A stretch of DNA of 64,000 bases from Pseudomonadota bacterium (GTDB taxonomy: Bacteria > Desulfobacterota > Binatia > Binatales > Binataceae), in the NCBI GenBank assembly GCA_021324855.1, contig JAJPIG010000015.1, positions 186,001 to 250,000 of the forward strand, given 5' to 3'. The notes under the pieces were generated by a model. The model saw only the letters and a program-made list of their open reading frames with translations. It was not told where the DNA came from and searched no databases. A program made the position numbers and the translations under genes. Shown here piece after piece: positions 1-64,000 of the stretch (the stretch's first letter is position 1; each line of letters begins with the position of its first letter).

Positions 1-672
1 CGCAACGTTGTTAATGGCGCTGAAGGCACCGCGCGGCGCGCCAAAGTCGACGGCTTTATCGTCGCCGGCAAGACCGGCACCGCCCAGATGGTGAACCCTG
101 CCACCGGCGCCTATTTCCAGAATCGGCTGGTTGCGTCATTCGTCGGCTTCCTGCCCGCCGATGACCCGCGCCTCGTGATCCTGGTCGTGCTTTATGATGT
201 CGGTCACGGACATTTCGGCGGTCTGGTCGCAGCCCCCGTCTTCAGCGCGATCGCAAGCGGCGCGGTCCGTGAACTCGGTATCGCTGCGCCGCGCCCGGCG
301 GGCTACGAGAGCGCGAGCATCATTCCGATCGATGTCCTGAAGCATGCCGAATCGATGGTCGCTCGGGATGCCGTGGCTGCCGAAATCGCCGACGATGCCG
401 CGGTCCCGGCCGGGTCGAATTCATCGACGCTGCCGGATTTTGCCGGATTGAGCCTGCGTGAGGCGCTCGCGCTGGCGCATCAACGTGCGCTGAACCTCGA
501 CGTCAAGGGTTCCGGATGGGTGGTGGCGCAGGATCCTCCGCCGGGTGCGCCGGCCGGTCCGGATACCGTGAAGCTGACGCTCGCCGATGATCCCGGCGCC
601 GCGACCCCGAGCCATCCGTCGAGCAAGTCTTCGGCGAAGCGCGTCCGTCACGCGCGACGGGGGACGCGTTGA
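1..672 (+). CDS. ftsI: Peptidoglycan transpeptidase FtsI/PBP, C-terminal part with PASTA domain (partial)
   Basis: This is the last 223 codons of a class B penicillin-binding protein, which cross-links septal peptidoglycan in the periplasm. The gene is open at the left edge of the window. The third active-site motif of the transpeptidase, K-T-G, is codons 24-26 (bases 70-78) in the context VAGKTGTAQ. The usual end of the catalytic domain follows (FVGFLPADDPRLVILVVL). A single PASTA domain lies at about codons 143-195 (LPDFAGLSLREAL to VAQDPPPGAPAG). A basic tail, rich in Ser, Lys and Arg, ends the protein. The stop codon overlaps the TTG start of murE by four bases. The PASTA domain and the place just before murE point to the FtsI/SpoVD type. 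Confidence 0.9.
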   Translation, partial: RNVVNGAEGTARRAKVDGFIVAGKTGTAQMVNPATGAYFQNRLVASFVGFLPADDPRLVILVVLYDVGHGHFGGLVAAPVFSAIASGAVRELGIAAPRPAGYESASIIPIDVLKHAESMVARDAVAAEIADDAAVPAGSNSSTLPDFAGLSLREALALAHQRALNLDVKGSGWVVAQDPPPGAPAGPDTVKLTLADDPGAATPSHPSSKSSAKRVRHARRGTR

Positions 673-2210
673 AACTTGCCGACCTGATCGCCGGGACCGA
701 GGTTGCGCGGCTCACAGGCGATACCACGATCGAGATCGCGGGCCTTGCCTACGATTCGCGGCGCATCGAGCCCGGTTATCTTTTCTTTGCGACGGCGCGG
801 GACCCGGAACAAAACCGCGCGAATATCGAAGCGGCATTGAACCGTGGGGCGCGTGCGGTGGTGGTGCGCGGATGGGATGGTGCGGCGGCGCGCCCCGCGG
901 TGACCTGGATCGAATGCGAACGGCCGCGGCTTCTGATGGCCGCGGCCGCTTCGCGCTTCTATCATGCGCCGAGCGAGCGGTTGGATCTGATCGGCATCAC
1001 CGGAACCAGCGGCAAAACCACGACCGCTTATCTCCTTGCGTCGATCTTCGAAAATGCCGGCGCCCCGGCCGGAATCGTCGGCACGATCGGAATCTTTGCC
1101 GGCTCGCGGAGGTTGCAGAGCGGGCTCACCACGCCTGAATCGATCGATTTCGAAGCGGCGTTGGCTGAGATGGAGCGCTCGGGCGTGCGCCGCGTCGCCG
1201 CCGAAATCTCTTCGATCGGGCTCGAAGAGGGCCGCGTGGAGGCGCTCAATTTCAAAGGCTGCCTCTTCACCAACCTCGGCCGCGATCATCTCGATTATCA
1301 CGGCACGCGCGAGAACTACTTCCGCGCCAAGCTGCGCCTGTTCACCGACTTGCTGCCGCGGAGCCGCCACAGCGAGCCGGTCGCCGTCGCCCGCGGCGAT
1401 GATCATTTCGGCGCGCAGGTGCTCGGCGCGGTGCAGGGCCGCAAGGTCAGCTTCGGCCTGCGCTCGGACTTGGATGTCCATCCGACCAGCTACGCGATCG
1501 GATTCGACGGAATTCGCGCATCGATTTCGGCGCTCGATCGCAAAATCGAAATTCACTCGCCGCTGCTCGGCGAGATCAACCTGCTCAACATCCTTGGGGC
1601 TTCGGCGATGTCGGTGGCCCTGGGCATCGAAACGGATGCGGTGGTGGAAGGTGTGCGGCGATGCCCAGGCGCCCCCGGCCGACTCGAACTCGTGCCGGGG
1701 CCTCAGGGCGTCATGGTGCTGGTCGATTACGCGCACAAACCGGACGCGCTCGAGGCGGTGCTGAACGCGCTGCGCGCGCTCGGGCCGGAGCGACTGGTGT
1801 GCGTCTTCGGATGCGGCGGCGATCGCGATCAGGGCAAACGTCCGCTGATGGGCGAGATCGCGGGGCGGCTCGCCGATCTCGCGATCCTCACCTCGGACAA
1901 TCCGCGTACCGAAGACCCGCTTAAGATCATCGCCGCGGTCGAAGCCGGGCTGCGCGAAACCGGCCTGCCGCGTATCGAGCGCGATGACGTCGATCGACGC
2001 CGCGGTTACCTCGTCGAACCCGACCGACGCGCCGCGATTGCGCTCGCGCTCACACTCGCACGCGCGGGCGACGCTATCGTCATCGCGGGCAAGGGTCACG
2101 AAGATTATCAGATCGTCGGCACGCGCAAGCGTCATTTCGACGATCGCGAAGCGGTGCGCGAGATTACCGCGGAACTCGCAATGAACGCGCCGAATCGGAG
2201 TCCCGGATGA
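669..2210 (+). CDS. murE: UDP-MurNAc-L-Ala-D-Glu:meso-diaminopimelate ligase MurE
   Basis: This 513-residue cytoplasmic Mur ligase adds the third stem-peptide residue to UDP-MurNAc-dipeptide using ATP. The P-loop ITGTSGKTTT lies at about residues 110-119. The lysine in ENYFRAKLRLF (about residue 221) is the one carbamylated in the family. YAHKPD is at about 354. DNPR at 410-413 is the motif that marks meso-diaminopimelate rather than lysine as substrate. Length is normal. The chosen start is TTG at 669, giving MKLADLIAG, and it overlaps the ftsI stop, so translation is probably coupled. The next gene is mraY: murF, which usually follows murE, is missing. Confidence 0.95.
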   Translation: MKLADLIAGTEVARLTGDTTIEIAGLAYDSRRIEPGYLFFATARDPEQNRANIEAALNRGARAVVVRGWDGAAARPAVTWIECERPRLLMAAAASRFYHAPSERLDLIGITGTSGKTTTAYLLASIFENAGAPAGIVGTIGIFAGSRRLQSGLTTPESIDFEAALAEMERSGVRRVAAEISSIGLEEGRVEALNFKGCLFTNLGRDHLDYHGTRENYFRAKLRLFTDLLPRSRHSEPVAVARGDDHFGAQVLGAVQGRKVSFGLRSDLDVHPTSYAIGFDGIRASISALDRKIEIHSPLLGEINLLNILGASAMSVALGIETDAVVEGVRRCPGAPGRLELVPGPQGVMVLVDYAHKPDALEAVLNALRALGPERLVCVFGCGGDRDQGKRPLMGEIAGRLADLAILTSDNPRTEDPLKIIAAVEAGLRETGLPRIERDDVDRRRGYLVEPDRRAAIALALTLARAGDAIVIAGKGHEDYQIVGTRKRHFDDREAVREITAELAMNAPNRSPG

Positions 2211-2510
2211 GGCGGTCGGCCACGGACCAGGCTTAGTCCGTCGCGACGCCCAGCGGGGAGCCTTCGGCCGGGAGGTGCGGTGATGTGGGAAGGTGGCAAC
2301 CGGTCGGAGGCTTGCCTCGGGGAGTCGACGGTGGGCGCCGGAGCAATTTCGGCGCGCGGCGCCGGGAAGAGCGAAGCGCTCGCGCCAGTGTCACTAAATG
2401 GCGCGGCGTCACTCCCCGGTGCCGGCTTCGCGAGCGCCAGGTCGCCAATGCCGAGCCGTCGATCGTCGCGATGGACTGGCAAACTCGCTACACTGGGAGC
2501 CCTTCTTTCG
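2211..2510 (+). other. 300-base gap between murE and mraY where murF would normally lie
   Basis: No convincing gene was seen here. The mraY frame is open back to an ATG at 2280, but its translation is Gly/Ser/Ala/Arg-rich and unlike any MraY N-terminus. Reading the other plus frames for MurF signatures (P-loop, N-terminal STDSR-type motif, C-terminal domain) found none. A GGGAG at 2495-2499 lies 11 bases before the preferred mraY start and is the only signal seen. Confidence 0.5.
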
Positions 2511-3584
2511 ATGCTCTATCTGTTGCTGTTCCCAGGACATCAGTCCCACGCGATTTTCAATGTCCTGCGCTACGAAACCTTTCGCTCGGTATTGGCGGGG
2601 CTGGCGGCGCTGGCGCTCTCGCTCGCGCTCGGTCCGATTCTGATCGAACGCTTTCGGGCGGCGCATATCGGCCAGACGATTCGAGATGAAGTCCCGCAAC
2701 ATCTCAAGAAAGCCGGGACGCCCACGATGGGCGGTCTGTTGATCGTTGCCTCGTGCGTGCTCGCGACACTGCTTCTGGCAGATCTCCGCGACGGATTCGT
2801 ATGGCTGGCCGCCGCGGTGATGGTCGGCTACGGTGCGATCGGCCTGACCGACGATCTGCTCAAGCTCAAACGCGGCCGCGGCGCAGGGCTCACCGGTCCG
2901 CAGAAGCTCGTCTCACAAACCGCAATCGCGCTGCTCGCCGCACTGGCGCTGTTCGGATGGCTGCGGTTCGATACGCATCTGATGGTGCCGTTCTTCAAAA
3001 ATGTCCATCCCGACCTGAGCTGGGCCTATGTGCCGTTCGCTGCGCTGGTGATGGTTGCGTGCTCGAACGCGGTCAACCTCACCGACGGACTCGACGGCCT
3101 GGCAATCGGTCCGGTAATCACGGTGAGTCTCTGCTATTGGGCGTTCACCTGGATCGCTGGCAACGTGAAGCTGGCGCGCTACCTCGATGTCGCGCATGTG
3201 CAGGGCGCCGGCGAGCTCACGATCTTCTGTATGACGCTGATCGCGGCGTCGCTCGGGTTTCTCTGGTACAACGCCTACCCGGCCTCGATGATGATGGGCG
3301 ATGTCGGCGCGCTGTCGCTCGGCGGCGCGCTCGGGATTATCGCGGTGATGGCGAAGCAGGAATTGGTGCTGCCGATCGCAGGCGGCGTGTTCGTGATCGA
3401 GGCCGCGTCCACCATCATCCAGCGCTACTACTACAAGCTGACGCATCGGCGAATTTTCCGGATGGCCCCGCTGCATCATCATTTCGAGCTTGGCGGATGG
3501 CCTGAAACCGTGGTGGTGACGCGCTTCTGGATCATCTCGATAATCTGTGCGCTGATCGCGCTGAGCACGCTCAAATTGCGTTGA
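2511..3584 (+). CDS. mraY: Phospho-MurNAc-pentapeptide translocase MraY
   Basis: MraY is an integral membrane enzyme that transfers phospho-MurNAc-pentapeptide to undecaprenyl phosphate, forming lipid I. The frame is open from 2280, but the family start pattern (MLYLLLFPGHQ, then FNVLRYETFRS) begins at ATG 2511. That start gives 357 residues, the usual length, with GGGAG upstream. Visible signatures are KKAGTPTMGGLL near residue 65, the catalytic Asp region NLTDGLDGLAIGP, and the HHHFELGGWPE loop near the C-terminus. About ten hydrophobic helices are evident. The stop overlaps the murD ATG by one base (TGATG), which implies coupling. Confidence 0.95.
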   Translation: MLYLLLFPGHQSHAIFNVLRYETFRSVLAGLAALALSLALGPILIERFRAAHIGQTIRDEVPQHLKKAGTPTMGGLLIVASCVLATLLLADLRDGFVWLAAAVMVGYGAIGLTDDLLKLKRGRGAGLTGPQKLVSQTAIALLAALALFGWLRFDTHLMVPFFKNVHPDLSWAYVPFAALVMVACSNAVNLTDGLDGLAIGPVITVSLCYWAFTWIAGNVKLARYLDVAHVQGAGELTIFCMTLIAASLGFLWYNAYPASMMMGDVGALSLGGALGIIAVMAKQELVLPIAGGVFVIEAASTIIQRYYYKLTHRRIFRMAPLHHHFELGGWPETVVVTRFWIISIICALIALSTLKLR

Positions 3585-4909
3585 TGGATTTAACGGGCAG
3601 GAAGGTCGCAGTGATCGGACTGGGACGCAGCGGCGCCAGTGCCGCGCGGTTTCTATTCGAGCGCGGCGCGCGCCTGGTTCTAATCGATCGCGATCAGGAG
3701 GTAGGCCGGAACACCGAACTGACGCCCGGCGAATTGCGCCTTGGACCCGAAGATCCGCGGTGGGTGGAGGGCTGCGATCTGGTGGTCACCAGCCCGGGCG
3801 TCGCCCGCGACAACCCGCTGCTGCTCCATGCGGTGCGGCTCGGAGTCCCGGTCTGGAGCGAACTCGAGCTCGCTGCGCGATTTTTCAAGCGCCCGATCGT
3901 CGCGATCACCGGCACCAACGGCAAGAGCACGGTCACGGTGATGGTCGGCGAGATTTTCAAGGCCGCCGGAATGCGGGCGTTTGTGGGCGGCAATCTCGGC
4001 GTGCCGCTGATCGAGGCGATGCGCGGCGCGTACGACGTCGGCGTGATCGAGGTTTCGAGCTACCAGCTCGAATGGATCGATAAGTTCCATCCGCGCGTCG
4101 GCGTCCATCTCAATCTTACCGAGGACCATCTCGATCGTTATCGCGATCTGGAAGACTACGGGCGCACGAAGGCGAAACTGTTCCGCAATCAGAATTTTCG
4201 CGACTGGGCATTTTTGAATCGCGACGATCCGCGCGTGATCGCGCTCGCTCGAACGATCCGCGCAAAAGTCGTCAGCTTCGGTCTCTCCGCGCCGGCGAAC
4301 GCTCCCGCCTTACACCTCGATCGCGATGCGATCGTGTACGATCTCGGCACGCGCGCCGGGCGAATCGGGCTCGGCGGCTTCGCGATGCGCGGGCGCCATA
4401 ACCTGATGAACGCGATGGCCGCGGCGGGGGCGGCACTGGCGCTGGAATTGGAAGCGTCAGTAATTGAGCGCGCGCTCGCGGGCTTCAAGGGTCTGCCGCA
4501 TCGAATCGAGCTGGTGCGCGAACGCAACGGCGTCAGCTTTATCGACGATTCCAAGGGCACCAACGTCGGCGCCGTGGTCGAAGCGCTCGCCGCGGTCGAT
4601 GGAACCGTGATTCTAATCGCCGGCGGGATGGACAAGGGCGGCGACTATACGCCGCTAGTCGCGCCGATTGGCGAGAAGGTCCGTAGGCTGATCCTGATCG
4701 GTGCGGCGCGCGAAAAAATGAAAGCGGCGCTCGCCGGCGCGACCGAAATTTCATGCGTGGAGACGTTGCGGGAGGCGGTTGCGGCCGCCGCCTCCATAGC
4801 GCGGCCGGGGGAGACCGTGATGCTGTCTCCGGCCTGTTCGAGTTTCGATCAATTCAGGGACTATGCGGAACGTGGCGACTTATTTAAAGAGCTGGTTCGG
4901 GCGCTTTGA
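3584..4909 (+). CDS. murD: UDP-MurNAc-L-alanine:D-glutamate ligase MurD
   Basis: MurD adds D-glutamate to UDP-MurNAc-L-Ala in the cytoplasm. The protein is about 441 residues from the ATG at 3584, which overlaps the mraY stop. A TTG one codon earlier is an alternative start. The N-terminal UDP-binding fold begins with GRKVAVIGLGRSGASAA. The ATP loop AITGTNGKSTVT is at about residues 107-118, followed by LNLTEDHLDRY and the C-terminal ligase domain (SFIDDSKGTNVGA, LIAGGMDKGGDY, LSPACSSFDQF). Length and motif order are typical. Its 3' end overlaps ftsW by 47 bases. Confidence 0.95.
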   Translation: MDLTGRKVAVIGLGRSGASAARFLFERGARLVLIDRDQEVGRNTELTPGELRLGPEDPRWVEGCDLVVTSPGVARDNPLLLHAVRLGVPVWSELELAARFFKRPIVAITGTNGKSTVTVMVGEIFKAAGMRAFVGGNLGVPLIEAMRGAYDVGVIEVSSYQLEWIDKFHPRVGVHLNLTEDHLDRYRDLEDYGRTKAKLFRNQNFRDWAFLNRDDPRVIALARTIRAKVVSFGLSAPANAPALHLDRDAIVYDLGTRAGRIGLGGFAMRGRHNLMNAMAAAGAALALELEASVIERALAGFKGLPHRIELVRERNGVSFIDDSKGTNVGAVVEALAAVDGTVILIAGGMDKGGDYTPLVAPIGEKVRRLILIGAAREKMKAALAGATEISCVETLREAVAAAASIARPGETVMLSPACSSFDQFRDYAERGDLFKELVRAL

Positions 4910-6011
4910 CGCGGTCGGGTACCGGCGTCCCGACCCCTGGCTGTGGCTGCCGGGAGCCGCGCTGTCGATGCTTGGTCTTTTGATGGTGCTCAACACCACC
5001 TACTTCCTGAGCCTCGAGAAGACCGGCAACGGATTTCATTTCTTCAAGCTGCAACTGTTGCATATCGCGCTCGGGCTCGTCACGCTCGGCCTGGTCTCGC
5101 AACTCTCGCTCACCGGGCTCCGCCGGCTCGTCGTGCCGTTGATGATCGTCTCAATCGCGATGCTGATCGCGGTCTGGATGCCCGGACTCGGCGTGGTGCG
5201 CGGCGGCGCGCGTCGATGGCTCCGGCTCGGCCCGGCGCTGATTGAGCCGTCGGAGTTCGTGAAGCTCGCGATCGTCTTTTTCCTTGCTGATTTTCTGAGC
5301 CGCCGCGGCGAACGCGTGCGCGACTTCGCTTCCGGACCCCTGCCGATCTTCGCCATCGTCGGCCCGATCGCGCTGGTGGTGCTGAAGCAGCCTGATTTCG
5401 GCGCCACCGTGATGATCGTGCTGATCCTGTTCACGATGCTCTACGCGGCGGGCGCGCGTCCCGCTCATCTGGGGATTGCCGGGGCCGGCGCGCTGGGAAT
5501 TCTCGTCATACAGGCGGTATCGAAATCCTACCGGATGCGCCGCCTGACGTCGTTCATCGATCCGTGGCGCACCGCGCGCGGCGCGGGCTTCCAGCTCATC
5601 CAGTCGTACATCGCCCTCGGCGCGGGCGGCGAATGGGGCGTCGGACTCGGCGCGGGCCGGCAGAAGATGTTCTATCTGCCGCAGGCGCACAATGATTTCA
5701 TCTTTGCGGTGATCGGCGAGGAACTCGGGATCGTCGGCGCGATTGTCGTGATCCTTCTGTTCATCGTGATTCTGTTTCGCGGGATGCGGATCGCGCATGA
5801 CGAGCCCGATCCGTTCGCGAGCCTGCTTGCAGTCGGACTGACCGCACTGCTCACGTTGCAGGCGCTGATCAATATTGCCGTGGTAATCGGCCTGATTCCC
5901 ACCAAGGGGCTGCCGCTGCCGTTCTTGAGCTATGGCGGGACGGCGATGATCATGGCGATGGGGACGCTCGGCGCGCTGCTCGCGCTGGGACGGCGTCCGG
6001 CGGTGAGATGA
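4863..6011 (+). CDS. ftsW: SEDS peptidoglycan polymerase / cell-division protein FtsW
   Basis: FtsW is a 382-residue polytopic membrane protein of the SEDS family, which polymerises lipid II at the septum with FtsI. The family signatures are visible: GARRWLRLGPALIEPSEFVKLA in the middle, QAHNDFIFAVIGEELG around residues 275-290, and GLIPTKGLPLPFLSYGGT near the end. The ATG at 4863 lies 47 bases inside murD. A GTG at 4872 would shorten the protein by three residues and cannot be excluded. The stop overlaps the murG ATG (ATGA). Confidence 0.93.
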   Translation: MRNVATYLKSWFGRFDAVGYRRPDPWLWLPGAALSMLGLLMVLNTTYFLSLEKTGNGFHFFKLQLLHIALGLVTLGLVSQLSLTGLRRLVVPLMIVSIAMLIAVWMPGLGVVRGGARRWLRLGPALIEPSEFVKLAIVFFLADFLSRRGERVRDFASGPLPIFAIVGPIALVVLKQPDFGATVMIVLILFTMLYAAGARPAHLGIAGAGALGILVIQAVSKSYRMRRLTSFIDPWRTARGAGFQLIQSYIALGAGGEWGVGLGAGRQKMFYLPQAHNDFIFAVIGEELGIVGAIVVILLFIVILFRGMRIAHDEPDPFASLLAVGLTALLTLQALINIAVVIGLIPTKGLPLPFLSYGGTAMIMAMGTLGALLALGRRPAVR

Positions 6012-7099
6012 AGGTGATTATCGCAGGCGGCGGCACCGGCGGACATCTCTTCCCAGCCATCGCGCTGGGCGAAGAACTCAAACGTCAGCGCCCGGCCACC
6101 GAAGTGATGTTCGTCGGCAGCAGTGCCGGGTTCGAGGCGCGATGGCTACCCACGAGCGGTCTTAAGTACGAACTGTTCGAGGTCCACGGTCTGCGCGGTC
6201 ATAATGTGCGCGAGCGGGTCACGGCGACCGCCGAGTTTTTGCGCGCGATCCTAAAGGCCCGGCGGCTGCTGAAAAACTTCGCACCCGGCCTGGTGGTGAG
6301 CGCCGGCGGTTACGCCTCCGTTCCGATGGCGGTGGCGGCTATCGTAACGCGCACGCCGCTCATCTTAATGGAGCAGAATTCGCGCCCCGGACTTGCCAAT
6401 CGCGCATTTTGGCGTTTCGCAAGGAAAATCTGCGTTGGGTTCGATGACACTGCCGCGTTTTTCAGCGCAGATAAAGCCGTTATAACTGGGAACCCGGTGC
6501 GGTCCAGCGTCGGGCATCAGTGCGACCTTCGGGACCGCTCTCACGTTTCTCAAATTCTTGTTTTAGGCGGCTCGACCGGTGCACACCGGCTTAATTTAGG
6601 CGTAGTAAAAGCCTTTGAAACTTTGGCAAAAGATGTTATAAAATGGACGCTCGTCCATCAGACGGGCGAGGCGGACGTGGGGATGGTGACGGCGGCGTAT
6701 AAGGCCCTCGAATGGCCAAGCGCCTCGGTTTTGCGCTTTATCGACGATGTCGGTTCGGCGCTCGCCGGAGCGACCTTGGTGATCGCGCGTTCAGGCGCAG
6801 TGACCGTCTCCGAGGTCGCGCTTGCAGGCCGTCCGGCAATCTTCGTCCCGTATCCTTTTCATCGCGATCGCCAGCAGGAGCTCAACGCCCGCGTGCTCGA
6901 ACGCGCCGGCGCAGCGATTATCATCCGCGACGACGAGCAGCTTGCGGAAAATCTTGCGCGCGCGATCCCGGAGTTGATGAATGATCCCGCGCGGCTTGCC
7001 GAAATGGGCCGGCGCGCGCGTTCGGTGGCGCGTCCCGAGGCCGCCGCGGACATCGCGCGGATCTGTTTCGAGGTCGCAGGCGCGGAGGTGGGCGCATGA
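6008..7099 (+). CDS. murG: UDP-GlcNAc:undecaprenyl-PP-MurNAc-pentapeptide GlcNAc transferase MurG
   Basis: MurG is a peripheral inner-membrane GT28 glycosyltransferase that makes lipid II from lipid I. It is 363 residues long. The first glycine-rich loop is at the N-terminus (IIAGGGTGGHLFPAIAL). VSAGGYASVPMAVAA, MEQNSRPGLANR and the second loop VLGGSTGAHRLN follow. The UDP-GlcNAc site is near SGAVTVSEVALAGRPAIFVPYPF. The start and stop overlap ftsW and murC by four bases each. The stretch 6541-6660 inside the gene is oddly AT-rich (about 43% GC by hand count) and uses codons such as TTA, GTA and AAA that are rare in the flanks, although the frame and motifs are intact. Confidence 0.94.
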   Translation: MKVIIAGGGTGGHLFPAIALGEELKRQRPATEVMFVGSSAGFEARWLPTSGLKYELFEVHGLRGHNVRERVTATAEFLRAILKARRLLKNFAPGLVVSAGGYASVPMAVAAIVTRTPLILMEQNSRPGLANRAFWRFARKICVGFDDTAAFFSADKAVITGNPVRSSVGHQCDLRDRSHVSQILVLGGSTGAHRLNLGVVKAFETLAKDVIKWTLVHQTGEADVGMVTAAYKALEWPSASVLRFIDDVGSALAGATLVIARSGAVTVSEVALAGRPAIFVPYPFHRDRQQELNARVLERAGAAIIIRDDEQLAENLARAIPELMNDPARLAEMGRRARSVARPEAAADIARICFEVAGAEVGA

Positions 7100-8520
7100 C
7101 AGGACCGACGCCCAACGGTTTGCTGACCCGGCCGCGCCGTCTCCATTTCGTCGGCGTCGGCGGCGCCGGCATGAGCGGGATCGCCGAGCTCTGTCTGCGC
7201 CTCGGCTTCACGGTCAGCGGCTGCGATCTCAAGCCGAGCGCGACCACCATGCGGCTCGCCACACTGGGCGTCGAAATCATGCACGGCCATCATCCGGGCC
7301 ATCTCGTCTCCGATCTCGATGCGGTCGTGATTTCCTCTGCGATCAAATTCTCAAATCCCGAGCTTGCTCGCGCACGGGAGATGAAGCTGCCGATCCTGCC
7401 GCGCGCCGAGATGCTCGGCGAGCTGCTGCGGATGGCGCGCCATGGGATCGCGGTTGCCGGCACGCACGGCAAGACCACGACCACCTCGCTGGTGGCGCTG
7501 GTGCTGGAAGAGGCCGGGCTTGATCCGACGGTCGCGGTCGGCGGTAATCTGCGCTCGCACGGCACGAACGTGCGGCTCGGGCGCGGCGATTTCATGGTGG
7601 CCGAGGCCGACGAGAGCGACGCGTCCTTTCTGCTGCTGTCGCCGACGCTGGCGATCGTCACCAACATCGATCCCGAGCATCTCGACCATTACGGCTCCAT
7701 GGAGCGGGTGCGCGAGGCGTACCAGAATTTCATCAACCGCGTTCCATTCTACGGCTTGGCGATTCTCGGCATCGACAGCGTGAACGTGCGCGGGCTGCTC
7801 CCCACAATTCGCAAGCCGGTGCTGACCTACGGTGTTGCGCCCGACGCCGATCTTCGCGCTGAGACGATTTCCATCGACGGTCTTTCAACGCGCTTCGAAG
7901 TGATCCATAAGGGCGCGCGGCTCGGCGCGGTGACGATCCCCACACCGGGCCATCATGTGGCGCTCAACGCGCTTGCCGCGATTGCTGTGGGACTCGAACT
8001 CGGCGTCCCCTTTGCGGTCGCGGCCGCGGCGCTTGCGCAGTTTTCCGGCATCTATCGCCGCTTCGAGATCAAGGGTGAGGCGGCGGGAAGAATCGTTCTT
8101 GACGACTATGCGCATCATCCGGCGGAAGTGCGCGCGACGCTTGCCGCCGCTCGTGCCGCCTTCAAGCGCCGCCTGGTCGCCATCTTCCAGCCGCATCGAT
8201 TCACGCGGCTCCGCGATCTATTCGGCGAATTTCTCGACGCCTTCGATGACGCCGACCGGCTCTACATTGCCGACGTCTATCCTGCGGGCGAGGAGCCGAT
8301 CGCGGAAGTCTCCGCCCGTCGGCTCTACGAGGCGCTCCGCGCGCGGGGCCATCTCGACGTACGTTATCTCGGTGATGATCCGGAACCTGCGGCGCGCGTT
8401 GCGGCCGAATCGGCCGGCGGCGATCTGATCGTGACGCTTGGCGCCGGCGACATTTACCAGCTCGGCGAAGCGGTTCTGAGGGCCCTCGATGACGGAGTCA
8501 AGCTGCATGAGCAAGCTTGA
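7096..8520 (+). CDS. murC: UDP-N-acetylmuramate:L-alanine ligase MurC
   Basis: MurC adds the first amino acid of the stem peptide to UDP-MurNAc with ATP. It is 474 residues long, within the normal range. The N-terminal Rossmann motif is FVGVGGAGMSGIAEL. The P-loop GTHGKTTTT is at about residues 122-130. EADESDASFL and VTNIDPEHLDHY follow. The C-terminal domain carries YAHHPAEVRATL and FQPHRFTRL, both typical of MurC and not of MurD, MurE or MurF. The ATG overlaps the murG stop (ATGA). The stop lies inside the first codons of murB. Confidence 0.96.
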   Translation: MTGPTPNGLLTRPRRLHFVGVGGAGMSGIAELCLRLGFTVSGCDLKPSATTMRLATLGVEIMHGHHPGHLVSDLDAVVISSAIKFSNPELARAREMKLPILPRAEMLGELLRMARHGIAVAGTHGKTTTTSLVALVLEEAGLDPTVAVGGNLRSHGTNVRLGRGDFMVAEADESDASFLLLSPTLAIVTNIDPEHLDHYGSMERVREAYQNFINRVPFYGLAILGIDSVNVRGLLPTIRKPVLTYGVAPDADLRAETISIDGLSTRFEVIHKGARLGAVTIPTPGHHVALNALAAIAVGLELGVPFAVAAAALAQFSGIYRRFEIKGEAAGRIVLDDYAHHPAEVRATLAAARAAFKRRLVAIFQPHRFTRLRDLFGEFLDAFDDADRLYIADVYPAGEEPIAEVSARRLYEALRARGHLDVRYLGDDPEPAARVAAESAGGDLIVTLGAGDIYQLGEAVLRALDDGVKLHEQA

Positions 8521-9409
8521 AGCGGAACTGCGCGGCCGCTTCGGTGCGCGAGTCGCGGCGCATCAGCCGCTGGCCGAATTCACTTCGTTCCGCATCGGCG
8601 GACCGGCGGAACTGATGGTCACGGTCGAGAACCAGGCCGAGCTGATGGCCGTGCTTGACGCGGCGCATCGCGCTGACATGCCGTCGTTCTGTCTTGGGTC
8701 GGGCACCAATCTGCTGGTGAGCGATCGCGGTATCCGCGGCGTCGTGGTGCGCTTGGCGGGTGAGTTTTTGAATATCGATTTCGACGGCGTGCGCGTGCGC
8801 GCGGGCGCGGCGGCGCGGTTCGGCCTGCTGGTCGAGAATGCGGTCGAGCGCGGCCTGGCGGGACTCGAGTTCGGCGAAGGCATTCCGGGCAGCGTCGGCG
8901 GCGGGTTGGTAATGAACGCGGGCGCGTTCGGCGGCGAAATCGCGCGGGTGGTGAGGTTTGTGCATGGCGTTACGATCGAAGGCGCGGCACGATCGCTCAC
9001 TAACGGCGAGGTCGGTTTCGCCTATCGAAGGACCGCCCTGCCGCGCGGCTTCGTGATCACGCGGGTTGATTTCGAACTGAGGCCCGGCGATCGCGAGGCG
9101 CTGCGCGCGCGCGTGGCCGAATTGAAGGGGAAGCGTGCGGCGCGTCAGCCGCGCGGGCTGCCGAACGCCGGCTCGATCTTCAAGAATCCGCCCGGCAACT
9201 TCGCGGGGCGGCTGCTGGAGAGCGCCGGGATAAAGGGTGCGCGCGTCGGCGGCGCGGCGTTTTCGGACCAGCATGCGAACTTCATCGTCAATCTCGGCGG
9301 CGCGCGCGCCGAGGACGTGCGGGCGTTGATCGAGATGGCGCGGGCGAGAGTGCGCGAGACCAGCGGCATCGCGCTCGAGCCCGAGGTAAGGCTGGTCGGC
9401 GAATGGTGA
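8507..9409 (+). CDS. murB: UDP-N-acetylenolpyruvoylglucosamine reductase MurB (type II)
   Basis: MurB is an FAD-dependent reductase that converts UDP-GlcNAc-enolpyruvate to UDP-MurNAc. The preferred start is ATG 8507 (MSKLEAELRGRFG, 300 residues), with GGAG at 8494-8497 nine bases upstream. The ATG at 8489 in the same frame would add six residues. FAD-binding motifs GSGTNLLVSD and GIPGSVGGGLVMNAGA are present, as are YRRTALP and the catalytic serine in NAGSIFKNP. The compact C-terminal domain matches the type II group. The first 14 bases overlap murC. ddl, often found after murB, is absent. Confidence 0.94.
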   Translation: MSKLEAELRGRFGARVAAHQPLAEFTSFRIGGPAELMVTVENQAELMAVLDAAHRADMPSFCLGSGTNLLVSDRGIRGVVVRLAGEFLNIDFDGVRVRAGAAARFGLLVENAVERGLAGLEFGEGIPGSVGGGLVMNAGAFGGEIARVVRFVHGVTIEGAARSLTNGEVGFAYRRTALPRGFVITRVDFELRPGDREALRARVAELKGKRAARQPRGLPNAGSIFKNPPGNFAGRLLESAGIKGARVGGAAFSDQHANFIVNLGGARAEDVRALIEMARARVRETSGIALEPEVRLVGEW

Positions 9410-9444
9410 GGTAGAGCGGCGCTTTCGCGCGGTGCGGCGGTGCG

Positions 9445-10200
9445 GTGGTGGCGAAGCGGCGAAAGACAAGCGAGACGACAAGTTGGGGCTGGCGCCTGGG
9501 TGGCGTCGTCCTCGTGAGCTTTTTCGCGCTCGGCATGATGGCGGGCGTGAGCCCGGAAGGTCACGCGCTTAAAGCGCGGGTGAAAGCTTCCTTCGACGCG
9601 CTCCGCGCCGAGGCTCTGGAAGCCGTTGCGCCGGTGATTTTCTTCTGGCGCGGAATTCCCCCGGTTCCGGTTCGTTACGGTGCGCCCGATTCGATCGCGA
9701 TCGTCGAGCGGCGCGACGGCTTCTACGCGCTGTCGCAGCACGCCGGGCTTGCCGGTCCGATCTCGCCGCAAGCACAGGGCGATTTGCCGGTGCTGAGCGG
9801 CGCGGGCGTGCAGAACGCATCGGTCGATGAGCTGATGCGTTATGCCTCGATCCTGGTGCGCGCTGAAGCGACGCTTTCCGCGTTGATCTCCGAGATGCGC
9901 GTCGATGACGATGGCGCGACGGCCACGTTCTTCCTCGCCCGCTCGGAAACGCGGCTTACGATCGATATCGAATCCGCGCCGGTGGAACTCGAGCGCGCGC
10001 GCGAGTTGCTTGCCCGCTGGCAGGAGCATCAGCGGCTGGTCGCGAGCCTCGATCTTACGACGCCCGGGCAGGCGGTGATGCAATTGCGCGGCATCGAGTC
10101 ATTCGATCGTATCAACGGCGAGCTCAAGCGAGTGTCCGGGGACGGGGGGCTCAAAGCCCGCGGCGCGGTCGTGGGCGGGCGAGGGGTGACGGGCCGATGA
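9445..10200 (+). CDS. ftsQ: Divergent FtsQ-like division protein
   Basis: This is a 251-residue single-pass membrane protein in the position where ftsQ normally lies, before ftsA. It has a short basic N-terminus, then one transmembrane helix at about residues 16-34 (GGVVLVSFFALGMMAGV). The periplasmic part resembles the FtsQ beta domain: DGFYALSQHAG, then GDLPVLSGAG, and near the end LDLTTPGQAVMQL. Only about 60 residues lie between the helix and FYALS, and they do not look like a normal POTRA domain, so that domain seems shortened or highly divergent. The start is GTG 9445 or GTG 9448. The stop overlaps ftsA (ATGA). Function rests mostly on position plus these weak motifs. Confidence 0.65.
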   Translation: MVAKRRKTSETTSWGWRLGGVVLVSFFALGMMAGVSPEGHALKARVKASFDALRAEALEAVAPVIFFWRGIPPVPVRYGAPDSIAIVERRDGFYALSQHAGLAGPISPQAQGDLPVLSGAGVQNASVDELMRYASILVRAEATLSALISEMRVDDDGATATFFLARSETRLTIDIESAPVELERARELLARWQEHQRLVASLDLTTPGQAVMQLRGIESFDRINGELKRVSGDGGLKARGAVVGGRGVTGR

Positions 10201-11414
10201 AAAGCATCGTTGCCGGACTTGACGTTGGAACCAGCAAGGTCTGCGCGTTAATCGCGGAGACCTCGGGCGAGGCGCCGGCGCTGCTCGGCTTCGGCATCGC
10301 GCCATGCGCCGGGTTACGCAAAGGCGTCGTCGTCAACATCGAGGCGACGGTCGAGGCGATTCGCGCGGCGCTCAACGAAGCGCAGAAATCGGCGGGCGTG
10401 CGAGTCGGCACGGTGGTGGTCGGAGTGGCCGGACCGCATATCCGCGGGCTTAACAGCCACGGCATCGTCGCGGTGCGGGGCGGTGAAGTCAATCAGCGCG
10501 ATGTCGAGCGCGTGATCGATGCGGCGCAGGCGGTCGCGATTCCGCTCGATCGTCAGGTGCTGCACGTGCTGCCGCAACAGTTCGCAGTGGACGATCAGGA
10601 GGGCGTGCGGAATCCGATCGGGATGGCGGGGGTGCGGCTCGAGGCGTGCATCCATATCGTCACTGCCGCGCAGAGCTACGGGCAGAACCTGAACAAATGC
10701 TGCGAGCGCGCCGGCGCAACGCCGACCGAGATCGTGTTCGAGCCGCTCGCGGCTGCCGCCGCGACGCTCTTTCCGGAGGAGCGTGAACTGGGCGTGGCGC
10801 TGGTAGATATCGGCGCGGGCACCACGGACATCATCGTGTTCCACGGCGGCGCGGTGATGCACACGGCGGTGCTGCCGATCGGCGGAGGACATCTGACCGG
10901 CGATGTGGCGGCGGGTTTGCGCACGCCGCTTCAGGAAGCGGAGCGTCTCAAGATCAGCTACGGCGTCGCCACTAACATGGTGGTCGGCCGCGATGACATG
11001 GTGCAGGTGCCGGGCGTCGGCGGGCGCGCGCCGCGGATGATCCAACGGCGGCTGCTCGGCGAAATCATGGGTCCGCGCATGGAAGAAATCTTCGCGATGG
11101 TGCAGCGCGAGATAGGCCGGTCGGAAGTGGCCGACAATCTTGCCTCGGGCATCGTGCTGGTCGGCGGCAGCGCGCTGCTGGAAGGGACGCAGGAGCTGGC
11201 CGAGCGGATATTCAATCTGCCGGTGCGGCGCGGGCTGCCGGTCAATCTGAACGGGATGCCCGAGGAATTGATCAAGCCGATGTACACCACCGCGGCAGGA
11301 TTGGTCCTGCACGCCGCGGCGGCCAATGGGAACGGACCCGGTACGATGCGCAACGGTCGGCTGCTCGGCCGCTGGCGCAACCGGGTGAGCGACTGGGTAA
11401 GGGAATTTTTCTGA
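10197..11414 (+). CDS. ftsA: Cell-division actin homologue FtsA
   Basis: FtsA is an actin-fold ATPase that tethers FtsZ filaments to the membrane. It is 405 residues long. The first phosphate loop is [14 protein letters not shown] at the N-terminus. The 1C domain is in the region [17 protein letters not shown]. The second phosphate loop is [15 protein letters not shown], and the adenosine motif [12 protein letters not shown] is near residue 320. The last residues ([17 protein letters not shown]) form an amphipathic helix with Trp and Phe on one face, the family's membrane-targeting sequence. The ATG overlaps the ftsQ-like stop. The gap to ftsZ contains a strong ribosome site. Confidence 0.95.
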
Positions 11415-11478
11415 TCCGCGCGCAGAGCCGGAACAGACAGACTTGCGAATTCGCCTGGAGCGGCGGAGGAGGTTGACG

Positions 11479-12750
11479 ATGATCGAGTTGGTGGAAAATC
11501 CAGATCCCGGCGCGCGTATCAAAGTGGTCGGCGCCGGCGGGTGCGGCGGCAACGCGGTCAATCACATGATCGCAGCCGGCCTGCGCAATGTCGAATTCAT
11601 TTCCGTCAATACAGACTCACAGGCGCTGCAGAACAACATCGCGCCGATGCGCCTGCAGATTGGACAGACGATCACACGCGGACGCGGCACCGGCGGCAAT
11701 CCCGAAATCGGGCGCAAGGCGGCGCTGGAGGACGAAGAGCGACTGCGCGAATTGCTCTCCGATGCCGAGATGGTCTTTGTCACCGCCGGGATGGGCGGCG
11801 GCACCGGGACCGGCTCCGCGCCGGTCATCGCGCGAATCGCGCGCGAGGCCGGAGCACTCACCGTCGGCGTGGTGACCAAGCCGTTCCAATTCGAGGGGAG
11901 TTGCCGGATGAGGCAGGCCGAGGAAGGGCTGCGCGAGCTCAAGCTCGCGGTCGATACGCTAATCACGATTCCGAATCAGCGCTTGCTCTCGATCACCAGC
12001 CGCAACACCCCGCTCCGCGAATCGTTCCAGAAGGCTGACGACGTTCTGCTGCAGGCGGTGCGCGGAATTTCCGAGCTGGTGACGGTGCACGGGCTCATCA
12101 ATCTCGACTTCGCCGATGTCCGCTCGATCATGGCGGAGATGGGGATGGCGATGATGGGCGCGGCGACCGCTCACGGCGAGAACCGCGCTGTCGAGGCGGC
12201 TCAGCGCGCCATTTCGAGCCCACTGCTCGAGGACCTGTCGATCAAGGGCGCGCGCGGCCTGTTGATCAACATCACGGGAGGCCCCGACCTGTCGCTGTAC
12301 GAGGTCAACGAAGCCGCGAGCCTGATCCACGAGGAGGCGCACGAAGATGCGAACATCATTTTCGGCGCGGTGATCGACGAACAGATCGCGGACGAGTTGC
12401 GCGTCACAGTGATCGCGACCGGCTTCGGCGACCTTGACCAACGCTACAGCGCCAAGTATTCGCCCTCGGGCGCGCCGCTGACCCAGCCGATCCAGGCGGC
12501 GGCGACACGGCCGGTCGAATCGCCGCAGGCCCAGCCGCCCGCGCCCGCACCGGCGCAGGTGCAGAGCCGGATGTTCCCGAACAAGCCGGTGCGGCGGCTC
12601 GGTCTGCTGGTTGACGACAGCTTGGATATTCCGACTTTCAAGCGGCGCGCCGAAGAGGCGGGATACGGAGGGCCGACCAAGCTGGCTGAGGCGGACGACG
12701 AGGACGAGAAACTCGATATCCCGACGTTCCTGCGCAAGAACGCCGAGTGA
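11479..12750 (+). CDS. ftsZ: Cell-division tubulin FtsZ with a duplicated C-terminal peptide
   Basis: FtsZ is the GTPase that forms the division ring. ATG 11479 ([18 protein letters not shown]) gives 423 residues and follows a strong GGAGGAGG at 11465-11472. An upstream in-frame TTG at 11443 is unlikely to be used. The tubulin signature [12 protein letters not shown] is at about residues 105-116. The T7 catalytic region [11 protein letters not shown] and the C-terminal subdomain are intact. A Pro/Ala/Gln-rich linker follows from about residue 335. The conserved tail peptide, which binds FtsA and other partners, occurs twice: LDIPTF at 382-387 and again at 412-417 (then LRKNAE and stop). Confidence 0.96.
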
Positions 12751-12756
12751 GACGGA

Positions 12757-12786
12757 ATCGCGGGCCGCGGGGGAGCGGCTCGCGAT
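12757..12786. terminator. Hairpin between convergent ftsZ and M20 peptidase genes
   Basis: An interrupted inverted repeat pairs ATCGCG with CGCGAT and CCGC with GCGG around a GGGGGA loop. It lies in the 40-base gap between the ends of two convergent genes. It could act as a bidirectional transcription stop. It lacks a T-run, so intrinsic termination is uncertain. Confidence 0.4.
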
Positions 12787-12790
12787 GCGC

Positions 12791-13942
12791 TCAGAGTCCG
12801 GCCTGAAGTTTCATCAGCTCGACCGTCACCTCGGCGGTCGCGACCATATCCTTGACGTCGAGCCATTCGCGCACGGTGTGGATATCGCGCATGCCGGTGC
12901 CGAGATTCGCAACCGTGAGTCCGCGATGATTGAAGATATTAGCGTCACATCCACCACCGGTTGCAGCGGTGTTCACCGCCCGGCCGGTGCGCCTCGCCGC
13001 CTCGATCACCTTGCGCACGATCGGCGCGTCCTCCGGGATGTTCATTGCCTGGTACTGCGCGTCGGCTGAGTAGTCGAGAGTCGCGCCCACCTGTTTGCCG
13101 TCGATCGTGATCGTGGCGCGCGCCACCGCACTTTTGAAGCAGTCGATCATGTGGTTGACCTGAGCCGCGAGCTTCTCCGGATTGCGCGAGCGCGCCTCGC
13201 CGCGAACGACCACTTCGTTGGGCACGATATTGATCGCCCGGCCGCCCTGAATGACGCCGAGGTTGGCGGTCGTCTCATCATCGACGCGCCCCAAACGCAT
13301 CGCGGCGATCGCTTCCGACGCGACCTTGATCGCAGAGATGCCGCGCTCGGGCGCCATCCCGGCGTGCGCTTCGTAACCCATCACCTTGAACATCAAGGTC
13401 TGAGCGCCGGGTGCGCGGACGAAGAGCAAGCCGGGTGAGTCGCTATCGAAGACCAGCCCCTCGCGCGCCTCGAACAGATCGAGCTCCAGATTTTTGGCGC
13501 CCAGCAGACCGACCTCTTCGCAGATCGTGAAGACGACATCGATCGGGCCGTGCGGGATGTTCTGTTCATGGAGCTGGCGCACGGCTTCGCAAATTACGGC
13601 GCATCCTGATTTGTCGTCACCGCCGAGTACCGTGCTGCCGTCGGTGCGGATGATATCGCCCTCGACGATCGGCTTGACGCCCTCGCCAGGCACGACCGTA
13701 TCCATGTGGGCGCACAGCAGCAGGGGAGCGAGTCCCGGTTTAGTGGCCGAAATGCGGCAGATGAGATTACCGGTGTTGCCGCCTACGCGCTCGCCGGCGC
13801 GATCGTAGCGGCAGGTGGCGCCGAGACTTTCAAGCTCGCGGCGCAATCGCTCGGCGACCTCTCGCTCCTTGCGTGAGACTGAATCGATTTGAACCAGCTC
13901 GAGCAGCAGGTTTTTGAGCCGTTGCTTATTGACGGTTGCCAT
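12791..13942 (-). CDS. M20 family zinc peptidase, PepT-like
   Basis: This 383-residue cytoplasmic metallopeptidase of the M20 clan resembles the tripeptidase T-like group. The zinc and catalytic residues are visible in order: H and D in LCAHMDTVVPGEG, D in VLGGDDKSGCA, the Glu pair in ICEEVGLLGAKN, D in VFDSDSPG, and a C-terminal region GGGCDANIFNHRG. The dimerisation domain sits between (GYEAHAGMAPERG onward). Family members trim small peptides, but the exact substrate cannot be read from sequence. It converges with ftsZ. Its ATG at 13942 is followed by MATVNKQRLKNLL, a normal N-terminus. It stands alone, with no operon partner. Confidence 0.85.
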   Translation of the reverse strand: MATVNKQRLKNLLLELVQIDSVSRKEREVAERLRRELESLGATCRYDRAGERVGGNTGNLICRISATKPGLAPLLLCAHMDTVVPGEGVKPIVEGDIIRTDGSTVLGGDDKSGCAVICEAVRQLHEQNIPHGPIDVVFTICEEVGLLGAKNLELDLFEAREGLVFDSDSPGLLFVRAPGAQTLMFKVMGYEAHAGMAPERGISAIKVASEAIAAMRLGRVDDETTANLGVIQGGRAINIVPNEVVVRGEARSRNPEKLAAQVNHMIDCFKSAVARATITIDGKQVGATLDYSADAQYQAMNIPEDAPIVRKVIEAARRTGRAVNTAATGGGCDANIFNHRGLTVANLGTGMRDIHTVREWLDVKDMVATAEVTVELMKLQAGL

Positions 13943-14030
13943 GACGTACCCTCCGGTCGCTGACTTGGCGGTTACGGGAAATCAGGCACGATCGAGCGAG
14001 AGCATCGCCCCGGTGCCGCAGGATAAGCAA

Positions 14031-15875
14031 TCAGGCGCCGTCCGCGCGACCGGCGGAAGCCTCGAGCTTTGCGGCGATCGCGTGGCGGGTTGCCTCCAGC
14101 GGATCGGGCAGGGTGGGCCCAATCTTGCGGAAGAAATCGCCTGCGGCAGCGACTTCAGCCTTCCATTCGCTTCGATCAATCTTGAGGCTCTCACGGAGTC
14201 GGTCGGGCGGAAGATCGAGACTCTTCAGGTCGAGTTCGGAAGGATTTGGAACGATGCCGACCGAGGTATCGATGCCGCGCGCGCGCCCGTGAATTCGATC
14301 AATCATCCAGCGCAGTATGCGCAGGTTTTCGCCGTAGCCGGGCCACAGAAAACGACCATCGCCATCCTTGCGGAACCAGTTGACCATGAAGATCTTAGGC
14401 GGCTTGTGGAGCAGCTTGCCCATCCTGAGCCAGTGGGCGAAATAGTCGCCCATGTTGTAGCCGCAGAACGGCAGCATCGCCATCGGGTCACGTCGGAGCA
14501 CGCCGACCTGGCCGACCGCGGCAGCAGTTGTTTCGGAACCCATCGTCGCGCCCATCAGGACGCCGTGCGTCCAATCGTGCGATTCGAGGACCAGCGGTAC
14601 GGTCGCCGCGCGCCGCCCGCCGAAGATGATCGCGGAGATCGGCACGCCCTGCGGATCGTCGACGTGGGGCGAGAGCACCGGATTGTTGCGCATCGGACAG
14701 GTGAAACGTGAGTTGGGATGAGCGGCCTTTTCGCCGGAGTTCGGCCGCCAGAGACGGCCTTGCCAATCGATGAGGCCTTCCGGCGGCGGCTCGTCGATGC
14801 CTTCCCACCAAACATCGCCATCAGGGGTTGTCGCGACGTTGGTGAAGATGGTGTCGCGCGCCAGCATCTTCATCGCGTTGTGATTCGATTTTTGGTTTGT
14901 TCCGGGCGCAACGCCGAAGTATCCGGCCTCCGGATTGATCGCCCACAGGCCGCCGTCCGGTCCAATCCGGAGCCACGCGATATCGTCGCCGATGGTATGG
15001 ACTTTCCAGCCTTTCATCGAGTGCGGCGGGGTGAGCATCGCAAGATTGGTTTTGCCGCAAGCGCTCGGAAACGCCCCGGCGACATAGGTGGTCTGGCCCT
15101 GCGGGTTCTCGATGCCGACGATCATCATATGCTCAGCGAGCCATTGCTCTTCACGCGCCATCCATGACGCGATCCGAAGCGCGAAACATTTTTTGCTGAG
15201 CAGCGCATTGCCGCCGTAACCGCTGCCCGCCGACCAGATCGTGTTGTCCTGCGGAAAGTGGCAGATAAGCCGGCGCTCGGGATTGACGTCGAGCGTGCCG
15301 TGCAGTCCGCGATTGAAATTGTCGGAGTCGCCGAGCAGGTCGAGCGCCGCGCGGCCCATCCGCGTCATCGTGCCCATACTGAGCGCCACGTAGATGCTGT
15401 CAGTAAGCTCGATGCCGACTTTGGAGAATGGCGAGTCCGGCGGACCCATGATGTATGGTACGACGTACATCGTGCGCCCACGCATCGAGCCGCCAAACCA
15501 TCCGCGCAACTTGGCGTAGGCTTCGTCAGGTGCCAGCCAATTGTTGGTCGGGCCGGCCTCCTCGCGGGTCGGCGTGCAAACCATCGTAAGATTTTCGGTG
15601 CGCGCCACATCGTTCGGATTCGAGCGATGGAGATAGCAGCCGGGGCGCTTGGTGTGATTGAGCGGGATCAACACACCCGCGGCGACCGCCTCGGCTAACA
15701 TCCGCTTGCGCTCGGCAGGCGAGCCATCGCACCAGACGACGCGGTCGGGACAGGTTAGCGTAACGCACTCATCGACCCATCGGCGCAGCCCAGCGCTACG
15801 GGTCGGAATGGCAATTGCGGAAGGATCGTCGCCCACCGGAAGCTCCACGAGATTGGTTCGGATGTTTATTCCCAA
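14031..15875 (-). CDS. pckG: Phosphoenolpyruvate carboxykinase, GTP type
   Basis: This 614-residue enzyme interconverts oxaloacetate plus GTP and PEP plus CO2 plus GDP, the first committed step of gluconeogenesis. The GTP-class nucleotide loop FPSACGKTNLAM lies at about residues 269-280. Other family segments are visible: VVWCDGSPAERKRM near 47, RSNPNDVARTE near 84, ICHFPQDNTIWSAGSGYGGN near 204, and DDIAWLRIGPDG further on. Length is typical. The ATP-type family has a different architecture and is excluded. The gene stands alone with about 120 bases of apparently empty DNA on its 5' side. Confidence 0.95.
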   Translation of the reverse strand: MGINIRTNLVELPVGDDPSAIAIPTRSAGLRRWVDECVTLTCPDRVVWCDGSPAERKRMLAEAVAAGVLIPLNHTKRPGCYLHRSNPNDVARTENLTMVCTPTREEAGPTNNWLAPDEAYAKLRGWFGGSMRGRTMYVVPYIMGPPDSPFSKVGIELTDSIYVALSMGTMTRMGRAALDLLGDSDNFNRGLHGTLDVNPERRLICHFPQDNTIWSAGSGYGGNALLSKKCFALRIASWMAREEQWLAEHMMIVGIENPQGQTTYVAGAFPSACGKTNLAMLTPPHSMKGWKVHTIGDDIAWLRIGPDGGLWAINPEAGYFGVAPGTNQKSNHNAMKMLARDTIFTNVATTPDGDVWWEGIDEPPPEGLIDWQGRLWRPNSGEKAAHPNSRFTCPMRNNPVLSPHVDDPQGVPISAIIFGGRRAATVPLVLESHDWTHGVLMGATMGSETTAAAVGQVGVLRRDPMAMLPFCGYNMGDYFAHWLRMGKLLHKPPKIFMVNWFRKDGDGRFLWPGYGENLRILRWMIDRIHGRARGIDTSVGIVPNPSELDLKSLDLPPDRLRESLKIDRSEWKAEVAAAGDFFRKIGPTLPDPLEATRHAIAAKLEASAGRADGA

Positions 15876-15999
15876 GGTAGCACGGTTGAATTAGAACGGC
15901 TATGGTGGTCGAAATTTTGACATTAGCGAGATTGATAGCTCTCGACTGCTCACCCGCCAATGATGTTCCCGCAATCGCGGCGCGCTGTCAAAAAAATCG

Positions 16000-16470
16000 C
16001 TATTCGATCGTAAGCGGCGTTTCGACGAAATCAGCGGCCTCGGGGTCCCACGCGAAAGCCGCGGCGCGAGCGAATTTGCCGTTAAGCACCGAGATCACCA
16101 GGTAGGCGGTGTCGGGATAATCGGGTTCCTTGGGATCGAACGAGCAGGCGCGGGCGCGATCAGTCGCTGAAAAGTAGGCGTCGTGATCGGGATGCGAGTG
16201 ATAGACGAAGCGCAGCGGCAGCTTCGCGCGGTCAGTCTCCTCCAGGACCGCGAGATGCTCCCGCGGGTCCATCAGATAGGCGGTGCGCCCATCGCGCGGA
16301 AAGGCGGCGGGATTCTCGGCGTGCTTGCGATTTTGGATGTTGGTAATCGGACGGACCTGCTCGCGCGGCCCTTCGCCGATCACGAAGCCGCAGCATTCGT
16401 ACGGGAACTCGCGTTCGCTCTGCTCAATGATTGCGTTCATCGCAGCGCGTCCGATGGTCAGCGTTCGCAT
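16000..16470 (-). CDS. JAMM/MPN+ family zinc metalloprotease (M67)
   Basis: This 156-residue protein has the complete JAMM zinc site: Glu25 in FPYECCGFV, then His91 and His93 in YHSHPDHDAYFSATD with Ser101 and Asp104. Bacterial relatives cleave C-terminal extensions from ubiquitin-like sulfur carriers (ThiS/MoaD/CysO types), and some act with cysteine synthase. No carrier protein or E1-like gene lies nearby, so the substrate is unknown. Family membership is clear from the metal motif, and the role is inference. It starts 111 bases before tRNA-Glu, on the opposite strand. Confidence 0.85.
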   Translation of the reverse strand: MRTLTIGRAAMNAIIEQSEREFPYECCGFVIGEGPREQVRPITNIQNRKHAENPAAFPRDGRTAYLMDPREHLAVLEETDRAKLPLRFVYHSHPDHDAYFSATDRARACSFDPKEPDYPDTAYLVISVLNGKFARAAAFAWDPEAADFVETPLTIE

Positions 16471-16507
16471 CGGGAGTATCGTAGCGGATGCGGTCGGCGA
16501 CGCCTAC

Positions 16508-16537
16508 TTGCCCGGCTTCGCAGGCGTCTGCTAGCGT
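16508..16537 (+). promoter_or_regulatory. Possible promoter for tRNA-Glu
   Basis: TTGCCC at 16508-16513 and TAGCGT at 16532-16537 are separated by 18 bases, and a TG just before the second element could make it an extended -10. It lies about 44 bases upstream of the tRNA. Both elements are imperfect, so this is a weak prediction. Confidence 0.3.
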
Positions 16538-16580
16538 CGGCGGGTCACGCGCGAGACAGAATCGATCGCGCAACCCTCAC

Positions 16581-16658
16581 GTCCCCGTCGTCTAGCTCGG
16601 CCTAGGACACCGGCCTTTCACGTCGGTAACACGGGTTCAAATCCCGTCGGGGACGCCA
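16581..16658 (+). tRNA. tRNA-Glu (anticodon TTC), CCA encoded
   Basis: The acceptor arms GTCCCCG (16581-16587) and CGGGGAC (16648-16654) pair perfectly. The anticodon loop CTTTCAC is closed by a CCGGC-type stem and gives anticodon TTC. The T loop GGTTCAAATCC is standard. The 3' CCA is encoded in the DNA. This would read both GAA and GAG codons. Confidence 0.96.
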
Positions 16659-16737
16659 ATCAAATAGACTGCTTATAGTCATTAGGCATCCCCGCCGACC
16701 AAGTGCAGCGGGCGACTCGCCGCCGAACGCTATTCGA

Positions 16738-17115
16738 TCACGGAGCGGCAGCGGTCTCGTGCTGCTTCAGCAGATCGAAAAACTCCTGCGGATTCTGCTG
16801 TATCAAGCTGGCCGCCCGTGGCTGGTCCGAGAGGAATTGCCGCAGCCGCGGATGGGCGGCGAGGTATTGCGGGTCGTCCAGCAAACCCGGATTGGTTTCG
16901 ATCTCTTTTTCGACCTCTTCGAGGCGTGCAGCAGCGGCCTGTCGGGCCACCAACGCCCGTTCCTCGCCGGTCAGCGGCGAACCGGGGAGCGGGCCCAGCG
17001 CAGGCGGCGGCAGCGGCGGACCTTGCGCGAACACGTTACCGCTGGCGATGAACAAAACGGTCGCGCTCAACCAAACCGTTAGCGCATGAGTGTAACGCGA
17101 GCTTGGATGCTTCAT
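16738..17115 (-). CDS. Small exported protein of unknown function
   Basis: The protein has 125 residues from the ATG at 17115. The N-terminus (MKHPSSRYTHALTVW, then a hydrophobic run ending NVFAQ) is a clear signal peptide with likely cleavage after A-Q. The mature part starts with a proline-rich stretch, then one long charged helix-prone segment (EERALVARQAAAARLEEVE), and ends with repeated short helical motifs (NPGLLDDPQYLAAHP, NPQEFFDLLKQHE). The frame is open further upstream, but the extra sequence looks non-coding. It lies downstream of the candidate selenoprotein, 20 bases away on the same strand. No family was recognised. Confidence 0.6.
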   Translation of the reverse strand: MKHPSSRYTHALTVWLSATVLFIASGNVFAQGPPLPPPALGPLPGSPLTGEERALVARQAAAARLEEVEKEIETNPGLLDDPQYLAAHPRLRQFLSDQPRAASLIQQNPQEFFDLLKQHETAAAP

Positions 17116-17135
17116 CGTCTCCGATAGCTCCCGGG

Positions 17136-17708
17136 TTACCGGCGCTTGCCGTACGGGAAAAATCGATTCTTTTCGCCGCGCGACCACGCCGCGCGAAGCT
17201 CGGGATCGCTCAAGTCCCAATCCGGACGGCATTTGTGCAGCACGGCCCGCAGATCCTGCCGGAGTTCCTCGATTGTCGGGCGCGCAAAGTACCAATAGCC
17301 GTTATAGACCTTGAAAACCACGAGTCCCGGCTCGAGCACGAGGGTATACGGGACCATCGGATTGTGGATCGGATCGGTGTACTCGGCGATGTCGAGATCG
17401 TCGCGCACGATGCCTCCCGGATCGGAGAGGAACGGCCAGTGTGCGCCCACTCCCGAGCGATACTCGATGTTCGCCAGCGCATTGTCCGTGCTGATCGTGA
17501 CCATCCGGCAGTAGCCAACTTCCATTTCGCGATAGAGCTGAACCAGCCCTTCCGCCTGGCGGCGGTCCTTGGGTCAGAAACCGCCGCGACTCAGCACGAC
17601 GACCATAGGATCGTCGCCCTGGATCTCGGAGAGCTTGCGCAGGGCTCCGGTCTGATCCGGCAGTTGATAATCGGGAAAAACCGCACCAGCAACGATGTCA
17701 GCGCGCAT
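17136..17708 (-). CDS. Peroxiredoxin-like (redoxin-fold) candidate selenoprotein with in-frame UGA
   Basis: The gene is 190 codons long if the TGA at 17576-17574 is read as selenocysteine 45. The start ATG at 17708 follows a good GGAGGT. Residues 1-44 form the first half of an AhpC/TSA-like redoxin domain (VFPDYQLPDQTGALRKLS, MVVVLSRGGF). Across the UGA the same frame continues with PKDRRQAEGLVQLYREMEVGY and runs through a typical C-terminal half (VTISTDN, FLSDPGG, VFKVYNGYWYFARP). In relatives this position is the catalytic cysteine in a GG(F/Y)CPKD motif. A hairpin that fits bacterial SECIS rules follows 24 bases later. Without recoding, translation would give only a 44-residue stub. A nonsense mutation or sequencing error is the alternative. 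Confidence 0.82.
17535..17549 (-). promoter_or_regulatory. Candidate bacterial SECIS hairpin for the peroxiredoxin-like gene
   Basis: On the minus strand GGGCTG pairs with CAGCTC (six pairs, one G-T) around the loop GTT. The loop begins 30 bases after the UGA and its first base is G. Both fit the general rule for bacterial SECIS elements: apical loop about 16-37 bases downstream of UGA, with G in its first two positions. Confidence 0.6.
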
Positions 17709-17858
17709 AACCGCACCTCCATGTGCTGGCTACTCTCACAAACGCGTTCAGGCAACACCAGCCATCAGGGCTGGTGGGCATGGTGATCTTTATCGAGGAG
17801 ACCTTCGGAACAAGGGCGGCAGACGTTTAACATCGACCGCCCTCGAAGAGAGAAGCGA

Positions 17859-18386
17859 CTATTGGGCGCCGGATGTCGGCTCACCGCCGGTTCCGACCAG
17901 CGGAACGAGCTGAGCGATCTGGCACTGGATGAGTGCGTGGATCTTGTTGTCGATCTGGAAAAAGCGCGTGGTCTTGGTCTGCGAAAGAACGGCGCGGAAC
18001 TTGGGGATATATTCCTTCTGAATGTCGAGCCGCTGCTGCGCCACCGCCATCACTTCGTCGAGCTTGGCCTTGGCATCGGCGTCGCTGAAATTCTGATACG
18101 CCTTGGCGTAGGCGCGAATCTCGGCGGCGTGGCGCTTGTCAACCCGGTCCATCTTGGTTTCGTACTGATCATACAGCGGCCAGAACGCTTTGGCTTCGCT
18201 GTCAGTCAGTTGCATGTTCTCGCCGACCAGTGCTTTGCGTTCTGCTTTCGCTGCGGCGAGATCGAGCTTTGATTGCGTCGGCGGGCGCCCTGAGCCGTTT
18301 TGCGCGAGCGCGCGCATCTGCCAGCCCAGTCCGATCGCGAGCGTGACTGCTGCGACGATGCCGATAAGACGGATTCTGCCGTTCAT
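17859..18386 (-). CDS. Exported helical protein of unknown function
   Basis: This 175-residue protein has an N-terminal signal peptide or anchor (IRLIGIVAAVTLAIGLGW, then RALAQ). The mature part is almost all charged helix (QLTDSEAKAFWPLYDQYETK, RHAAEIRAYAKAYQNFSD), with an overall layout like the small periplasmic Spy/CpxP-type or LTxxQ-type proteins. The family assignment is only a resemblance in length, helix content and export signal. It is followed on the same strand, after about 150 bases, by the candidate selenoprotein gene. The gap holds a short hairpin (17756-17776) but no T-run. Confidence 0.7.
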   Translation of the reverse strand: MNGRIRLIGIVAAVTLAIGLGWQMRALAQNGSGRPPTQSKLDLAAAKAERKALVGENMQLTDSEAKAFWPLYDQYETKMDRVDKRHAAEIRAYAKAYQNFSDADAKAKLDEVMAVAQQRLDIQKEYIPKFRAVLSQTKTTRFFQIDNKIHALIQCQIAQLVPLVGTGGEPTSGAQ

Positions 18387-18465
18387 GCGTCCTCAAGTCC
18401 CCCAGTGTCGAACAGAATTGCGCGATGCTCCCCTATTGCAGGATGCGAGTCAAGCGAGATTGCTG

Positions 18466-19584
18466 TCAGACCATGCTTTCGACGATATCGAGCCCGCGCT
18501 GGCGATCGATCAGGTAGATCAACCCGCGCTCATCGAGAGTGACATCGTTGGACGAAGCGCGTTGATATCCCGCCGGCGGGTCGGGCTGATAGTACCCGAC
18601 CTCGCGCGGCGAGAACGGATCGGAAATATCGACCAGCCGCAAGCCGTTGGCAAACCATGCAAACGGAACGATCGATCCGGCCAGGCGCTCGGACGGCTGA
18701 TGGCATCCGGTCATCGGGGGCTGCGGCGATCCGTCGAGATCGATACCCGGCGCCTGGAAAGTGGCAATCGGGGTTGGGGTCGTTTCGTGCGTCACGTCAT
18801 AGATCCATGCGAATGACGGCGCCGCCGGGCGCAATTTCGATACGTCCTCATCGGCCACGATCATTACACGGCGTCCTTTGAGCGCACCGGGAATTGGCAG
18901 ACAGGTGTGCGTGGGATGCGGAAAACTGTCGCCGGTATTGGCCTGCGCGACCATCCGCGGACGCGACATCTCGCGGATGTCGAGAATGAAAAATCCATGA
19001 TGCCAATAACTCACATAGAGCCGCTCGCCCAAGCGCAGCGGATGATGGCATAGCGGCTCGGGACCGTCGCCCCAGGGATACTCTTCCCCGCCGGCGGCGT
19101 GCTGACCCGGAATCCACCAGCGTCCCACTTCCTCCGGATGCGCCGGGTCGGCGAGATCGAGAATCATCGCGATCCGGCCGACGTAGCCTTCAACACTCGG
19201 CGAGATGTATGCGTAGCGGCCGTCGAACGAAAAGCGATGGCATCCGGGACCGGCGGTCTTCCACTTGACGATCATGCGCGGCGCGGCCGGATTCGAAACA
19301 TCGTAAATGCCGAGTCCGCCGCCGAACTCGGGCGTCTCTTTTCCCTGGCGCTCGTGATTCACGATCATGATGCCGTTGGCGGCGCGCACCTTGTGCGAAT
19401 GCCATCCGGCGGGTATCTCGATTTCCGCCATCACGCGCGGCCGGCGCGGATCGGAAACATCGACAATCGAGGTGCCGTGCGGCGCAGCCATGTGGCCGAT
19501 GTAGAGCGTCGTGCCATCGATCCATACCTGGCCGCCGCCCGGGCAATCGAGATGTCCAATGACTTTAGTATTAACGGTTTTCAT
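18466..19584 (-). CDS. LVIVD-repeat beta-propeller protein
   Basis: This 372-residue protein is built from repeats of the type 'I-x-D-V-S-D-P-x-x-P': IVDVSDPRRPRV, IYDVSNPAAPRM, ILDLADPAHPEE, ILDIREMSRPRM and LVDISDPFSPRE. These match LVIVD-type propeller repeats found in many surface or secreted bacterial proteins. It is rich in His and Trp (PAGWHSHKV, YWHHGFF). No signal peptide is obvious. Partner and ligand are unknown. It is divergent from the GST gene at 19661, and the two share a gap of 76 bases. Confidence 0.75.
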   Translation of the reverse strand: MKTVNTKVIGHLDCPGGGQVWIDGTTLYIGHMAAPHGTSIVDVSDPRRPRVMAEIEIPAGWHSHKVRAANGIMIVNHERQGKETPEFGGGLGIYDVSNPAAPRMIVKWKTAGPGCHRFSFDGRYAYISPSVEGYVGRIAMILDLADPAHPEEVGRWWIPGQHAAGGEEYPWGDGPEPLCHHPLRLGERLYVSYWHHGFFILDIREMSRPRMVAQANTGDSFPHPTHTCLPIPGALKGRRVMIVADEDVSKLRPAAPSFAWIYDVTHETTPTPIATFQAPGIDLDGSPQPPMTGCHQPSERLAGSIVPFAWFANGLRLVDISDPFSPREVGYYQPDPPAGYQRASSNDVTLDERGLIYLIDRQRGLDIVESMV

Positions 19585-19660
19585 ACTGTGTCACGCGTAC
19601 TGGATCATGCGGGCGTTTAGATGGGAATATAGCCGAAAATCCGAACAAGGCGAGCGAAAA

Positions 19661-20455
19661 ATGCCGATCATCGATTCGACCAGCGCCGAAGCGCGCGGCT
19701 TGAAGGGACTTCACCTGTATCACTTCGCGATGTCGAACTGCTCGCAGAAGGCGCGTTTCTGCCTGGAGGAGAAGGGCCTTCAATGGACCAGCCATCCGGT
19801 GGACCTGCTCAACAACCAGCATATGACGCCGGAGTTCGTGGCGATCAATCCAAAGGGGCTCGTGCCGGTGTTGGTTCACGACGGCGTTGTGGTGATCGAA
19901 TCGAGCGACATCATCGATTACGTCGATCAGCACTTTCCCAATCCGCCATTGCGGCCGTCGGAACCGGCGGAGCGTAAGCGGATGTATCGATGGCTCAAGC
20001 TCTGGGATGAAACGCAAATTTCGTTGAAGACGCTCTCCCACAACACCATCCTGAGGGGCAGGGCGGCGCCGATGCGCGCGGATATGGAACGGCTCGAAAA
20101 GCTGGTCAAGAACGACGAGCTGATCGAGTTCATGCGCGAGTTCACCTCCGCGGACGGACTCTCGCGAAACCGCATCGAACGGGCAACGAGTTGGATCGAG
20201 CAGATGCTCGGCGAGCTCGATGCGCACCTCGGGCAGCATCAATGGCTCGCGGGCGACGCCTTCTCGCTTGCCGACCTTGCTTGGAGCATCGATATCCATC
20301 GCTTCGAGCTGATCAAATTTCCCATGGAAAAGTACCGCGCGATGCGCGCGTGGTATCGCGGCATCGAGCAGCGTCCGGGGTTCCAGCGGATGGTGCTCGA
20401 TTACGAAGCACAATTCAGGAAATCTATCGAAGCGCAAAAGTCTGGCGCTGCATAA
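19661..20455 (+). CDS. Glutathione S-transferase family protein
   Basis: The protein has 264 residues from ATG 19661, after AAGGCGAG. The N-terminal thioredoxin-like domain (about 15-95) carries the glutathione-site features: Ser/Cys region MSNCSQKARFCLEEKG, cis-Pro in GLVPVLVHDG, and the ESSDIIDYVD motif that binds the gamma-glutamyl group. The C-terminal all-helical domain includes GDAFSLADLAWSIDIHR, the conserved folding motif. Such enzymes conjugate, reduce or isomerise electrophiles. Here it precedes RidA and HpaB-like genes with a gap of only 19 bases, suggesting one catabolic transcript. The substrate is unknown. Confidence 0.85.
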   Translation: MPIIDSTSAEARGLKGLHLYHFAMSNCSQKARFCLEEKGLQWTSHPVDLLNNQHMTPEFVAINPKGLVPVLVHDGVVVIESSDIIDYVDQHFPNPPLRPSEPAERKRMYRWLKLWDETQISLKTLSHNTILRGRAAPMRADMERLEKLVKNDELIEFMREFTSADGLSRNRIERATSWIEQMLGELDAHLGQHQWLAGDAFSLADLAWSIDIHRFELIKFPMEKYRAMRAWYRGIEQRPGFQRMVLDYEAQFRKSIEAQKSGAA

Positions 20456-20474
20456 TCAACGCAAGGAGATCGAA

Positions 20475-20891
20475 ATGCCGATCGAACGAGTCTGGCCGAA
20501 GGATGTCTATGTCCGGAAAGCGCCATTCAACGAGGGCAAGGTCTACGCACAGGTCGTGAAGGCGACCAACACCCGCGCGCGAATCCATGTCGCCGGCACG
20601 ATGTCCTTCGACCAGGACCAGAACATGATCGGCGAAGGGAACATGCGGCTCCAGGTGATCACGGTGCTTGAGAACATTCGGCGCTCGCTGGCGGCGGTCG
20701 GAGCCACGCCCAAGGACGTCGTGCGCGTGAAATCCTACACGACCGATGTCCAGTTGTTTTTGCGCGAGGGCAGCCAGGAGTATGCCGCCTTTTTCTCCGA
20801 CGGGCTGCCCGCCTCGACGCTGGTCGGCGTGACTGCGCTGACCGATCCGCGCTGTCTGATCGAGATCGAGGCCTACGCCGAGGTGGAATGA
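20475..20891 (+). CDS. RidA/YjgF family protein
   Basis: This 138-residue protein belongs to the RidA/YjgF/YER057c family, trimeric proteins that hydrolyse reactive enamine/imine intermediates or act in catabolic side steps. Features are VAGTMSFDQDQNMIGEGNMRLQ, the conserved VLENIRRSLAAVGATPKDVV, and the C-terminal ASTLVGVTALTDPRCLIEIEA, whose Arg and Glu form the usual ligand pocket. The ribosome site AAGGAG precedes ATG 20475. It lies 19 bases after the GST gene and 3 bases before the HpaB-like gene, so it is probably co-transcribed. A second RidA gene lies just past HpaB on the other strand. Confidence 0.85.
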   Translation: MPIERVWPKDVYVRKAPFNEGKVYAQVVKATNTRARIHVAGTMSFDQDQNMIGEGNMRLQVITVLENIRRSLAAVGATPKDVVRVKSYTTDVQLFLREGSQEYAAFFSDGLPASTLVGVTALTDPRCLIEIEAYAEVE

Positions 20892-20894
20892 ACG

Positions 20895-22403
20895 ATGGGC
20901 TTGCGTACCGGAAGAGAATATATCGCGGGGCTCAATGACGGGCGCCGCCTTTACGTTAACGGCGAGTTGGTCCGCGACGTCTCGCAGATGCCGGCGTTTG
21001 CCGGCGTGATTCGCGAGCTGGCCGATCTTTACGACCTGCAGCACAATCCGCAAATAGGGCCGGAAATCACATCGCAGCCCGCCGACGGCGGAGCGCCGTT
21101 TCCCTGTTCGCTGATGCTGGTGCGGGACTGGCCTGAGATGGAGCGGCGCAACCGGGGCGAGCGGGTCCGCGCCGACGCCGTTAACGGCATGATGGGCCGG
21201 TTGCCGGATTTCGTAAATGCGTTTATCACCGACTTCGCCGCGGCGCACTTGCTGTTCGGCCGCAATAATCCTTCGTTCGGGCGTAACGTCCTTAACTACT
21301 TCGAATTTTTGCGGGATCGCGACCTGTGCCTGACGCACGCGCTGGTCGATCCTCAGGTCGACCGAACGCGCGGCGTTGAAGCCCAGGAAGCGCTCAGGAT
21401 CGTAGGCGAGACCAGCGCCGGCTTGATCGTTTCCGGCGCCCGGATGCTGGCGACGCTCGCGCCGGTCGCAGACGAAATCCTGATCGCGCCGTTCGCCAAT
21501 CGTAAACCCGGCGAAGAAGACTATGCGGTCATTTTCTCGATCCCGGTCGCGACCGAAGGACTGAAGCTGGTGGCGCGCGAAACCTATAATCGCGGCTACT
21601 CAGATTTCGATCGGCCGCTTACCACCCGCTATGACGAGGGCGACGCGCTCGCCGTCTTCGATCGCGTGCTGGTGCCGTGGGAACGGGTCTTCGCAGCGCG
21701 CGACATCGAGACCTACAACCTGATTCGGGTCGCGCTGCCCGGCTATCTCTGGCTCAATTCGATCATCCGCGCGACTGCCAAGCTGAGCTTCATGACCGGA
21801 CTCGCGGCGCTGGTGGCCGAAGCGGTCGGTCGCACGCAGTTGCCGCGTTATCAGGAGATCCTCGGCGAGCTGGTAGCCAACGTCGAGCTTGCGGAAGGCC
21901 TGGTGATCGCGGGGGCTCATCAACTGTTCGACAACCTCCAGAGCATGAACGCTTCGGATGGCTCGGCGGTGCAGGAAGAGAGCGCGAAGCGAATCGGCGG
22001 GTCCCATGGCACGCTGAATCGCGGATTAGTGAGCCTTACTGCGGCACGGATATTTTTCCCCGCGGCGCATCAAAAGGCCGTCGAATCACTGCGCTATCTC
22101 GGCAGCAGCGGCCTGGTCATCACGCCTACGGAGCGCGACTTCGAAAATCCTGATTTGCAGGAGACGCTTGCGCGCCATTTCAAGGGCCCCGCGATATCGG
22201 CGCGCGACCGCGTGCGCGTGATGAAGCTCGCGTGGGACGCGATCAGCGGCGATTTCGGCGGCCGCCAGTTGATCTACGAGTTCTTTTACGCCGGCGACCC
22301 GTTCAACAATCGACTGCTGTATTTCGGCAGTCGGCGCTATCGCGAATGTCTCGAGCGGGCGCGGCGCGCGCTCGATTCGTCGCTCGCCGAAAGCCGCTCC
22401 TAA
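20895..22403 (+). CDS. HpaB/PvcC-like two-component flavin monooxygenase, oxygenase subunit
   Basis: This 502-residue protein of the 4-hydroxyphenylacetate 3-monooxygenase (HpaB) family uses FADH2 supplied by a separate reductase to hydroxylate aromatic rings. Family features are the N-terminal RTGREYIAGLNDGRRLYVNGE, the middle segment FDRVLVPWERVFAARD, and the C-terminal helical domain with LGELVANVELAEGLV and EFFYAGDP. It is in one run with GST and RidA genes. No HpaC-type flavin reductase is visible in the window, so the reductase must be elsewhere. The real substrate is unknown and may be a phenol or an aromatic acid. Confidence 0.85.
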   Translation: MGLRTGREYIAGLNDGRRLYVNGELVRDVSQMPAFAGVIRELADLYDLQHNPQIGPEITSQPADGGAPFPCSLMLVRDWPEMERRNRGERVRADAVNGMMGRLPDFVNAFITDFAAAHLLFGRNNPSFGRNVLNYFEFLRDRDLCLTHALVDPQVDRTRGVEAQEALRIVGETSAGLIVSGARMLATLAPVADEILIAPFANRKPGEEDYAVIFSIPVATEGLKLVARETYNRGYSDFDRPLTTRYDEGDALAVFDRVLVPWERVFAARDIETYNLIRVALPGYLWLNSIIRATAKLSFMTGLAALVAEAVGRTQLPRYQEILGELVANVELAEGLVIAGAHQLFDNLQSMNASDGSAVQEESAKRIGGSHGTLNRGLVSLTAARIFFPAAHQKAVESLRYLGSSGLVITPTERDFENPDLQETLARHFKGPAISARDRVRVMKLAWDAISGDFGGRQLIYEFFYAGDPFNNRLLYFGSRRYRECLERARRALDSSLAESRS

Positions 22404-22408
22404 GGTTT

Positions 22409-22810
22409 TCAGGCCGGGACGGCGGCGATCGCTTCGATCTCGACCAGCATTCCGGCCTCGGCCAGCGCTTCGACGCCGATCAGCGAACTTGCAGGCAGTG
22501 AATCCCGGCCGAAGAACTCATCGCGGATATCGAGCACCACCTTGCGATTCTCCGGCTTGAGGCCGACGACGAAGGTCGTGAGTTTGACGACGTCGGCCGG
22601 CTTCGCGCCGACTCCCGCCAGCACCGCGATCAGGTTGCGATTCGCCTGGCGGGTCTGTGCCGCGAGATCGCCCCGGATGAGCTTGCCATCGTGATCGCGG
22701 GCGACCTGTCCTGACAGGAAGATGAGCCGCGTCGGTCCTTCGATCGTTACCGCATGATGGTATCCCCACGGTTTGAAGACGCCTTCGGGGTTGACGAGTT
22801 TCTTTTCCAT
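22409..22810 (-). CDS. Second RidA/YjgF family protein
   Basis: The protein has 133 residues from the ATG at 22810, which has GAGGAG eight bases upstream. The frame is open for another 41 codons, but that part is not family-like. It contains LIFLSGQVARDHDGKLIRGD, the helix LIAVLAGVGAKPADVVKLTTF, and the C-terminal SSLIGVEALAEAGMLVEIEA. The conserved ligand-binding Arg seen in active RidA enzymes just before the last strand is replaced here (EAGMLVEIE), so deaminase activity is doubtful. It converges with the HpaB-like gene, six bases apart. Confidence 0.8.
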   Translation of the reverse strand: MEKKLVNPEGVFKPWGYHHAVTIEGPTRLIFLSGQVARDHDGKLIRGDLAAQTRQANRNLIAVLAGVGAKPADVVKLTTFVVGLKPENRKVVLDIRDEFFGRDSLPASSLIGVEALAEAGMLVEIEAIAAVPA

Positions 22811-22926
22811 CTCTGTCGCTCCTCTGCGGCCATGATGCAGAATCGCGAGCTTCAAGCCGCCGCCGGAGATAGTCAAGAGCGGGCCGGCTTTGCAGCCCAA
22901 TCGCGGGATGTTATTAGGGGATTGCC

Positions 22927-23307
22927 ATGCCATTCGTCGATCATCGCACGATACCCGAGGTGCTGATGCGCGCCGGCGTCCGTGGCAAGTTCCTGGTCAA
23001 CAAGCAGACGCCCGCAAGAAACGTCACACTGCTGCTAAACGACGTCGATCCGGGCGCTAGCATTCCGCTGCATCGCCATTCGGTGGAAGAGACGGTCTAC
23101 ATGTTCGAAGGAACTATCTGGGCGCAAATCGGCGATGAGCGGTACATCGTCACGCCGCACGATTCCGTGCTGTTCCCGGCGGGTGTTCCGCATGCCTGGG
23201 GCAATGCCGGAGAAAGCGTCGCCCGGATGCTTTGGATCTTCAGCGGCCCAGACCCGTTCGCGGATTCGGTTTATCTCGAAGGCGAGCCGCCCAAAGAGCG
23301 CGACTAA
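22927..23307 (+). CDS. Small cupin-domain protein
   Basis: This 126-residue single-domain cupin has motif 1 as IPLHRHSVEETVYMFEG, with the two His and the Glu of the metal site. Motif 2 is around FPAGVPHAWGN, with the third His. Such proteins are small dioxygenases, isomerases or regulators. Nothing in the sequence fixes the substrate. It starts 117 bases from the second RidA gene, on the opposite strand, and lies 27 bases before a UbiD gene with which it likely shares a transcript. Confidence 0.8.
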   Translation: MPFVDHRTIPEVLMRAGVRGKFLVNKQTPARNVTLLLNDVDPGASIPLHRHSVEETVYMFEGTIWAQIGDERYIVTPHDSVLFPAGVPHAWGNAGESVARMLWIFSGPDPFADSVYLEGEPPKERD

Positions 23308-23334
23308 AACGAGCAAATGACCTGGAGGTAGAAA

Positions 23335-24759
23335 GTGGACCTGCGTAGTTGCATGGCGGCGATGTTCGACCTCGGACTGGCGGTGCGCATCGACGATCCA
23401 ATCGACTGGGATGTCGAAGTTGGCGCGGTGATGCGCTACGCGAACGAACATGGCTCGCCCGCGCAGTGGTTCACCAACATGAAAGACGCGATGAAGGGCG
23501 CGACGCTGCTGGGCGGCCTGTTCGCGACCTACGAGCGCATCGCGGTGATCATGGGCCTGTCACGCAAGACCAGCTATCACGAGCTGGTTGACTTCTGCTC
23601 GGAACACTTCGCCAGGAGGATAAAGCCGGTCATCGTAGAGGACGGTCCGTGCCAGCAGAACGTGATGCTCGGCGACAACATTGACCTGCTGAAATTTCCC
23701 GTTCCGAAGCTCCATCCGCAGGACGGCGGGCGGTACATCGGCACGCTCAACGTAGGCGTCTGCCAGGATCCGGATAGTGGATGGGTTAACTGGGGTACGT
23801 ATCGCTCGATGGTTCATGATCGGCGCACCGCGGGACTGTGGCTCGGCGCGCTTAACCATGGCGGCATGATCTTCAGGAAGTACCGCGAGCGCGGCAAACC
23901 GATGGAGTATGCGCAGTTTTACGGCGGCGACCCGCTGTGCAACATCGTCGCCGCATCGGGGATCCCGTACGGCGTGCCGGAGGTCGAAGTCGTCGGCGGC
24001 ATCCGCGGAGAGCCGGTCAAGCTGGTTAAGTGCAAGACCGTCGATCTTTACGTACCCGCCGATGCGGAAATCGTGATGGAAGGAACGATCGATCCGAACG
24101 AGCTGCGCGATGAAGGACCGTTCGGAGAGTATCCGGGTTATGTGATCAGCGGCGTGGTCAAACGGCCGGTCTTTCGGCTCTCGGCAGTCACTTACCGCGA
24201 CGATCCGATCCTGCCGGCTACCTGCCTCGGCATCCCGACCGATGATGAAATCCCGTTTGGGCTTTATTTGGCGGCGACGCTAAAGGAGCAGCTCCGGAGC
24301 AAGGGCATCCCGGTCGCGCAGGTCGCGGTGCCGGTGGATTCAGGATGGCATGCGGTCGTGGTTTCGATGCACAAGGCGCCATACGCCGGAATCCCGCAGC
24401 AGATCGCATCGACAGTGTGGACCGATCGGGTCGGGCTCTATTTTCCCTACGTGATCGTCGTCGATGACGACATCGATCCTGCGAACATCAACCAGGTTTT
24501 CCACGCGATGTTCACCAAATGCAACCCGGTCCGCGGGATCCATATCTATCCGGGTTATATGAACAGCCCGCTCACCCCTTATTTGCCGAAGAGCCCATGG
24601 AAGGAGCTGGGGTTCGGTGCGGGGAATTGCCTGCTGGATTGCACATGGCCTCTCGATTGGGATCGTGAGGATATTCCGGAGCGGGTCGCATTCGACACGA
24701 TGTATCCGCAGCACATGCGGGAGAAGGTGCTGGCGAACGTAAAAAAATGGGGTCTCTAA
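23335..24759 (+). CDS. UbiD family prenylated-FMN decarboxylase (first copy)
   Basis: This 474-residue member of the UbiD family carries out reversible decarboxylation of aromatic or unsaturated acids with prenylated FMN. The start is GTG 23335 after a GGAGGT. Visible signatures are QNVMLGDNIDLLKFPVPKLH, the prFMN/metal region GTLNVGVCQDPDSGWVNWG, and the catalytic glutamates in RDEGPFGEYPGYVISG. The C-terminal half has VVVDDDIDPANINQVFHAM. No ubiX prenyltransferase gene lies in the window. The neighbours (cupin, RidA, HpaB, amidase, a DUF1989 remnant) suggest a catabolic rather than ubiquinone role. Confidence 0.88.
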   Translation: MDLRSCMAAMFDLGLAVRIDDPIDWDVEVGAVMRYANEHGSPAQWFTNMKDAMKGATLLGGLFATYERIAVIMGLSRKTSYHELVDFCSEHFARRIKPVIVEDGPCQQNVMLGDNIDLLKFPVPKLHPQDGGRYIGTLNVGVCQDPDSGWVNWGTYRSMVHDRRTAGLWLGALNHGGMIFRKYRERGKPMEYAQFYGGDPLCNIVAASGIPYGVPEVEVVGGIRGEPVKLVKCKTVDLYVPADAEIVMEGTIDPNELRDEGPFGEYPGYVISGVVKRPVFRLSAVTYRDDPILPATCLGIPTDDEIPFGLYLAATLKEQLRSKGIPVAQVAVPVDSGWHAVVVSMHKAPYAGIPQQIASTVWTDRVGLYFPYVIVVDDDIDPANINQVFHAMFTKCNPVRGIHIYPGYMNSPLTPYLPKSPWKELGFGAGNCLLDCTWPLDWDREDIPERVAFDTMYPQHMREKVLANVKKWGL

Positions 24760-24772
24760 CGCGTCCGGGCAA

Positions 24773-24971
24773 TCACGCCGGGTCGTAAACCTCGAAGCGC
24801 ATCGGCGTCGGACGATCGCCGTTGACCGCCGTCGCGCAGCGTGATGAAATCGGCGACCTGCTCGCCTTCCACATCTATGATGCGCAAGATCTGTCCCTTC
24901 TTCATCTTGCCGCTGGCGTACGCGCCCGGAGGATAGGTTTTGCCTTCGATAAGTTTGCCTGGGCTGCTCAT
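24773..24971 (-). pseudogene. Remnant of a DUF1989 / urea-carboxylase-associated family gene with a large internal deletion
   Basis: From the ATG at 24971 the first 45 codons look like a complete DUF1989 N-terminus (KLIEGKTYPPGAYASGKMKKG, then ILRIIDVEGEQVADFITL). The homology then stops, while the nominal frame continues into unrelated Arg-rich sequence. In another minus-strand frame, the bases just downstream encode NGDRPTPMRFEVYDPA and a stop at 24773, which looks like the end of the same family. About 140 central residues seem to be missing, with a frame change at the join. It converges with UbiD. Confidence 0.55.
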
Positions 24972-25028
24972 GGAATTTCTCCGCGGCGTAATTTGGTGGA
25001 TGACGATAATTCCGGCACTCGCGACCGA

Positions 25029-26576
25029 TCAAGCTGATTTCGCTGCGATACGTGGCGGTGGCGCTGCAAAAACGTTACGGCTGAAAGCGTCGGCTGCGCG
25101 CAAGACGGTCGCGTCTTCGGCAGTCCTTCCGCAGAGCATCATCCCGACCGGCAGGCCGCCCGCGATCGCACAAGGCACGTTGATCGCTGGCAGGCCGGTT
25201 AGGTTGAACGGGCAGGTGTTCGCGACCGCGTCGAATGCGCGCGCCACCTGTTCCTCGATACTCGCATCGGGGAACGGAATCAGAGCGGCTCGCGTCGGTG
25301 TCGTCGGCATCACGAGCAAATCATGCATCGCAAGCGCATCATCGTAGGCGGTCCTGAGTTCACGGATCAGGTTTTGCGCCTTGGCGTAATAATGGCCGTG
25401 GAATTTGCGATGGAGATAGCTGCCGGCCATCAAAATGAGTTTCACATTCGGCGGCAGATCGGCGGCGCGCGATTCGCGTCCGCGCGCGAAAGCATCAGCG
25501 AGGCTCCCGGGATATCGGCCGCGCCATCCGAGGCCCATCGCGTTGCCGTAAACGATCATCGAGGTCGCGCCTTCCAGGCAGATCGCGCTCCAGACGTTTA
25601 CGCCGTCGCGATGCCACGGAATCGAGATGGTCTCGACGCGGCATCCGAGCCGTTCGAACGCGTGCGCCGCTTCGGCCACGGCCTCATCGACCTCGGGTTC
25701 AGAAGCGCCTTCCCATCCGAAGCCTTCCTTTACGATCGCGATGCGCAACCCTTTGACGTCGCCGGTCAGCGCGCGCGTGTAAGGTTGACGCTCGATCCCG
25801 GCGCTCTGCCGCGGATCAAGACCGTCGGGTCCGGCGATAACTTCAAGCAGCAACGCGATGTCAGCGACCGTGCACGCCATTGGACCGGCGTGGTCGAGCG
25901 TGTGGTCTTGGGAGCAGATGCCCGTATACGGTACAAGTCCGTAGGTCGGTTTCAGTCCGTAGATACCTGACCAGCAACTTGGGATGCGAATCGATCCCGC
26001 CTGGTCGCCGCCGATTGCCATATCCACGGCGCCCGCGGCGACCAGCGCAGCGCATCCGGAAGATGAACCGCCCGGACTGCGCGCCGGGTCATGCGGATTT
26101 CGAACTACCCCGGAGACGCCAGTATGGCTGCCGCTAGAGAGACACAGATTTTCGCATACCGCCTTGCCGAGAATCGTGCCGCCCGCATCGAGGATGCGTG
26201 TGACAACCGTCGCGTCGGCATCGGCGATGTAGCCCTCAAGCAACCCGCTGCCGTTCGTCATCGGCACGCCCGCAACACAAATGTTGTCCTTGAGCGCGAC
26301 AGTCTTGCCGGCAAGCCGTCCGGACGGCGCACCTTTGATTTCGGTACGCCATGACCATCCGCCGAGCGGATTCTCGGACGGTTCGGGAGGGCGGCCGAGG
26401 TCACGCGGATATTTCGATGCGGACTTCGGCTCTTCGATCCGATCGAGCCGCCGATGCGATTCCAAGAGGCCTCTGGTCAGACTCGCGATGCTCTCCAACT
26501 CCCTTCCGGAGAGCGCAAAGCCCAGCCCGGTGGCGATTTCGGCGAGCTCATCAATCGTCGGCGGTTCAAATTTCAT
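25029..26576 (-). CDS. Amidase signature family enzyme
   Basis: The protein has 515 residues from ATG 26576, placed seven bases after GGAGG. The Ser-cisSer-Lys triad of amidase-signature hydrolases is present: Lys in GKTVALKDNICVAG, the cis-Ser region SPGGSSSGCAALV, and the nucleophile Ser in GGDQAGSIRIPSCW. YGLKPTYGLVPYTG follows. It lacks the typical GatA partners, and neither gatB nor gatC is nearby, so a catabolic amide hydrolase is likelier than a tRNA amidotransferase. It runs in the same direction as, and 34 bases after, the CoxL-like gene. Confidence 0.87.
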   Translation of the reverse strand: MKFEPPTIDELAEIATGLGFALSGRELESIASLTRGLLESHRRLDRIEEPKSASKYPRDLGRPPEPSENPLGGWSWRTEIKGAPSGRLAGKTVALKDNICVAGVPMTNGSGLLEGYIADADATVVTRILDAGGTILGKAVCENLCLSSGSHTGVSGVVRNPHDPARSPGGSSSGCAALVAAGAVDMAIGGDQAGSIRIPSCWSGIYGLKPTYGLVPYTGICSQDHTLDHAGPMACTVADIALLLEVIAGPDGLDPRQSAGIERQPYTRALTGDVKGLRIAIVKEGFGWEGASEPEVDEAVAEAAHAFERLGCRVETISIPWHRDGVNVWSAICLEGATSMIVYGNAMGLGWRGRYPGSLADAFARGRESRAADLPPNVKLILMAGSYLHRKFHGHYYAKAQNLIRELRTAYDDALAMHDLLVMPTTPTRAALIPFPDASIEEQVARAFDAVANTCPFNLTGLPAINVPCAIAGGLPVGMMLCGRTAEDATVLRAADAFSRNVFAAPPPRIAAKSA

Positions 26577-26610
26577 CGGCCCGCCTCCGGGTATCACAGC
26601 TTAACGAGAG

Positions 26611-28944
26611 TTACTTCTTCTTCGCATCCCGGATCGCGCGCCAGACCCGCTCGGCCTTGAGCGGCAAATCGATATTCTTGACGCCGAGCGGCCGCAACGC
26701 ATCGATAACAGCATTCACAATGCATGCATTGCCGGAGATCGCTCCAGACTCTCCGATTCCTTTTGCACCCATCGGGTTGATCGGGGTCGGCGTGACGGTG
26801 TTCGCCACCTCGAATCGCGGCAGCATCGATGCGCGCGGAATCGCATAGTCCATCAAGCTTCCGCTCACGAGCTGCCCGCTTTCGTCGTAGACGATCTCCT
26901 CGCACAGCGCCTGCCCGATTCCCTGGGCAAGCCCGCCGTGAATCTGCCCCTCGACGATCAGCGGGTTGATCACGGTGCCGCAGTCATAAACGTCCACATA
27001 GCGCAATAGTTTTACATTTCCCGTCTCGATGTCGACCTCGACCACGCCGATATTGGTGCCGAACGGCGAAGTGCAGTTGGGCGGCTCGAAAAAGGCAGTC
27101 TCATCGAGTCCGGGTTCGAGACCAGGATAAGGCTGCCTGAACTGATAGGCGGCGTCGATGACCTTCTGTAGCGGGATCGATCGGTTCGGATCGCCGCCGA
27201 AGATGATCGCGCGCTTGCCGAAGCTCATCTGTTCGGGCGGGACCTCGGTGATGAACGAAGCGATCCGCTTCATCTTGTCCTGCAGCTTGCCAATCGCCAT
27301 GCTCAGCGCGGCTCCGCCCACCGCGAGGCTGCGGCTTGCGAAGGTGCCGATCCCATACTGTACGATCGCGGTATCGCCATGGAGCACGCGTACATCTTCA
27401 ACGTCTACGCCGAGAGCATCGGCGGTGATCTGCGCGAAGGTGGTCGCGATGCCCTGGCCATGCGGCGACGAGCCGGTCACGACGGTAACCTTGCCGTCGG
27501 GCTCGATCCGGACCTTGGCGCTTTCCCATCCGCCTGCCTTGAGTCCCGGGAAGAACGATGACGGACCGACGCCCGCCATCTCTACGTAGCAGCAGATGCC
27601 GATGCCGATATAGCGTCCCTGCTTGCGCGCCTCGGCCTGTTCGGCGCGCAGCTTCTTGTAATCGGCTATCTCGAGTGCCTTGTCGAGGGACTTTTCGTAA
27701 TCGCCCGAGTCATAGACAATTCCGCTCGCGCTGGTGAACGGAAAATTTCCCTTGATGAGATTCTTGCGCCGGATTTCGGCCGGGTCCAAGCCACACTCCG
27801 CCGCCGCTTCGTCGACCAGGTGCTCGATGATCGAGACGGCCTCGGGCATTCCGGCGCCGCGGTAGGTGTCGGTGGTCATCTTGTTCGTGAAGGCCAGCTT
27901 CTGCTCGAAGGCGAGTCCCTTCAGATTGTAGACGTTAGGCAGCATCATGCCCGACAGTCCCGGCATCATCGGGGTCAGTAGATGGAGGAACGCGCCCATG
28001 TCGCCGATGAACCGCGCCTTGACGGCGAGGATCGTGCCGTCGTTCTTGATTGCGCCCTCGGCGTAGCAGACCTGGCCACGGCCATGCGTCAAGGTTGCGA
28101 GATGCTCGCGGCGCCGTTCAATCCACTTGACCGGGCGTCGAAGGTCTTTCGCCAAGTACCCCAGGATCGCTTCCTCGCGATAGATGTTCGATTTCGCGCC
28201 GAAACCGCCGCCGACTTCCGGCGCGATAACGCGCAGCATGTTCTCGGGAAAGCCGAGCATGTCCGCAAGATAGGAGCGCAACATGTGGGGAATTTGCGTT
28301 GACGACCAAACCGTAAGCTCGCCGGATGCCTCGTCAAAGCGCGCCAGCACGCCGCGCGTCTCCATCGACATCGGCATCAGCCGCTGATTGGCGAACCTGA
28401 AGCGCACGATCTTGTCAGCTTGACGAAAAAGTTCATCGACCTTGTCCGAAGGGACTTCGGCCTGCTGGGCCAAATTCGTGCCGAACTCCTCGTGAATTAT
28501 CGGTGCGCCGGGCTCGAGCGCCTTCTCGGGATCAACCACCGCATCCAGCGGTTCGTAATCGACCTCGATCAGATCAACCGCATCCTGTGCGAGGTAGGGA
28601 TCGCGCGCCACGACCACCGCGATCGGCTCGCCATTAAATCGCGCCTTCCCCAGCGCCAACACCGCGTGAAAGGGGCGGTTGGCGACCGGCCATGCGCAGG
28701 GAATCGAGCCGATCTTGCCGCGCAAATCCTCGCCGGTCAGCACCGTAACCACGCCTTCAAGATTGCGCGCCGCGCTGGTGTCGATCGATTTGATCCGGGC
28801 GTGAGCATGGGGGCTGCGAAGAAAAGCGGCGTGTAATGTCCCCGGTAAGCGGATGTCATCGACATAGCTGGCCTTGCCGGCGATCAGCTTGGGGTCTTCG
28901 CGCCGCCGGATTCGTTGACCGATAAACTTCGGAATCGCTGCCAT
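26611..28944 (-). CDS. Xanthine-oxidase-family molybdopterin hydroxylase large subunit (CoxL-like, not form I CODH)
   Basis: This 777-residue Mo-cofactor subunit has the order of the family: an N-terminal aldehyde-oxidase a/b hammerhead domain (about 15-135), then the Mo-binding domains with APEVGGGFGAKSN, GSSPHGQGIATTF, and the catalytic Glu in GAKGIGESGA. The active-site loop reads TYRGAGMPE. Genuine form I CO dehydrogenase has a Cys-containing YRCSFR loop, so this is a form II or other hydroxylase. The FAD and 2Fe-2S subunit genes that normally flank it are not in this window. It is followed by the amidase gene. The substrate is unknown. Confidence 0.88.
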   Translation of the reverse strand: MAAIPKFIGQRIRRREDPKLIAGKASYVDDIRLPGTLHAAFLRSPHAHARIKSIDTSAARNLEGVVTVLTGEDLRGKIGSIPCAWPVANRPFHAVLALGKARFNGEPIAVVVARDPYLAQDAVDLIEVDYEPLDAVVDPEKALEPGAPIIHEEFGTNLAQQAEVPSDKVDELFRQADKIVRFRFANQRLMPMSMETRGVLARFDEASGELTVWSSTQIPHMLRSYLADMLGFPENMLRVIAPEVGGGFGAKSNIYREEAILGYLAKDLRRPVKWIERRREHLATLTHGRGQVCYAEGAIKNDGTILAVKARFIGDMGAFLHLLTPMMPGLSGMMLPNVYNLKGLAFEQKLAFTNKMTTDTYRGAGMPEAVSIIEHLVDEAAAECGLDPAEIRRKNLIKGNFPFTSASGIVYDSGDYEKSLDKALEIADYKKLRAEQAEARKQGRYIGIGICCYVEMAGVGPSSFFPGLKAGGWESAKVRIEPDGKVTVVTGSSPHGQGIATTFAQITADALGVDVEDVRVLHGDTAIVQYGIGTFASRSLAVGGAALSMAIGKLQDKMKRIASFITEVPPEQMSFGKRAIIFGGDPNRSIPLQKVIDAAYQFRQPYPGLEPGLDETAFFEPPNCTSPFGTNIGVVEVDIETGNVKLLRYVDVYDCGTVINPLIVEGQIHGGLAQGIGQALCEEIVYDESGQLVSGSLMDYAIPRASMLPRFEVANTVTPTPINPMGAKGIGESGAISGNACIVNAVIDALRPLGVKNIDLPLKAERVWRAIRDAKKK

Positions 28945-29102
28945 TTCTCTTCCTCGCTGGATGTAGGGCGATCATGGAACGGCTCTGCCAAACGCCGTCG
29001 AGCGCCAGCCGACTGGCACTTTGGCAATCCCGTGCGAAATTGTCGAGACTCCGCCGGTAATGCTTTGCGGCACGCGAGGGATCGACGTAAGCTGGCTCCG
29101 GT

Positions 29103-29179
29103 GAGCCGTTAGCTCAGGCCGGTAGAGCATCTGACTTTTAATCAGGAGGTCCCGGGTTCGAGTCCCGGACGGCTCACCA
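29103..29179 (+). tRNA. tRNA-Lys (anticodon TTT), CCA encoded
   Basis: Acceptor arms GAGCCGT and ACGGCTC pair over seven bases, with discriminator A and an encoded CCA. The anticodon stem TCTGA/TCAGG-type arm closes the loop CTTTTAA, giving anticodon TTT. The T arm CCGGGTTCGAGTCCCGG is standard. It sits about 40 bases before the amidohydrolase gene. Confidence 0.97.
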
Positions 29180-29217
29180 GCGCGTTCCAGGTTGATTCTT
29201 CGTCAGGAGGGTTTGCG

Positions 29218-30711
29218 ATGGCAGCGCGATCGACCTCGGCAGAAATCCGGGCCCGCCTCGATCATCCGATCATCGACTCCGACGGGCACACGTTTGAAAT
29301 CGAAAGCGCATTTTTCGACGCGCTCCGGGAGGTCGGCGGCCCTTCGCTGGTCGAGCGCTTCGGACGCGCACTCCAGGGATCGTTCCTCGATCCCGGATGG
29401 GCGGCGCTCACCAGCGACGAGCGGCGGCGGCGATGCTTCACGCGTCCAACCTGGCGCGCGATCCCGACCCGCAACACGCGCGACTTCGCCACCGCCCTGA
29501 TGCCGCATCTGCTCTATGACCGGCTCGATGAGATGGGCCTCGACGTGTCGGTGGTCTATCCGACCATCGGGCTTATCCTGACGGAAATCGAAGACGAGGA
29601 AGCACGGCGCGGGGCATGCAGGGCGTTGAATCGGATGCGGGCCGAGATGTTCGCAGAGTTTGCCGACCGGCTGATTCCCGTCGCCACCATTCCAATGCAT
29701 ACGCCGGAGGAAGCGATCGAAGAGCTGCGCTACAGCGTGCGCACGCTCGGCTATCGCGGCGCCATGATGGCGAGCTTCGTCAGGCGACCGATCGCGGCGG
29801 CGATCGAAAAAGCCCACGAGGTTGGCCAGTACGCTTATTGGATGGACTGCTTCGGGATCGACTCGGAATACGACTATGATCCTCTATGGGCAACCTGCGT
29901 CGAACTCGGGATCGCGCCGACCTTTCATTCGCGCGGCTACGGGTGGGGCACGCGCCAGTCATTCACGAACTATACTTTCAACCACATCGGCAGTTTCGCC
30001 GCGAGCGCCGAAGCGGTGTGCAGGTCGCTCGTGATGGCGGGCGTGCCGAAGCGGTTTCCGGGCCTGACCTTCGCCTTTCTCGAAGGCGGCATCACGTGGG
30101 CGTGCGCGCTCTATGCCGATCTCATCGGGCATTTCCGCAAGCGCAACTTGGCGGCCCTCGAGAACTACAATCCGGCGCGGATCGATCGCGCGATGTTCGT
30201 CGAGCTGGCAAATCGCTATGGCGGAAAATACGCCGCTGGGCGCGCCGAGCAGGTTATCGATCGCTTCATCGCGCGCGCGATGGCCGCCGAAGATCCCGCA
30301 ATCCTCGATGAATGGGCGCCCAGCGGCATCCGCTCAGCCGAGGATATTCGCGACATCTTTCGCAAGCAGTTCTTTTTCGGCTGCGAAGGCGACGATCCGA
30401 TGAACGCGCTGGCGTTCGGCTCCCGCCTGATGCCCTTCAGCGCGCGCCTCAACGCGCTCTACGGCTCTGACATCGGCCATTGGGATGTTCCTGACATGAG
30501 CGCCGTCGGTCAGGAGGCTTTTGAATTAGCCGAAGACGGCATCATAACGGAGGACGACTTTCGCGACTTCGTGCTTATTAACCCGGTCAAACTTTGGACT
30601 GCGACCAATCGCGAATTCTTCAAGGGCACGGTCGTCGAGGATGACGTCGCGCGGCTCGGAGCGGCGACATCGCCCAACAAACCGCCGATGCATGAGCTGT
30701 CGAAAGCGTAG
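29218..30711 (+). CDS. Amidohydrolase family 2 metal-dependent hydrolase
   Basis: This 497-residue TIM-barrel protein of the amidohydrolase_2 superfamily covers hydrolases and decarboxylases such as ACMSD-like enzymes. The strand-1 metal motif is IIDSDGHTFE. A later His is in PTFHSRGYGWG, then a strand with FAFLEGGITW, and the C-terminal catalytic Asp region GSDIGHWDVPD. A ribosome site TCAGGAGGG precedes ATG 29218. It is longer than typical members (about 350-400), with an insertion around residues 290-370. It probably acts on an aromatic ring-cleavage or carboxylated intermediate, but the reaction is not determinable. Confidence 0.82.
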   Translation: MAARSTSAEIRARLDHPIIDSDGHTFEIESAFFDALREVGGPSLVERFGRALQGSFLDPGWAALTSDERRRRCFTRPTWRAIPTRNTRDFATALMPHLLYDRLDEMGLDVSVVYPTIGLILTEIEDEEARRGACRALNRMRAEMFAEFADRLIPVATIPMHTPEEAIEELRYSVRTLGYRGAMMASFVRRPIAAAIEKAHEVGQYAYWMDCFGIDSEYDYDPLWATCVELGIAPTFHSRGYGWGTRQSFTNYTFNHIGSFAASAEAVCRSLVMAGVPKRFPGLTFAFLEGGITWACALYADLIGHFRKRNLAALENYNPARIDRAMFVELANRYGGKYAAGRAEQVIDRFIARAMAAEDPAILDEWAPSGIRSAEDIRDIFRKQFFFGCEGDDPMNALAFGSRLMPFSARLNALYGSDIGHWDVPDMSAVGQEAFELAEDGIITEDDFRDFVLINPVKLWTATNREFFKGTVVEDDVARLGAATSPNKPPMHELSKA

Positions 30712-30742
30712 CGGTGGTCTACGGGCGCCCGAAACGAGGCAA

Positions 30743-30771
30743 TTGTTTTGTCGCGCGAGGCGATCTATAAG
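30743..30771 (+). promoter_or_regulatory. Sigma70-type promoter upstream of the RND permease gene
   Basis: TTGTTT at 30743-30748 and TATAAG at 30766-30771 are exactly 17 bases apart, close to the vegetative consensus. They are followed by about 150 bases of leader before the permease ATG. The leader holds no gene that I could recognise. Confidence 0.45.
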
Positions 30772-30925
30772 AGCGCGGGTATTGGGGTAGGGGACTCCGT
30801 CGATTTTGTCGCGACGCGCCGATCGCTCTGAGCAACTCCGCTTTCGATATAGACAGGTCAGCGGATGAATCCGGCTCGTTGGGATTGTCCATGGGCAGCG
30901 TCTCGCTCCGGCCCGCACCTATCAG

Positions 30926-33373
30926 ATGATGGCCGATAAAAATTTCACCGAGTCCGGCGGACCCGGGCATTTCATCCTGCGCCATCGCGCCGCGATTGGT
31001 CTCATTCTGATCGCCGTGACCGCCTTCATGGCCTACTGGGCGGCGCACGCGCGAATCGCCACGCGCTTCGAGAATTTCTTCCCGGCCGGCCATCCGGATA
31101 CGCTGCTCTATCGCGAGTTCCAGTATCGCTACGGCGGCGCGCAAACGATGGTCCTGATGCTGCGCGTCAGGCACGGCGACATTTTCAATTTAAAGACGCT
31201 CGCGAAGATCAGAGACATCAACCGGCTCGTGAATCGGCTGCCAGGTGTCAATCATAACGAGGTCTTCTCGCTCGCTTCATATCGGGTTGCATACCCCAAA
31301 TCGATTCCCGGTGCGCTGATTTTCACCTGCTTCATGTATCCGAACGTTCCGACGACCGAGGCGGAACTGCAGCGGCTCCGGAACAACGTCAAGCTTCATC
31401 GGGAGCAGGTCGCGAACGTGATCACGGGCGATGATCGGGGCGCGGTGGTCAGCGCGAGCTTCAACGAGCGGCATCTCGATTACAAGGCGCTGTTCGACGG
31501 CGTGCAGGACATCGTAAATCGCTACCGGGATGCGAACACCGACATCTACGTGGCTGGCGTACCGATCGTCACGGGATGGAGTTACTACTATCTGCCGCGC
31601 ATCGCGGTGATCTTCTGTGCGTCGGTCGCGCTGATGCTCGCGATTCTCTATTTGAGTCTCGGTGCGCGCAGCAGTTGGTGGGCGCCAATCCTGACGGGAT
31701 CGTTCTCCGCCATCTGGGGACTCGGCTTCATGAGCCTCATGGGCTACAACTTCGACCCCGTCATGCTGGTAATACCGTTCATCCTGACGGCGCGCGATCT
31801 GAGCCACGGCATTCAGTGGCAGGGACGCTACTACGACGAGCTCGATCGGCTTGGCGACAAGCTCCGCGCGTGCGTCACGACCACCAACATGATGCTTCCG
31901 CCGGGACTGCTTTCGATTCTCGCTGACATTGCGGGGATCATCTTTATTTCGCTGGGCGGTATTCCGGTGCTCAAGGAGATCGGCTTCGGGGGCGCGGTCT
32001 GGCTTGCGGGTAGCGTCACGATGGTCTTCGTATTCCAGCCGATCTTCATGAGCTACCTGCCGCGCCCGCGAATCCGCGAGCGTCGATGGACTCCGCGCAT
32101 GCCGGCCGTGCTGCATCGGCTGGTAACCTGGCTTATCAGCGTGCCGGTAACGCCCGGTGTGGTGCGCAGCACGATGCTGGCGGCGGGCGGTGCGTTCATC
32201 ATTTGGGGAGTTGTCTCAGGGCAACGGGCGCGCATCGGCTACGATGCGCCCGGCACGCCGCTCTATCGCCCGGAGGCGAAAGTCAACCAGGACATCATCG
32301 AGATCGGGAAGTATCTGCCGACCGATGAAGGGTGGGTGGTGTTGAGCACGCCGGATTATCCGAATCCGCAATCATCCATAGCGCCCGCGGTACTGCGGAT
32401 GACCGACGACATGGGGACCTACCTTACGAACCGCGGTGATGCACTCGCCGTAGTCAGCTTTGCGACGCAGATCCTGAAGCCGCTTAATAAGTTCTTTCAT
32501 AATGGCCATCCCAAATTTCAGAGCATTCCGGGTGATTCGAGAGAAGCGGGAAACCTTTGGTACGTCTTTCTCGGCGGCACCGCCCCGGGCGAGATGGAAC
32601 GCTTCTTCGCCCATTCGCCCAAGATGACCAGCGCGTGCATCAGGATCTTTCTTCGCGATCATACTTACAACCGCCTGAACCGGATCAGATCGGAGATTCA
32701 AAGCTTCATCGCCGCGCGCGTCGTGCACGATCCGGGTTTGAGCAAGGTGAAAGTAAATTATCTCGGCGGGCAGGCCGGTCTTTATCTTGCGGCGAATGAT
32801 GTTCTCTATCGTCTCGACATCATGAACATCACGTTCGTCCTGATTGTCATATTCCTCTGCTGTGCGTTTTCATTTGCCTCGCTCACCGCCGGCGCGCTCT
32901 TCATCACCTCGGCGGTAATGGCGAACTTCGGCGCATTCATCTATATGAATGCGCGCGGGATTGGCCTGACGATCGATACAGTGCCGGTCATCTCGCTGGG
33001 AATCGGACTCGGTATTGATTATGGGATCTACATAGTCGCGCGCATTCGCGACGAGGTAATCGAAGGCGCCGGCATCGAGCAGGCAATTACAACCGCGCTC
33101 GGCACGACGGGCGCCGCCGTGTTCAGCACGTTTGCGGTGATGATAGGCGGCATTCTGCCGTGGGCCTTTTCACCTTTGCTGTTCCACAACGAGATGAGCG
33201 TGCTGCTCATTTTCCTCATGGGGATGAATATGATCGCGGGTGTGTTGATTCTCCCCGCGTTTATCGCGTGGCGCCGTCCTCGCTTCATCGCGAGCCGCCT
33301 CGCGCGTTCCGACGCTGGTCCACGGGGCGGCGAGACCCGGCAAGCGGTGATGCAGGCGTCATCGAAGCGTTGA
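30926..33373 (+). CDS. RND/MMPL superfamily permease
   Basis: This is an 815-residue inner-membrane protein with two repeats of one helix, a large periplasmic loop and five helices. Helix 1 is IGLILIAVTAFMAYWAA. The second hydrophobic block spans roughly residues 225-370 and includes VMLVIPFILTARDLSHGIQ. The last block is near 630-790, with ISLGIGLGIDYGIYIVARIRDE, the usual Gly/Asp-rich helix of the transport core. Length and layout fit the RND/HpnN-like hydrophobe exporter or MMPL groups. The cargo may be a lipid or hydrophobic aromatic compound, but this is inference. The start is ATG 30926 or 30929, and the ribosome site is weak. Confidence 0.82.
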   Translation: MMADKNFTESGGPGHFILRHRAAIGLILIAVTAFMAYWAAHARIATRFENFFPAGHPDTLLYREFQYRYGGAQTMVLMLRVRHGDIFNLKTLAKIRDINRLVNRLPGVNHNEVFSLASYRVAYPKSIPGALIFTCFMYPNVPTTEAELQRLRNNVKLHREQVANVITGDDRGAVVSASFNERHLDYKALFDGVQDIVNRYRDANTDIYVAGVPIVTGWSYYYLPRIAVIFCASVALMLAILYLSLGARSSWWAPILTGSFSAIWGLGFMSLMGYNFDPVMLVIPFILTARDLSHGIQWQGRYYDELDRLGDKLRACVTTTNMMLPPGLLSILADIAGIIFISLGGIPVLKEIGFGGAVWLAGSVTMVFVFQPIFMSYLPRPRIRERRWTPRMPAVLHRLVTWLISVPVTPGVVRSTMLAAGGAFIIWGVVSGQRARIGYDAPGTPLYRPEAKVNQDIIEIGKYLPTDEGWVVLSTPDYPNPQSSIAPAVLRMTDDMGTYLTNRGDALAVVSFATQILKPLNKFFHNGHPKFQSIPGDSREAGNLWYVFLGGTAPGEMERFFAHSPKMTSACIRIFLRDHTYNRLNRIRSEIQSFIAARVVHDPGLSKVKVNYLGGQAGLYLAANDVLYRLDIMNITFVLIVIFLCCAFSFASLTAGALFITSAVMANFGAFIYMNARGIGLTIDTVPVISLGIGLGIDYGIYIVARIRDEVIEGAGIEQAITTALGTTGAAVFSTFAVMIGGILPWAFSPLLFHNEMSVLLIFLMGMNMIAGVLILPAFIAWRRPRFIASRLARSDAGPRGGETRQAVMQASSKR

Positions 33374-33379
33374 GCGAGT

Positions 33380-33688
33380 TCAGATTTCGATCAGAATGTC
33401 ATCGCCTTCAACCCGGACCGGAAAGGTGCGGAGCTTGAGTTTCGGGTTGTTGATGCAGGCCCCCGACGCCAGATCGTATTGCCACCCGTGCCACGGGCAG
33501 GTGACGATACCTCCATCGAGGAATCCGTCGCCTAGCGACGCTCCTTCATGAAGACATCGATTATCAACTGCGTGAAAGCTCCCGCCGACCTTGAAAATCG
33601 CGATGTATCTGCCGAACGCTTCAACTACCAGTCCTCTATCGGCCTCGGGGACCTCGCCGAGCGTCGCTACTTTCAGAAAGCTGCTCAT
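33380..33688 (-). CDS. Rieske-type [2Fe-2S] ferredoxin
   Basis: The protein has 102 residues from ATG 33688. The two cluster-binding boxes are intact: CLHEG (Cys-x-His) and CPWHGWQYD (Cys-x2-His), spaced as in ring-hydroxylating dioxygenase ferredoxins. The frame is open 63 codons further upstream, but that part is Arg/His-rich and not family-like. It lies downstream of the beta and alpha oxygenase subunits on the same strand and should pass electrons to them. The reductase gene is not present nearby. Confidence 0.9.
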   Translation of the reverse strand: MSSFLKVATLGEVPEADRGLVVEAFGRYIAIFKVGGSFHAVDNRCLHEGASLGDGFLDGGIVTCPWHGWQYDLASGACINNPKLKLRTFPVRVEGDDILIEI

Positions 33689-33717
33689 GGTCGTTTCGCG
33701 CTCAAAGTGCGGCGGAA

Positions 33718-34287
33718 TCAGAAAAACATGGTGAGATTTTTCGCCATCAGTACATTCTGATCGAGAATGATCTTCCGGCGCGCAAGTTTTAGGGCCCCAT
33801 CGATTCTGCGCAGCGTGTCTTGCCGGCGGCCAACCAGAAAGTCGGTCTCGGTTTCCACCCGGTTTCGATAAACGCAAAAACGGCTGCCGACGACGAGCTC
33901 ATTGGCATCAAGGGCTACGCCTGGTTCGACGAGCCGCACATTGGAAATAATATGACATATGCGTGAAGCCGGCTCTTCAGCCCAGTGGACGCCGGTCATA
34001 ATTTGGCGGACCCGCTTTGTGAGTGTCGCCTTGTCATCGTCAATCCAGGCGATGTCCTCTTCGCCCGTGATGTCGCCGCGCTCGTCACGATACGGAACAT
34101 TCTTCCGAATCGGCATCCAGTAGCGAATGTCATCGGTTAAAAGCGTCAACCACTCTTCGTAGCGGCGTTCATCGAGCAAGTCCGCCTCGTAATAGAGAAA
34201 ATCCTCGACCTCTCTGGTTAGAACGAGATGTGCAAGCGCCGAATCGATCGCGGGCCCGGTGATTAAAGTATTCTTTCCAGATGCCAT
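33718..34287 (-). CDS. Aromatic-ring-hydroxylating dioxygenase beta subunit
   Basis: This 189-residue cone-fold (SnoaL/NTF2-like) small subunit has VEDFLYYEADLLDERRYEEWL and LTDDIRYWMPIRKN near the start. These match the structural segments of naphthalene/biphenyl-type dioxygenase beta subunits. It has no cofactor residues and normally stabilises the alpha3beta3 oxygenase. It lies three bases after the alpha subunit stop and 29 bases before the ferredoxin, forming an alpha-beta-ferredoxin operon. Codon use in this stretch looks less GC-rich than the flanks. Confidence 0.9.
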   Translation of the reverse strand: MASGKNTLITGPAIDSALAHLVLTREVEDFLYYEADLLDERRYEEWLTLLTDDIRYWMPIRKNVPYRDERGDITGEEDIAWIDDDKATLTKRVRQIMTGVHWAEEPASRICHIISNVRLVEPGVALDANELVVGSRFCVYRNRVETETDFLVGRRQDTLRRIDGALKLARRKIILDQNVLMAKNLTMFF

Positions 34288-34290
34288 CGA

Positions 34291-35619
34291 TTAGGAATCG
34301 CGCGCCGCAGTAAGCTCGCTCCAGCTACTTGCGTCCATGAATTCGGCCCAGCGGCGGTACAGGATGCGCGTGTTCTGCTCGCTGCTCAAGCTGACCGGCT
34401 GCCCGGTGACGAGCCCCGGAATGAATTGATGAATGCTCCCGACCCCCAAGCCGGCTTTGTAATGATATGGATAGCGGCGGGCAATCGTACCGCGGCTGGC
34501 CGAGGTCGCATAGTTCCAGTTTTCCATATCGTCCTGCTCGGTCATTCCGGCCGGCCCCGAATAGCGAATGTAGTAATGACGCAGGAACTGTTTGACTTCG
34601 CGCGGCGCATCCTTGTCGACGAAATAGACACGCCACATCTCGGTCATATCAACGCCGCGCGGGTGCGCGACCAGAATCGTGCGCGGCTGCTGCCCATGCA
34701 TCGACATATTCGGGAAGATGGTACCGACTATGACTTGTAAGCCGGCGCGTTCGCCGAGCTTGCGGCGGCGCTTCTCCCAACACTCTTTGAAATATCGGGA
34801 TGTCTCCATCGACGCTGCATAGTCATTCCGTTCCGCGTCCGCCGGCAAATAGCTATAAGTGATCCCATGCCCCCAGCGCGGTGCAGCAGCCAGGAATAAA
34901 CTTCCAAAGTCATCGCGGCGTCCCTCGCGTTGATTAGGCCCGATGCCGACCATGTCGACCGAGCGATGGCTTACGACATGGAGGCCATCGCCGGCGAAAT
35001 TTTCCGCGACGAATTTCCAGTTCGACGGAATCAACCACTTCTGGACGCTGCCGAGCAGCTCGGTCTCGCCATCGCCGCCGTCCCACGGACCGAGCGCGAG
35101 ATCGAGCGCCAGTCGCGCTTCGCCGAGGTAATCGAGAAACGGCGGCGCCGCAGGATCCCAGGTGGCCCAAACGGTTCCACGGTAGGTTGCAAGCTGCGCC
35201 ACCTCGATAAGGCCCCATTGCGCTCTGTCGAACGGCGGCTGATAGGCGGTCTCGTACTGCTGAACGCCGACCAGCCGTCCGTCAGTCGCGTAGCTCCATC
35301 CATGGTACGGGCAAATGAAATGGACGGTATGGCCTTCGTCGTACCGGCAGACCTTCATCCCGCGATGGCGGCAGGTGTTAAGAAAAGCGCGCGGTTGGCC
35401 CGCCGGATCGCGCGTCAGGATTACCGATTCCTCGCCCATGCACGAGACGAAGTAATCGCCCGGCCGCCGAATTTGACTTTCATGGCCGATATAGAGCCAG
35501 GCCCGCGCGAAGATCCGCTCCAGCTCCTCGCGATAAAGGTTTTCGTTAACGAAAACTTCGCGGCTGACCTCGCCGCGCTGAAGATCGATCAGACTTTTGG
35601 CCGAGCCGCCGTTGAACAT
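34291..35619 (-). CDS. Rieske aromatic-ring-hydroxylating dioxygenase alpha subunit
   Basis: This 442-residue catalytic subunit has an N-terminal Rieske domain with CRHRGMKVC (Cys-x-His) at about residue 85 and CPYHGWSYATDG at about 105. The C-terminal non-haem iron domain follows, with the facial-triad region NFAGDGLHVVSHRSVDM holding the Asp and His ligands. Such enzymes insert both atoms of O2 into arenes as cis-diols. It heads an operon with the beta subunit and ferredoxin. The exact arene cannot be read. The 37 bases to the next gene downstream of its 5' end separate it from a dehydrogenase on the same strand. Confidence 0.92.
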   Translation of the reverse strand: MFNGGSAKSLIDLQRGEVSREVFVNENLYREELERIFARAWLYIGHESQIRRPGDYFVSCMGEESVILTRDPAGQPRAFLNTCRHRGMKVCRYDEGHTVHFICPYHGWSYATDGRLVGVQQYETAYQPPFDRAQWGLIEVAQLATYRGTVWATWDPAAPPFLDYLGEARLALDLALGPWDGGDGETELLGSVQKWLIPSNWKFVAENFAGDGLHVVSHRSVDMVGIGPNQREGRRDDFGSLFLAAAPRWGHGITYSYLPADAERNDYAASMETSRYFKECWEKRRRKLGERAGLQVIVGTIFPNMSMHGQQPRTILVAHPRGVDMTEMWRVYFVDKDAPREVKQFLRHYYIRYSGPAGMTEQDDMENWNYATSASRGTIARRYPYHYKAGLGVGSIHQFIPGLVTGQPVSLSSEQNTRILYRRWAEFMDASSWSELTAARDS

Positions 35620-35655
35620 CAGGAAATCTCCGAACGCACGCTGGTCAATCCAATG

Positions 35656-36459
35656 TCAGCGATCGAGACGGAGTACCTGCTCGATCATCTGTTGTGTAAG
35701 GGCAGCGCCCGGAATCGAGATGCCCAGTTCATGCGCAAACTCGATTGCGATGCGTAAATCCTTGTAGAAGATGCCGGCCGATGCGCGACCTGGATTGAAT
35801 TTCTGCCAGTTGTCAGCCACCAGACTTTGCGCCCCGCCCGCATGAACCACTTTTTCGAGCGCATCCGCCGATACCCCCGCCCTGGTCCCCAACTTCATCC
35901 CCTCGAATGCCGATAGCATATTGATACAGATGATTACCTGATGAGCGAGCTTCGCGCGAATTCCGCTACCGACGCCGCCAACGTGGAAGATATTGCTCCC
36001 GGAAGTGCTGAATAATGGATGGCATCGGGCGAACGCTTCAGGGCTCGCACCGACCATGTAGCACATTGTACGGTTTTTCGCGCCCGCTTCACTTCCGCTC
36101 ACGGGCGCATCGACGACCTCCACATTCTGCTTCCGACACAGTTCATCCATCCTGGCGATGGTCGCCGGATGCACGGTGCTGTGAATAACGACGGTCGAGC
36201 CGGGCTTCGCGCCTTTCAGCACGCCGTCCGCTCCGGCGATTACCTCCTCCACCTGGCGATCGTCGACTACGCAAATCTCGATTACCTCGGCGTGCTCGCC
36301 GACCTCGCGATTCGAATGAGCGATCTTTGCGCCTTCAGCAGCGAGTTCGCGCAGCGGTTCGCCGCGGACGTCATAGACCGCGACGTCATAGCCCGCCCTG
36401 ACCAGATTTATCGCGAGGTATTTGCCCTGCACGCCCAGACCGATAAAGCCTACTCTCAT
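35656..36459 (-). CDS. 3-hydroxyisobutyrate-dehydrogenase family NAD(P)-dependent oxidoreductase
   Basis: The protein has 267 residues from ATG 36459, after AGAGGCGG. An N-terminal Rossmann domain begins MRVGFIGLGVQGKYLAINL. The substrate-binding DAPVSGSEAGAKNRTM and the cofactor/catalytic segment VGGVGSGIRAKLAHQVI follow. The catalytic Lys is present in RAKLAHQ, while the two Asn that usually follow it (KLxNN) are His and Gln here. Family members oxidise beta-hydroxyacids or reduce semialdehydes. It is immediately upstream of the Rieske alpha subunit on the same strand and may be co-transcribed. Confidence 0.85.
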   Translation of the reverse strand: MRVGFIGLGVQGKYLAINLVRAGYDVAVYDVRGEPLRELAAEGAKIAHSNREVGEHAEVIEICVVDDRQVEEVIAGADGVLKGAKPGSTVVIHSTVHPATIARMDELCRKQNVEVVDAPVSGSEAGAKNRTMCYMVGASPEAFARCHPLFSTSGSNIFHVGGVGSGIRAKLAHQVIICINMLSAFEGMKLGTRAGVSADALEKVVHAGGAQSLVADNWQKFNPGRASAGIFYKDLRIAIEFAHELGISIPGAALTQQMIEQVLRLDR

Positions 36460-36621
36460 CCGTCCGCCTCTTTCCGCTTGGTAACAGTTCACCGCTTAGT
36501 GTTCGCTGATGCAAAGCTGCTCTCATCATGGCTCCGGAGTCAAACCCGGAAACCGCCAAGCTTTGCGGGCGCCGCGCGTTCCGTGCTACACGCCGATAAG
36601 TCTCGTCCGGAGTGATTCAGT

Positions 36622-37380
36622 ATGGGAAGACTCGATGGAAAATTTGCGCTGATCACCGGTTCCAGCTCGGGAATCGGCCGCGCCGTGGCCCTCGCGTTTG
36701 CGCGCGAGGGTGCGCACGTAGCGATTAATTTCCCCGACGCATCGCAAGCGCAGAACGCGGCCGAAGTGGAGGCGGCTATCAAGAAAGTCGGCCGGCGCGC
36801 ACTGGCGATCCAAGCCGATGTCTCGAAACCCGACCAGATCGCGAAGCTTGTCGACACTGTGATGCGCGAGTTCGGCCGCATCGATGTGCTGGTTAACAAC
36901 GCCGGAATCGGCGGCGTCACCGCGCGCATCGATGAACTTCCGATCGAGGCGTGGGACGAGCTGATGGCCGTAAATCTGCGCGGCGTTTTTCTCTGCACAC
37001 GTGCCGTGCTTCCGATCATGTACCGGCAGAATTACGGCAAGATTATCAACACGGCGTCGCAGCTCGCGTATCGCGGGTGCCCCGGGATGGCGCACTACAC
37101 CGCGTCGAAGGCGGCGGTCATCACGTTCACGCGCTCGCTCGCGCTGGAGATCGGCAGTCGCAACTTGAACGCGAACTGCGTCGCCCCCGGGATCACGCGT
37201 ACGCCGATCTTGAAGGGCACCAGCCCCGAGCTGATTGAAGCGATCAGGGCCGGCATCCCGAAAGGCCGCCTGGCCGAGGTCGAGGACATCGTTCCCGCCT
37301 ATGTTTTTCTTGCTTCCGATGAGGCCGGTCATTTCTCCGGTCAGTGTCTCAGTCCGAACGGCGGCGACGTAATGCTGTGA
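36622..37380 (+). CDS. SDR family oxidoreductase (FabG-like)
   Basis: This 252-residue classical short-chain dehydrogenase has the nucleotide motif TGSSSGIGRAVALAF at about 14-28 and VLVNNAGIGG near 91. The catalytic Ser is in NTASQLAYRG and the YxxxK is in HYTASKAAV. The C-terminus FSGQCLSPNGGDVML is normal for the family. It is four bases upstream of the second UbiD gene, so the pair is probably one transcript. A role in oxidising a hydroxy-acid or diol before or after decarboxylation is inference. Confidence 0.88.
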   Translation: MGRLDGKFALITGSSSGIGRAVALAFAREGAHVAINFPDASQAQNAAEVEAAIKKVGRRALAIQADVSKPDQIAKLVDTVMREFGRIDVLVNNAGIGGVTARIDELPIEAWDELMAVNLRGVFLCTRAVLPIMYRQNYGKIINTASQLAYRGCPGMAHYTASKAAVITFTRSLALEIGSRNLNANCVAPGITRTPILKGTSPELIEAIRAGIPKGRLAEVEDIVPAYVFLASDEAGHFSGQCLSPNGGDVML

Positions 37381-37384
37381 GATC

Positions 37385-38899
37385 ATGACCAGGAATGGCT
37401 TCTTTGATTTGCGGACGGCGCTCGCCTTTCTTGATTCGAAGGATGAACTGACCGAGGTCGCAGGCGAGGTCGATTGGGACCTTGAGCTCGGCGCCGTTAC
37501 GCGCGAGGTTTTCCGTCGGCGCGGTCCCGCGCTGCTCTACACCAACATCAAGGATTACAACCGTCCTGAAGCGCGATGCCGCAAACTTGCGGCGGGCCTG
37601 ATGGGTTCGTTTCGCCGGCTTTCGCTGGTGCTCGGGTTCGACGAACTGCAGCCGAATCGCACTCTGATCGATCATCTGATCGAACGCAATCGCACCTTGA
37701 TCGCGCCGGCTGTGGTCGAAAACGGCCCGGTTCATGAGAACGTGGTGATTGGCAACGACATCGACCTTTACGCCTTCCCCGCGCCGCGCTGGCATTATCT
37801 TGACGGTGGCCGTTACATAGGGACGCTCGGCTGCGCGGTGATGAAGGACCCGGAGACCGGGCGGCACAATGTCGGCATCTATCGCAGCCGCATCGTCGAT
37901 CGCGACAAGCTCTCGACCTACATTATCAGCTCGCAGAACTGGCGCTCGATTCGCGGGAAGCACGAGGCGCTTGGCAGCCCGATACCGGTCGCGTGGGTGT
38001 TTGGATGGGACCCCGTGATGGAGCTGGTGGCGGGCAGCCCGTTTCCGCGCGAAATCTGCGAGTACGACGTGATGGGCGGCTATCGCAGCGCGCCGGTGCC
38101 GCTCGTGAGGTGCCGCACCGTCGATCTGCTGGTGCCGGCAGCGGCCGAACTGGTGGTCGAAGGCGAGATCTCGCTTGATCCTGCCACCTACGCGATCGAG
38201 GGCCCGTTCGGCGAAGTGACGGGATACCTAAGCGGTGTTCCGACGCCTCGGCCGGTCACTCGCGTCACCGCGATCACGCATCGCAATGATCCGATTCTGC
38301 GCGGCACGGCGGCATCGTCGGAGCCGGGCGCGATTGGCGAGTATGCCTTCGTTGCGGCGATCCAGCGCGCGGCGATCGCATGGGAGACCCTGCGCCAGGC
38401 CGGCATCCCGGGGATAGTCGACGTGTTCGTGCATCCGGTCAGCAACGGGACGACGGTGGTCGTGCAGATTAAGAAACTCTACGAAGGTCAACCGAAACAG
38501 ATCGCGGCGGCTTTATGGGGCTCGGCGAGCGGGCGAACCGTCGGCAAGTTCGTGATTGTCGTCGATGAAGATATCGATCCGTCGAATTACGAGGCGATCG
38601 ATTGGGCGATAAACTATCGTGTCGATCCCGGCTCTGACGACCTCGTCATCTTTCGCAGCCTCTTCGGATGGTCGCTCGATCCGAGCACGGCCCCCGAGCA
38701 TCGAAACCTCGCTGAGCTTGGCGAGGGTCTGTGGAATCGTGTTCTGATTGACGCGACCAGGACGTGGCGTTTTCCACGCCGACCCGAGTGGAACAATGAG
38801 AAATTTCCGCCGGTCGGACTCAATCGTCCGGAGGATGTCGAACGCGTCAAAGGTCGATGGTCGAGCTATGGGTTCACGGGTTGGAAGGTCGATTTCTGA
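37385..38899 (+). CDS. UbiD family prenylated-FMN decarboxylase (second copy)
   Basis: This 504-residue UbiD-family protein is distinct from the copy at 23335. It has NVVIGNDIDLYAFPAPRWH, GCAVMKDPETGRHNVGIYRSR for prFMN/metal binding, the glutamate motif YAIEGPFGEVTGYLSG, and IVVDEDIDPSNYEAIDWAI. The active-site Pro of the first copy (EYPG) is Thr here (EVTG). It starts five bases after the SDR stop. The 3' end overlaps the convergent CPBP gene by 34 bases. It probably acts on an aromatic or heteroaromatic acid. Confidence 0.88.
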   Translation: MTRNGFFDLRTALAFLDSKDELTEVAGEVDWDLELGAVTREVFRRRGPALLYTNIKDYNRPEARCRKLAAGLMGSFRRLSLVLGFDELQPNRTLIDHLIERNRTLIAPAVVENGPVHENVVIGNDIDLYAFPAPRWHYLDGGRYIGTLGCAVMKDPETGRHNVGIYRSRIVDRDKLSTYIISSQNWRSIRGKHEALGSPIPVAWVFGWDPVMELVAGSPFPREICEYDVMGGYRSAPVPLVRCRTVDLLVPAAAELVVEGEISLDPATYAIEGPFGEVTGYLSGVPTPRPVTRVTAITHRNDPILRGTAASSEPGAIGEYAFVAAIQRAAIAWETLRQAGIPGIVDVFVHPVSNGTTVVVQIKKLYEGQPKQIAAALWGSASGRTVGKFVIVVDEDIDPSNYEAIDWAINYRVDPGSDDLVIFRSLFGWSLDPSTAPEHRNLAELGEGLWNRVLIDATRTWRFPRRPEWNNEKFPPVGLNRPEDVERVKGRWSSYGFTGWKVDF

Positions 38900-39756
38900 G
38901 GCTGTTCTCGCCGCGCGAGCTTTGGGAGTATCGCGAGTACGACGATCGCTGCGATCCACGCGGCGGGAGCGCTGATGAGCGGGAATCGGCCGACGCCTGC
39001 AATCCACCACGAAGGGCGGCCGCCGGGAGCGAGCAACGCCGGCCAACTCTTCACGCCCAGCACGAATCCGGCGTGCAGTCCAATCGGCAGATAAACCGAC
39101 TCCGAAACCATAAACGCTTCGCCTAAAACGAGGCCGAGCAGAAACAGTCCAATCAGCGCCGGGATTGCCGTGCTCGGATGGCTTAGCTGAGTCGCGCTGC
39201 CGGCGAGATTGTGAAACCCCGCCATCGGATGGAAACCTGTGATGTAGAAGCGGGCCGGAGAGCGAATCAGATGTGACACCGAATAGATTGCCGAGCTCAG
39301 GACCAGAGCGCCGCGCCGGCCGATGTCGATGCTAAGACCGCCCTGCAGGAAGGCGCGAAAAAATCCTTCCTCAATGATCGCGACCGCCACCGCTTGAAGC
39401 AAAAAAGACGGAAGACGATGCAATCGATCGAAATTGGCGCCGTGCGCTCCAGAACCGATGGCGCAGGCGAAAAGGATCGCCATGACAATTAAAGCTATGA
39501 CCAAGCCGCGCACGATCTCCGGCCATCGGCTCTCCGGCTCACGAAATCCTTCCGCAAGCAGGCTGCGCACGCGGAGCGGCCGCCCGAGCATGATGATCAC
39601 GGCAAGCATCATGAACATCACGGTGCGGTCGAAGATGCGCGGGAACGGAAAATGAAGCCCCGCAGCCGCGAGCGCGAGGGCTGCGACCGGCGAAATCACG
39701 ACGGCGCCGGCCAGCCCGAGCGCGAACGCCGCGAGCAATGCGTAGCTGAACTTCAT
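38866..39756 (-). CDS. CPBP family intramembrane metalloprotease
   Basis: This 296-residue polytopic membrane protein belongs to the CAAX-protease and bacteriocin-processing (CPBP/Abi) family. The glutamate motif EEGFFRAFLQG (EExxxR) is near residue 130, and the His-containing motif SVSHLIRSPARFY follows. A later motif has YLPIGLHAG, with the third metal-site His. About eight hydrophobic segments are seen. The function of most bacterial members is unknown. The last 34 bases are shared with the end of the UbiD gene on the other strand. Confidence 0.8.
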   Translation of the reverse strand: MKFSYALLAAFALGLAGAVVISPVAALALAAAGLHFPFPRIFDRTVMFMMLAVIIMLGRPLRVRSLLAEGFREPESRWPEIVRGLVIALIVMAILFACAIGSGAHGANFDRLHRLPSFLLQAVAVAIIEEGFFRAFLQGGLSIDIGRRGALVLSSAIYSVSHLIRSPARFYITGFHPMAGFHNLAGSATQLSHPSTAIPALIGLFLLGLVLGEAFMVSESVYLPIGLHAGFVLGVKSWPALLAPGGRPSWWIAGVGRFPLISAPAAWIAAIVVLAILPKLARREQPQKSTFQPVNP

Positions 39757-39864
39757 TGATTCAGTGTTGAGCCGGTCGGCGAGCTGAGCGTTGGTCCTCT
39801 CCGCATCGGCAACTATATTACTCGCGCAACAGGCGATGCGTCTTCATCGGCGCTGGAGATATTC

Positions 39865-40653
39865 ATGGAACTTGGATTGAAGGGAAAAGTCGCGATCGTT
39901 ACCGGAGCGAGCTACGGCATCGGTCGCGCGACCGCGCTCGAATTCGCGAGCGAAGGGTGCAATGTGGCGATTTGTGCGCGTGGCATCGAGGAGCTCGAAG
40001 CGGCGCGCCGGGAAATCATCGCGAAAGGCGTCCGATGTGAGGCGATGCGGGCTGATGTAACGAAACCCGGCGACATCGACGCGCTGTTCAAGCGCGTTGC
40101 ATCGGCCTTTGGCCGTCTCGACATCCTGGTGAACAACGCCGGCCGCGCGCGGGGCGGGACATTCGCGAAGCTGACCGATGAAGATTTCATCGCCGATTAC
40201 GAGGTCAAGGTGCTTGCGCAGATCCGATGTGTCCGGGCGGCCCTTCCGCTCCTGGAGCGAAGCCCGGCGCCGCGTATCATCAATGTCAATGCAATCGTCG
40301 GACGAATCATCTCCGCGGGGCTGCTGGCTACCGCGACCCATCGCGCCGCCTGCTTCGCGCTCAATAAGGGACTCGCTCTCGAGCTGGCGGCGAAGGGCAT
40401 CCTGGTTAATTCCGTCAATGTCGGCTTCGTGCTGACCAATCAATGGGAACCGACGCTGCGCAAAAATCTGCCGCCCGGCGCGACCGTTCAGGCGCTCGCC
40501 GATGAACGAGCGCGGGAACGCGGCATCGCGGTCGGCCGGGCCGGCCGGCCCGAGGAAGTCGCGGCAGTGATCGCATTCCTCGCCTCGGAACGGGCCAGCT
40601 TCGTCACTGGGGCGTCGATCGATGTCGGCGGCGGGCAGGGCGAGCACGTCTAA
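39865..40653 (+). CDS. SDR-family protein lacking the usual catalytic Tyr and Lys
   Basis: The 262-residue Rossmann protein has an intact nucleotide-binding motif (VTGASYGIGRATALEF) and NNAG motif (ILVNNAGRARGG). By alignment of the helix after the active site (THRAACFALNKGLALEL), the classical YxxxK reads T-A-T-H-R, so both Tyr and Lys are replaced. The serine position (NVNAIVG) is also non-standard. It may bind NAD(P) without standard dehydrogenase chemistry or use a different mechanism. It faces another SDR gene of normal type, and the two converge. Confidence 0.75.
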   Translation: MELGLKGKVAIVTGASYGIGRATALEFASEGCNVAICARGIEELEAARREIIAKGVRCEAMRADVTKPGDIDALFKRVASAFGRLDILVNNAGRARGGTFAKLTDEDFIADYEVKVLAQIRCVRAALPLLERSPAPRIINVNAIVGRIISAGLLATATHRAACFALNKGLALELAAKGILVNSVNVGFVLTNQWEPTLRKNLPPGATVQALADERARERGIAVGRAGRPEEVAAVIAFLASERASFVTGASIDVGGGQGEHV

Positions 40654-40662
40654 TCGATAAGT

Positions 40663-41382
40663 TCATTGACCGAGCGGATCGCGCCGCGGCTCCAGCACTA
40701 TCTCGACCGGGCAAAGATGCGGCGGTGAATCGATCACCTGCATTACGGCATTCGCGACATCCGCCGGGCGCAGCATCGCCTCGCGATCGAGCCGCTTGTT
40801 GTCCGGGATCAGCGAAGTATCCACCAAGCCGGGCACGATCACTGAACTACTGATCGATGCTGCGCGCAGCTCTTTGAAGCAGGCGCGCGTAAAAGCGACC
40901 AGCCCGGCCTTGGCTGCAGCATAGACCGCCTCGCCGGCGGGCGCCGCATAGGCCGCATTCGAAGCGATGTTGATAATCGCGCCGCCGGACGTCATCCGCG
41001 ACGCGGCCATCCGACTCAGCGCAATTGGCGCGCGCAGGTTCACGGCGAGCACGCGGGCTTCGTCGGCGGCCTTGAAGCGCGCGAGCGGAGTCCGTGCCGG
41101 CGCCCATCCGGCGTTGTTCACCAGCACGTCGACGCGTCCGAAATGGCTGAACATCGCGTCGAACAAAACCTCAGGTGCGTCCTCTTCGGCGAGATCGACC
41201 AGAACGATGAGCGAGCGGTTCGACGGAAGTCCGCTGAGCCGGCGGGTCTCTTCGAGTTCGTCGCGCGTGCGCGCCGCGATGCATAGCGAGTACGATCGAT
41301 GCGCCAGCTCGATTGCGATTGCACGGCCGATGCCGCGTCCTGCGCCGGTGACCAGCGCAACCCGCTCTGAATGTCGTTCCAT
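40663..41382 (-). CDS. SDR family oxidoreductase
   Basis: This 239-residue classical SDR has VTGAGRGIGRAIAIEL at the N-terminus and VLVNNAGWAPA near residue 88. The catalytic Ser is in NIASNAAYAAP and the YxxxK is in VYAAAKAGLVAFTR. The end of the protein (PPHLCPVEIVLEP) resembles SDRs with short C-terminal tails. Substrate is not evident. It is divergent from the phosphomannomutase gene, with 123 bases between their starts. Confidence 0.87.
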   Translation of the reverse strand: MERHSERVALVTGAGRGIGRAIAIELAHRSYSLCIAARTRDELEETRRLSGLPSNRSLIVLVDLAEEDAPEVLFDAMFSHFGRVDVLVNNAGWAPARTPLARFKAADEARVLAVNLRAPIALSRMAASRMTSGGAIINIASNAAYAAPAGEAVYAAAKAGLVAFTRACFKELRAASISSSVIVPGLVDTSLIPDNKRLDREAMLRPADVANAVMQVIDSPPHLCPVEIVLEPRRDPLGQ

Positions 41383-41505
41383 CGTTTAGCTCGAAAAGCG
41401 TGCTCGTAGGTTCACTATTTGGCACGATCAATAATACCAAGCATAATGTGTCGGAGCCTGCAGCCTCTGCTTGGTGGCATCGCTTCGAGAGGAATTCGGC
41501 GCACG

Positions 41506-42861
41506 ATGAATCCAGAGGTTTTCCGCGAGTACGATATTCGAGGTGTGGTCGAGCGCGACTTCGAGGATCAATTTGTCATCGACCTCGGGCGGGCGTGGGC
41601 CAGGATGCTCACCGATGCCGGCAAGCGCACTGTCGCGCTGGGGCGCGATTGTCGGCTTTCGTCCGATCGGCTTCATGACCTGCTGATCGAAGGCGTGACC
41701 GCGAGCGGAATCGACATCGTCGACGTCGGCGTGGTGCCGACGCCGCTGCAATACTTTTCGGTCGTGCATTGGAAGCTTGATGGCGGCGCGATGATTACCG
41801 GCAGTCATAACGCGGCCGAGTACAACGGCTTCAAGTTGGGTGTCGGACCGACCACGCTGTATGGCGCGGAAATTCAGAAGCTCCGCCAGCTAATCGAGGC
41901 AAAGAATTTCGTAGCCTCGGGCCGCAAGGGAACGGTCACCGAGCGGCCGGTCATTCCCGATTATCACGACTACCTGCGCCGGCAGTTCAGGTTTCAGCGC
42001 CGATTCAAGATCGTGCTCGATGGCGGTAACGGATGCGGTGGACCGGTCGCCGCGCCGCTGATGCGGGAGCTCGGGCTCGATGTGAAGGGGCTCTACCTCG
42101 AGATGGACGGCCGTTTTCCGCATCATCATCCCGATCCGACAGTCGAGGCAAATATGCGCGACCTGGTTCGCGCCGTGGCTGACGAACGAGCGGAGGTCGG
42201 AATCGCTTACGATGGTGACGCCGATCGGATCGGAGTCGTCGACGAGAATGGCAGGATCGTGTGGGGCGACGAGTTGATGGTCGCGTTCGCGCGCGACATC
42301 CTCGCCAGCCGTCCCGGTGCGAAAGTCATCGGCGATGTGAAATGCTCGCAACGACTCTACGCCGACATCGCGAGCCACGGCGGCCATCCAATCATGTGGA
42401 AGACGGGCCATTCACTGATCAAGAGCAAGCTCAAGCACGAGCACGCAGTGCTGGCCGGCGAGATGAGCGGACACATGTTTTTTGCCGATCGCTACTACGG
42501 CTTCGACGATGCGATTTACGCGTCGTTCCGCCTGCTCGAGATCATCGATCGCGCGGGACGCGGTCTCGGGGCGCTGCTTTCCGATCTGCCGAAAACGAGC
42601 GCCACTCCGGAGATTCGCATCGATTGTCCCGATGATCGCAAGTTCGAGGTGGTGCGGCGCGCCGCGGACTATTTCCGCACCCATTACGAGGTGATCGACA
42701 TCGATGGCGCCCGCGTCCGGTTTCCGCACGGATGGGGCCTCGTGCGCGCCTCCAACACCCAGCCCGCGCTGGTGCTGCGTTTTGAAGCGGACAGCCCCGA
42801 GGCGCTCGCGGAAATTCGCAGTCTGTTCGAGAATAAACTGAGGGAGTTCGGCGCGCTCTGA
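41506..42861 (+). CDS. Phosphomannomutase/phosphoglucomutase
   Basis: The protein has 451 residues from ATG 41506 (MNPEVFREYDIRG), with GAGAGGAA upstream. The frame is open 29 codons further, but the upstream part does not match the family. It has the four-domain alpha-D-phosphohexomutase layout: phosphoserine loop MITGSHNAAEYNG, Mg site AYDGDADRIG, sugar loop LAGEMSGHMFFAD, and the C-terminal phosphate site VRASNTQPALVLRFEA. The residues after SHN are Ala-Ala where PP is common. It lies 20 bases before ManC, giving mannose-6-P to mannose-1-P to GDP-mannose. Confidence 0.92.
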   Translation: MNPEVFREYDIRGVVERDFEDQFVIDLGRAWARMLTDAGKRTVALGRDCRLSSDRLHDLLIEGVTASGIDIVDVGVVPTPLQYFSVVHWKLDGGAMITGSHNAAEYNGFKLGVGPTTLYGAEIQKLRQLIEAKNFVASGRKGTVTERPVIPDYHDYLRRQFRFQRRFKIVLDGGNGCGGPVAAPLMRELGLDVKGLYLEMDGRFPHHHPDPTVEANMRDLVRAVADERAEVGIAYDGDADRIGVVDENGRIVWGDELMVAFARDILASRPGAKVIGDVKCSQRLYADIASHGGHPIMWKTGHSLIKSKLKHEHAVLAGEMSGHMFFADRYYGFDDAIYASFRLLEIIDRAGRGLGALLSDLPKTSATPEIRIDCPDDRKFEVVRRAADYFRTHYEVIDIDGARVRFPHGWGLVRASNTQPALVLRFEADSPEALAEIRSLFENKLREFGAL

Positions 42862-42881
42862 ACCCGTCCGGGGGCGTTGCG

Positions 42882-43943
42882 ATGACGGCTCGCGAATCGG
42901 CCGCGGCGCTGATTATCGCCGGCGGCCAGGGCACACGCTTTTGGCCGCTCAGCCGGACGCGCCGACCGAAGCCGCTCTTTTCGCTCGACGGCCGTACTAC
43001 GCTGCTCGGCGACACGATTGCACGTCTGCAGCCGCTCATCCCGCGCGAGCGCATTTTCGTGATCGCCGCGGCGGCGCAGGCGGCGCTTTTCAGACGCGCC
43101 GTCCGCGGATCGATGCCGGCGCGCAACCTGATTCTCGAGCCCGACGGACGCGGAACGGCGGTTGCGATCGCGTACGGCGCCGGTGTTATCCAGGCGCGCC
43201 TTGGCGCGTGCGCGCTCGCCGTGATGCCGGCCGATCATTACGTCGCGCCGCCGGCCGCGTTCCGAAAAACGCTCAGCAGCGCGCTCAGGCTCGCCCGCAC
43301 GCATCCGGCGATCGTCGTAATCGGCGTAACGCCGACACATCCGGAAAGCGGTTTCGGTTATCAGAAAATCGGCTCGGCCGTCGAGGGCGGCGGCTTCAGA
43401 GTCGAGCGCTTCGTTGAGAAACCCGCGCCGAAAATCGCCGAACGGATGGTCAAGTCGGGTGATTATCTGTGGAACGCGGGGATGTTCGTGATGCGCTCGG
43501 AGACGCTCGCGGCGGAAATCGCAGCGCATCGCGCGCCGCTAAGCGCCGTGATGCGCGAGCTGCCGGCTCTCTCCGGCGCAAAGCTCGCCCGCGCTTATCA
43601 CCGCCTGAAATTCGATTCTTTCGATCGCGAAGTGATCGAGCGCAGCCGCCGCATCCTTGGAGTGCGCGCCAACTTCGGATGGCACGACGTCGGAAGCTGG
43701 GACGGATTATGGGAGGCGAGGTGCGATGCGGACGGAAATCTGCTTTCCGGGCGCGTCGTGATGATCGACTCGCAAGGCGTGCTCGCGCGCGCCGGAAACC
43801 GCCTGATGGTCCTACTGGGCGTCGATGATTTGGTCGCAGTCGACGCCGGTGATGCAATCCTGATCGCGAGGCGCTCCCGTTCGCAGGAACTCCGCCGCGT
43901 TATCGACGAGCTTCGTCGCCGCCGCTTTGATCGCTATCTCTGA
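42882..43943 (+). CDS. manC: Mannose-1-phosphate guanylyltransferase
   Basis: This 353-residue nucleotidyltransferase makes GDP-mannose from mannose-1-phosphate and GTP. The N-terminal signature IAGGQGTRFWPLSRTRRPKPL binds GTP. VMPADHYV gives the Asp/His of the active region, RFVEKPAPKIAE the sugar-binding motif, and YLWNAGMFVM the final signature. It is the short, single-domain type with no fused isomerase domain. With the phosphomannomutase it supplies GDP-mannose for glycans or LPS. Its end overlaps a convergent metallopeptidase gene by 44 bases. Confidence 0.92.
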   Translation: MTARESAAALIIAGGQGTRFWPLSRTRRPKPLFSLDGRTTLLGDTIARLQPLIPRERIFVIAAAAQAALFRRAVRGSMPARNLILEPDGRGTAVAIAYGAGVIQARLGACALAVMPADHYVAPPAAFRKTLSSALRLARTHPAIVVIGVTPTHPESGFGYQKIGSAVEGGGFRVERFVEKPAPKIAERMVKSGDYLWNAGMFVMRSETLAAEIAAHRAPLSAVMRELPALSGAKLARAYHRLKFDSFDREVIERSRRILGVRANFGWHDVGSWDGLWEARCDADGNLLSGRVVMIDSQGVLARAGNRLMVLLGVDDLVAVDAGDAILIARRSRSQELRRVIDELRRRRFDRYL

Positions 43944-44484
43944 TCGCCCCGGCTTCGTCCGCCGGCAACAGCGCGCGCACCAGCGATGACTCGCGTTGAA
44001 AAAAGCCGCGCGTATGAAATGAATCGCCGAGCCGCAGAACCGTATAGTCGAAGTAGTGGCCGAGCTCATGGAACAGCGTGCGGATGAAGGTCCGCGGCTT
44101 GACCGTTTGATGACGCTGCGCGGTGCGCATCCAGAGCACGATTCGCGGCGGCCGGGTCCGGTAGAAAATCCCGTGCAGCTCGCCGCGTTGGTCGTGCGGT
44201 CTCACGCCGCGCACCTCGATGCTGATCGGCGGCACACGCAGGAGTCGGCATAGCTCGTCGGCGAGCTGGCGCGCGGCCATCCCAATTGCCGCCGGCCTGC
44301 CCTCGACAAGGGTTTTCATCAGCAGGTCCGCGCTCCGAAGCACCTGCGGAGTTGGCGCAAGGTCGAACTTCCCTATCGAATCGCTGCGGAGATAGGCGCG
44401 CTGACTGGCGGGCGACAGCCGATAGAAAAAAGCCGGCAGCTTCTCTGATTCGCCGCGTGCCACCGATCGAGACCCTGCACCCAT
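43900..44484 (-). CDS. Zinc metallopeptidase with HExxH motif
   Basis: The protein has 194 residues, with the zinc motif LFHELGHYFDY at about residue 141 and Arg-rich termini. The rest lacks a recognisable family pattern. Its layout, a small globular domain with the catalytic His-Glu pair in a helix near the C-terminal third, is like predicted gluzincins of the SprT or ImmA/IrrE scale. The assignment rests mainly on HExxH. It overlaps the end of ManC on the opposite strand, and no toxin or regulator gene is adjacent. Confidence 0.65.
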   Translation of the reverse strand: MGAGSRSVARGESEKLPAFFYRLSPASQRAYLRSDSIGKFDLAPTPQVLRSADLLMKTLVEGRPAAIGMAARQLADELCRLLRVPPISIEVRGVRPHDQRGELHGIFYRTRPPRIVLWMRTAQRHQTVKPRTFIRTLFHELGHYFDYTVLRLGDSFHTRGFFQRESSLVRALLPADEAGAIRDSDQSGGDEARR

Positions 44485-44544
44485 CTCCCTTTCACCCCGC
44501 TTTAGTCCTTCCTATCATCTCGGGATGAGGTCAAACATCAGCCG

Positions 44545-45027
44545 ATGGAATTCAAATCAATCGCAATCAACAAGCCCGACGGCGTTAACGTGATCATCGG
44601 ACAGAGCCATTTCATCAAGAGCGTCGAAGATCTCTATGAGACGCTCGTGCAGGCGGTCCCCGGAATCAAGTTCGGCGTGGCCTTTTGCGAGGCGTCAGGG
44701 CCGTGCCTGATTCGGTATGCCGGGACGGACGAAGCACTCGAGCGGCTAGCGATCGAAAATGCGAACGCGGTCGCCGCCGGCCATGTGTTCATAATCGCAC
44801 TTGGCAACGCCTTTCCAGTCAACGTTCTCAACCAGATCAAAGCGGTCGCCGAGGTCTGCACGATCTTTTGCGCGAGCGCGAACCCGGTGCGCGTGATAGT
44901 CGCCGAGGAGGCGGGCGCGCGCGGCGTGATGGGCGTTATCGATGGCAGCGCGCCACAAGGCATCGAGGGCGACAAGGAACGCGCCGAACGGCATGCGATG
45001 CTGCGTCGATTCGGCTACAAGCAATGA
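44545..45027 (+). CDS. Adenosine-specific kinase family protein
   Basis: This 160-residue protein matches the DUF355 / adenosine-specific kinase family, first described in archaea. Family landmarks are FKSIAINKPDGVNVIIGQ, LYETLVQAVPGIKFGVAFCE, CLIRYAGTDEAL, and the C-terminal MGVIDGSAPQGIEGDKER. Length is complete. The role in bacteria is not well settled and may be nucleoside or cofactor related. It is 48 bases upstream of the candidate selenoprotein rhodanese, on the same strand. Confidence 0.88.
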   Translation: MEFKSIAINKPDGVNVIIGQSHFIKSVEDLYETLVQAVPGIKFGVAFCEASGPCLIRYAGTDEALERLAIENANAVAAGHVFIIALGNAFPVNVLNQIKAVAEVCTIFCASANPVRVIVAEEAGARGVMGVIDGSAPQGIEGDKERAERHAMLRRFGYKQ

Positions 45028-45075
45028 CGCCGGACTTGGCGTCGATAGGCAGCGGGGATAAGCTTTTGAGTTAGT

Positions 45076-45960
45076 ATGGCGCTGCACAACTGGCAGATGA
45101 TCGACGCGATCGCGAGCGTGGTTTCCGCGAGCGCAATAGTTGCCGGAACGATCTTTGTCATCATCGAACTGCGGCAGGCGAAGACCGATCGCAACTTCGC
45201 GATTTCATCGCATCTGTTTGAGCTCTGGCAGAGTCCCGAGTTCCAAAGCGATCAGCTATTTTTGCTGCACAAACTTCCGGCAAGCGACTGGCAGACGTTC
45301 ATCGGGCTTGGACGCGGAGAAGATGCCGAACGCGCGTTCCATCGCGTGGGTGGCTTTTACGATCGTGTCGGCCATCTGGTGCTGAAGAAGTTGATCAAAC
45401 AGGAGGACATTCTACCTACTATCGGCGGCGACGCGGTCGCGGTATGGACCCGGATTGAACCGCTGGTGCGCGAAGCGCGCCGCAACGAAAATCCGTTTCT
45501 GTTTCAGAATTACGAAGCGGTGCTGCCAAGCTGTATCGAATGTTATTACCCGAACCTGGTTCGGCCGCCGGGCAATAACAGCGCTGGAGCCGGTTCGCCC
45601 GCCGCTGAAATTACTGACGAACAGGATGTGAAGCGGATAGAACCGAGCGAGCTCTATGAGTTCGTGCGCGCGGGAACCGCGACTGTAATCGATGTAAGCG
45701 CGCACGATAACTCGGAGCGCATCGAAGGCGCTGTTCGCGCCACGCCGAACGAAGTCAGCGGATGGCTCAAGCTGATCAAAGGCAACGAGGCGATCATCGG
45801 CCTCTACTGTACCTGAAACAATGAAGCTTCGAGCGCCCGTGCGGCGCGGATGTTAAGCCGGGCCGGTGTCAAGAACACCGCGGTGCTGCGCGGCGGGCTC
45901 GAGGCGTGGGAAGCGGCCGGTCTCCCGATCGAGCGGGTGCCGATGGACTTATCCTCCTGA
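45076..45960 (+). CDS. Membrane-anchored rhodanese-like candidate selenoprotein with in-frame UGA
   Basis: The gene encodes 294 residues if the TGA at 45814-45816 is read as selenocysteine 247. The first 246 codons hold an N-terminal helix (ASVVSASAIVAGTIFVIIEL), a helical domain of unknown function (about 35-165), a short linker, and the start of a rhodanese domain (EPSELYEFVRAGTATVIDV, then IIGLYCT). After the UGA the same frame continues NNEASSARAARMLSRAG, VAVLRGGLEAWEAAGLPI-type, and a clean end at 45960. Cysteine homologues have C-x-C-P-N-E-A at this place, so UGA replaces the second Cys. A SECIS-like hairpin follows. Reading the UGA as stop would lose half the catalytic domain. A mutation is the alternative. 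Confidence 0.82.
45833..45847 (+). promoter_or_regulatory. Candidate bacterial SECIS hairpin for the rhodanese-like gene
   Basis: GCGCC (45833-45837) pairs with GGCGC (45843-45847) around the loop CGTGC. The loop starts 21 bases after the UGA, and its second base is G. Both values lie within the usual bacterial SECIS range. The stem is short, five GC pairs. Confidence 0.55.
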
Positions 45961-45969
45961 GATATCGAC

Positions 45970-46740
45970 GTGACTTCGGGAATAACGCGGCTCGAGGGCA
46001 AGGTCGCGCTCGTCACGGGCGCCGCGCGCGGGATGGGCCGCGCGATCGCGAGACGGCTCGCGAGCGAGGGAGCGCGGGTCGTCATTGGCGACATCCTGGA
46101 TGAACTCGCCGCTCGCACCGCGGCCGAGATCGTAGCTGATGGCAACGATGCCCGCGCGATGAAGCTCGATGTGACGAGTTACGACGAAGCCGCTGCGGTG
46201 ACCGAGCGCATCGAGCGCGAGGTCGGACCGCTCGAAATTCTTATCAATAACGCCGGCTGGGACAAGGCTGAGTTGTTCGTGGAGAGCGATCCGGCCTCCT
46301 GGGAGAAGGTGATCGCGATCAACTACCGGGGAGTGTTGAATTGCTGTCGCGCGGCGGCGCCGCGAATGCAGGCGCGCGGGCACGGAAAGATCGTCTCGAT
46401 GTCCTCGGATGCGGGGCGAGTCGGCTCCAGCACCGAGGCGGTTTACGCCGGATGCAAGGCGGCGATCATCGGTTTCTCCAAGACTCTGGCGCGCGAACTG
46501 GCGCGCCACCATGTCAACGTCAACGTCGTATGCGCGGGGCCGACCGATACCGCGCTTCTGCGCGAGGCGTTCATCGGACGCGAGAAAGTGCTTGACGCTC
46601 TGGCGCGCGCGATTCCCTTCGGTCGCCTCGGCACGCCGGAGGACGTCGTCGGCGCCATCGCGTTCTTTGCCTCATCCGACGCCGATTTCATCACCGGCCA
46701 GGTACTGAGCGTCAGCGGCGGTCTCACGATGGCTGGCTAG
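45970..46740 (+). CDS. SDR family oxidoreductase, BadH-like
   Basis: This 256-residue classical SDR has VTGAARGMGRAIARRL, LINNAGWDKAELF, the catalytic Ser in SMSSDAGRVG and YxxxK in VYAGCKAAIIGFSK. The NNAGWDK segment resembles 2-hydroxycyclohexanecarbonyl-CoA dehydrogenases (BadH type) of alicyclic acid degradation, but many SDRs share it, so the substrate is open. The start is GTG 45970, nine bases after the rhodanese stop. Its 3' end overlaps the convergent MFS gene by 17 bases. Confidence 0.85.
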   Translation: MTSGITRLEGKVALVTGAARGMGRAIARRLASEGARVVIGDILDELAARTAAEIVADGNDARAMKLDVTSYDEAAAVTERIEREVGPLEILINNAGWDKAELFVESDPASWEKVIAINYRGVLNCCRAAAPRMQARGHGKIVSMSSDAGRVGSSTEAVYAGCKAAIIGFSKTLARELARHHVNVNVVCAGPTDTALLREAFIGREKVLDALARAIPFGRLGTPEDVVGAIAFFASSDADFITGQVLSVSGGLTMAG

Positions 46741-47944
46741 CCGGGGCGCCAACCGGCTCCGTCCGACGCGTGAAAAGCGCGATCATCGCGGTCGTTGCGA
46801 GCAGTACGATGCCGGTCAGATAGAATCCTTCCCGCATGCCCGACGCTTCGATCGCGAGACCCATGCAAATCGGAATGCCGAGCCCGGCTATCAGGTTGGC
46901 AGTTGACCGGAGACCGGCTGCCGCACCCTGGTAATCGACACCCACGGCCGACGACAGGATCGCGAGCAGGATCGGCTGATTGACGCCCATCCCGATGCCG
47001 TAACCCGCGATTCCGATCGCCAGCGTCCAGACATTCGGCAGCATCGGCGTGATGCAGATCGAAAACAGCGCCAGCGCTTCGCTCCACAAAAGCGCGCGCC
47101 GCTGTGATCCGCATAGCCGCACGGCCGATTGCGCGAACAGCGAACCGAACGTGCCGGTGAAGGAGCCGAACGCGACCAGCGAGCCTATCAACGAGCCCGA
47201 GAGATGGGCGTCACGGCTTAAGTAGACCGTGTAGAACGATCCACGGATGTATGACGCTGAGATGCGCAGGAAGGTCGCGAGCACGACCAGCGTAATCGCC
47301 GGAATCGCGATCATCCGCAACGTCGTAACGTAGCTCCTGGGATCAGGCACCAGCATTCGCCAGTCAAACGGCTCGGCGGCGTCGGCGGAAAGCTTCGGCA
47401 CCGCGAGCACCGCGACCGTGAAACCCGCGCCCCACAGCGCCATCACGCCGAACCCGCCCCATTTTCCGAGCCCGCTCCAGGCGAAGCCGTCAAGCAGCGG
47501 ACCCAGGAACATCCCGAGGTTTGCAGCCGAGCTGAAGCGGCCGTAAAAGCGCGGATCGCCGGGATAGGCGCGCCCGATAAGCGTCTGTGCGCCGACCCAC
47601 GATAACTGGTACACGAAGCCGGTGACCAGTTGGAGCGCGAAGAGCGCCGGTATCCACGGCATCAGCGGATAGACCAGCGGAAGAATCGCGCTCACGACCG
47701 CGAGAATCAGCATCACGCGTCGCGCATCGGTGCGATCCATCAGCACGCCGACATGAATCGAAAACAGCAGCGGCAGGATCGCCTGCGCGCCTAGGACCAG
47801 CCCTGTGGTCGCCGGCGGAGCCTGCAACTCGACCGTCCACAGCGGCACTGCGAGCCCGACCAGCACGGAAAAGCCAAGCGTGAAAAAACCACACGCATAG
47901 ATCGCGAGCGCGGTGCGCGAGTAGAGCCGCTCTGATGAGTCCAT
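46724..47944 (-). CDS. MFS transporter
   Basis: The 406-residue protein has 12 predicted helices in two six-helix halves. The loop between helices 2 and 3 has GVLMDRTDARRVM, the usual MFS motif A variant. Helices later include the glycine-rich TGLVLGAQAILPLL and the central loop near residue 190. Substrate cannot be read from sequence. The location beside SDR and luciferase-like genes suggests uptake or export of a catabolic compound. Its end overlaps the SDR gene. Confidence 0.85.
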   Translation of the reverse strand: MDSSERLYSRTALAIYACGFFTLGFSVLVGLAVPLWTVELQAPPATTGLVLGAQAILPLLFSIHVGVLMDRTDARRVMLILAVVSAILPLVYPLMPWIPALFALQLVTGFVYQLSWVGAQTLIGRAYPGDPRFYGRFSSAANLGMFLGPLLDGFAWSGLGKWGGFGVMALWGAGFTVAVLAVPKLSADAAEPFDWRMLVPDPRSYVTTLRMIAIPAITLVVLATFLRISASYIRGSFYTVYLSRDAHLSGSLIGSLVAFGSFTGTFGSLFAQSAVRLCGSQRRALLWSEALALFSICITPMLPNVWTLAIGIAGYGIGMGVNQPILLAILSSAVGVDYQGAAAGLRSTANLIAGLGIPICMGLAIEASGMREGFYLTGIVLLATTAMIALFTRRTEPVGAPASQPS

Positions 47945-48085
47945 CGGGATAATACGATTGCGGCGGCAAGGACCGCGATCCAGCCGGCCATCGACTCGCG
48001 ATTAGTTAGCCGCTTGCGGGCGCGCGTTCAAGCGGGCTTGGGATTTGCGCGGGGTTCGCGCTATAGCGACGCCAGGGAGATCATC

Positions 48086-49075
48086 ATGGCCAATGCGAAG
48101 GTGAAGCTCGGACTGACGCTGCCGAACCGCGGCGTGGTGATCGGCGCGACCACGGTCGAGGAGATGCTCGCGCTCGCCGAGCGTGCCGACGCGGCCGGAT
48201 GGGATTCGGTTTGGGTTGGGGACTCCGTTTTCGCCAGGCCGCGGCTCGATGCGCTCGTGCTGCTGGGCGCGCTCGCGGCGCGCACCCGGCGCGTGCGGCT
48301 TGGCCCGGCCTGCTTCTCGAGCACGCCGCTGCGGAATCCGCTGATGCTTGCCTATCAGTGGTTCTGCCTCGACTTGATGTCTGGCGGGCGAACCGTCTTC
48401 GTCGCGTGCAAAGGCCAGCCTTCGGGCAGCGGCTCGTTCGAGAAGGAATTCCAGCTCCTCGGCGTTGAGCCGAAAACGCGGATGCGCCGCATGGAGGAGA
48501 CCATCGAAATCATGCGGCTCACGTCGGCGCGCGAGCATGTCGATTACCGGGGCGAGTTCACCAGCTTCCGCGATCTCACGATTCTGCCCCGGCCGATTCA
48601 GCAACCGATTCCGATCTGGGTGGTTGCCAATCCCGGCAATACGCGCAACTTCCAGGATATCGAGAGCGCCTTTCGCCGCGTAGCGAAATACGGCGACGGC
48701 TGGATGACGACGTGGAAGACGCCCGACGAGCTCGCGGCGTCGCTTGCACGGATCAGAACTTACGCGCGTGAAGCGGGCCGCCCGCTGGGCCCCGGCTTCG
48801 AGGCCGCGATCTATTACAACGTCAACATCAACGACGATCGCGAAGCGGGGTTCGAAGAGACCAAGCGTTTTCTCGACTCGTACTATGCGCCGGCGAAGTT
48901 CAGCCGCGAGATGGTCGAGCGATGCGCCGCGTTCGGACCGCCCTCCGAGTGCATCGAAAAGCTCCGGCGCTTTGCCGAGGCTGGCGCGACAACCATCACG
49001 ATCCGGCTATGCGGCTACGATCAGACCACACAGTTCCGCCGTTTGACCGAAGAAATCCTGCCGGCATTTTTGTGA
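48086..49075 (+). CDS. LLM-class flavin-dependent monooxygenase
   Basis: The protein has 329 residues from ATG 48086, with GGGAGA eight bases upstream. Upstream codons in the same frame are unlikely to be translated. It belongs to the bacterial luciferase-like TIM-barrel family, dependent on FMN or F420: AERADAAGWDSVWVGDSVFARP, then RTRRVRLGPAC and VACKGQPSGSG. PRPIQQPIPIWVVANPG and the end with GATTITIRLCG follow. The flavin partner (FMNH2 reductase or F420) is not nearby. It converges with glyA at a four-base gap. Confidence 0.87.
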   Translation: MANAKVKLGLTLPNRGVVIGATTVEEMLALAERADAAGWDSVWVGDSVFARPRLDALVLLGALAARTRRVRLGPACFSSTPLRNPLMLAYQWFCLDLMSGGRTVFVACKGQPSGSGSFEKEFQLLGVEPKTRMRRMEETIEIMRLTSAREHVDYRGEFTSFRDLTILPRPIQQPIPIWVVANPGNTRNFQDIESAFRRVAKYGDGWMTTWKTPDELAASLARIRTYAREAGRPLGPGFEAAIYYNVNINDDREAGFEETKRFLDSYYAPAKFSREMVERCAAFGPPSECIEKLRRFAEAGATTITIRLCGYDQTTQFRRLTEEILPAFL

Positions 49076-49079
49076 CCGG

Positions 49080-50330
49080 CTAGTCGGCGAGCAGCAGGCC
49101 GGGCGCCGGAAAGTGTCGGCAGAGCGCGTTGACCTCGCGCAGGATTCGATCGAGCGCCGCTTCGTCGTTGACCTTCGCGATCGCGGCATCGATCCACGCG
49201 CCAATCTGTCGCATCTCGTCTTCGCCCATCCCGCGCGACGTGACGGCCGGCGTGCCAAGTCGGAGGCCGCTCGGAGAGAAAGGTTTGCGCGGATCGTAGG
49301 GGACCGTGTTGTAGTTGCAGACCAGTCCGGCGCGATCGAGCGCGCGCGCGCCGGTCTTGCCGATCACTCCCTTGTTGGTCAAATCGACTACGATCAAATG
49401 ATTGTCGGTGCCGCCCGAGACCAGCTTGAAGCCGCGCTGGTTGAGTTCGTCGGCGAGCGCCTTTGCGTTGCGGACGGTTTGATGCGCGTAATCTCTGAAC
49501 GCGGGGCTCTCCGCCTCTTTGAGCGCCACCCCGATGGCGGCCGTCGTATGGTTATGCGGACCGCCCTGCAAGCCCGGAAAAACCGCACGATCGATCCGAT
49601 CTGCGAACTCCTTGCGGCACATGATCATCGCGCCACGCGGACCGCGCAGCGTCTTGTGCGTTGTCGTCGTGACGATGTCAGCGTACGGAACGGGGCTCGG
49701 ATGCGCGCCGCCGACGATCAAACCCGCGATATGCGAGATGTCGGCGAGCAGGATCGCGCCGACTTCCTTTGCGATGTCGCCGAAAACCTTGAAATCGAAC
49801 TGGCGTGGATAAGCGGTCGCGCCGGTCACGATCATCCGTGGCCGTTCTCGGCGCGCCATTTCGCGCAACGCGTCATAATCGATGCGCTCGGTCTCGCGAT
49901 CGACCATGTAATGGACTGGTTTCCAGAAAATTCCGCTGATGCTCACGTTCCAGCCATGCGTCAGATGGCCACCATGCGGCAGCGCGAGACCCATCAGCTT
50001 GTCTCCCGGTTTGAGCATCGCGAAGTAGACCGCAAGATTCGCAGGCGAGCCGGAGTAGGGCTGGACGTTGGCGTGCTCGGCGCCGAACAGCGCCTTGGCC
50101 CGTTCGATCACGAGCGATTCGATGCGATCGACATAGCGCTGGCCCTCGTAGTAGCGGCGGCCAGGATAGCCCTCCGAATACTTGTTGGTCAGGACCGAGC
50201 CGGTCGCTTCGAGCACCGCCTTCGAGACGTAGTTTTCCGAGGGGATGAGACGAATTGATTCGAGCTGATAGCGCTCCTCGTCCTTGATGAGGGCGTAGAT
50301 CTCAGGATCGACGCGCTTGAGTTCTTCCAC
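49080..50330 (-). CDS. glyA: Serine hydroxymethyltransferase
   Basis: This 416-residue PLP enzyme interconverts serine and glycine with tetrahydrofolate. The N-terminal signature IRLIPSENYVSKAV is present, as are the tetrahydrofolate region LPHGGHLTHGW and ADISHIAGLIVGG. The Schiff-base Lys is in VTTTTHKTLRGPRG. YNTVPYDPRKPFSPSGLRLG is near the C-terminus. Length is normal. It is the last gene of the minus-strand block that contains lpxA, with a gap of about 110 bases, so it may be its own unit. Confidence 0.96.
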   Translation of the reverse strand: MEELKRVDPEIYALIKDEERYQLESIRLIPSENYVSKAVLEATGSVLTNKYSEGYPGRRYYEGQRYVDRIESLVIERAKALFGAEHANVQPYSGSPANLAVYFAMLKPGDKLMGLALPHGGHLTHGWNVSISGIFWKPVHYMVDRETERIDYDALREMARRERPRMIVTGATAYPRQFDFKVFGDIAKEVGAILLADISHIAGLIVGGAHPSPVPYADIVTTTTHKTLRGPRGAMIMCRKEFADRIDRAVFPGLQGGPHNHTTAAIGVALKEAESPAFRDYAHQTVRNAKALADELNQRGFKLVSGGTDNHLIVVDLTNKGVIGKTGARALDRAGLVCNYNTVPYDPRKPFSPSGLRLGTPAVTSRGMGEDEMRQIGAWIDAAIAKVNDEAALDRILREVNALCRHFPAPGLLLAD

Positions 50331-50440
50331 CTGAACCTCCGAATAATTGCAGGCAAAAGCGTACCGCCGCGTCGAGTGTGAGGCTAGACGCGCGGTTCAC
50401 AAACCTCCGCCGAGACCATGGGCGGGGAGAGCGTCGAACG

Positions 50441-51319
50441 TTATTCGCGTTCGCGGCCGACGACGCCGCGTTTCGACGCCGTGATGAAATCGATCACGCG
50501 GCGAACCTCGGCGACACCGCCATCTTCTGCAAGCGCCTCTTTGATCGCATCCTCGCGGAGCAGGCCCGAGTAATAGAGCTTGCGGTAGGTGCGTTCGATG
50601 GCGCTGATCGTCTCGCGCTCGAAGCCGCGCCGTCTGAGCCCAACCGTGTTGACTCCGACCAGTCGCGCGCGGTCCCCCGCGACCATCGAAAACGGCGGGA
50701 CATCCTGCGACACTTTTGCCCCCGCGGCGACCATCGCATGCGCCCCGATGTGCGCAAACTGATGAATCCCGCACATCCCGGCGACGACGACCCATTCTTC
50801 GAGAACGCAATGGCCGCCGAGCTCGGTCGAATTCGCGATGATCGAATGGTCGCCGATCACGCAATCGTGCGCGATGTGAACGTAGTTCATCAGCAGCACG
50901 CTGTTGCCGATGCGGGTGATGAGCTGGCCCCCCTCGGTACCGCGATGGATGGTAGTGAACTCGCGGATAGTGTTGTCATCGCCGATTTCGACCCGCGACG
51001 GCTCGTCGTGAAACTTGAGGTCCTGGGGCGGCGCGCCGATCGAAGCGTACTGGAAGATCCGGTTGCGTTTCCCGATCGTGGTATGGCTCTGGATCACGGC
51101 ATACGGCCCGATGACCGTGCCCGCGCCGACTTGCGTTGCAGGCCCGATCACCGCACCCGGCCCGATCTCGACGTCGTCGTCGATTTCGGCGCCCGCATCG
51201 ATGATGGCGGTGGGATGAATGCGGGCGGCTATGGGACCTGATCCTCCACTTCCATCGCGGTGATCTCGCCTTCGGCCACCAGTTCGCCATCGACTTTGGC
51301 CGTCGCTTCCATTTTCCAA
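50441..51319 (-). CDS. lpxA: UDP-GlcNAc acyltransferase LpxA
   Basis: LpxA performs the first step of lipid A synthesis, adding a hydroxyacyl chain to UDP-GlcNAc. Hexapeptide-repeat sequence starts at HPTAIIDAGAEID and is followed by FQYASIGAPPQDLKFHDEP, TIHRGTEGG, the catalytic His in NYVHIAHDCVIGD, and the C-terminal helical domain with GLRRRGFERETISAI. The start is uncertain: the only standard start in frame is ATG 51319, which overlaps fabZ by 91 bases and adds an Arg/Gly-rich N-terminus. In-frame ATA (51232) or ATT (51220) codons would give a more normal N-terminus. lpxB does not follow. Confidence 0.9.
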   Translation of the reverse strand: MENGSDGQSRWRTGGRRRDHRDGSGGSGPIAARIHPTAIIDAGAEIDDDVEIGPGAVIGPATQVGAGTVIGPYAVIQSHTTIGKRNRIFQYASIGAPPQDLKFHDEPSRVEIGDDNTIREFTTIHRGTEGGQLITRIGNSVLLMNYVHIAHDCVIGDHSIIANSTELGGHCVLEEWVVVAGMCGIHQFAHIGAHAMVAAGAKVSQDVPPFSMVAGDRARLVGVNTVGLRRRGFERETISAIERTYRKLYYSGLLREDAIKEALAEDGGVAEVRRVIDFITASKRGVVGRERE

Positions 51320-51693
51320 AGCGGCGCCCGACGCCGCAGCAAGCGGACCTCCATCCGAAGCTGATCGCCTGGAATCACGCGACGGCGGAAACGCACGCGG
51401 TCAAGCCCGGTCAGCATCAGCAGGCGGTTCCCTGCGCTCGAGGCTCCCCCCGCAAGGTGCATGGCGAGCACGCCCGCCGATTGTGCGAGCGCCTCGACAA
51501 TCAGCACGCCGGGCATCACGGGACGCTCCGGGAAATGGCCGGGGAAGAACGGTTCGTTGAAGGTGACGTTTTTAAGCGTCAGTGCGTGCGTGTCGTCGAG
51601 CTCCAGCACGCGGTCGACGAGCAGAAACGGATAGCGATGCGGCAGCAGCCGCATCAGTCGTCCCAGATCAAGCAGTGCCGGCTCGCTGCTCAA
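51229..51693 (-). CDS. fabZ: 3-hydroxyacyl-ACP dehydratase FabZ
   Basis: This 154-residue hot-dog fold enzyme dehydrates beta-hydroxyacyl-ACP in fatty-acid synthesis. The catalytic His is in EPFFPGHFPERPVMPG and the catalytic Glu is in VLIVEALAQSAG, the two family motifs. LPHRYPFLLVDRVLEL is at the N-terminus. Placing FabZ before LpxA matches the standard lipid A block. It overlaps the 5' part of lpxA, and the gap to ompH is five bases. lpxD, normally between Skp/OmpH and FabZ, is missing. Confidence 0.94.
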   Translation of the reverse strand: MSSEPALLDLGRLMRLLPHRYPFLLVDRVLELDDTHALTLKNVTFNEPFFPGHFPERPVMPGVLIVEALAQSAGVLAMHLAGGASSAGNRLLMLTGLDRVRFRRRVIPGDQLRMEVRLLRRRAPLWKMEATAKVDGELVAEGEITAMEVEDQVP

Positions 51694-51698
51694 AACAG

Positions 51699-52361
51699 CT
51701 ATCGCGAGATGGTCGAGCGCTTGCGAGCCGCCGCCGAGCCGAATTCGGAGCTCGAGGGTCCGCTGCCGAGGTCAATCTCGTTGCCGCCACTGCCGGTGCG
51801 TGAAGCGCGGCCGTCGCCGGTCGAAGCGGTTTCTTCACCCAGCGATCCGGTCGGCACATGCATCGCATCATAGGCGCGAATTACTTCGTCGGTGATGTCG
51901 ATCCCGGGCATGCCCCACAGAATCTCGCCTTTCTCCATCACCATTGTATAGCCGTCCTTTTCGCCAATGTTGCGCACGACGGTGGCGAGGTCGCGAACGA
52001 TCATAGCGGTCATCTCGCTGTCCTTCTGGCGCAGCTCATCCTGGGCGTTCTTATAGTTCTGCTGGAAATCGCGAAGCTTGACCGCGTACTCGTCCTGCAG
52101 CGACTGCCGCTGGTCCGGCCGCATCAGAGCGCCCTTTTTCTGCAGTTCGTCCTGAAGACCCTGGAGCTCGGCCTGTTGGCGCTTGAGCTTGCCAGTGACG
52201 GCATCGACCTGGCTGCGGATCTGGACCTTCGCCCGTTTGCCGGCGTTGCATTCGTTGAGAGCGCGCTGAATGTCGACGTAGGCGAGCTTGATTTCGGCCC
52301 GTGCGGGAACCGCGCACGCTATCGCGACAAAAACTATCAAAACGACCAGTCGCTGCCTCAT
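51699..52361 (-). CDS. OmpH/Skp-type periplasmic chaperone
   Basis: The protein has 220 residues from ATG 52361. A TTG four codons upstream is possible, but its ribosome site would lie too close. A signal peptide (RLVVLIVFVAIACAVPARA) is followed by the OmpH signature IKLAYVDIQRALNE. A long coiled coil (about 45-130) rich in Gln, Lys and Glu follows. The tail from about residue 175 is low-complexity Ser/Gly/Thr. It chaperones unfolded outer-membrane proteins, in keeping with its place directly downstream of bamA. The mature length, with the tail, is above the usual 160-170. Confidence 0.88.
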   Translation of the reverse strand: MRQRLVVLIVFVAIACAVPARAEIKLAYVDIQRALNECNAGKRAKVQIRSQVDAVTGKLKRQQAELQGLQDELQKKGALMRPDQRQSLQDEYAVKLRDFQQNYKNAQDELRQKDSEMTAMIVRDLATVVRNIGEKDGYTMVMEKGEILWGMPGIDITDEVIRAYDAMHVPTGSLGEETASTGDGRASRTGSGGNEIDLGSGPSSSEFGSAAARKRSTISR

Positions 52362-52480
52362 AGCTACCTGCAATCCTCCAATTAAAATGGTCCCCTAAAT
52401 CGGGCAAGCTTTAAACTGCGGGTGTGTTTCCGGTTCCTTTCGCCGGGCGTGATAATTAAAGCCTGTTTTGCACGCGACGG

Positions 52481-54877
52481 CTACAGGGCGCCCCCTCCGA
52501 TGTCGAACATGACGGATTGATCGTTGGGCCGTCTGTTGATCGGGAACGAAAGATCGGCACTGATCGGGCCAAACGGCGAACGCCAGAAAATTCCCAGTCC
52601 GACCGACGCCTGTAGTGATGTCAGCGGCCAGGCCGAGTTCAGACGCCAGGCATTGCCCGCATCGGTAAAGGCGAAGCCGCGGATGCCCAGCGGCGTAATC
52701 AGCGGGAAGCTCACTTGATTGCTGAGCAGCAGTTCCTTGCTGCCGCCGACGGCAGCTACGTTAATCGGCTGGCCGAGCTGGTTGTAGGTAATTACCTCCG
52801 GGCCGAGCGAGTAGAGCTGGTATCCGCGCACATCGCCCTCTCCGCCGACGCCGCCGGGGAAGAACCGGGCGTACACCGGCAGGTTGCCGCCGGTCCCGCC
52901 CTGAAGCGAGGTGCCGATGCCGAACGTCAGACTCGGCGACTCGACCCACGAGCCCCAGACGGGACTTTTGAGGAAGTTGAAGAAATACCGCAGGTGAAAG
53001 ACGCTCTTGACATACTGGCCCGAGCCCGGAGCCGTTGCCAGATCGACGTTGAGGCTCTGCACGGAACCGGTTCGCGGATCGACCGGGTTGTCGACCGTGA
53101 AACGCCGGATCGATGGCGTGATGATCGAAAGCGTGTGGTAGCCATGATCGCGCTGAATCTCGAAGGTGGTGAATGGGGCCAGGCCCGTGACTCCAACGCT
53201 TTGGAACGAATACGCGAGACCGGCGTTGACGTTCCTGAGCGAGAAGGGACCGATCGACTTGAGACCCAGTTCGACCAGTGGATAATAGCTCTGCAGTGTG
53301 AAGCCGACGTTCGATTGGTTGAAGCTGATCAGGTACATGTAGTTGTCGAAGGCTTCCAACGAGACTGACAACGGCATGTCGAGGAACCACGGTTCGGTGT
53401 AGCTGATGCTGTAGTTCTGGAACAGAAAACCGACCTGCGCGTTCAACATCACCGACTCGCCGCCGCCGAACAGATTGGTATCGCCGAGGGTAAAGTTGCC
53501 GAACAGCGATGAGGAGCTGTCGAAGCCGCCGCCCAACTGGAACGATGCGGTGTTGGCCTCGGTCACATTCACGTTGAGATCGATTCGATCGGGCTGTGCC
53601 GCCGGCTGCGTCGTCAGATGGGTCTGCGAGAAGAAACCGAGCCTGTCGAGCCGGGCCTTGGACTCGCGGATCTTGTCGGCGGAATAAGGCTCCTGCTCCT
53701 GGACTGTGAGCTCACGCCGGATGACCTTGTCCGAGGTCTTGGTGTTGCCGCTGATATTGATCCGATCGACCAGCACTTCGCGACCAGGGTTGATCGCGAA
53801 GTTCACATCTACCGTATGGGTCGCGGGATTCACCGCGGTGTGTGGATCGACGGAAACGTAGGCGTAGCCGAGGCTCGAATAGTAGTCCGAGAGCGTCAGG
53901 ACATCATGCTGCAGATGGGTGCCTCGGAACGTCTCGCCGCTCTTGATCGTGAGCTGCTTCCGCAGTTCTTTCTCCGGGAACCTCAGATTGCCCTCGAAGC
54001 CGATCTTGCCGAACTTGTAGACCGAACCCTCATCGACATGGATCAGGATCGTGATCGAATTGCCGGTACGTTTGACGACCGGCTGTGAAATCACCGCATT
54101 GAGAAATCCGTTGTCGTAGTAAAACGCGGTCAGGCGATCGATGTCGGCGGAGAGTTTCTTGCTGTCCAGCACGCCCGTGCCGGTGAAAAAACTCAGGAAG
54201 TTGTGCTGGCCGGTTTCCATCTCGCCTCTAAGCCGGCGACTGGAGAAGTGCTGATTGCCGGTGAACTCGATCTTCGTGATGCGGACGATCGGCCCCTCGG
54301 TGACATTGAATATCACCGCTACGGTATTACCCGGCCGCGGGAGCTCGACCGGGTCGATTTTTGCGTCGAGATAACCCTTGTCCTCGTAAACCTGCTTGAC
54401 GGCGTCGACGGTTGCGGCCACGCGTGAGGGATCGAGGATGGCTCCGGGGTGGATTTTGGTGGCGGCGACAATCTTGTCATCGGTCGGCTTGATCGCTGAC
54501 ATCCCTTTGAACTGAACGTCGACCACCTGCGGCTGTTCCTGAACATGAAAAACCAACACCTCGCGCCCCGCTCGATTCTCAAGCTCGGCCGAGACGCGCC
54601 GAAAAAAGCCCATCCGGTAGATCGATTTGACGTCCTGGTCGACGGTGGACGCATTGAGCGGCTGTCCGGTCTGCTGCGTGATATGGACCCGGATTGCGTC
54701 CTCCGAAACACGTTGGTTACCGGTCACCTCAATCGCCGAGACGATCGGGCCAGCGGGCTGCGCCGCTCCCGTTCGACCGAGACCGAACAACGCCGCGATG
54801 CCGAGCGCAATGCACAGCGCGATACGTGAGATAGGAGTGTTCTGCGGGAAATGTTTGGAAAATTCCTGCCTCACCAA
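52481..54877 (-). CDS. bamA: Outer-membrane assembly factor BamA
   Basis: This 798-residue Omp85 protein inserts outer-membrane beta-barrels. The signal peptide (ALCIALGIAALFGLGRTGAAQ) is followed by five POTRA repeats (about residues 45-390) starting IVSAIEVTGNQRVSEDAIRV, then the 16-stranded barrel with the conserved VRGYQLYSLGPEV (loop 6 region). The sequence ends MFDIGGGAL. The last residue is Leu, not the usual aromatic residue of the terminal strand, so the beta-signal is atypical. It sits between lolD upstream and ompH downstream on the same strand. Confidence 0.93.
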   Translation of the reverse strand: MVRQEFSKHFPQNTPISRIALCIALGIAALFGLGRTGAAQPAGPIVSAIEVTGNQRVSEDAIRVHITQQTGQPLNASTVDQDVKSIYRMGFFRRVSAELENRAGREVLVFHVQEQPQVVDVQFKGMSAIKPTDDKIVAATKIHPGAILDPSRVAATVDAVKQVYEDKGYLDAKIDPVELPRPGNTVAVIFNVTEGPIVRITKIEFTGNQHFSSRRLRGEMETGQHNFLSFFTGTGVLDSKKLSADIDRLTAFYYDNGFLNAVISQPVVKRTGNSITILIHVDEGSVYKFGKIGFEGNLRFPEKELRKQLTIKSGETFRGTHLQHDVLTLSDYYSSLGYAYVSVDPHTAVNPATHTVDVNFAINPGREVLVDRINISGNTKTSDKVIRRELTVQEQEPYSADKIRESKARLDRLGFFSQTHLTTQPAAQPDRIDLNVNVTEANTASFQLGGGFDSSSSLFGNFTLGDTNLFGGGESVMLNAQVGFLFQNYSISYTEPWFLDMPLSVSLEAFDNYMYLISFNQSNVGFTLQSYYPLVELGLKSIGPFSLRNVNAGLAYSFQSVGVTGLAPFTTFEIQRDHGYHTLSIITPSIRRFTVDNPVDPRTGSVQSLNVDLATAPGSGQYVKSVFHLRYFFNFLKSPVWGSWVESPSLTFGIGTSLQGGTGGNLPVYARFFPGGVGGEGDVRGYQLYSLGPEVITYNQLGQPINVAAVGGSKELLLSNQVSFPLITPLGIRGFAFTDAGNAWRLNSAWPLTSLQASVGLGIFWRSPFGPISADLSFPINRRPNDQSVMFDIGGGAL

Positions 54878-55061
54878 GCACCACCACGTCTAGGAAAGCG
54901 CGACCAAGCTAACCAATCGTGCCAGTCAAGTAAACCAAAATGCTCACCGACGATGCACACAAAATCGATTTCCCGGCACATCGCTCGCGAGCCTGCAAGC
55001 GATCGTTTCTTGAGTGGAGCTCAGCACCGCTCGTGCGGCATCGTCAAAAGACTCGCGGTGC

Positions 55062-55781
55062 TCAGCGGACGGGCTCTTCGAACAGCCGTCCGTCGCGCAG
55101 CCGCAGTATCCGGCCCATCACTTGCGTCAACCGCTCGTTGTGCGTCGCGACGACCAGAGTGACGCCAAGTTCGTGGTTTAGCCGGGTGAAGAGCTGGTGA
55201 ACTTCGTCGGCCGTGTGCGGATCGAGATTGCCGGTCGGCTCATCGGCAAGCACCAACCGCGGCCGCATCACAACCGCGCGCGCGACGGCGACGCGTTGTT
55301 GCTCGCCGCCCGAAAGCTCCGCAGGTCGGCGTTCGAACTTGTCGCCGAGGCCCACCATCTCGAGCATTTCAGCCGCCCGCGCGCGAATCTCCGGCGCGGG
55401 CATGCGCGCGATCATCCCGGGCATCATCACATTCTCGAGCGCCGTGAAATCCGCGAGCAGATAATGGAACTGGAAAACGAACCCGAGCATCCGATTGCGA
55501 AAGCGCGCGAGGGCGTTGGGATCAAGCGCGAACAGGTCCTGTCCGTCGAAGTAGACCTTGCCACCGCTCGGCGGCTCCAAGCTGCCCAAGACGTGCAGCA
55601 GCGTCGATTTACCAACGCCGGATTGCCCAACGATCGCGATTCGTTCGCCCGTCCCGGCCTCGAAATCGAGACCGCGCAGCACACGAATCTCGCGATCACC
55701 ATCGTAAAAGTTCTTGGACAGCCGTTCGGCCCGCAGCAGTGCCGGCATCGGAGCAAGAGCCGCTCCCGCTCTCTCACTCAT
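55062..55781 (-). CDS. lolD: Lipoprotein-releasing ABC transporter ATPase LolD
   Basis: This 239-residue ABC ATPase powers release of lipoproteins from the inner membrane toward LolA. Walker A is [14 protein letters not shown], the Q-loop segment is [23 protein letters not shown], the signature is [15 protein letters not shown], and Walker B is [14 protein letters not shown]. The [12 protein letters not shown]-type segment is typical of LolD and FtsE-like relatives. It overlaps lolC by eight bases. About 180 bases without recognisable genes separate it from bamA. Confidence 0.93.
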
Positions 55782-57051
55782 AACGGATGACCTCGACAGG
55801 ACTCAGCAGGCTCGCCTTGAGGGCCGGATAGGCAGCGGCCACCAAGGAGAGGGCCGCCGTAGCCATCGCAACGGATATGAAGTTTACCGCGTAGAGACGC
55901 ATCGGGAGGGTGCTGACCATGAAGACGTCGGCGGGCAGATGGATGAGATCGTAGCGCCCGATTAGGAATGCCGTTATAAAACCCGTGCTAACCCCGATCG
56001 CCGTCCCGCCGCCGCCTAGAATCGCCCCCTCGCAAACGAATATCGCCGCGATTGACCGTCCGCGCGCCCCCATCGCGCGCAAAATCGCGATTTCCTTCCG
56101 CCTTTCCATGGCAACCATCACCAGTGTCGCCACGATGTTGAATGCGGCCACCAACACCATCAGCAGCAGCACAATAAAATAGGTGAGCTTTTCCAACTTG
56201 AGGGCGGAGAATAGCGGTGCTTCAGTCTCAGTCCAGTTCGCGACGCGAAACCCCGGCCCTGCAATTGCCGCGATGCGCTTGGCGATCGCGGGCGCATCGA
56301 AGATGTTCGCGACGCGCACTTCGAGGCCGCTCTCCAGGCTGGGTTCATCGGCGAGCAGCGCGCGTCCTTGCTTCAGATCCACGAAAATCAGCGCTGAATC
56401 GAACTGGTAGAGGCCGGAATAGAAAAGTCCGCCGACGACGAAGCGCTTGAGCCGCGGCGGTCCGACGCCACCTAGGCTGGCGGGCGACACTACCGTAACA
56501 ACGTCGCCCGGTGCGATCCCGAGGTCGAACGCGAGCGTCTTCCCGATAATCGCGTCCGGCAGATTCACCCGCCGCTTCACGCCGCGGTCATTGACGGTTA
56601 CCGCAGTGAAGCTCTCAAGCGCTCCGAGGCTTCCGCTCACCAGCGTCTTTTTGAGCTCGTCGAGCATCCCTGCGCGCGCGCCCATAACGCCGCGCAGTTC
56701 GCCGCCGGCGACAAATCCGGGCGCGCCGCTTGCAGTCGTCGATACCGCCATCACCTGCGAGGACACATATGGAGCGACGCCGAGCACACCGGCGAGCCCC
56801 TGTATTCGATGCGCGAGTGAATCGGGATTCCATAGCCCCGAGTCGCTTTTTTCCACAGTTATATGGGGTGTGAAGGCGAGCAACCTTTCGCGCAAGATCT
56901 CTTGGAAACCACTCATCATTGCTAAAGTTATCGTCAAGACGAAGGTGCCGAGCGCCACGCCGACGAGGGAAATTACCGCAATTAATGAGACGAATCGCTC
57001 ACGACGGCGGGCCCGCAGGTAACGGAGCCCTATCAGGAACTCAAAACGCAT
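55774..57051 (-). CDS. lolC: Lipoprotein-releasing ABC transporter permease LolC/E-type
   Basis: The 425-residue membrane protein has an N-terminal helix (LIAVISLVGVALGTFVLTITL), a large periplasmic MacB-type domain (about 50-260), and three C-terminal helices with the FtsX motif region (VMVAMERRKEIAILRAMGARG), the contact with the ATPase. N-terminal FEFLIGLRYLRARRRERF is the usual Lol start. Only one permease gene is present, as in LolF-type systems with a single membrane component. It begins the minus-strand envelope operon and is divergent from gspD. Confidence 0.9.
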   Translation of the reverse strand: MRFEFLIGLRYLRARRRERFVSLIAVISLVGVALGTFVLTITLAMMSGFQEILRERLLAFTPHITVEKSDSGLWNPDSLAHRIQGLAGVLGVAPYVSSQVMAVSTTASGAPGFVAGGELRGVMGARAGMLDELKKTLVSGSLGALESFTAVTVNDRGVKRRVNLPDAIIGKTLAFDLGIAPGDVVTVVSPASLGGVGPPRLKRFVVGGLFYSGLYQFDSALIFVDLKQGRALLADEPSLESGLEVRVANIFDAPAIAKRIAAIAGPGFRVANWTETEAPLFSALKLEKLTYFIVLLLMVLVAAFNIVATLVMVAMERRKEIAILRAMGARGRSIAAIFVCEGAILGGGGTAIGVSTGFITAFLIGRYDLIHLPADVFMVSTLPMRLYAVNFISVAMATAALSLVAAAYPALKASLLSPVEVIRYE

Positions 57052-57107
57052 CGGGTTTTAGGCTCCGGCATCGGCTGTCGAATGAATACTCGCCGACGCT
57101 CGTCTTT

Positions 57108-57131
57108 ATTGCAACGTTTGACGGTTGCAAT
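57108..57131. promoter_or_regulatory. Perfect palindrome (operator-like) in the lolC-gspD divergent gap
   Basis: ATTGCAAC and GTTGCAAT form 8-base arms around the 8-base spacer GTTTGACG. The right arm contains the TTGCAA that serves as the -35 of the gspD promoter, so a bound protein would block or recruit polymerase there. No regulator gene is adjacent. The spacing of two half-sites fits a dimeric helix-turn-helix protein. Confidence 0.4.
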
Positions 57132-57153
57132 GGCCAAAACCGCTCCGTATAAA
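57125..57153 (+). promoter_or_regulatory. Promoter of gspD
   Basis: TTGCAA (57125-57130) and TATAAA (57148-57153) are 17 bases apart. A strong ribosome site GGAGG at 57170-57174 and the gspD ATG at 57183 follow with normal spacing. Confidence 0.55.
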
Positions 57154-57182
57154 CGAGACAACCCCGCCGGAGGACATTGTCG

Positions 57183-60017
57183 ATGAAGTCTATATTTGTT
57201 CCGGTGCTTGCCGCGATGCTGGTCCTGAGTTTGTGGATGGCTCGTGCACAGGCGGCCGGCGACGATGCTTCGCGTACGGGACCCGCCATCGCTGCCTATG
57301 GTACCGGGGACGGGGCCGCCGGCGATGACAGTGCGGCGGCCGACGGCGCTGCCGACGACAGCTCGACAGCCAGCTCCGATGACAGCTCCGACGATGGGTC
57401 CGACGGCTCGACTATGACCGCCGAGGCACCCGCCGTCCCAGTCCCGTCGTCGCCCGATTCCTCGCCCGTCGAACGCCAGGCGCTCATCACGATGAACTTT
57501 CAGGATGTTGACATCCCGGTGCTGGCGAAGTTCATCAGCGAGATCACCGGGCGCAACTTCGTTGTCGATGAGAGCGTGCGCGGCAAGGTGAGCATCATTT
57601 CGCCGACCAAGGTCACGCCCGAGCAGGCGTACTCGATATTTCAATCAGTGCTGCAAGTGAAAGGTTTCACCACCGTTCAGGCCGGACCCGTGATCAAGAT
57701 CGTGCCGGCGCGCGAGGTTCGTGAATCGGCCCCGATTACCACCACACAGCGGCAGAGCGGCGATGCCTATGTCACGCGAATGGTCAAGCTCAAGAATATC
57801 GAGGCGGCGTCAGTCGTCCCGGTGATCCAGCCGATGGTCTCGCATGACGGCTTGGTTGCGGCCTTTCCCGAAGACAACACGCTGATCGTCACCGATGACG
57901 CCTACAACGTCGACCGCCTGATGAAGATCATCGGCAGCCTCGACGTCGAGGGCACGAAGCAGAATATCGAAGTGATTCCTCTGAAACTCGCCTTTGCCGG
58001 CCAGCTTGCGCCCGAGATCGAACAGATCATCGGCAATAAAGGCGGCGGCACCAGCGGGACCAGCGGCTACATGCGCCGTCCGGGGTTCGGCGTGGTCGCG
58101 CCTTCGGCGCAATCGTCGGGTACCGAGTTTAAGATCATCCCTGATGAGCGCACGAACTCACTGGTCGTGCTCGCGGGTCCGCTCCAGATGCGGCAGATCA
58201 AGGAGTTAGTCACCAAGCTGGACATCCAGCCACCCAATGCGACCGCGAAGATTCACGTCTATCATCTCAAGAACGCGCAGGCGCTCGAGATGGTTCAGGT
58301 GCTCGGCGGATTGCTCGGCGGCTCTGGAGCCGGCCAGCTCTCTCCGACCACCGGGCGCGACTCACTCGGCCGCGGCAGCTCACTCGGGATGTTCAGCGGC
58401 GGAAGCTTCGGCGGCGGCTTCGGCGGCGGGCTCGCTAACAGCGGCTACGGCGGCGAGATGGGTGGCATGGGAATGGGCGGCATGGGCGGTATGAGCGGGA
58501 TGGGAATGGGTGGCATGGGCATGGGTTCGCCGCTCTCCAATCGCGGCAGCGCCAGCAACGTTGGTGTCGCCTCGGTCAGCACCGGCGGCTCCAGCGGTGG
58601 CACTGGCACAACCGACAAGATGTCGGGTGTGTTTGAGAACCCAGTCAGTATCACGGCCGATCCCGCGACCAACTCACTGGTCGTGAGCGCCTCGCCACAG
58701 GATTACGCGACCCTTCACAACATCATCACGCAGCTTGACATTCCGCGTGTGCAGGTGTTCGTGCAAGCGGTGATCGTTGAGGTCTCGACTAATCGCATGC
58801 GCGACATCGGCGTCAACTTCTATGGGGGTACGGGTGGCGTCGGGACCATCGGGGTTGGCTCGCTCAACTTTGGGCAATTGCAGAATGCGCTCGCGAATCC
58901 GCTCGGTCTGACCGGGCTCGGTGTTGGCCTGGCATCGGGCAAGCAGTGCAGCATCCCATCCACGCTCAACAACGGGATCTCGACCACCGGCACTGGCACC
59001 ACTACCACAACCACCAACATCACGGTGCCTTGCGATCTCGCTCTGATTACGGCGCTCGAACAGGACACGCACTCCAATGTGCTTTCGGCCCCGACGCTGC
59101 TTACTGCGGATAACGTCGAGGCGATGATCGTGGTCGGCGAGAATCTGCCGTTCGTCGGCTCTTCGACCGCCAATGCCGGCCTGCCCAACGCGATCTTCAA
59201 CTCGGTCGACCGCCAGAACGTGGGCATTACGCTCGACATCGTGCCGCAGGTTTCCGAGGGCGATTACGTGAAGCTCGACCTCTATGAAGAGGTCTCGAAC
59301 GTGGTCCCGGGCACCGCGAACCAGGTGACCAATCCGCTCGGACCAACCACAACGCTGCGCTCGGCCTCAACCACTGTGATGGTGATGGATCATCGCACGG
59401 CGGTCATCGGCGGTCTGCTCTCAGATGATCTCGAGACCGCCACTCAGGGCGTGCCGTTCCTCTCCGACATACCGGTGATCGGCAACCTGTTCAGCGATCG
59501 GAATCACACCTACCAGAAGCAGAATCTTCTGGTTTTCCTGACCCCGCATATCATCCGCACGCGCGAGGATTTGCGCGCCCTCGCGCTCTCCGAGCGCCAG
59601 GCGATGATCAATGCGCTCGGCCGCAAAGAGATGCACGAGATGCCGAAGATGCAGATCGATCAGCTCTCGAAGCCGAACTTCAGCATTTCGGTGCCACCTC
59701 GCGACACGCTGCCCGCGCCCTACAACAGCAACGGCACGACGATCACGCCGCCGGGAGCATATCAGCAGGCGCCGGGCTATCCGCCGCCGGGCGGAGCGGG
59801 CGGCTATTACGGGCCGACTACGATGAATGCGCCGGCGGCTATGTACAACTCGTCATCGACCACCACGACGACTTCGTCGGGATATACGGCGAACCTCGGA
59901 ACGAGCGCGTATCGATCAAGTAGCTCGACAACCACGTACACTCCTCCGGGGGTGGCTGCAGCGCCGCCGAGCGCGGCGCCGCTCGATTCCGGCGCGGGTG
60001 CGCGTCCTCACTTCTGA
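57183..60017 (+). CDS. gspD: Type II secretion system secretin GspD with Gly/Met-rich insert and long disordered tail
   Basis: The protein has 944 residues from ATG 57183; an upstream TTG at 57177 is less likely. Signal peptide to about 24, then an acidic Ser/Asp/Ala-rich linker (about 25-95). N0 follows (MNFQDVDIPVLAKFISEITG at 101), then N1, N2 (IEVIPLKLAFAGQLAPEIEQ) and N3 (AKIHVYHLKNAQALEMVQVL). N3 contains a Gly/Met/Ser-rich insert (about 395-475). The secretin domain (about 620-795) has VPFLSDIPVIGNLFSD and LLVFLTPHIIR. The final 120 residues are Pro/Tyr/Ser/Thr-rich. No other gsp gene is in the window, so the role as a T2SS channel rests on the family. Confidence 0.9.
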   Translation: MKSIFVPVLAAMLVLSLWMARAQAAGDDASRTGPAIAAYGTGDGAAGDDSAAADGAADDSSTASSDDSSDDGSDGSTMTAEAPAVPVPSSPDSSPVERQALITMNFQDVDIPVLAKFISEITGRNFVVDESVRGKVSIISPTKVTPEQAYSIFQSVLQVKGFTTVQAGPVIKIVPAREVRESAPITTTQRQSGDAYVTRMVKLKNIEAASVVPVIQPMVSHDGLVAAFPEDNTLIVTDDAYNVDRLMKIIGSLDVEGTKQNIEVIPLKLAFAGQLAPEIEQIIGNKGGGTSGTSGYMRRPGFGVVAPSAQSSGTEFKIIPDERTNSLVVLAGPLQMRQIKELVTKLDIQPPNATAKIHVYHLKNAQALEMVQVLGGLLGGSGAGQLSPTTGRDSLGRGSSLGMFSGGSFGGGFGGGLANSGYGGEMGGMGMGGMGGMSGMGMGGMGMGSPLSNRGSASNVGVASVSTGGSSGGTGTTDKMSGVFENPVSITADPATNSLVVSASPQDYATLHNIITQLDIPRVQVFVQAVIVEVSTNRMRDIGVNFYGGTGGVGTIGVGSLNFGQLQNALANPLGLTGLGVGLASGKQCSIPSTLNNGISTTGTGTTTTTTNITVPCDLALITALEQDTHSNVLSAPTLLTADNVEAMIVVGENLPFVGSSTANAGLPNAIFNSVDRQNVGITLDIVPQVSEGDYVKLDLYEEVSNVVPGTANQVTNPLGPTTTLRSASTTVMVMDHRTAVIGGLLSDDLETATQGVPFLSDIPVIGNLFSDRNHTYQKQNLLVFLTPHIIRTREDLRALALSERQAMINALGRKEMHEMPKMQIDQLSKPNFSISVPPRDTLPAPYNSNGTTITPPGAYQQAPGYPPPGGAGGYYGPTTMNAPAAMYNSSSTTTTTSSGYTANLGTSAYRSSSSTTTYTPPGVAAAPPSAAPLDSGAGARPHF

Positions 60018-60039
60018 TCGATTCGATTCGCGAACCACC

Positions 60040-60079
60040 CGGCGGCGGGAATCGGCATCCGATTCCCGCCGCCGTTTTT
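60040..60079 (+). terminator. Rho-independent terminator after gspD
   Basis: A perfect 16-pair stem (60040-60055 with 60059-60074) is closed by the three-base loop CAT and followed directly by TTTTT. It starts 23 bases after the gspD stop and before the LpxL-family gene. Confidence 0.9.
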
Positions 60080-60130
60080 CTATCTCCGGGTGCTTGAGCG
60101 CGCCGCCCGCCTCTGAAAACTTACGAGGCC

Positions 60131-61051
60131 ATGCCACGTCAGATTGCCGGATGGAGGGCGCGCCTCGAATATATGCCAATTAGCGCATCGCTCGGCGTGC
60201 TCCGCGCGATGACGCTTGAGCGCGCAGTCCGCTTCGGCGCGCGCTTGGGCGGGCTCGCCGCCGTTGTCGATCGCGTCAACCGGCCCGTCGCGATGCGCAA
60301 CCTGGCGATCGCTTTTCCTGAACTCGACGATGCGGCGCGCTTCGAAATCCTTCGCAACTCGTATCGCAACTGGGGCCGGATGCTTGCCGAATGGACGCAC
60401 TTCGATGCGCTCACTCCCGACAACATCGAGCGCTACGTTACCTACGATGGGCGCGAGCACTGGGACAAAGCCGTCGCCGCGAACAACGGATGCGGTTTCG
60501 TGGTGACCGGCCATTTCGGCAACTTCGAGCTGCTCGCGCTCGCCCATTCGATCTACGGATACCGCATCGCGATCGTGCATCGGCCGCTTCGCAACCCGCT
60601 TATCGATGCCGCCGTGAATGAGATGCGCAGCCGCTTCGGTAACCAATCGATTCCGCGCCGCGGGGCGAGCCGCGCGATCGTCCGTCTGATGCGCGAAGGA
60701 CGCTGGGGTATCGCGATACCGCTCGATCTCGACGCACGGCACGGCGCATTCGTCGATTTCTTCTCGATGCCGGCCGCGACCAACGACGGCCTGGCGCGGC
60801 TCGCGATCATGACCCGGCTCCCGGTGGTGCCCGCCTTCATCGTGCGCGAGGGTACATCGCTGCGCCATCGGATCGTCGTGATGCCGCCGGTTGAGTTGGT
60901 ATTCGACGGCGAGCGCGAGGCGGCGGTACGCGAGAACACGCAGCGGCTGGTGCGGCCGCTCGAAGTTGCCATCCGTTGTCATCCCGACCATTGGAACTGG
61001 ATTCATCGGCGATGGAAGACGCGGCCGCCCGGCGAGCCGCGCTTCTATTAG
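60131..61051 (+). CDS. lpxL: LpxL/HtrB-family lipid A (late) acyltransferase
   Basis: This 306-residue inner-membrane protein of the lysophospholipid acyltransferase superfamily transfers a secondary acyl chain to lipid A precursors. The catalytic HX4E motif is TGHFGNFELLA, near residue 126. The ending region VEVAIRCHPDHWNWIHRRWK-type (EVAIRCHPDHWNWIHRRW) is diagnostic of this family. It follows gspD after the terminator and is likely a separate unit. A closely related alternative is another lipid acyltransferase such as those for glycolipids. Confidence 0.87.
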   Translation: MPRQIAGWRARLEYMPISASLGVLRAMTLERAVRFGARLGGLAAVVDRVNRPVAMRNLAIAFPELDDAARFEILRNSYRNWGRMLAEWTHFDALTPDNIERYVTYDGREHWDKAVAANNGCGFVVTGHFGNFELLALAHSIYGYRIAIVHRPLRNPLIDAAVNEMRSRFGNQSIPRRGASRAIVRLMREGRWGIAIPLDLDARHGAFVDFFSMPAATNDGLARLAIMTRLPVVPAFIVREGTSLRHRIVVMPPVELVFDGEREAAVRENTQRLVRPLEVAIRCHPDHWNWIHRRWKTRPPGEPRFY

Positions 61052-61119
61052 GTTTAAATACATTCAAGTGACTTTAAAATGCAATTTTTTGTCTAAAAGA
61101 TCAAAAAGTGGTGTTTCTT

Positions 61120-61620
61120 CTAAAAAGCAGGGTAATTCGAGATCCCCGCTACTGGATGGAGCAGATCGCTGACGCTACTGGCGCTGGCTGCGGTGAAATA
61201 TTTGTTGTCAAAGGCACCCGCAAACACCGGAACCGTCAGGCTACCGGCGCCGACCGCCACCGTCGCGCCAGTCTGGCCAGAAGTGATTGTGTTGCCGGAT
61301 ATTCTGAGCTGGTTTACGCCCGCATCGGAAATCTCTACGTTTGCGCCAACCCAGATGGCAACGCTACCTTGTACCAGGTGCCCATAAACAGTAACAGTTT
61401 TCTCAGCGTCAGCCAGCAGTAGCGTCAATGAAAATGGTGGAACCAGCGGAATAAGCGTCGACAACAGCGTCTCGGTCACTACAGGTGGGTCGCAAGTGTA
61501 CTTTCAGCCGCTCTCGAACCAAAGCTGCTCGGGCAACTCATCTACCGGAAGTACAGGAACTGGTCCCTGCGCAACGCAAGCGGCGCAGAGCAGCCTTTGA
61601 TCGAAAGCAAACTTGTTCAT
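61120..61620 (-). pseudogene. Disrupted hypothetical ORF with one internal stop
   Basis: One minus-strand frame from ATG 61620 to a TAG at 61120 is protein-like except for a TGA at 61506-61504. The first 38 residues contain LLCAACVAQGPVPVLPVDEL. After the TGA the frame reads KYTCDPPVVTETLLSTLIPL, then a beta-rich Gly/Ala/Thr stretch (ISGNTITSGQTGATVAVGAG). Base composition is more AT-rich than the flanks, so this may be a decayed foreign gene. A GTG at 61479 could start the second part on its own (119 residues). No known family was recognised. I found no good SECIS hairpin, so recoding is not favoured. Confidence 0.35.
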
Positions 61621-61640
61621 CAAACGCAGGATGCGGGGTC

Positions 61641-61808
61641 ATGACGAAGGATAATCGAACTGAAAATCAGAATTGCGAGACGCGGACGCGTAAGCCGTAT
61701 GTCAAGCCCGCGTATCAGCGTGAGGATGTCTTTGAAACGATGGCGCTGTCGTGCGGCAAGGTGCAGAGCACGCAGGGCTCGTGTCATAGCAATCGCAAGA
61801 ACTCCTGA
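61641..61808 (+). CDS. Small peptide gene resembling a RiPP precursor
   Basis: ATG 61641 gives 55 residues: a charged polar N-terminus (MTKDNRTENQNCETRTR), then KPYVKPAYQREDVFETMAL, then a Cys-containing core SCGKVQSTQGSCHSNRKNS. The layout of a KPY-KP leader, a short acidic FET motif and a C-terminal core with cysteines and Ser/Thr is like ribosomally made, modified peptide precursors. No radical SAM, YcaO or lanthipeptide enzyme lies in the window, so this is inference. A GGGG just before the ATG could serve for ribosome binding. The frame is open to 61485, but that part is basic and unlikely to be coding. Confidence 0.45.
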   Translation: MTKDNRTENQNCETRTRKPYVKPAYQREDVFETMALSCGKVQSTQGSCHSNRKNS

Positions 61809-61877
61809 GCGCGCGGCCTCGCTCAGGGTAAGCTCCGGTCCCTCGTTCGTCCTCGCCGACCCTGCTCGGGCTTTGCG

Positions 61878-61944
61878 CTCGGAATGACAAGCGCGGAGCC
61901 CGTGTTGTGCCAATGTTCAACCGCGCACCCGGTGTCATTCCGAG
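61878..61944. repeat. REP-like inverted repeat
   Basis: CTCGGAATGACA (61878-61889) and TGTCATTCCGAG (61933-61944) are perfect 12-base inverted arms, 43 bases apart. Sequences of this type, GTCATTCCGAG, are common in dispersed small elements of soil bacteria. It lies in the non-coding gap between the small peptide gene and the second Rieske pair. Confidence 0.5.
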
Positions 61945-61946
61945 GG

Positions 61947-61984
61947 GAGCGCGAGCTGGCCGCAGCGGCCAACTCGCTGCGCTC
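61947..61984. repeat. Imperfect hairpin next to the REP-like repeat
   Basis: GAGCG..CGAG..TGGCC pairs with GGCCA..CTCG..CGCTC (5, 4 and 5 pairs with small bulges) around GCAGC. It lies directly before the end of the beta-subunit gene and has no T-run. It may be part of the same repeat element or a transcript end for the minus-strand dioxygenase genes. Confidence 0.4.
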
Positions 61985-61987
61985 GAC

Positions 61988-62494
61988 CTAAAGGAATAGT
62001 GGAAGCGTGCGAGGAAGGCTGGAAAGCAGCAGCTCGACCTTCCGCCCGGCAATCTTCCAGCCGCCACTCATCCGGCGGAGTTGGTCTTCTCGTTTCCCTT
62101 TGAAAACGGTTTCAAAGACTCCATGCCGAACGAGGGTTGCTTGCACATTCGAGTAGACCGTCAACTCGTGGGCCTCATCTGAGCCCACAACAAAAACATT
62201 GCTGATGATTCTCTGCACTGCCGAAGGCGGAATTTCTGAATGGTTGAAATTGGTTTCAACCTGCAGGAGACGCAGTTCAATAATTCGTTTATCCCAGTCG
62301 ACCAGGTTGTAATAGGGCACATCCTCCCTGTAGCGCGCATCGGTTCCGCGGACAGTTTCAATCGTGGGGATCAAGTAACGCACGTCGTCGGTCAGAAGAT
62401 CGAACCATTCCCGCAGTCTGTGATTATCGAGCAACCAGGCTTCACGATACAGAAACCGCTCTATCTCCTGACAAGTGGCGTTGGTGGGTTCCAT
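61988..62494 (-). CDS. Second aromatic-ring-hydroxylating dioxygenase beta subunit
   Basis: The 168-residue beta subunit has IERFLYREAWLLDNHRLREW and LLTDDVRYLIPTIET, as in the copy at 33718, though overall sequence differs. The C-terminus KIAGRKVELLLSSLP is normal for the family. It is 32 bases after the alpha gene on the same strand. There is no ferredoxin gene adjacent, and the small-subunit length is at the short end of the family. Confidence 0.88.
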   Translation of the reverse strand: MEPTNATCQEIERFLYREAWLLDNHRLREWFDLLTDDVRYLIPTIETVRGTDARYREDVPYYNLVDWDKRIIELRLLQVETNFNHSEIPPSAVQRIISNVFVVGSDEAHELTVYSNVQATLVRHGVFETVFKGKREDQLRRMSGGWKIAGRKVELLLSSLPRTLPLFL

Positions 62495-62526
62495 GATTCA
62501 TCCTTCGGGCGACGCCCCTTGGGCAA

Positions 62527-63981
62527 CTATGGCCGCATCATCAAATCTTTCCAATAATTGTAAAACGCACGGCCGGACTCTTCCTGCGCGCCCGGCAACA
62601 CCTTCCCCGCCGGAAACGCTTTTCGCAGGTCAATGCCAGCCTTCTCGAACTCCTGAAGATAACTGGGATTGCCGGGCGCCTCGACGCTGAGCGGTATGGC
62701 TTCCATGGAGTCTTTGTATGACAAGGCGGCGCGAAGGTTATCGCGCGATCGCTCGAAATTTTCAGAGTCATCGATCATGATCATTCCGCCGGGAGATTGG
62801 CCCAGACCGACCAATCTCTGTCCGAAGCGCTTAACGGGGTCCGGCGCGTTTTTGTCAACCAGCACCCATTCCCAGCCCTCATGCATCGTGGCGCCGCGCG
62901 GATGCCACTGTATAAGACTGACTCCGCCCAGAACCATGGCGAGGAATTCGAGAGATAGATTTGGAAACACGGTCATATTGCCCATTGAGCAGAACTTTGC
63001 CGTGCCTTCCCTGCCAAAGTATTCGGTGATCCGCTTCACCGAGTCGTCATACCATTCGACCGCTTCCCGACCGAGCGTTTCCGCCAGGTGACGGCCGGCG
63101 TTCAGAACGAACTCGTGATGGTACTCCGTCCCCGGCCGGTGATCCCCCCACACACTCACCGCCCCGAGCCCGTGAGGAGCCCCGGCTGGAGCGGTGACGA
63201 GAACGTTTACTGTGTGGCGCACTGCCCAGTCGGGATTGACGAACGACGTAACCAGCGGGCTTACCGGCCCGAGAGCTTTCGCAACGCGAAAAAAGCTCGA
63301 GTGGGTTGTCCAGACATGGTAGTCGTCGGTGATCCAGTTTTCTGCAATCGCCTTCCAGTTGGTGGGAAAAAACCAGCGGGCCCGGCCCGGCAAAACTTCG
63401 ACGCCCCCGGACCATGGTCTGGTCGTCACAACGTCCAGATATGGCCTTATGTCGCCTAGATAATCGTCCAGGGAGCAGATGTCCCGGTCCCAGCTTGCGA
63501 AGATGAGTCCATTATAGCTGCTGACCTTCGGCACCTCCGGAAGAACCTTACCCTTCCTCATCTCCTGCTCGAGGTCGCCATACACCTCCCGGCCCGCTCC
63601 GAGACCGATAAGCTTGCCATTCAGATCGAAAGTCCAGCCGTGAAACGTGCAGGTGAAAGCGCGGGCGTTACCGCGGTCGAAGAGACAAACCTTATTTCCG
63701 CGATGAGGACACCAATTCTTGAAGACTCGGACAACTCCTTTCGGATCTCTGAGTAAAACGACCTCTTCTTCCCCCATGTAATTGATGAGGAAATCGCCAG
63801 GTTTGGCGACTTGCGATTCATGGCCCACATAAAGCCATGTGCGGCGGAATATCTTTTCCTGCTCCTCGTGGTACAGATCTTCATCGGCGAGAATCTTCGG
63901 GTCGAAGAACCCGTCACGAACCGCACGATCGACGTCGATCACCGTTCCTCGTCCTCCCGGTCCCATTTTCTTATCGCGCAT
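62527..63981 (-). CDS. Second Rieske aromatic-ring-hydroxylating dioxygenase alpha subunit
   Basis: The 484-residue catalytic subunit has Rieske boxes CPHRGNKVC (near 89) and CTFHGWTFDLNGK (near 110). The catalytic iron region has NWKAIAENWITDDYHVWTTH, with Asp and His ligands. It begins at ATG 63981 and appears complete; about 20 bases beyond it are in the window. It differs from the copy at 34291 in the substrate-domain sequence, so the two are not recent duplicates. Electron-transfer partners are not visible nearby. Confidence 0.9.
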   Translation of the reverse strand: MRDKKMGPGGRGTVIDVDRAVRDGFFDPKILADEDLYHEEQEKIFRRTWLYVGHESQVAKPGDFLINYMGEEEVVLLRDPKGVVRVFKNWCPHRGNKVCLFDRGNARAFTCTFHGWTFDLNGKLIGLGAGREVYGDLEQEMRKGKVLPEVPKVSSYNGLIFASWDRDICSLDDYLGDIRPYLDVVTTRPWSGGVEVLPGRARWFFPTNWKAIAENWITDDYHVWTTHSSFFRVAKALGPVSPLVTSFVNPDWAVRHTVNVLVTAPAGAPHGLGAVSVWGDHRPGTEYHHEFVLNAGRHLAETLGREAVEWYDDSVKRITEYFGREGTAKFCSMGNMTVFPNLSLEFLAMVLGGVSLIQWHPRGATMHEGWEWVLVDKNAPDPVKRFGQRLVGLGQSPGGMIMIDDSENFERSRDNLRAALSYKDSMEAIPLSVEAPGNPSYLQEFEKAGIDLRKAFPAGKVLPGAQEESGRAFYNYWKDLMMRP

Positions 63982-64000
63982 GAGGAATCCACCGCCCTCG

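Follow-up and report, generated by a model that had tools for sequence, protein, structure and literature searches.

Selenoproteins of the CxU rhodanese type have been given as predicted families, with NF041203 named among them, in one review (PMC13188914), where their table entry reads "Rhodanese-like domain-containing protein form 3", and they also appear as a family in a second review (PMC9312934). For other selenoproteins, domain fusions have been described (PMC2398784). The gene analyzed here carries a rhodanese loop of this known type, as the earlier note on this DNA had recognized, and fuses it to a DUF4760 domain. The helical partner had been called unusual. The same fusion was not met in our literature search, DUF4760 itself turned up in one of the papers listed, and none of the open-access literature matches listed ties DUF4760 to rhodanese or selenium. 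The best NCBIfam match of the fusion protein is NF041203, with 70.1 bits for the whole protein and 72.1 bits for the rhodanese part. Both scores are below the cut-off of 115, so that the protein formally falls outside this model. Because of this score and the lack of the DUF4760 fusion in the literature searched, we file the protein as a very probable selenoprotein and a new form within the CxU rhodanese kind, and not as a member of NF041203.

Gene structure and relatives of the fusion

The gene is located on the plus strand at positions 45076-45960 of the window, which is the whole stretch of 64,000 nucleotides analyzed. It consists of an ATG at 45076, 246 codons, a TGA at 45814-45816 and 47 more in-frame codons that lead to the stop TGA at 45958-45960, in base-for-base agreement with the single frame, interrupted by a TGA, that had been claimed before. 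Downstream of the first TGA the frame reads NNEASSARAARMLSRAGVKNTAVLRGGLEAWEAAGLPIE up to the terminal stop. A translation with the standard table stops at codon 246 and the active site is lost, whereas read-through would yield a protein of 294 residues with selenocysteine (Sec) at position 247. With the UGA translated as a residue, Pfam assigned a DUF4760 domain to residues 20-149 (PF15956; 45133-45522; 34 bits, cut-off 25, E 4e-8) and a rhodanese domain, which spans the UGA, to residues 190-281 (PF00581; 45643-45918; 35.2 bits, gathering threshold 22.2, E 1.8e-8). The motif LPxCxEC at the end of DUF4760 is invariant in all seven fusions found. It contains the CxxC motif C153-I-E-C156 (45532-45543), which lies just N-terminal of the linker and is also present in a DUF4760 protein of genome G032 that is discussed below.

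The active-site loop of the fusion is YCTUNNEAS, a C-x-U/C loop in which the NEA-type motif is present. Sec247 precedes the second Ser of SSARAA by six residues, and reading by eye revealed the same spacing between the UGA of a DedA-type copy and its matching Ser, which indicates that the in-frame UGA occupies the position of the catalytic Cys in the rhodanese loop. Cys245 of the C-T-U motif (45808-45810), two residues N-terminal of Sec, is invariant in the seven fusions and is likely to be the resolving thiol. Among solved structures four rhodanese-type sequences were matched, the best being 6mxv (E 2.4e-6). An AlphaFold model built from two sequences reached a mean pLDDT of 39, a quality at which the positions of Cys245, Sec247 and the CxxC motif cannot be judged, and PADLOC gave no match.

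Kyte-Doolittle analysis in combination with a charge count identified an N-terminal hydrophobic helix at residues 12-30 (45109-45165), with no K/R before it and three within the 15 residues after it. A single N-terminal hydrophobic stretch was found in all seven fusions, again with no K/R before and two to three after it, if start codons are set by eye. The membrane anchor proposed in the earlier note fits this helix in the whole set, and the charge pattern suggests an N-out, C-in topology with a C-terminal part predicted to be cytosolic.

A search of the 41 genomes of the family resulted in matches in eight, seven of which have both domains in a single frame. Codon 247 is TGA in five genomes from four genera (the source genome G000, G022, G023, G028 and G021; G000 and G022 belong to the same genus), TGC (Cys) in G036 and TCA (Ser) in G037, the last two being from one genus. 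The genes for PMM and GMP and a small gene are located 5' of the fusion in the same order in G000, G022 (as L039, an identical contig of 24743 bases that was counted once), G036 and G037, and these common neighbors identify the Cys and Ser versions as orthologues in place. The fusions of G023, G021 and G028 are found at other genomic locations. The small gene lies just 5' of the fusion at 44545-45027 (+) of the window and is retained there in G022, G036 and G037; it presumably belongs to an adenosine-specific kinase-like family. In G037 the fusion (L037 / L125) combines TCA at the Sec codon and an intact hairpin with a TAG inside the frame and the deletion of two codons; this seems to be a decaying copy reflecting a probable recent loss of the Sec gene, or an assembly error. 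As a single orthologue exists with Sec, with Cys and with Ser in the same family, it is possible to follow Sec replacement and SECIS decay.

Outside the family, no fusion was found among 148 genomes of the class, where the extra matches were two rhodanese parts with one internal TGA each. The same is true for a sample of 395 genomes of the phylum, in which 25 of the 27 match rows comprised the rhodanese part only and the other two were G000 and G023. A tree of the DUF4760 domains gave good support for the pairs G000/G022 and G036/G037 only.

Probable selenocysteine at the in-frame UGA

The source genome (3.75 Mb, 96% complete) contains all parts of the Sec pathway that were searched for: a tRNA-Sec with anticodon UCA (71.7 bits), SelA (579 bits) and SelB (370 bits), both above cut-off, and SelD (L025:12136-13206 (+), G000:C35), which scored 398 bits with the selD model once its own UGA (U26) was read through. 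The selD gene is located immediately 3' of selB, while selA and the tRNA-Sec gene are on other contigs. Two more matches above the Rfam tRNA-Sec cut-off were assigned to tRNA-Leu and tRNA-Ser by ARAGORN. With its UGA at codon 26, selD also counts among the candidates for selenoprotein genes. SelA is above cut-off in 38 of the 41 family genomes including G036 and G037, hence a loss of the pathway does not explain the loss of the UGA in these two genomes.

A putative bSECIS hairpin, GCGCC-CGUGC-GGCGC, is located at 45833-45847. Its five-pair stem starts 16 nt and its loop, beginning with CG, 21 nt after the UGA, exactly as had been noticed from the sequence before. Judged in a single sequence this hairpin is weak evidence, as such structures are common by chance in GC-rich DNA. 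In a control with 12 ORFs of the window taken as genes, 432 of 3829 codons (11.3%) had a hairpin of -7.5 kcal/mol or better, and 318 of 1000 synonymous recodings of the segment do as well as the real hairpin. The local fold is not exceptionally stable (z 0.66), and Rfam gave no match at the hairpin.

The comparison of relatives was based on 48 distinct UGA rows, consisting of the five fusions and 43 other CxU rhodaneses of the phylum. From the 25 phylum loci L040-L064 we left out L045, which is without the motif, and from the 30 loci L065-L094 five without the motif (L073, L074, L079, L083, L094) and six duplicate sequences. Rows with another codon were obtained from 26 stop-free NF041203 rows, 16 of which had a loop readable by pattern, seven of these with Cys; with G036 and G037 included, the numbers are eight Cys rows and ten rows with another residue.

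All five pairs are formed in 47 of the 48 UGA rows (L090 forms four), and the hairpin is present in each of the five fusion genes with UGA. The fully paired stem was found in one of the eight Cys rows (L110) and in one of the ten rows with another residue (G037), some of which may be out of register. For UGA versus Cys rows, Fisher's test gave a p of 2.7e-7 that is not corrected for relatedness. The Cys copy of G036 has lost the loop-closing pair, and the Ser copy of G037 retains the whole hairpin. L110, a CxU-rhodanese relative from G182, has TGT (Cys) at the site and keeps all five pairs, which perhaps reflects a recent change from Sec to Cys.

The stem also covaries. The covariation score is 0.268 compared to 0.130 +/- 0.016 after shuffling, and none of 500 shuffles reached the real value. 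Paired cells make up 99.6% in the true register and 21-63% in slid registers, with the slid register +3 showing seven further pair types versus six in the true one. Of the 48 UGA rows, 46 have AGC or AGT as codon 6 and 45 have GCC as codon 7. The third base of codon 6 varies in concert with that of codon 10 (U-A 24, C-G 21, U-G 2 and C-A 1), so that the covariation falls mostly at synonymous sites. Furthermore, a G is found within the first two loop bases in every UGA row. The covariation supports the assumption that the hairpin is a bSECIS common to the CxU rhodaneses sampled.

Over the 41 codons compared downstream of the UGA, all 21 pairs, ten of them UGA-UGA pairs, have a higher pS than pN; the pairs lack independence, and the synonymous sites are close to being saturated. 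A C-terminal part encoded by a separate gene, which the earlier note had considered as a counter-indication, was not observed in any of the seven two-domain relatives, where this part is always in-frame, and the stand-alone CxU rhodaneses carry the UGA within the domain.

Two other readings of the UGA have to be weighed against this evidence. If it were a real stop, we would be dealing with a truncated gene or a pseudogene, and with a frame behind it that is debris or the result of a sequencing error. TGA does function as a stop in G000, since the terminal codon of the gene is also TGA, and the relative in G037 has the appearance of decay; but a UGA at the identical codon in five genomes of four genera with a retained rhodanese half, the excess of pS over pN behind it and the covarying hairpin make this very improbable. 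Even less credible is a read-through that does not involve Sec, either by a near-cognate tRNA or under an altered code in which UGA means Trp or Gly. The frame would be open under such a code, but the gene itself terminates at TGA, a relative has Cys at the site and neither Trp nor Gly occurs at codon 247 of the seven fusions, and the Sec pathway together with the covarying hairpin also argues against it. Insertion of selenocysteine at 45814-45816 is thus strongly supported as far as sequence comparison permits, and the gene is very probably a genuine selenoprotein gene. The interpretation given in the earlier note is thereby supported: the UGA is kept in five genomes and replaced by Cys in G036, the pathway is present, and the hairpin is conserved and covaries among the UGA rows.

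Possible function of the fusion protein

In the mechanism we propose, SelB would be guided by the hairpin after codon 247 and insert selenocysteine at the UGA, and translation would run to the stop at 45958. One N-terminal helix would hold the protein in the inner membrane, with DUF4760 and the rhodanese domain predicted in the cytosol. Sec247 would stand in for the catalytic Cys in the rhodanese loop and may be linked to Cys245 in a selenenylsulfide. The CxxC motif (153/156) is likely to follow as the second thiol pair of a relay by which Sec is re-reduced. Such a protein could be a selenol-based redox enzyme at the membrane, with sulfane sulfur, persulfides or peroxide-type oxidants as its substrates, and not a classical thiosulfate:cyanide sulfurtransferase, an assignment to which we give slightly less than even confidence.

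It is also possible, though somewhat less likely, that the selenoprotein acts as an ordinary sulfurtransferase, in which Sec247 would take up sulfur from a donor such as thiosulfate and pass it on to an acceptor, and in which DUF4760 would serve as an anchor only. This is in line with a rhodanese domain with Sec at the catalytic position and with the presence of another rhodanese in G000, VTT/DedA-fused, that also has a UGA at the catalytic Cys. In contrast, the fusions have a conserved acid in the loop U-x-x-E-A-S, whereas the corresponding loops of thiosulfate and mercaptopyruvate sulfurtransferases are basic or rich in glycine, and this acid (NEAS) in combination with the C-x-U pair argues against plain thiosulfate:cyanide transfer. 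The conservation of C-x-U and CxxC is suggestive of dithiol-type redox chemistry, and the fusion of a DUF4760 domain with the same CxxC to AhpC/TSA in G032 also points away from a simple anchor.

DUF4760 was matched in 16 of the 41 family genomes. CxxC is present in 8/8 DUF4760 proteins fused to a redox domain (the seven fusions and the G032 protein) and, from reading the sequences by eye, in 0/8 of the others, which also have no rhodanese part. The restriction of CxxC to redox-fused copies is a hint of a possible role of DUF4760. The G032 protein (L038:949-2214 (+)) has DUF4760 with CxxC fused to AhpC/TSA and no rhodanese, and in the tree it is placed beside G028/G021 with support below the threshold of the tool. 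One might speculate that DUF4760 with CxxC is a membrane-anchored redox adaptor with an exchangeable output module, a CxU selenocysteine rhodanese in most species that possess it and AhpC/TSA in another (G032), and that CxxC passes electrons on to a selenol on the cytosolic side of the membrane, but we consider this rather unlikely at present. If true, the redox-adaptor DUF4760 would be part of a kind of selenoprotein relay that has not been described so far, and the pair of genus g15 would represent a Sec-to-Cys conversion with bSECIS loss in one copy and a decay of the Sec gene with retained bSECIS in the other.

Comparison with known rhodanese selenoproteins

The source genome has two further rhodanese-type genes with a UGA. 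In the VTT/DedA-rhodanese (L026:2257-3258 (-), G000:C22) the UGA takes the place of the catalytic Cys (IURTQKRS), and the stem of a 7-bp hairpin starts 10 nt after it, which makes this gene a candidate for a second selenoprotein rhodanese. A third candidate (L027:3166-3624 (+), G000:C5) is rhodanese-like, with a signal-like N-terminus, the loop YCTNLHUMAS and a 7-bp hairpin (-13.7 kcal/mol) after the UGA. In these two genes and in selD the UGA is followed by a hairpin of 6-7 pairs whose loop starts with G and lies 17-22 nt further on, each judged in a single sequence, where such hairpins are common by chance. Among the NF041203 relatives, L098-L101 and L106 (from G408, G253 and G334) have Ser in place of Sec or Cys (YCASPNEE, YCSSPNEE and similar); G253 and G334 also have UGA-bearing NF041203 rows, and the two G408 rows are without UGA.

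The G000 DedA/VTT-rhodanese resembles the fusion in that its rhodanese is tied to a membrane domain and has a UGA in place of the catalytic Cys; it differs in the type of membrane domain and in its loop, which is without CxU. TsoB (NF045694), described as rhodanese/DsbD fusion-like in PMC13188914, is likewise a rhodanese selenoprotein with a fused domain, but there its motif is UxxxxU and the partner is a different one; the fusion protein reaches 15.8 bits against the NF045694 cut-off of 805. The closest relatives are the CxU rhodaneses (NF041203, rhodanese_LYCAU), which have the same YC-x-U loop, mostly followed by x-x-E, the UGA at the catalytic position and the same hairpin 16 nt after the UGA. 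In 38 of the 43 UGA rows of stand-alone CxU rhodaneses a simple heuristic found a hydrophobic stretch resembling a signal sequence a short way N-terminal of the domain, whereas the rhodanese of the fusion follows DUF4760 and is predicted to be cytosolic. The CxU rhodanese selenoprotein loop is already known; the DUF4760 fusion with its conserved CxxC, which was not met in the literature searched, extends the CxU rhodanese selenoproteins by a fused form with a predicted membrane anchor.
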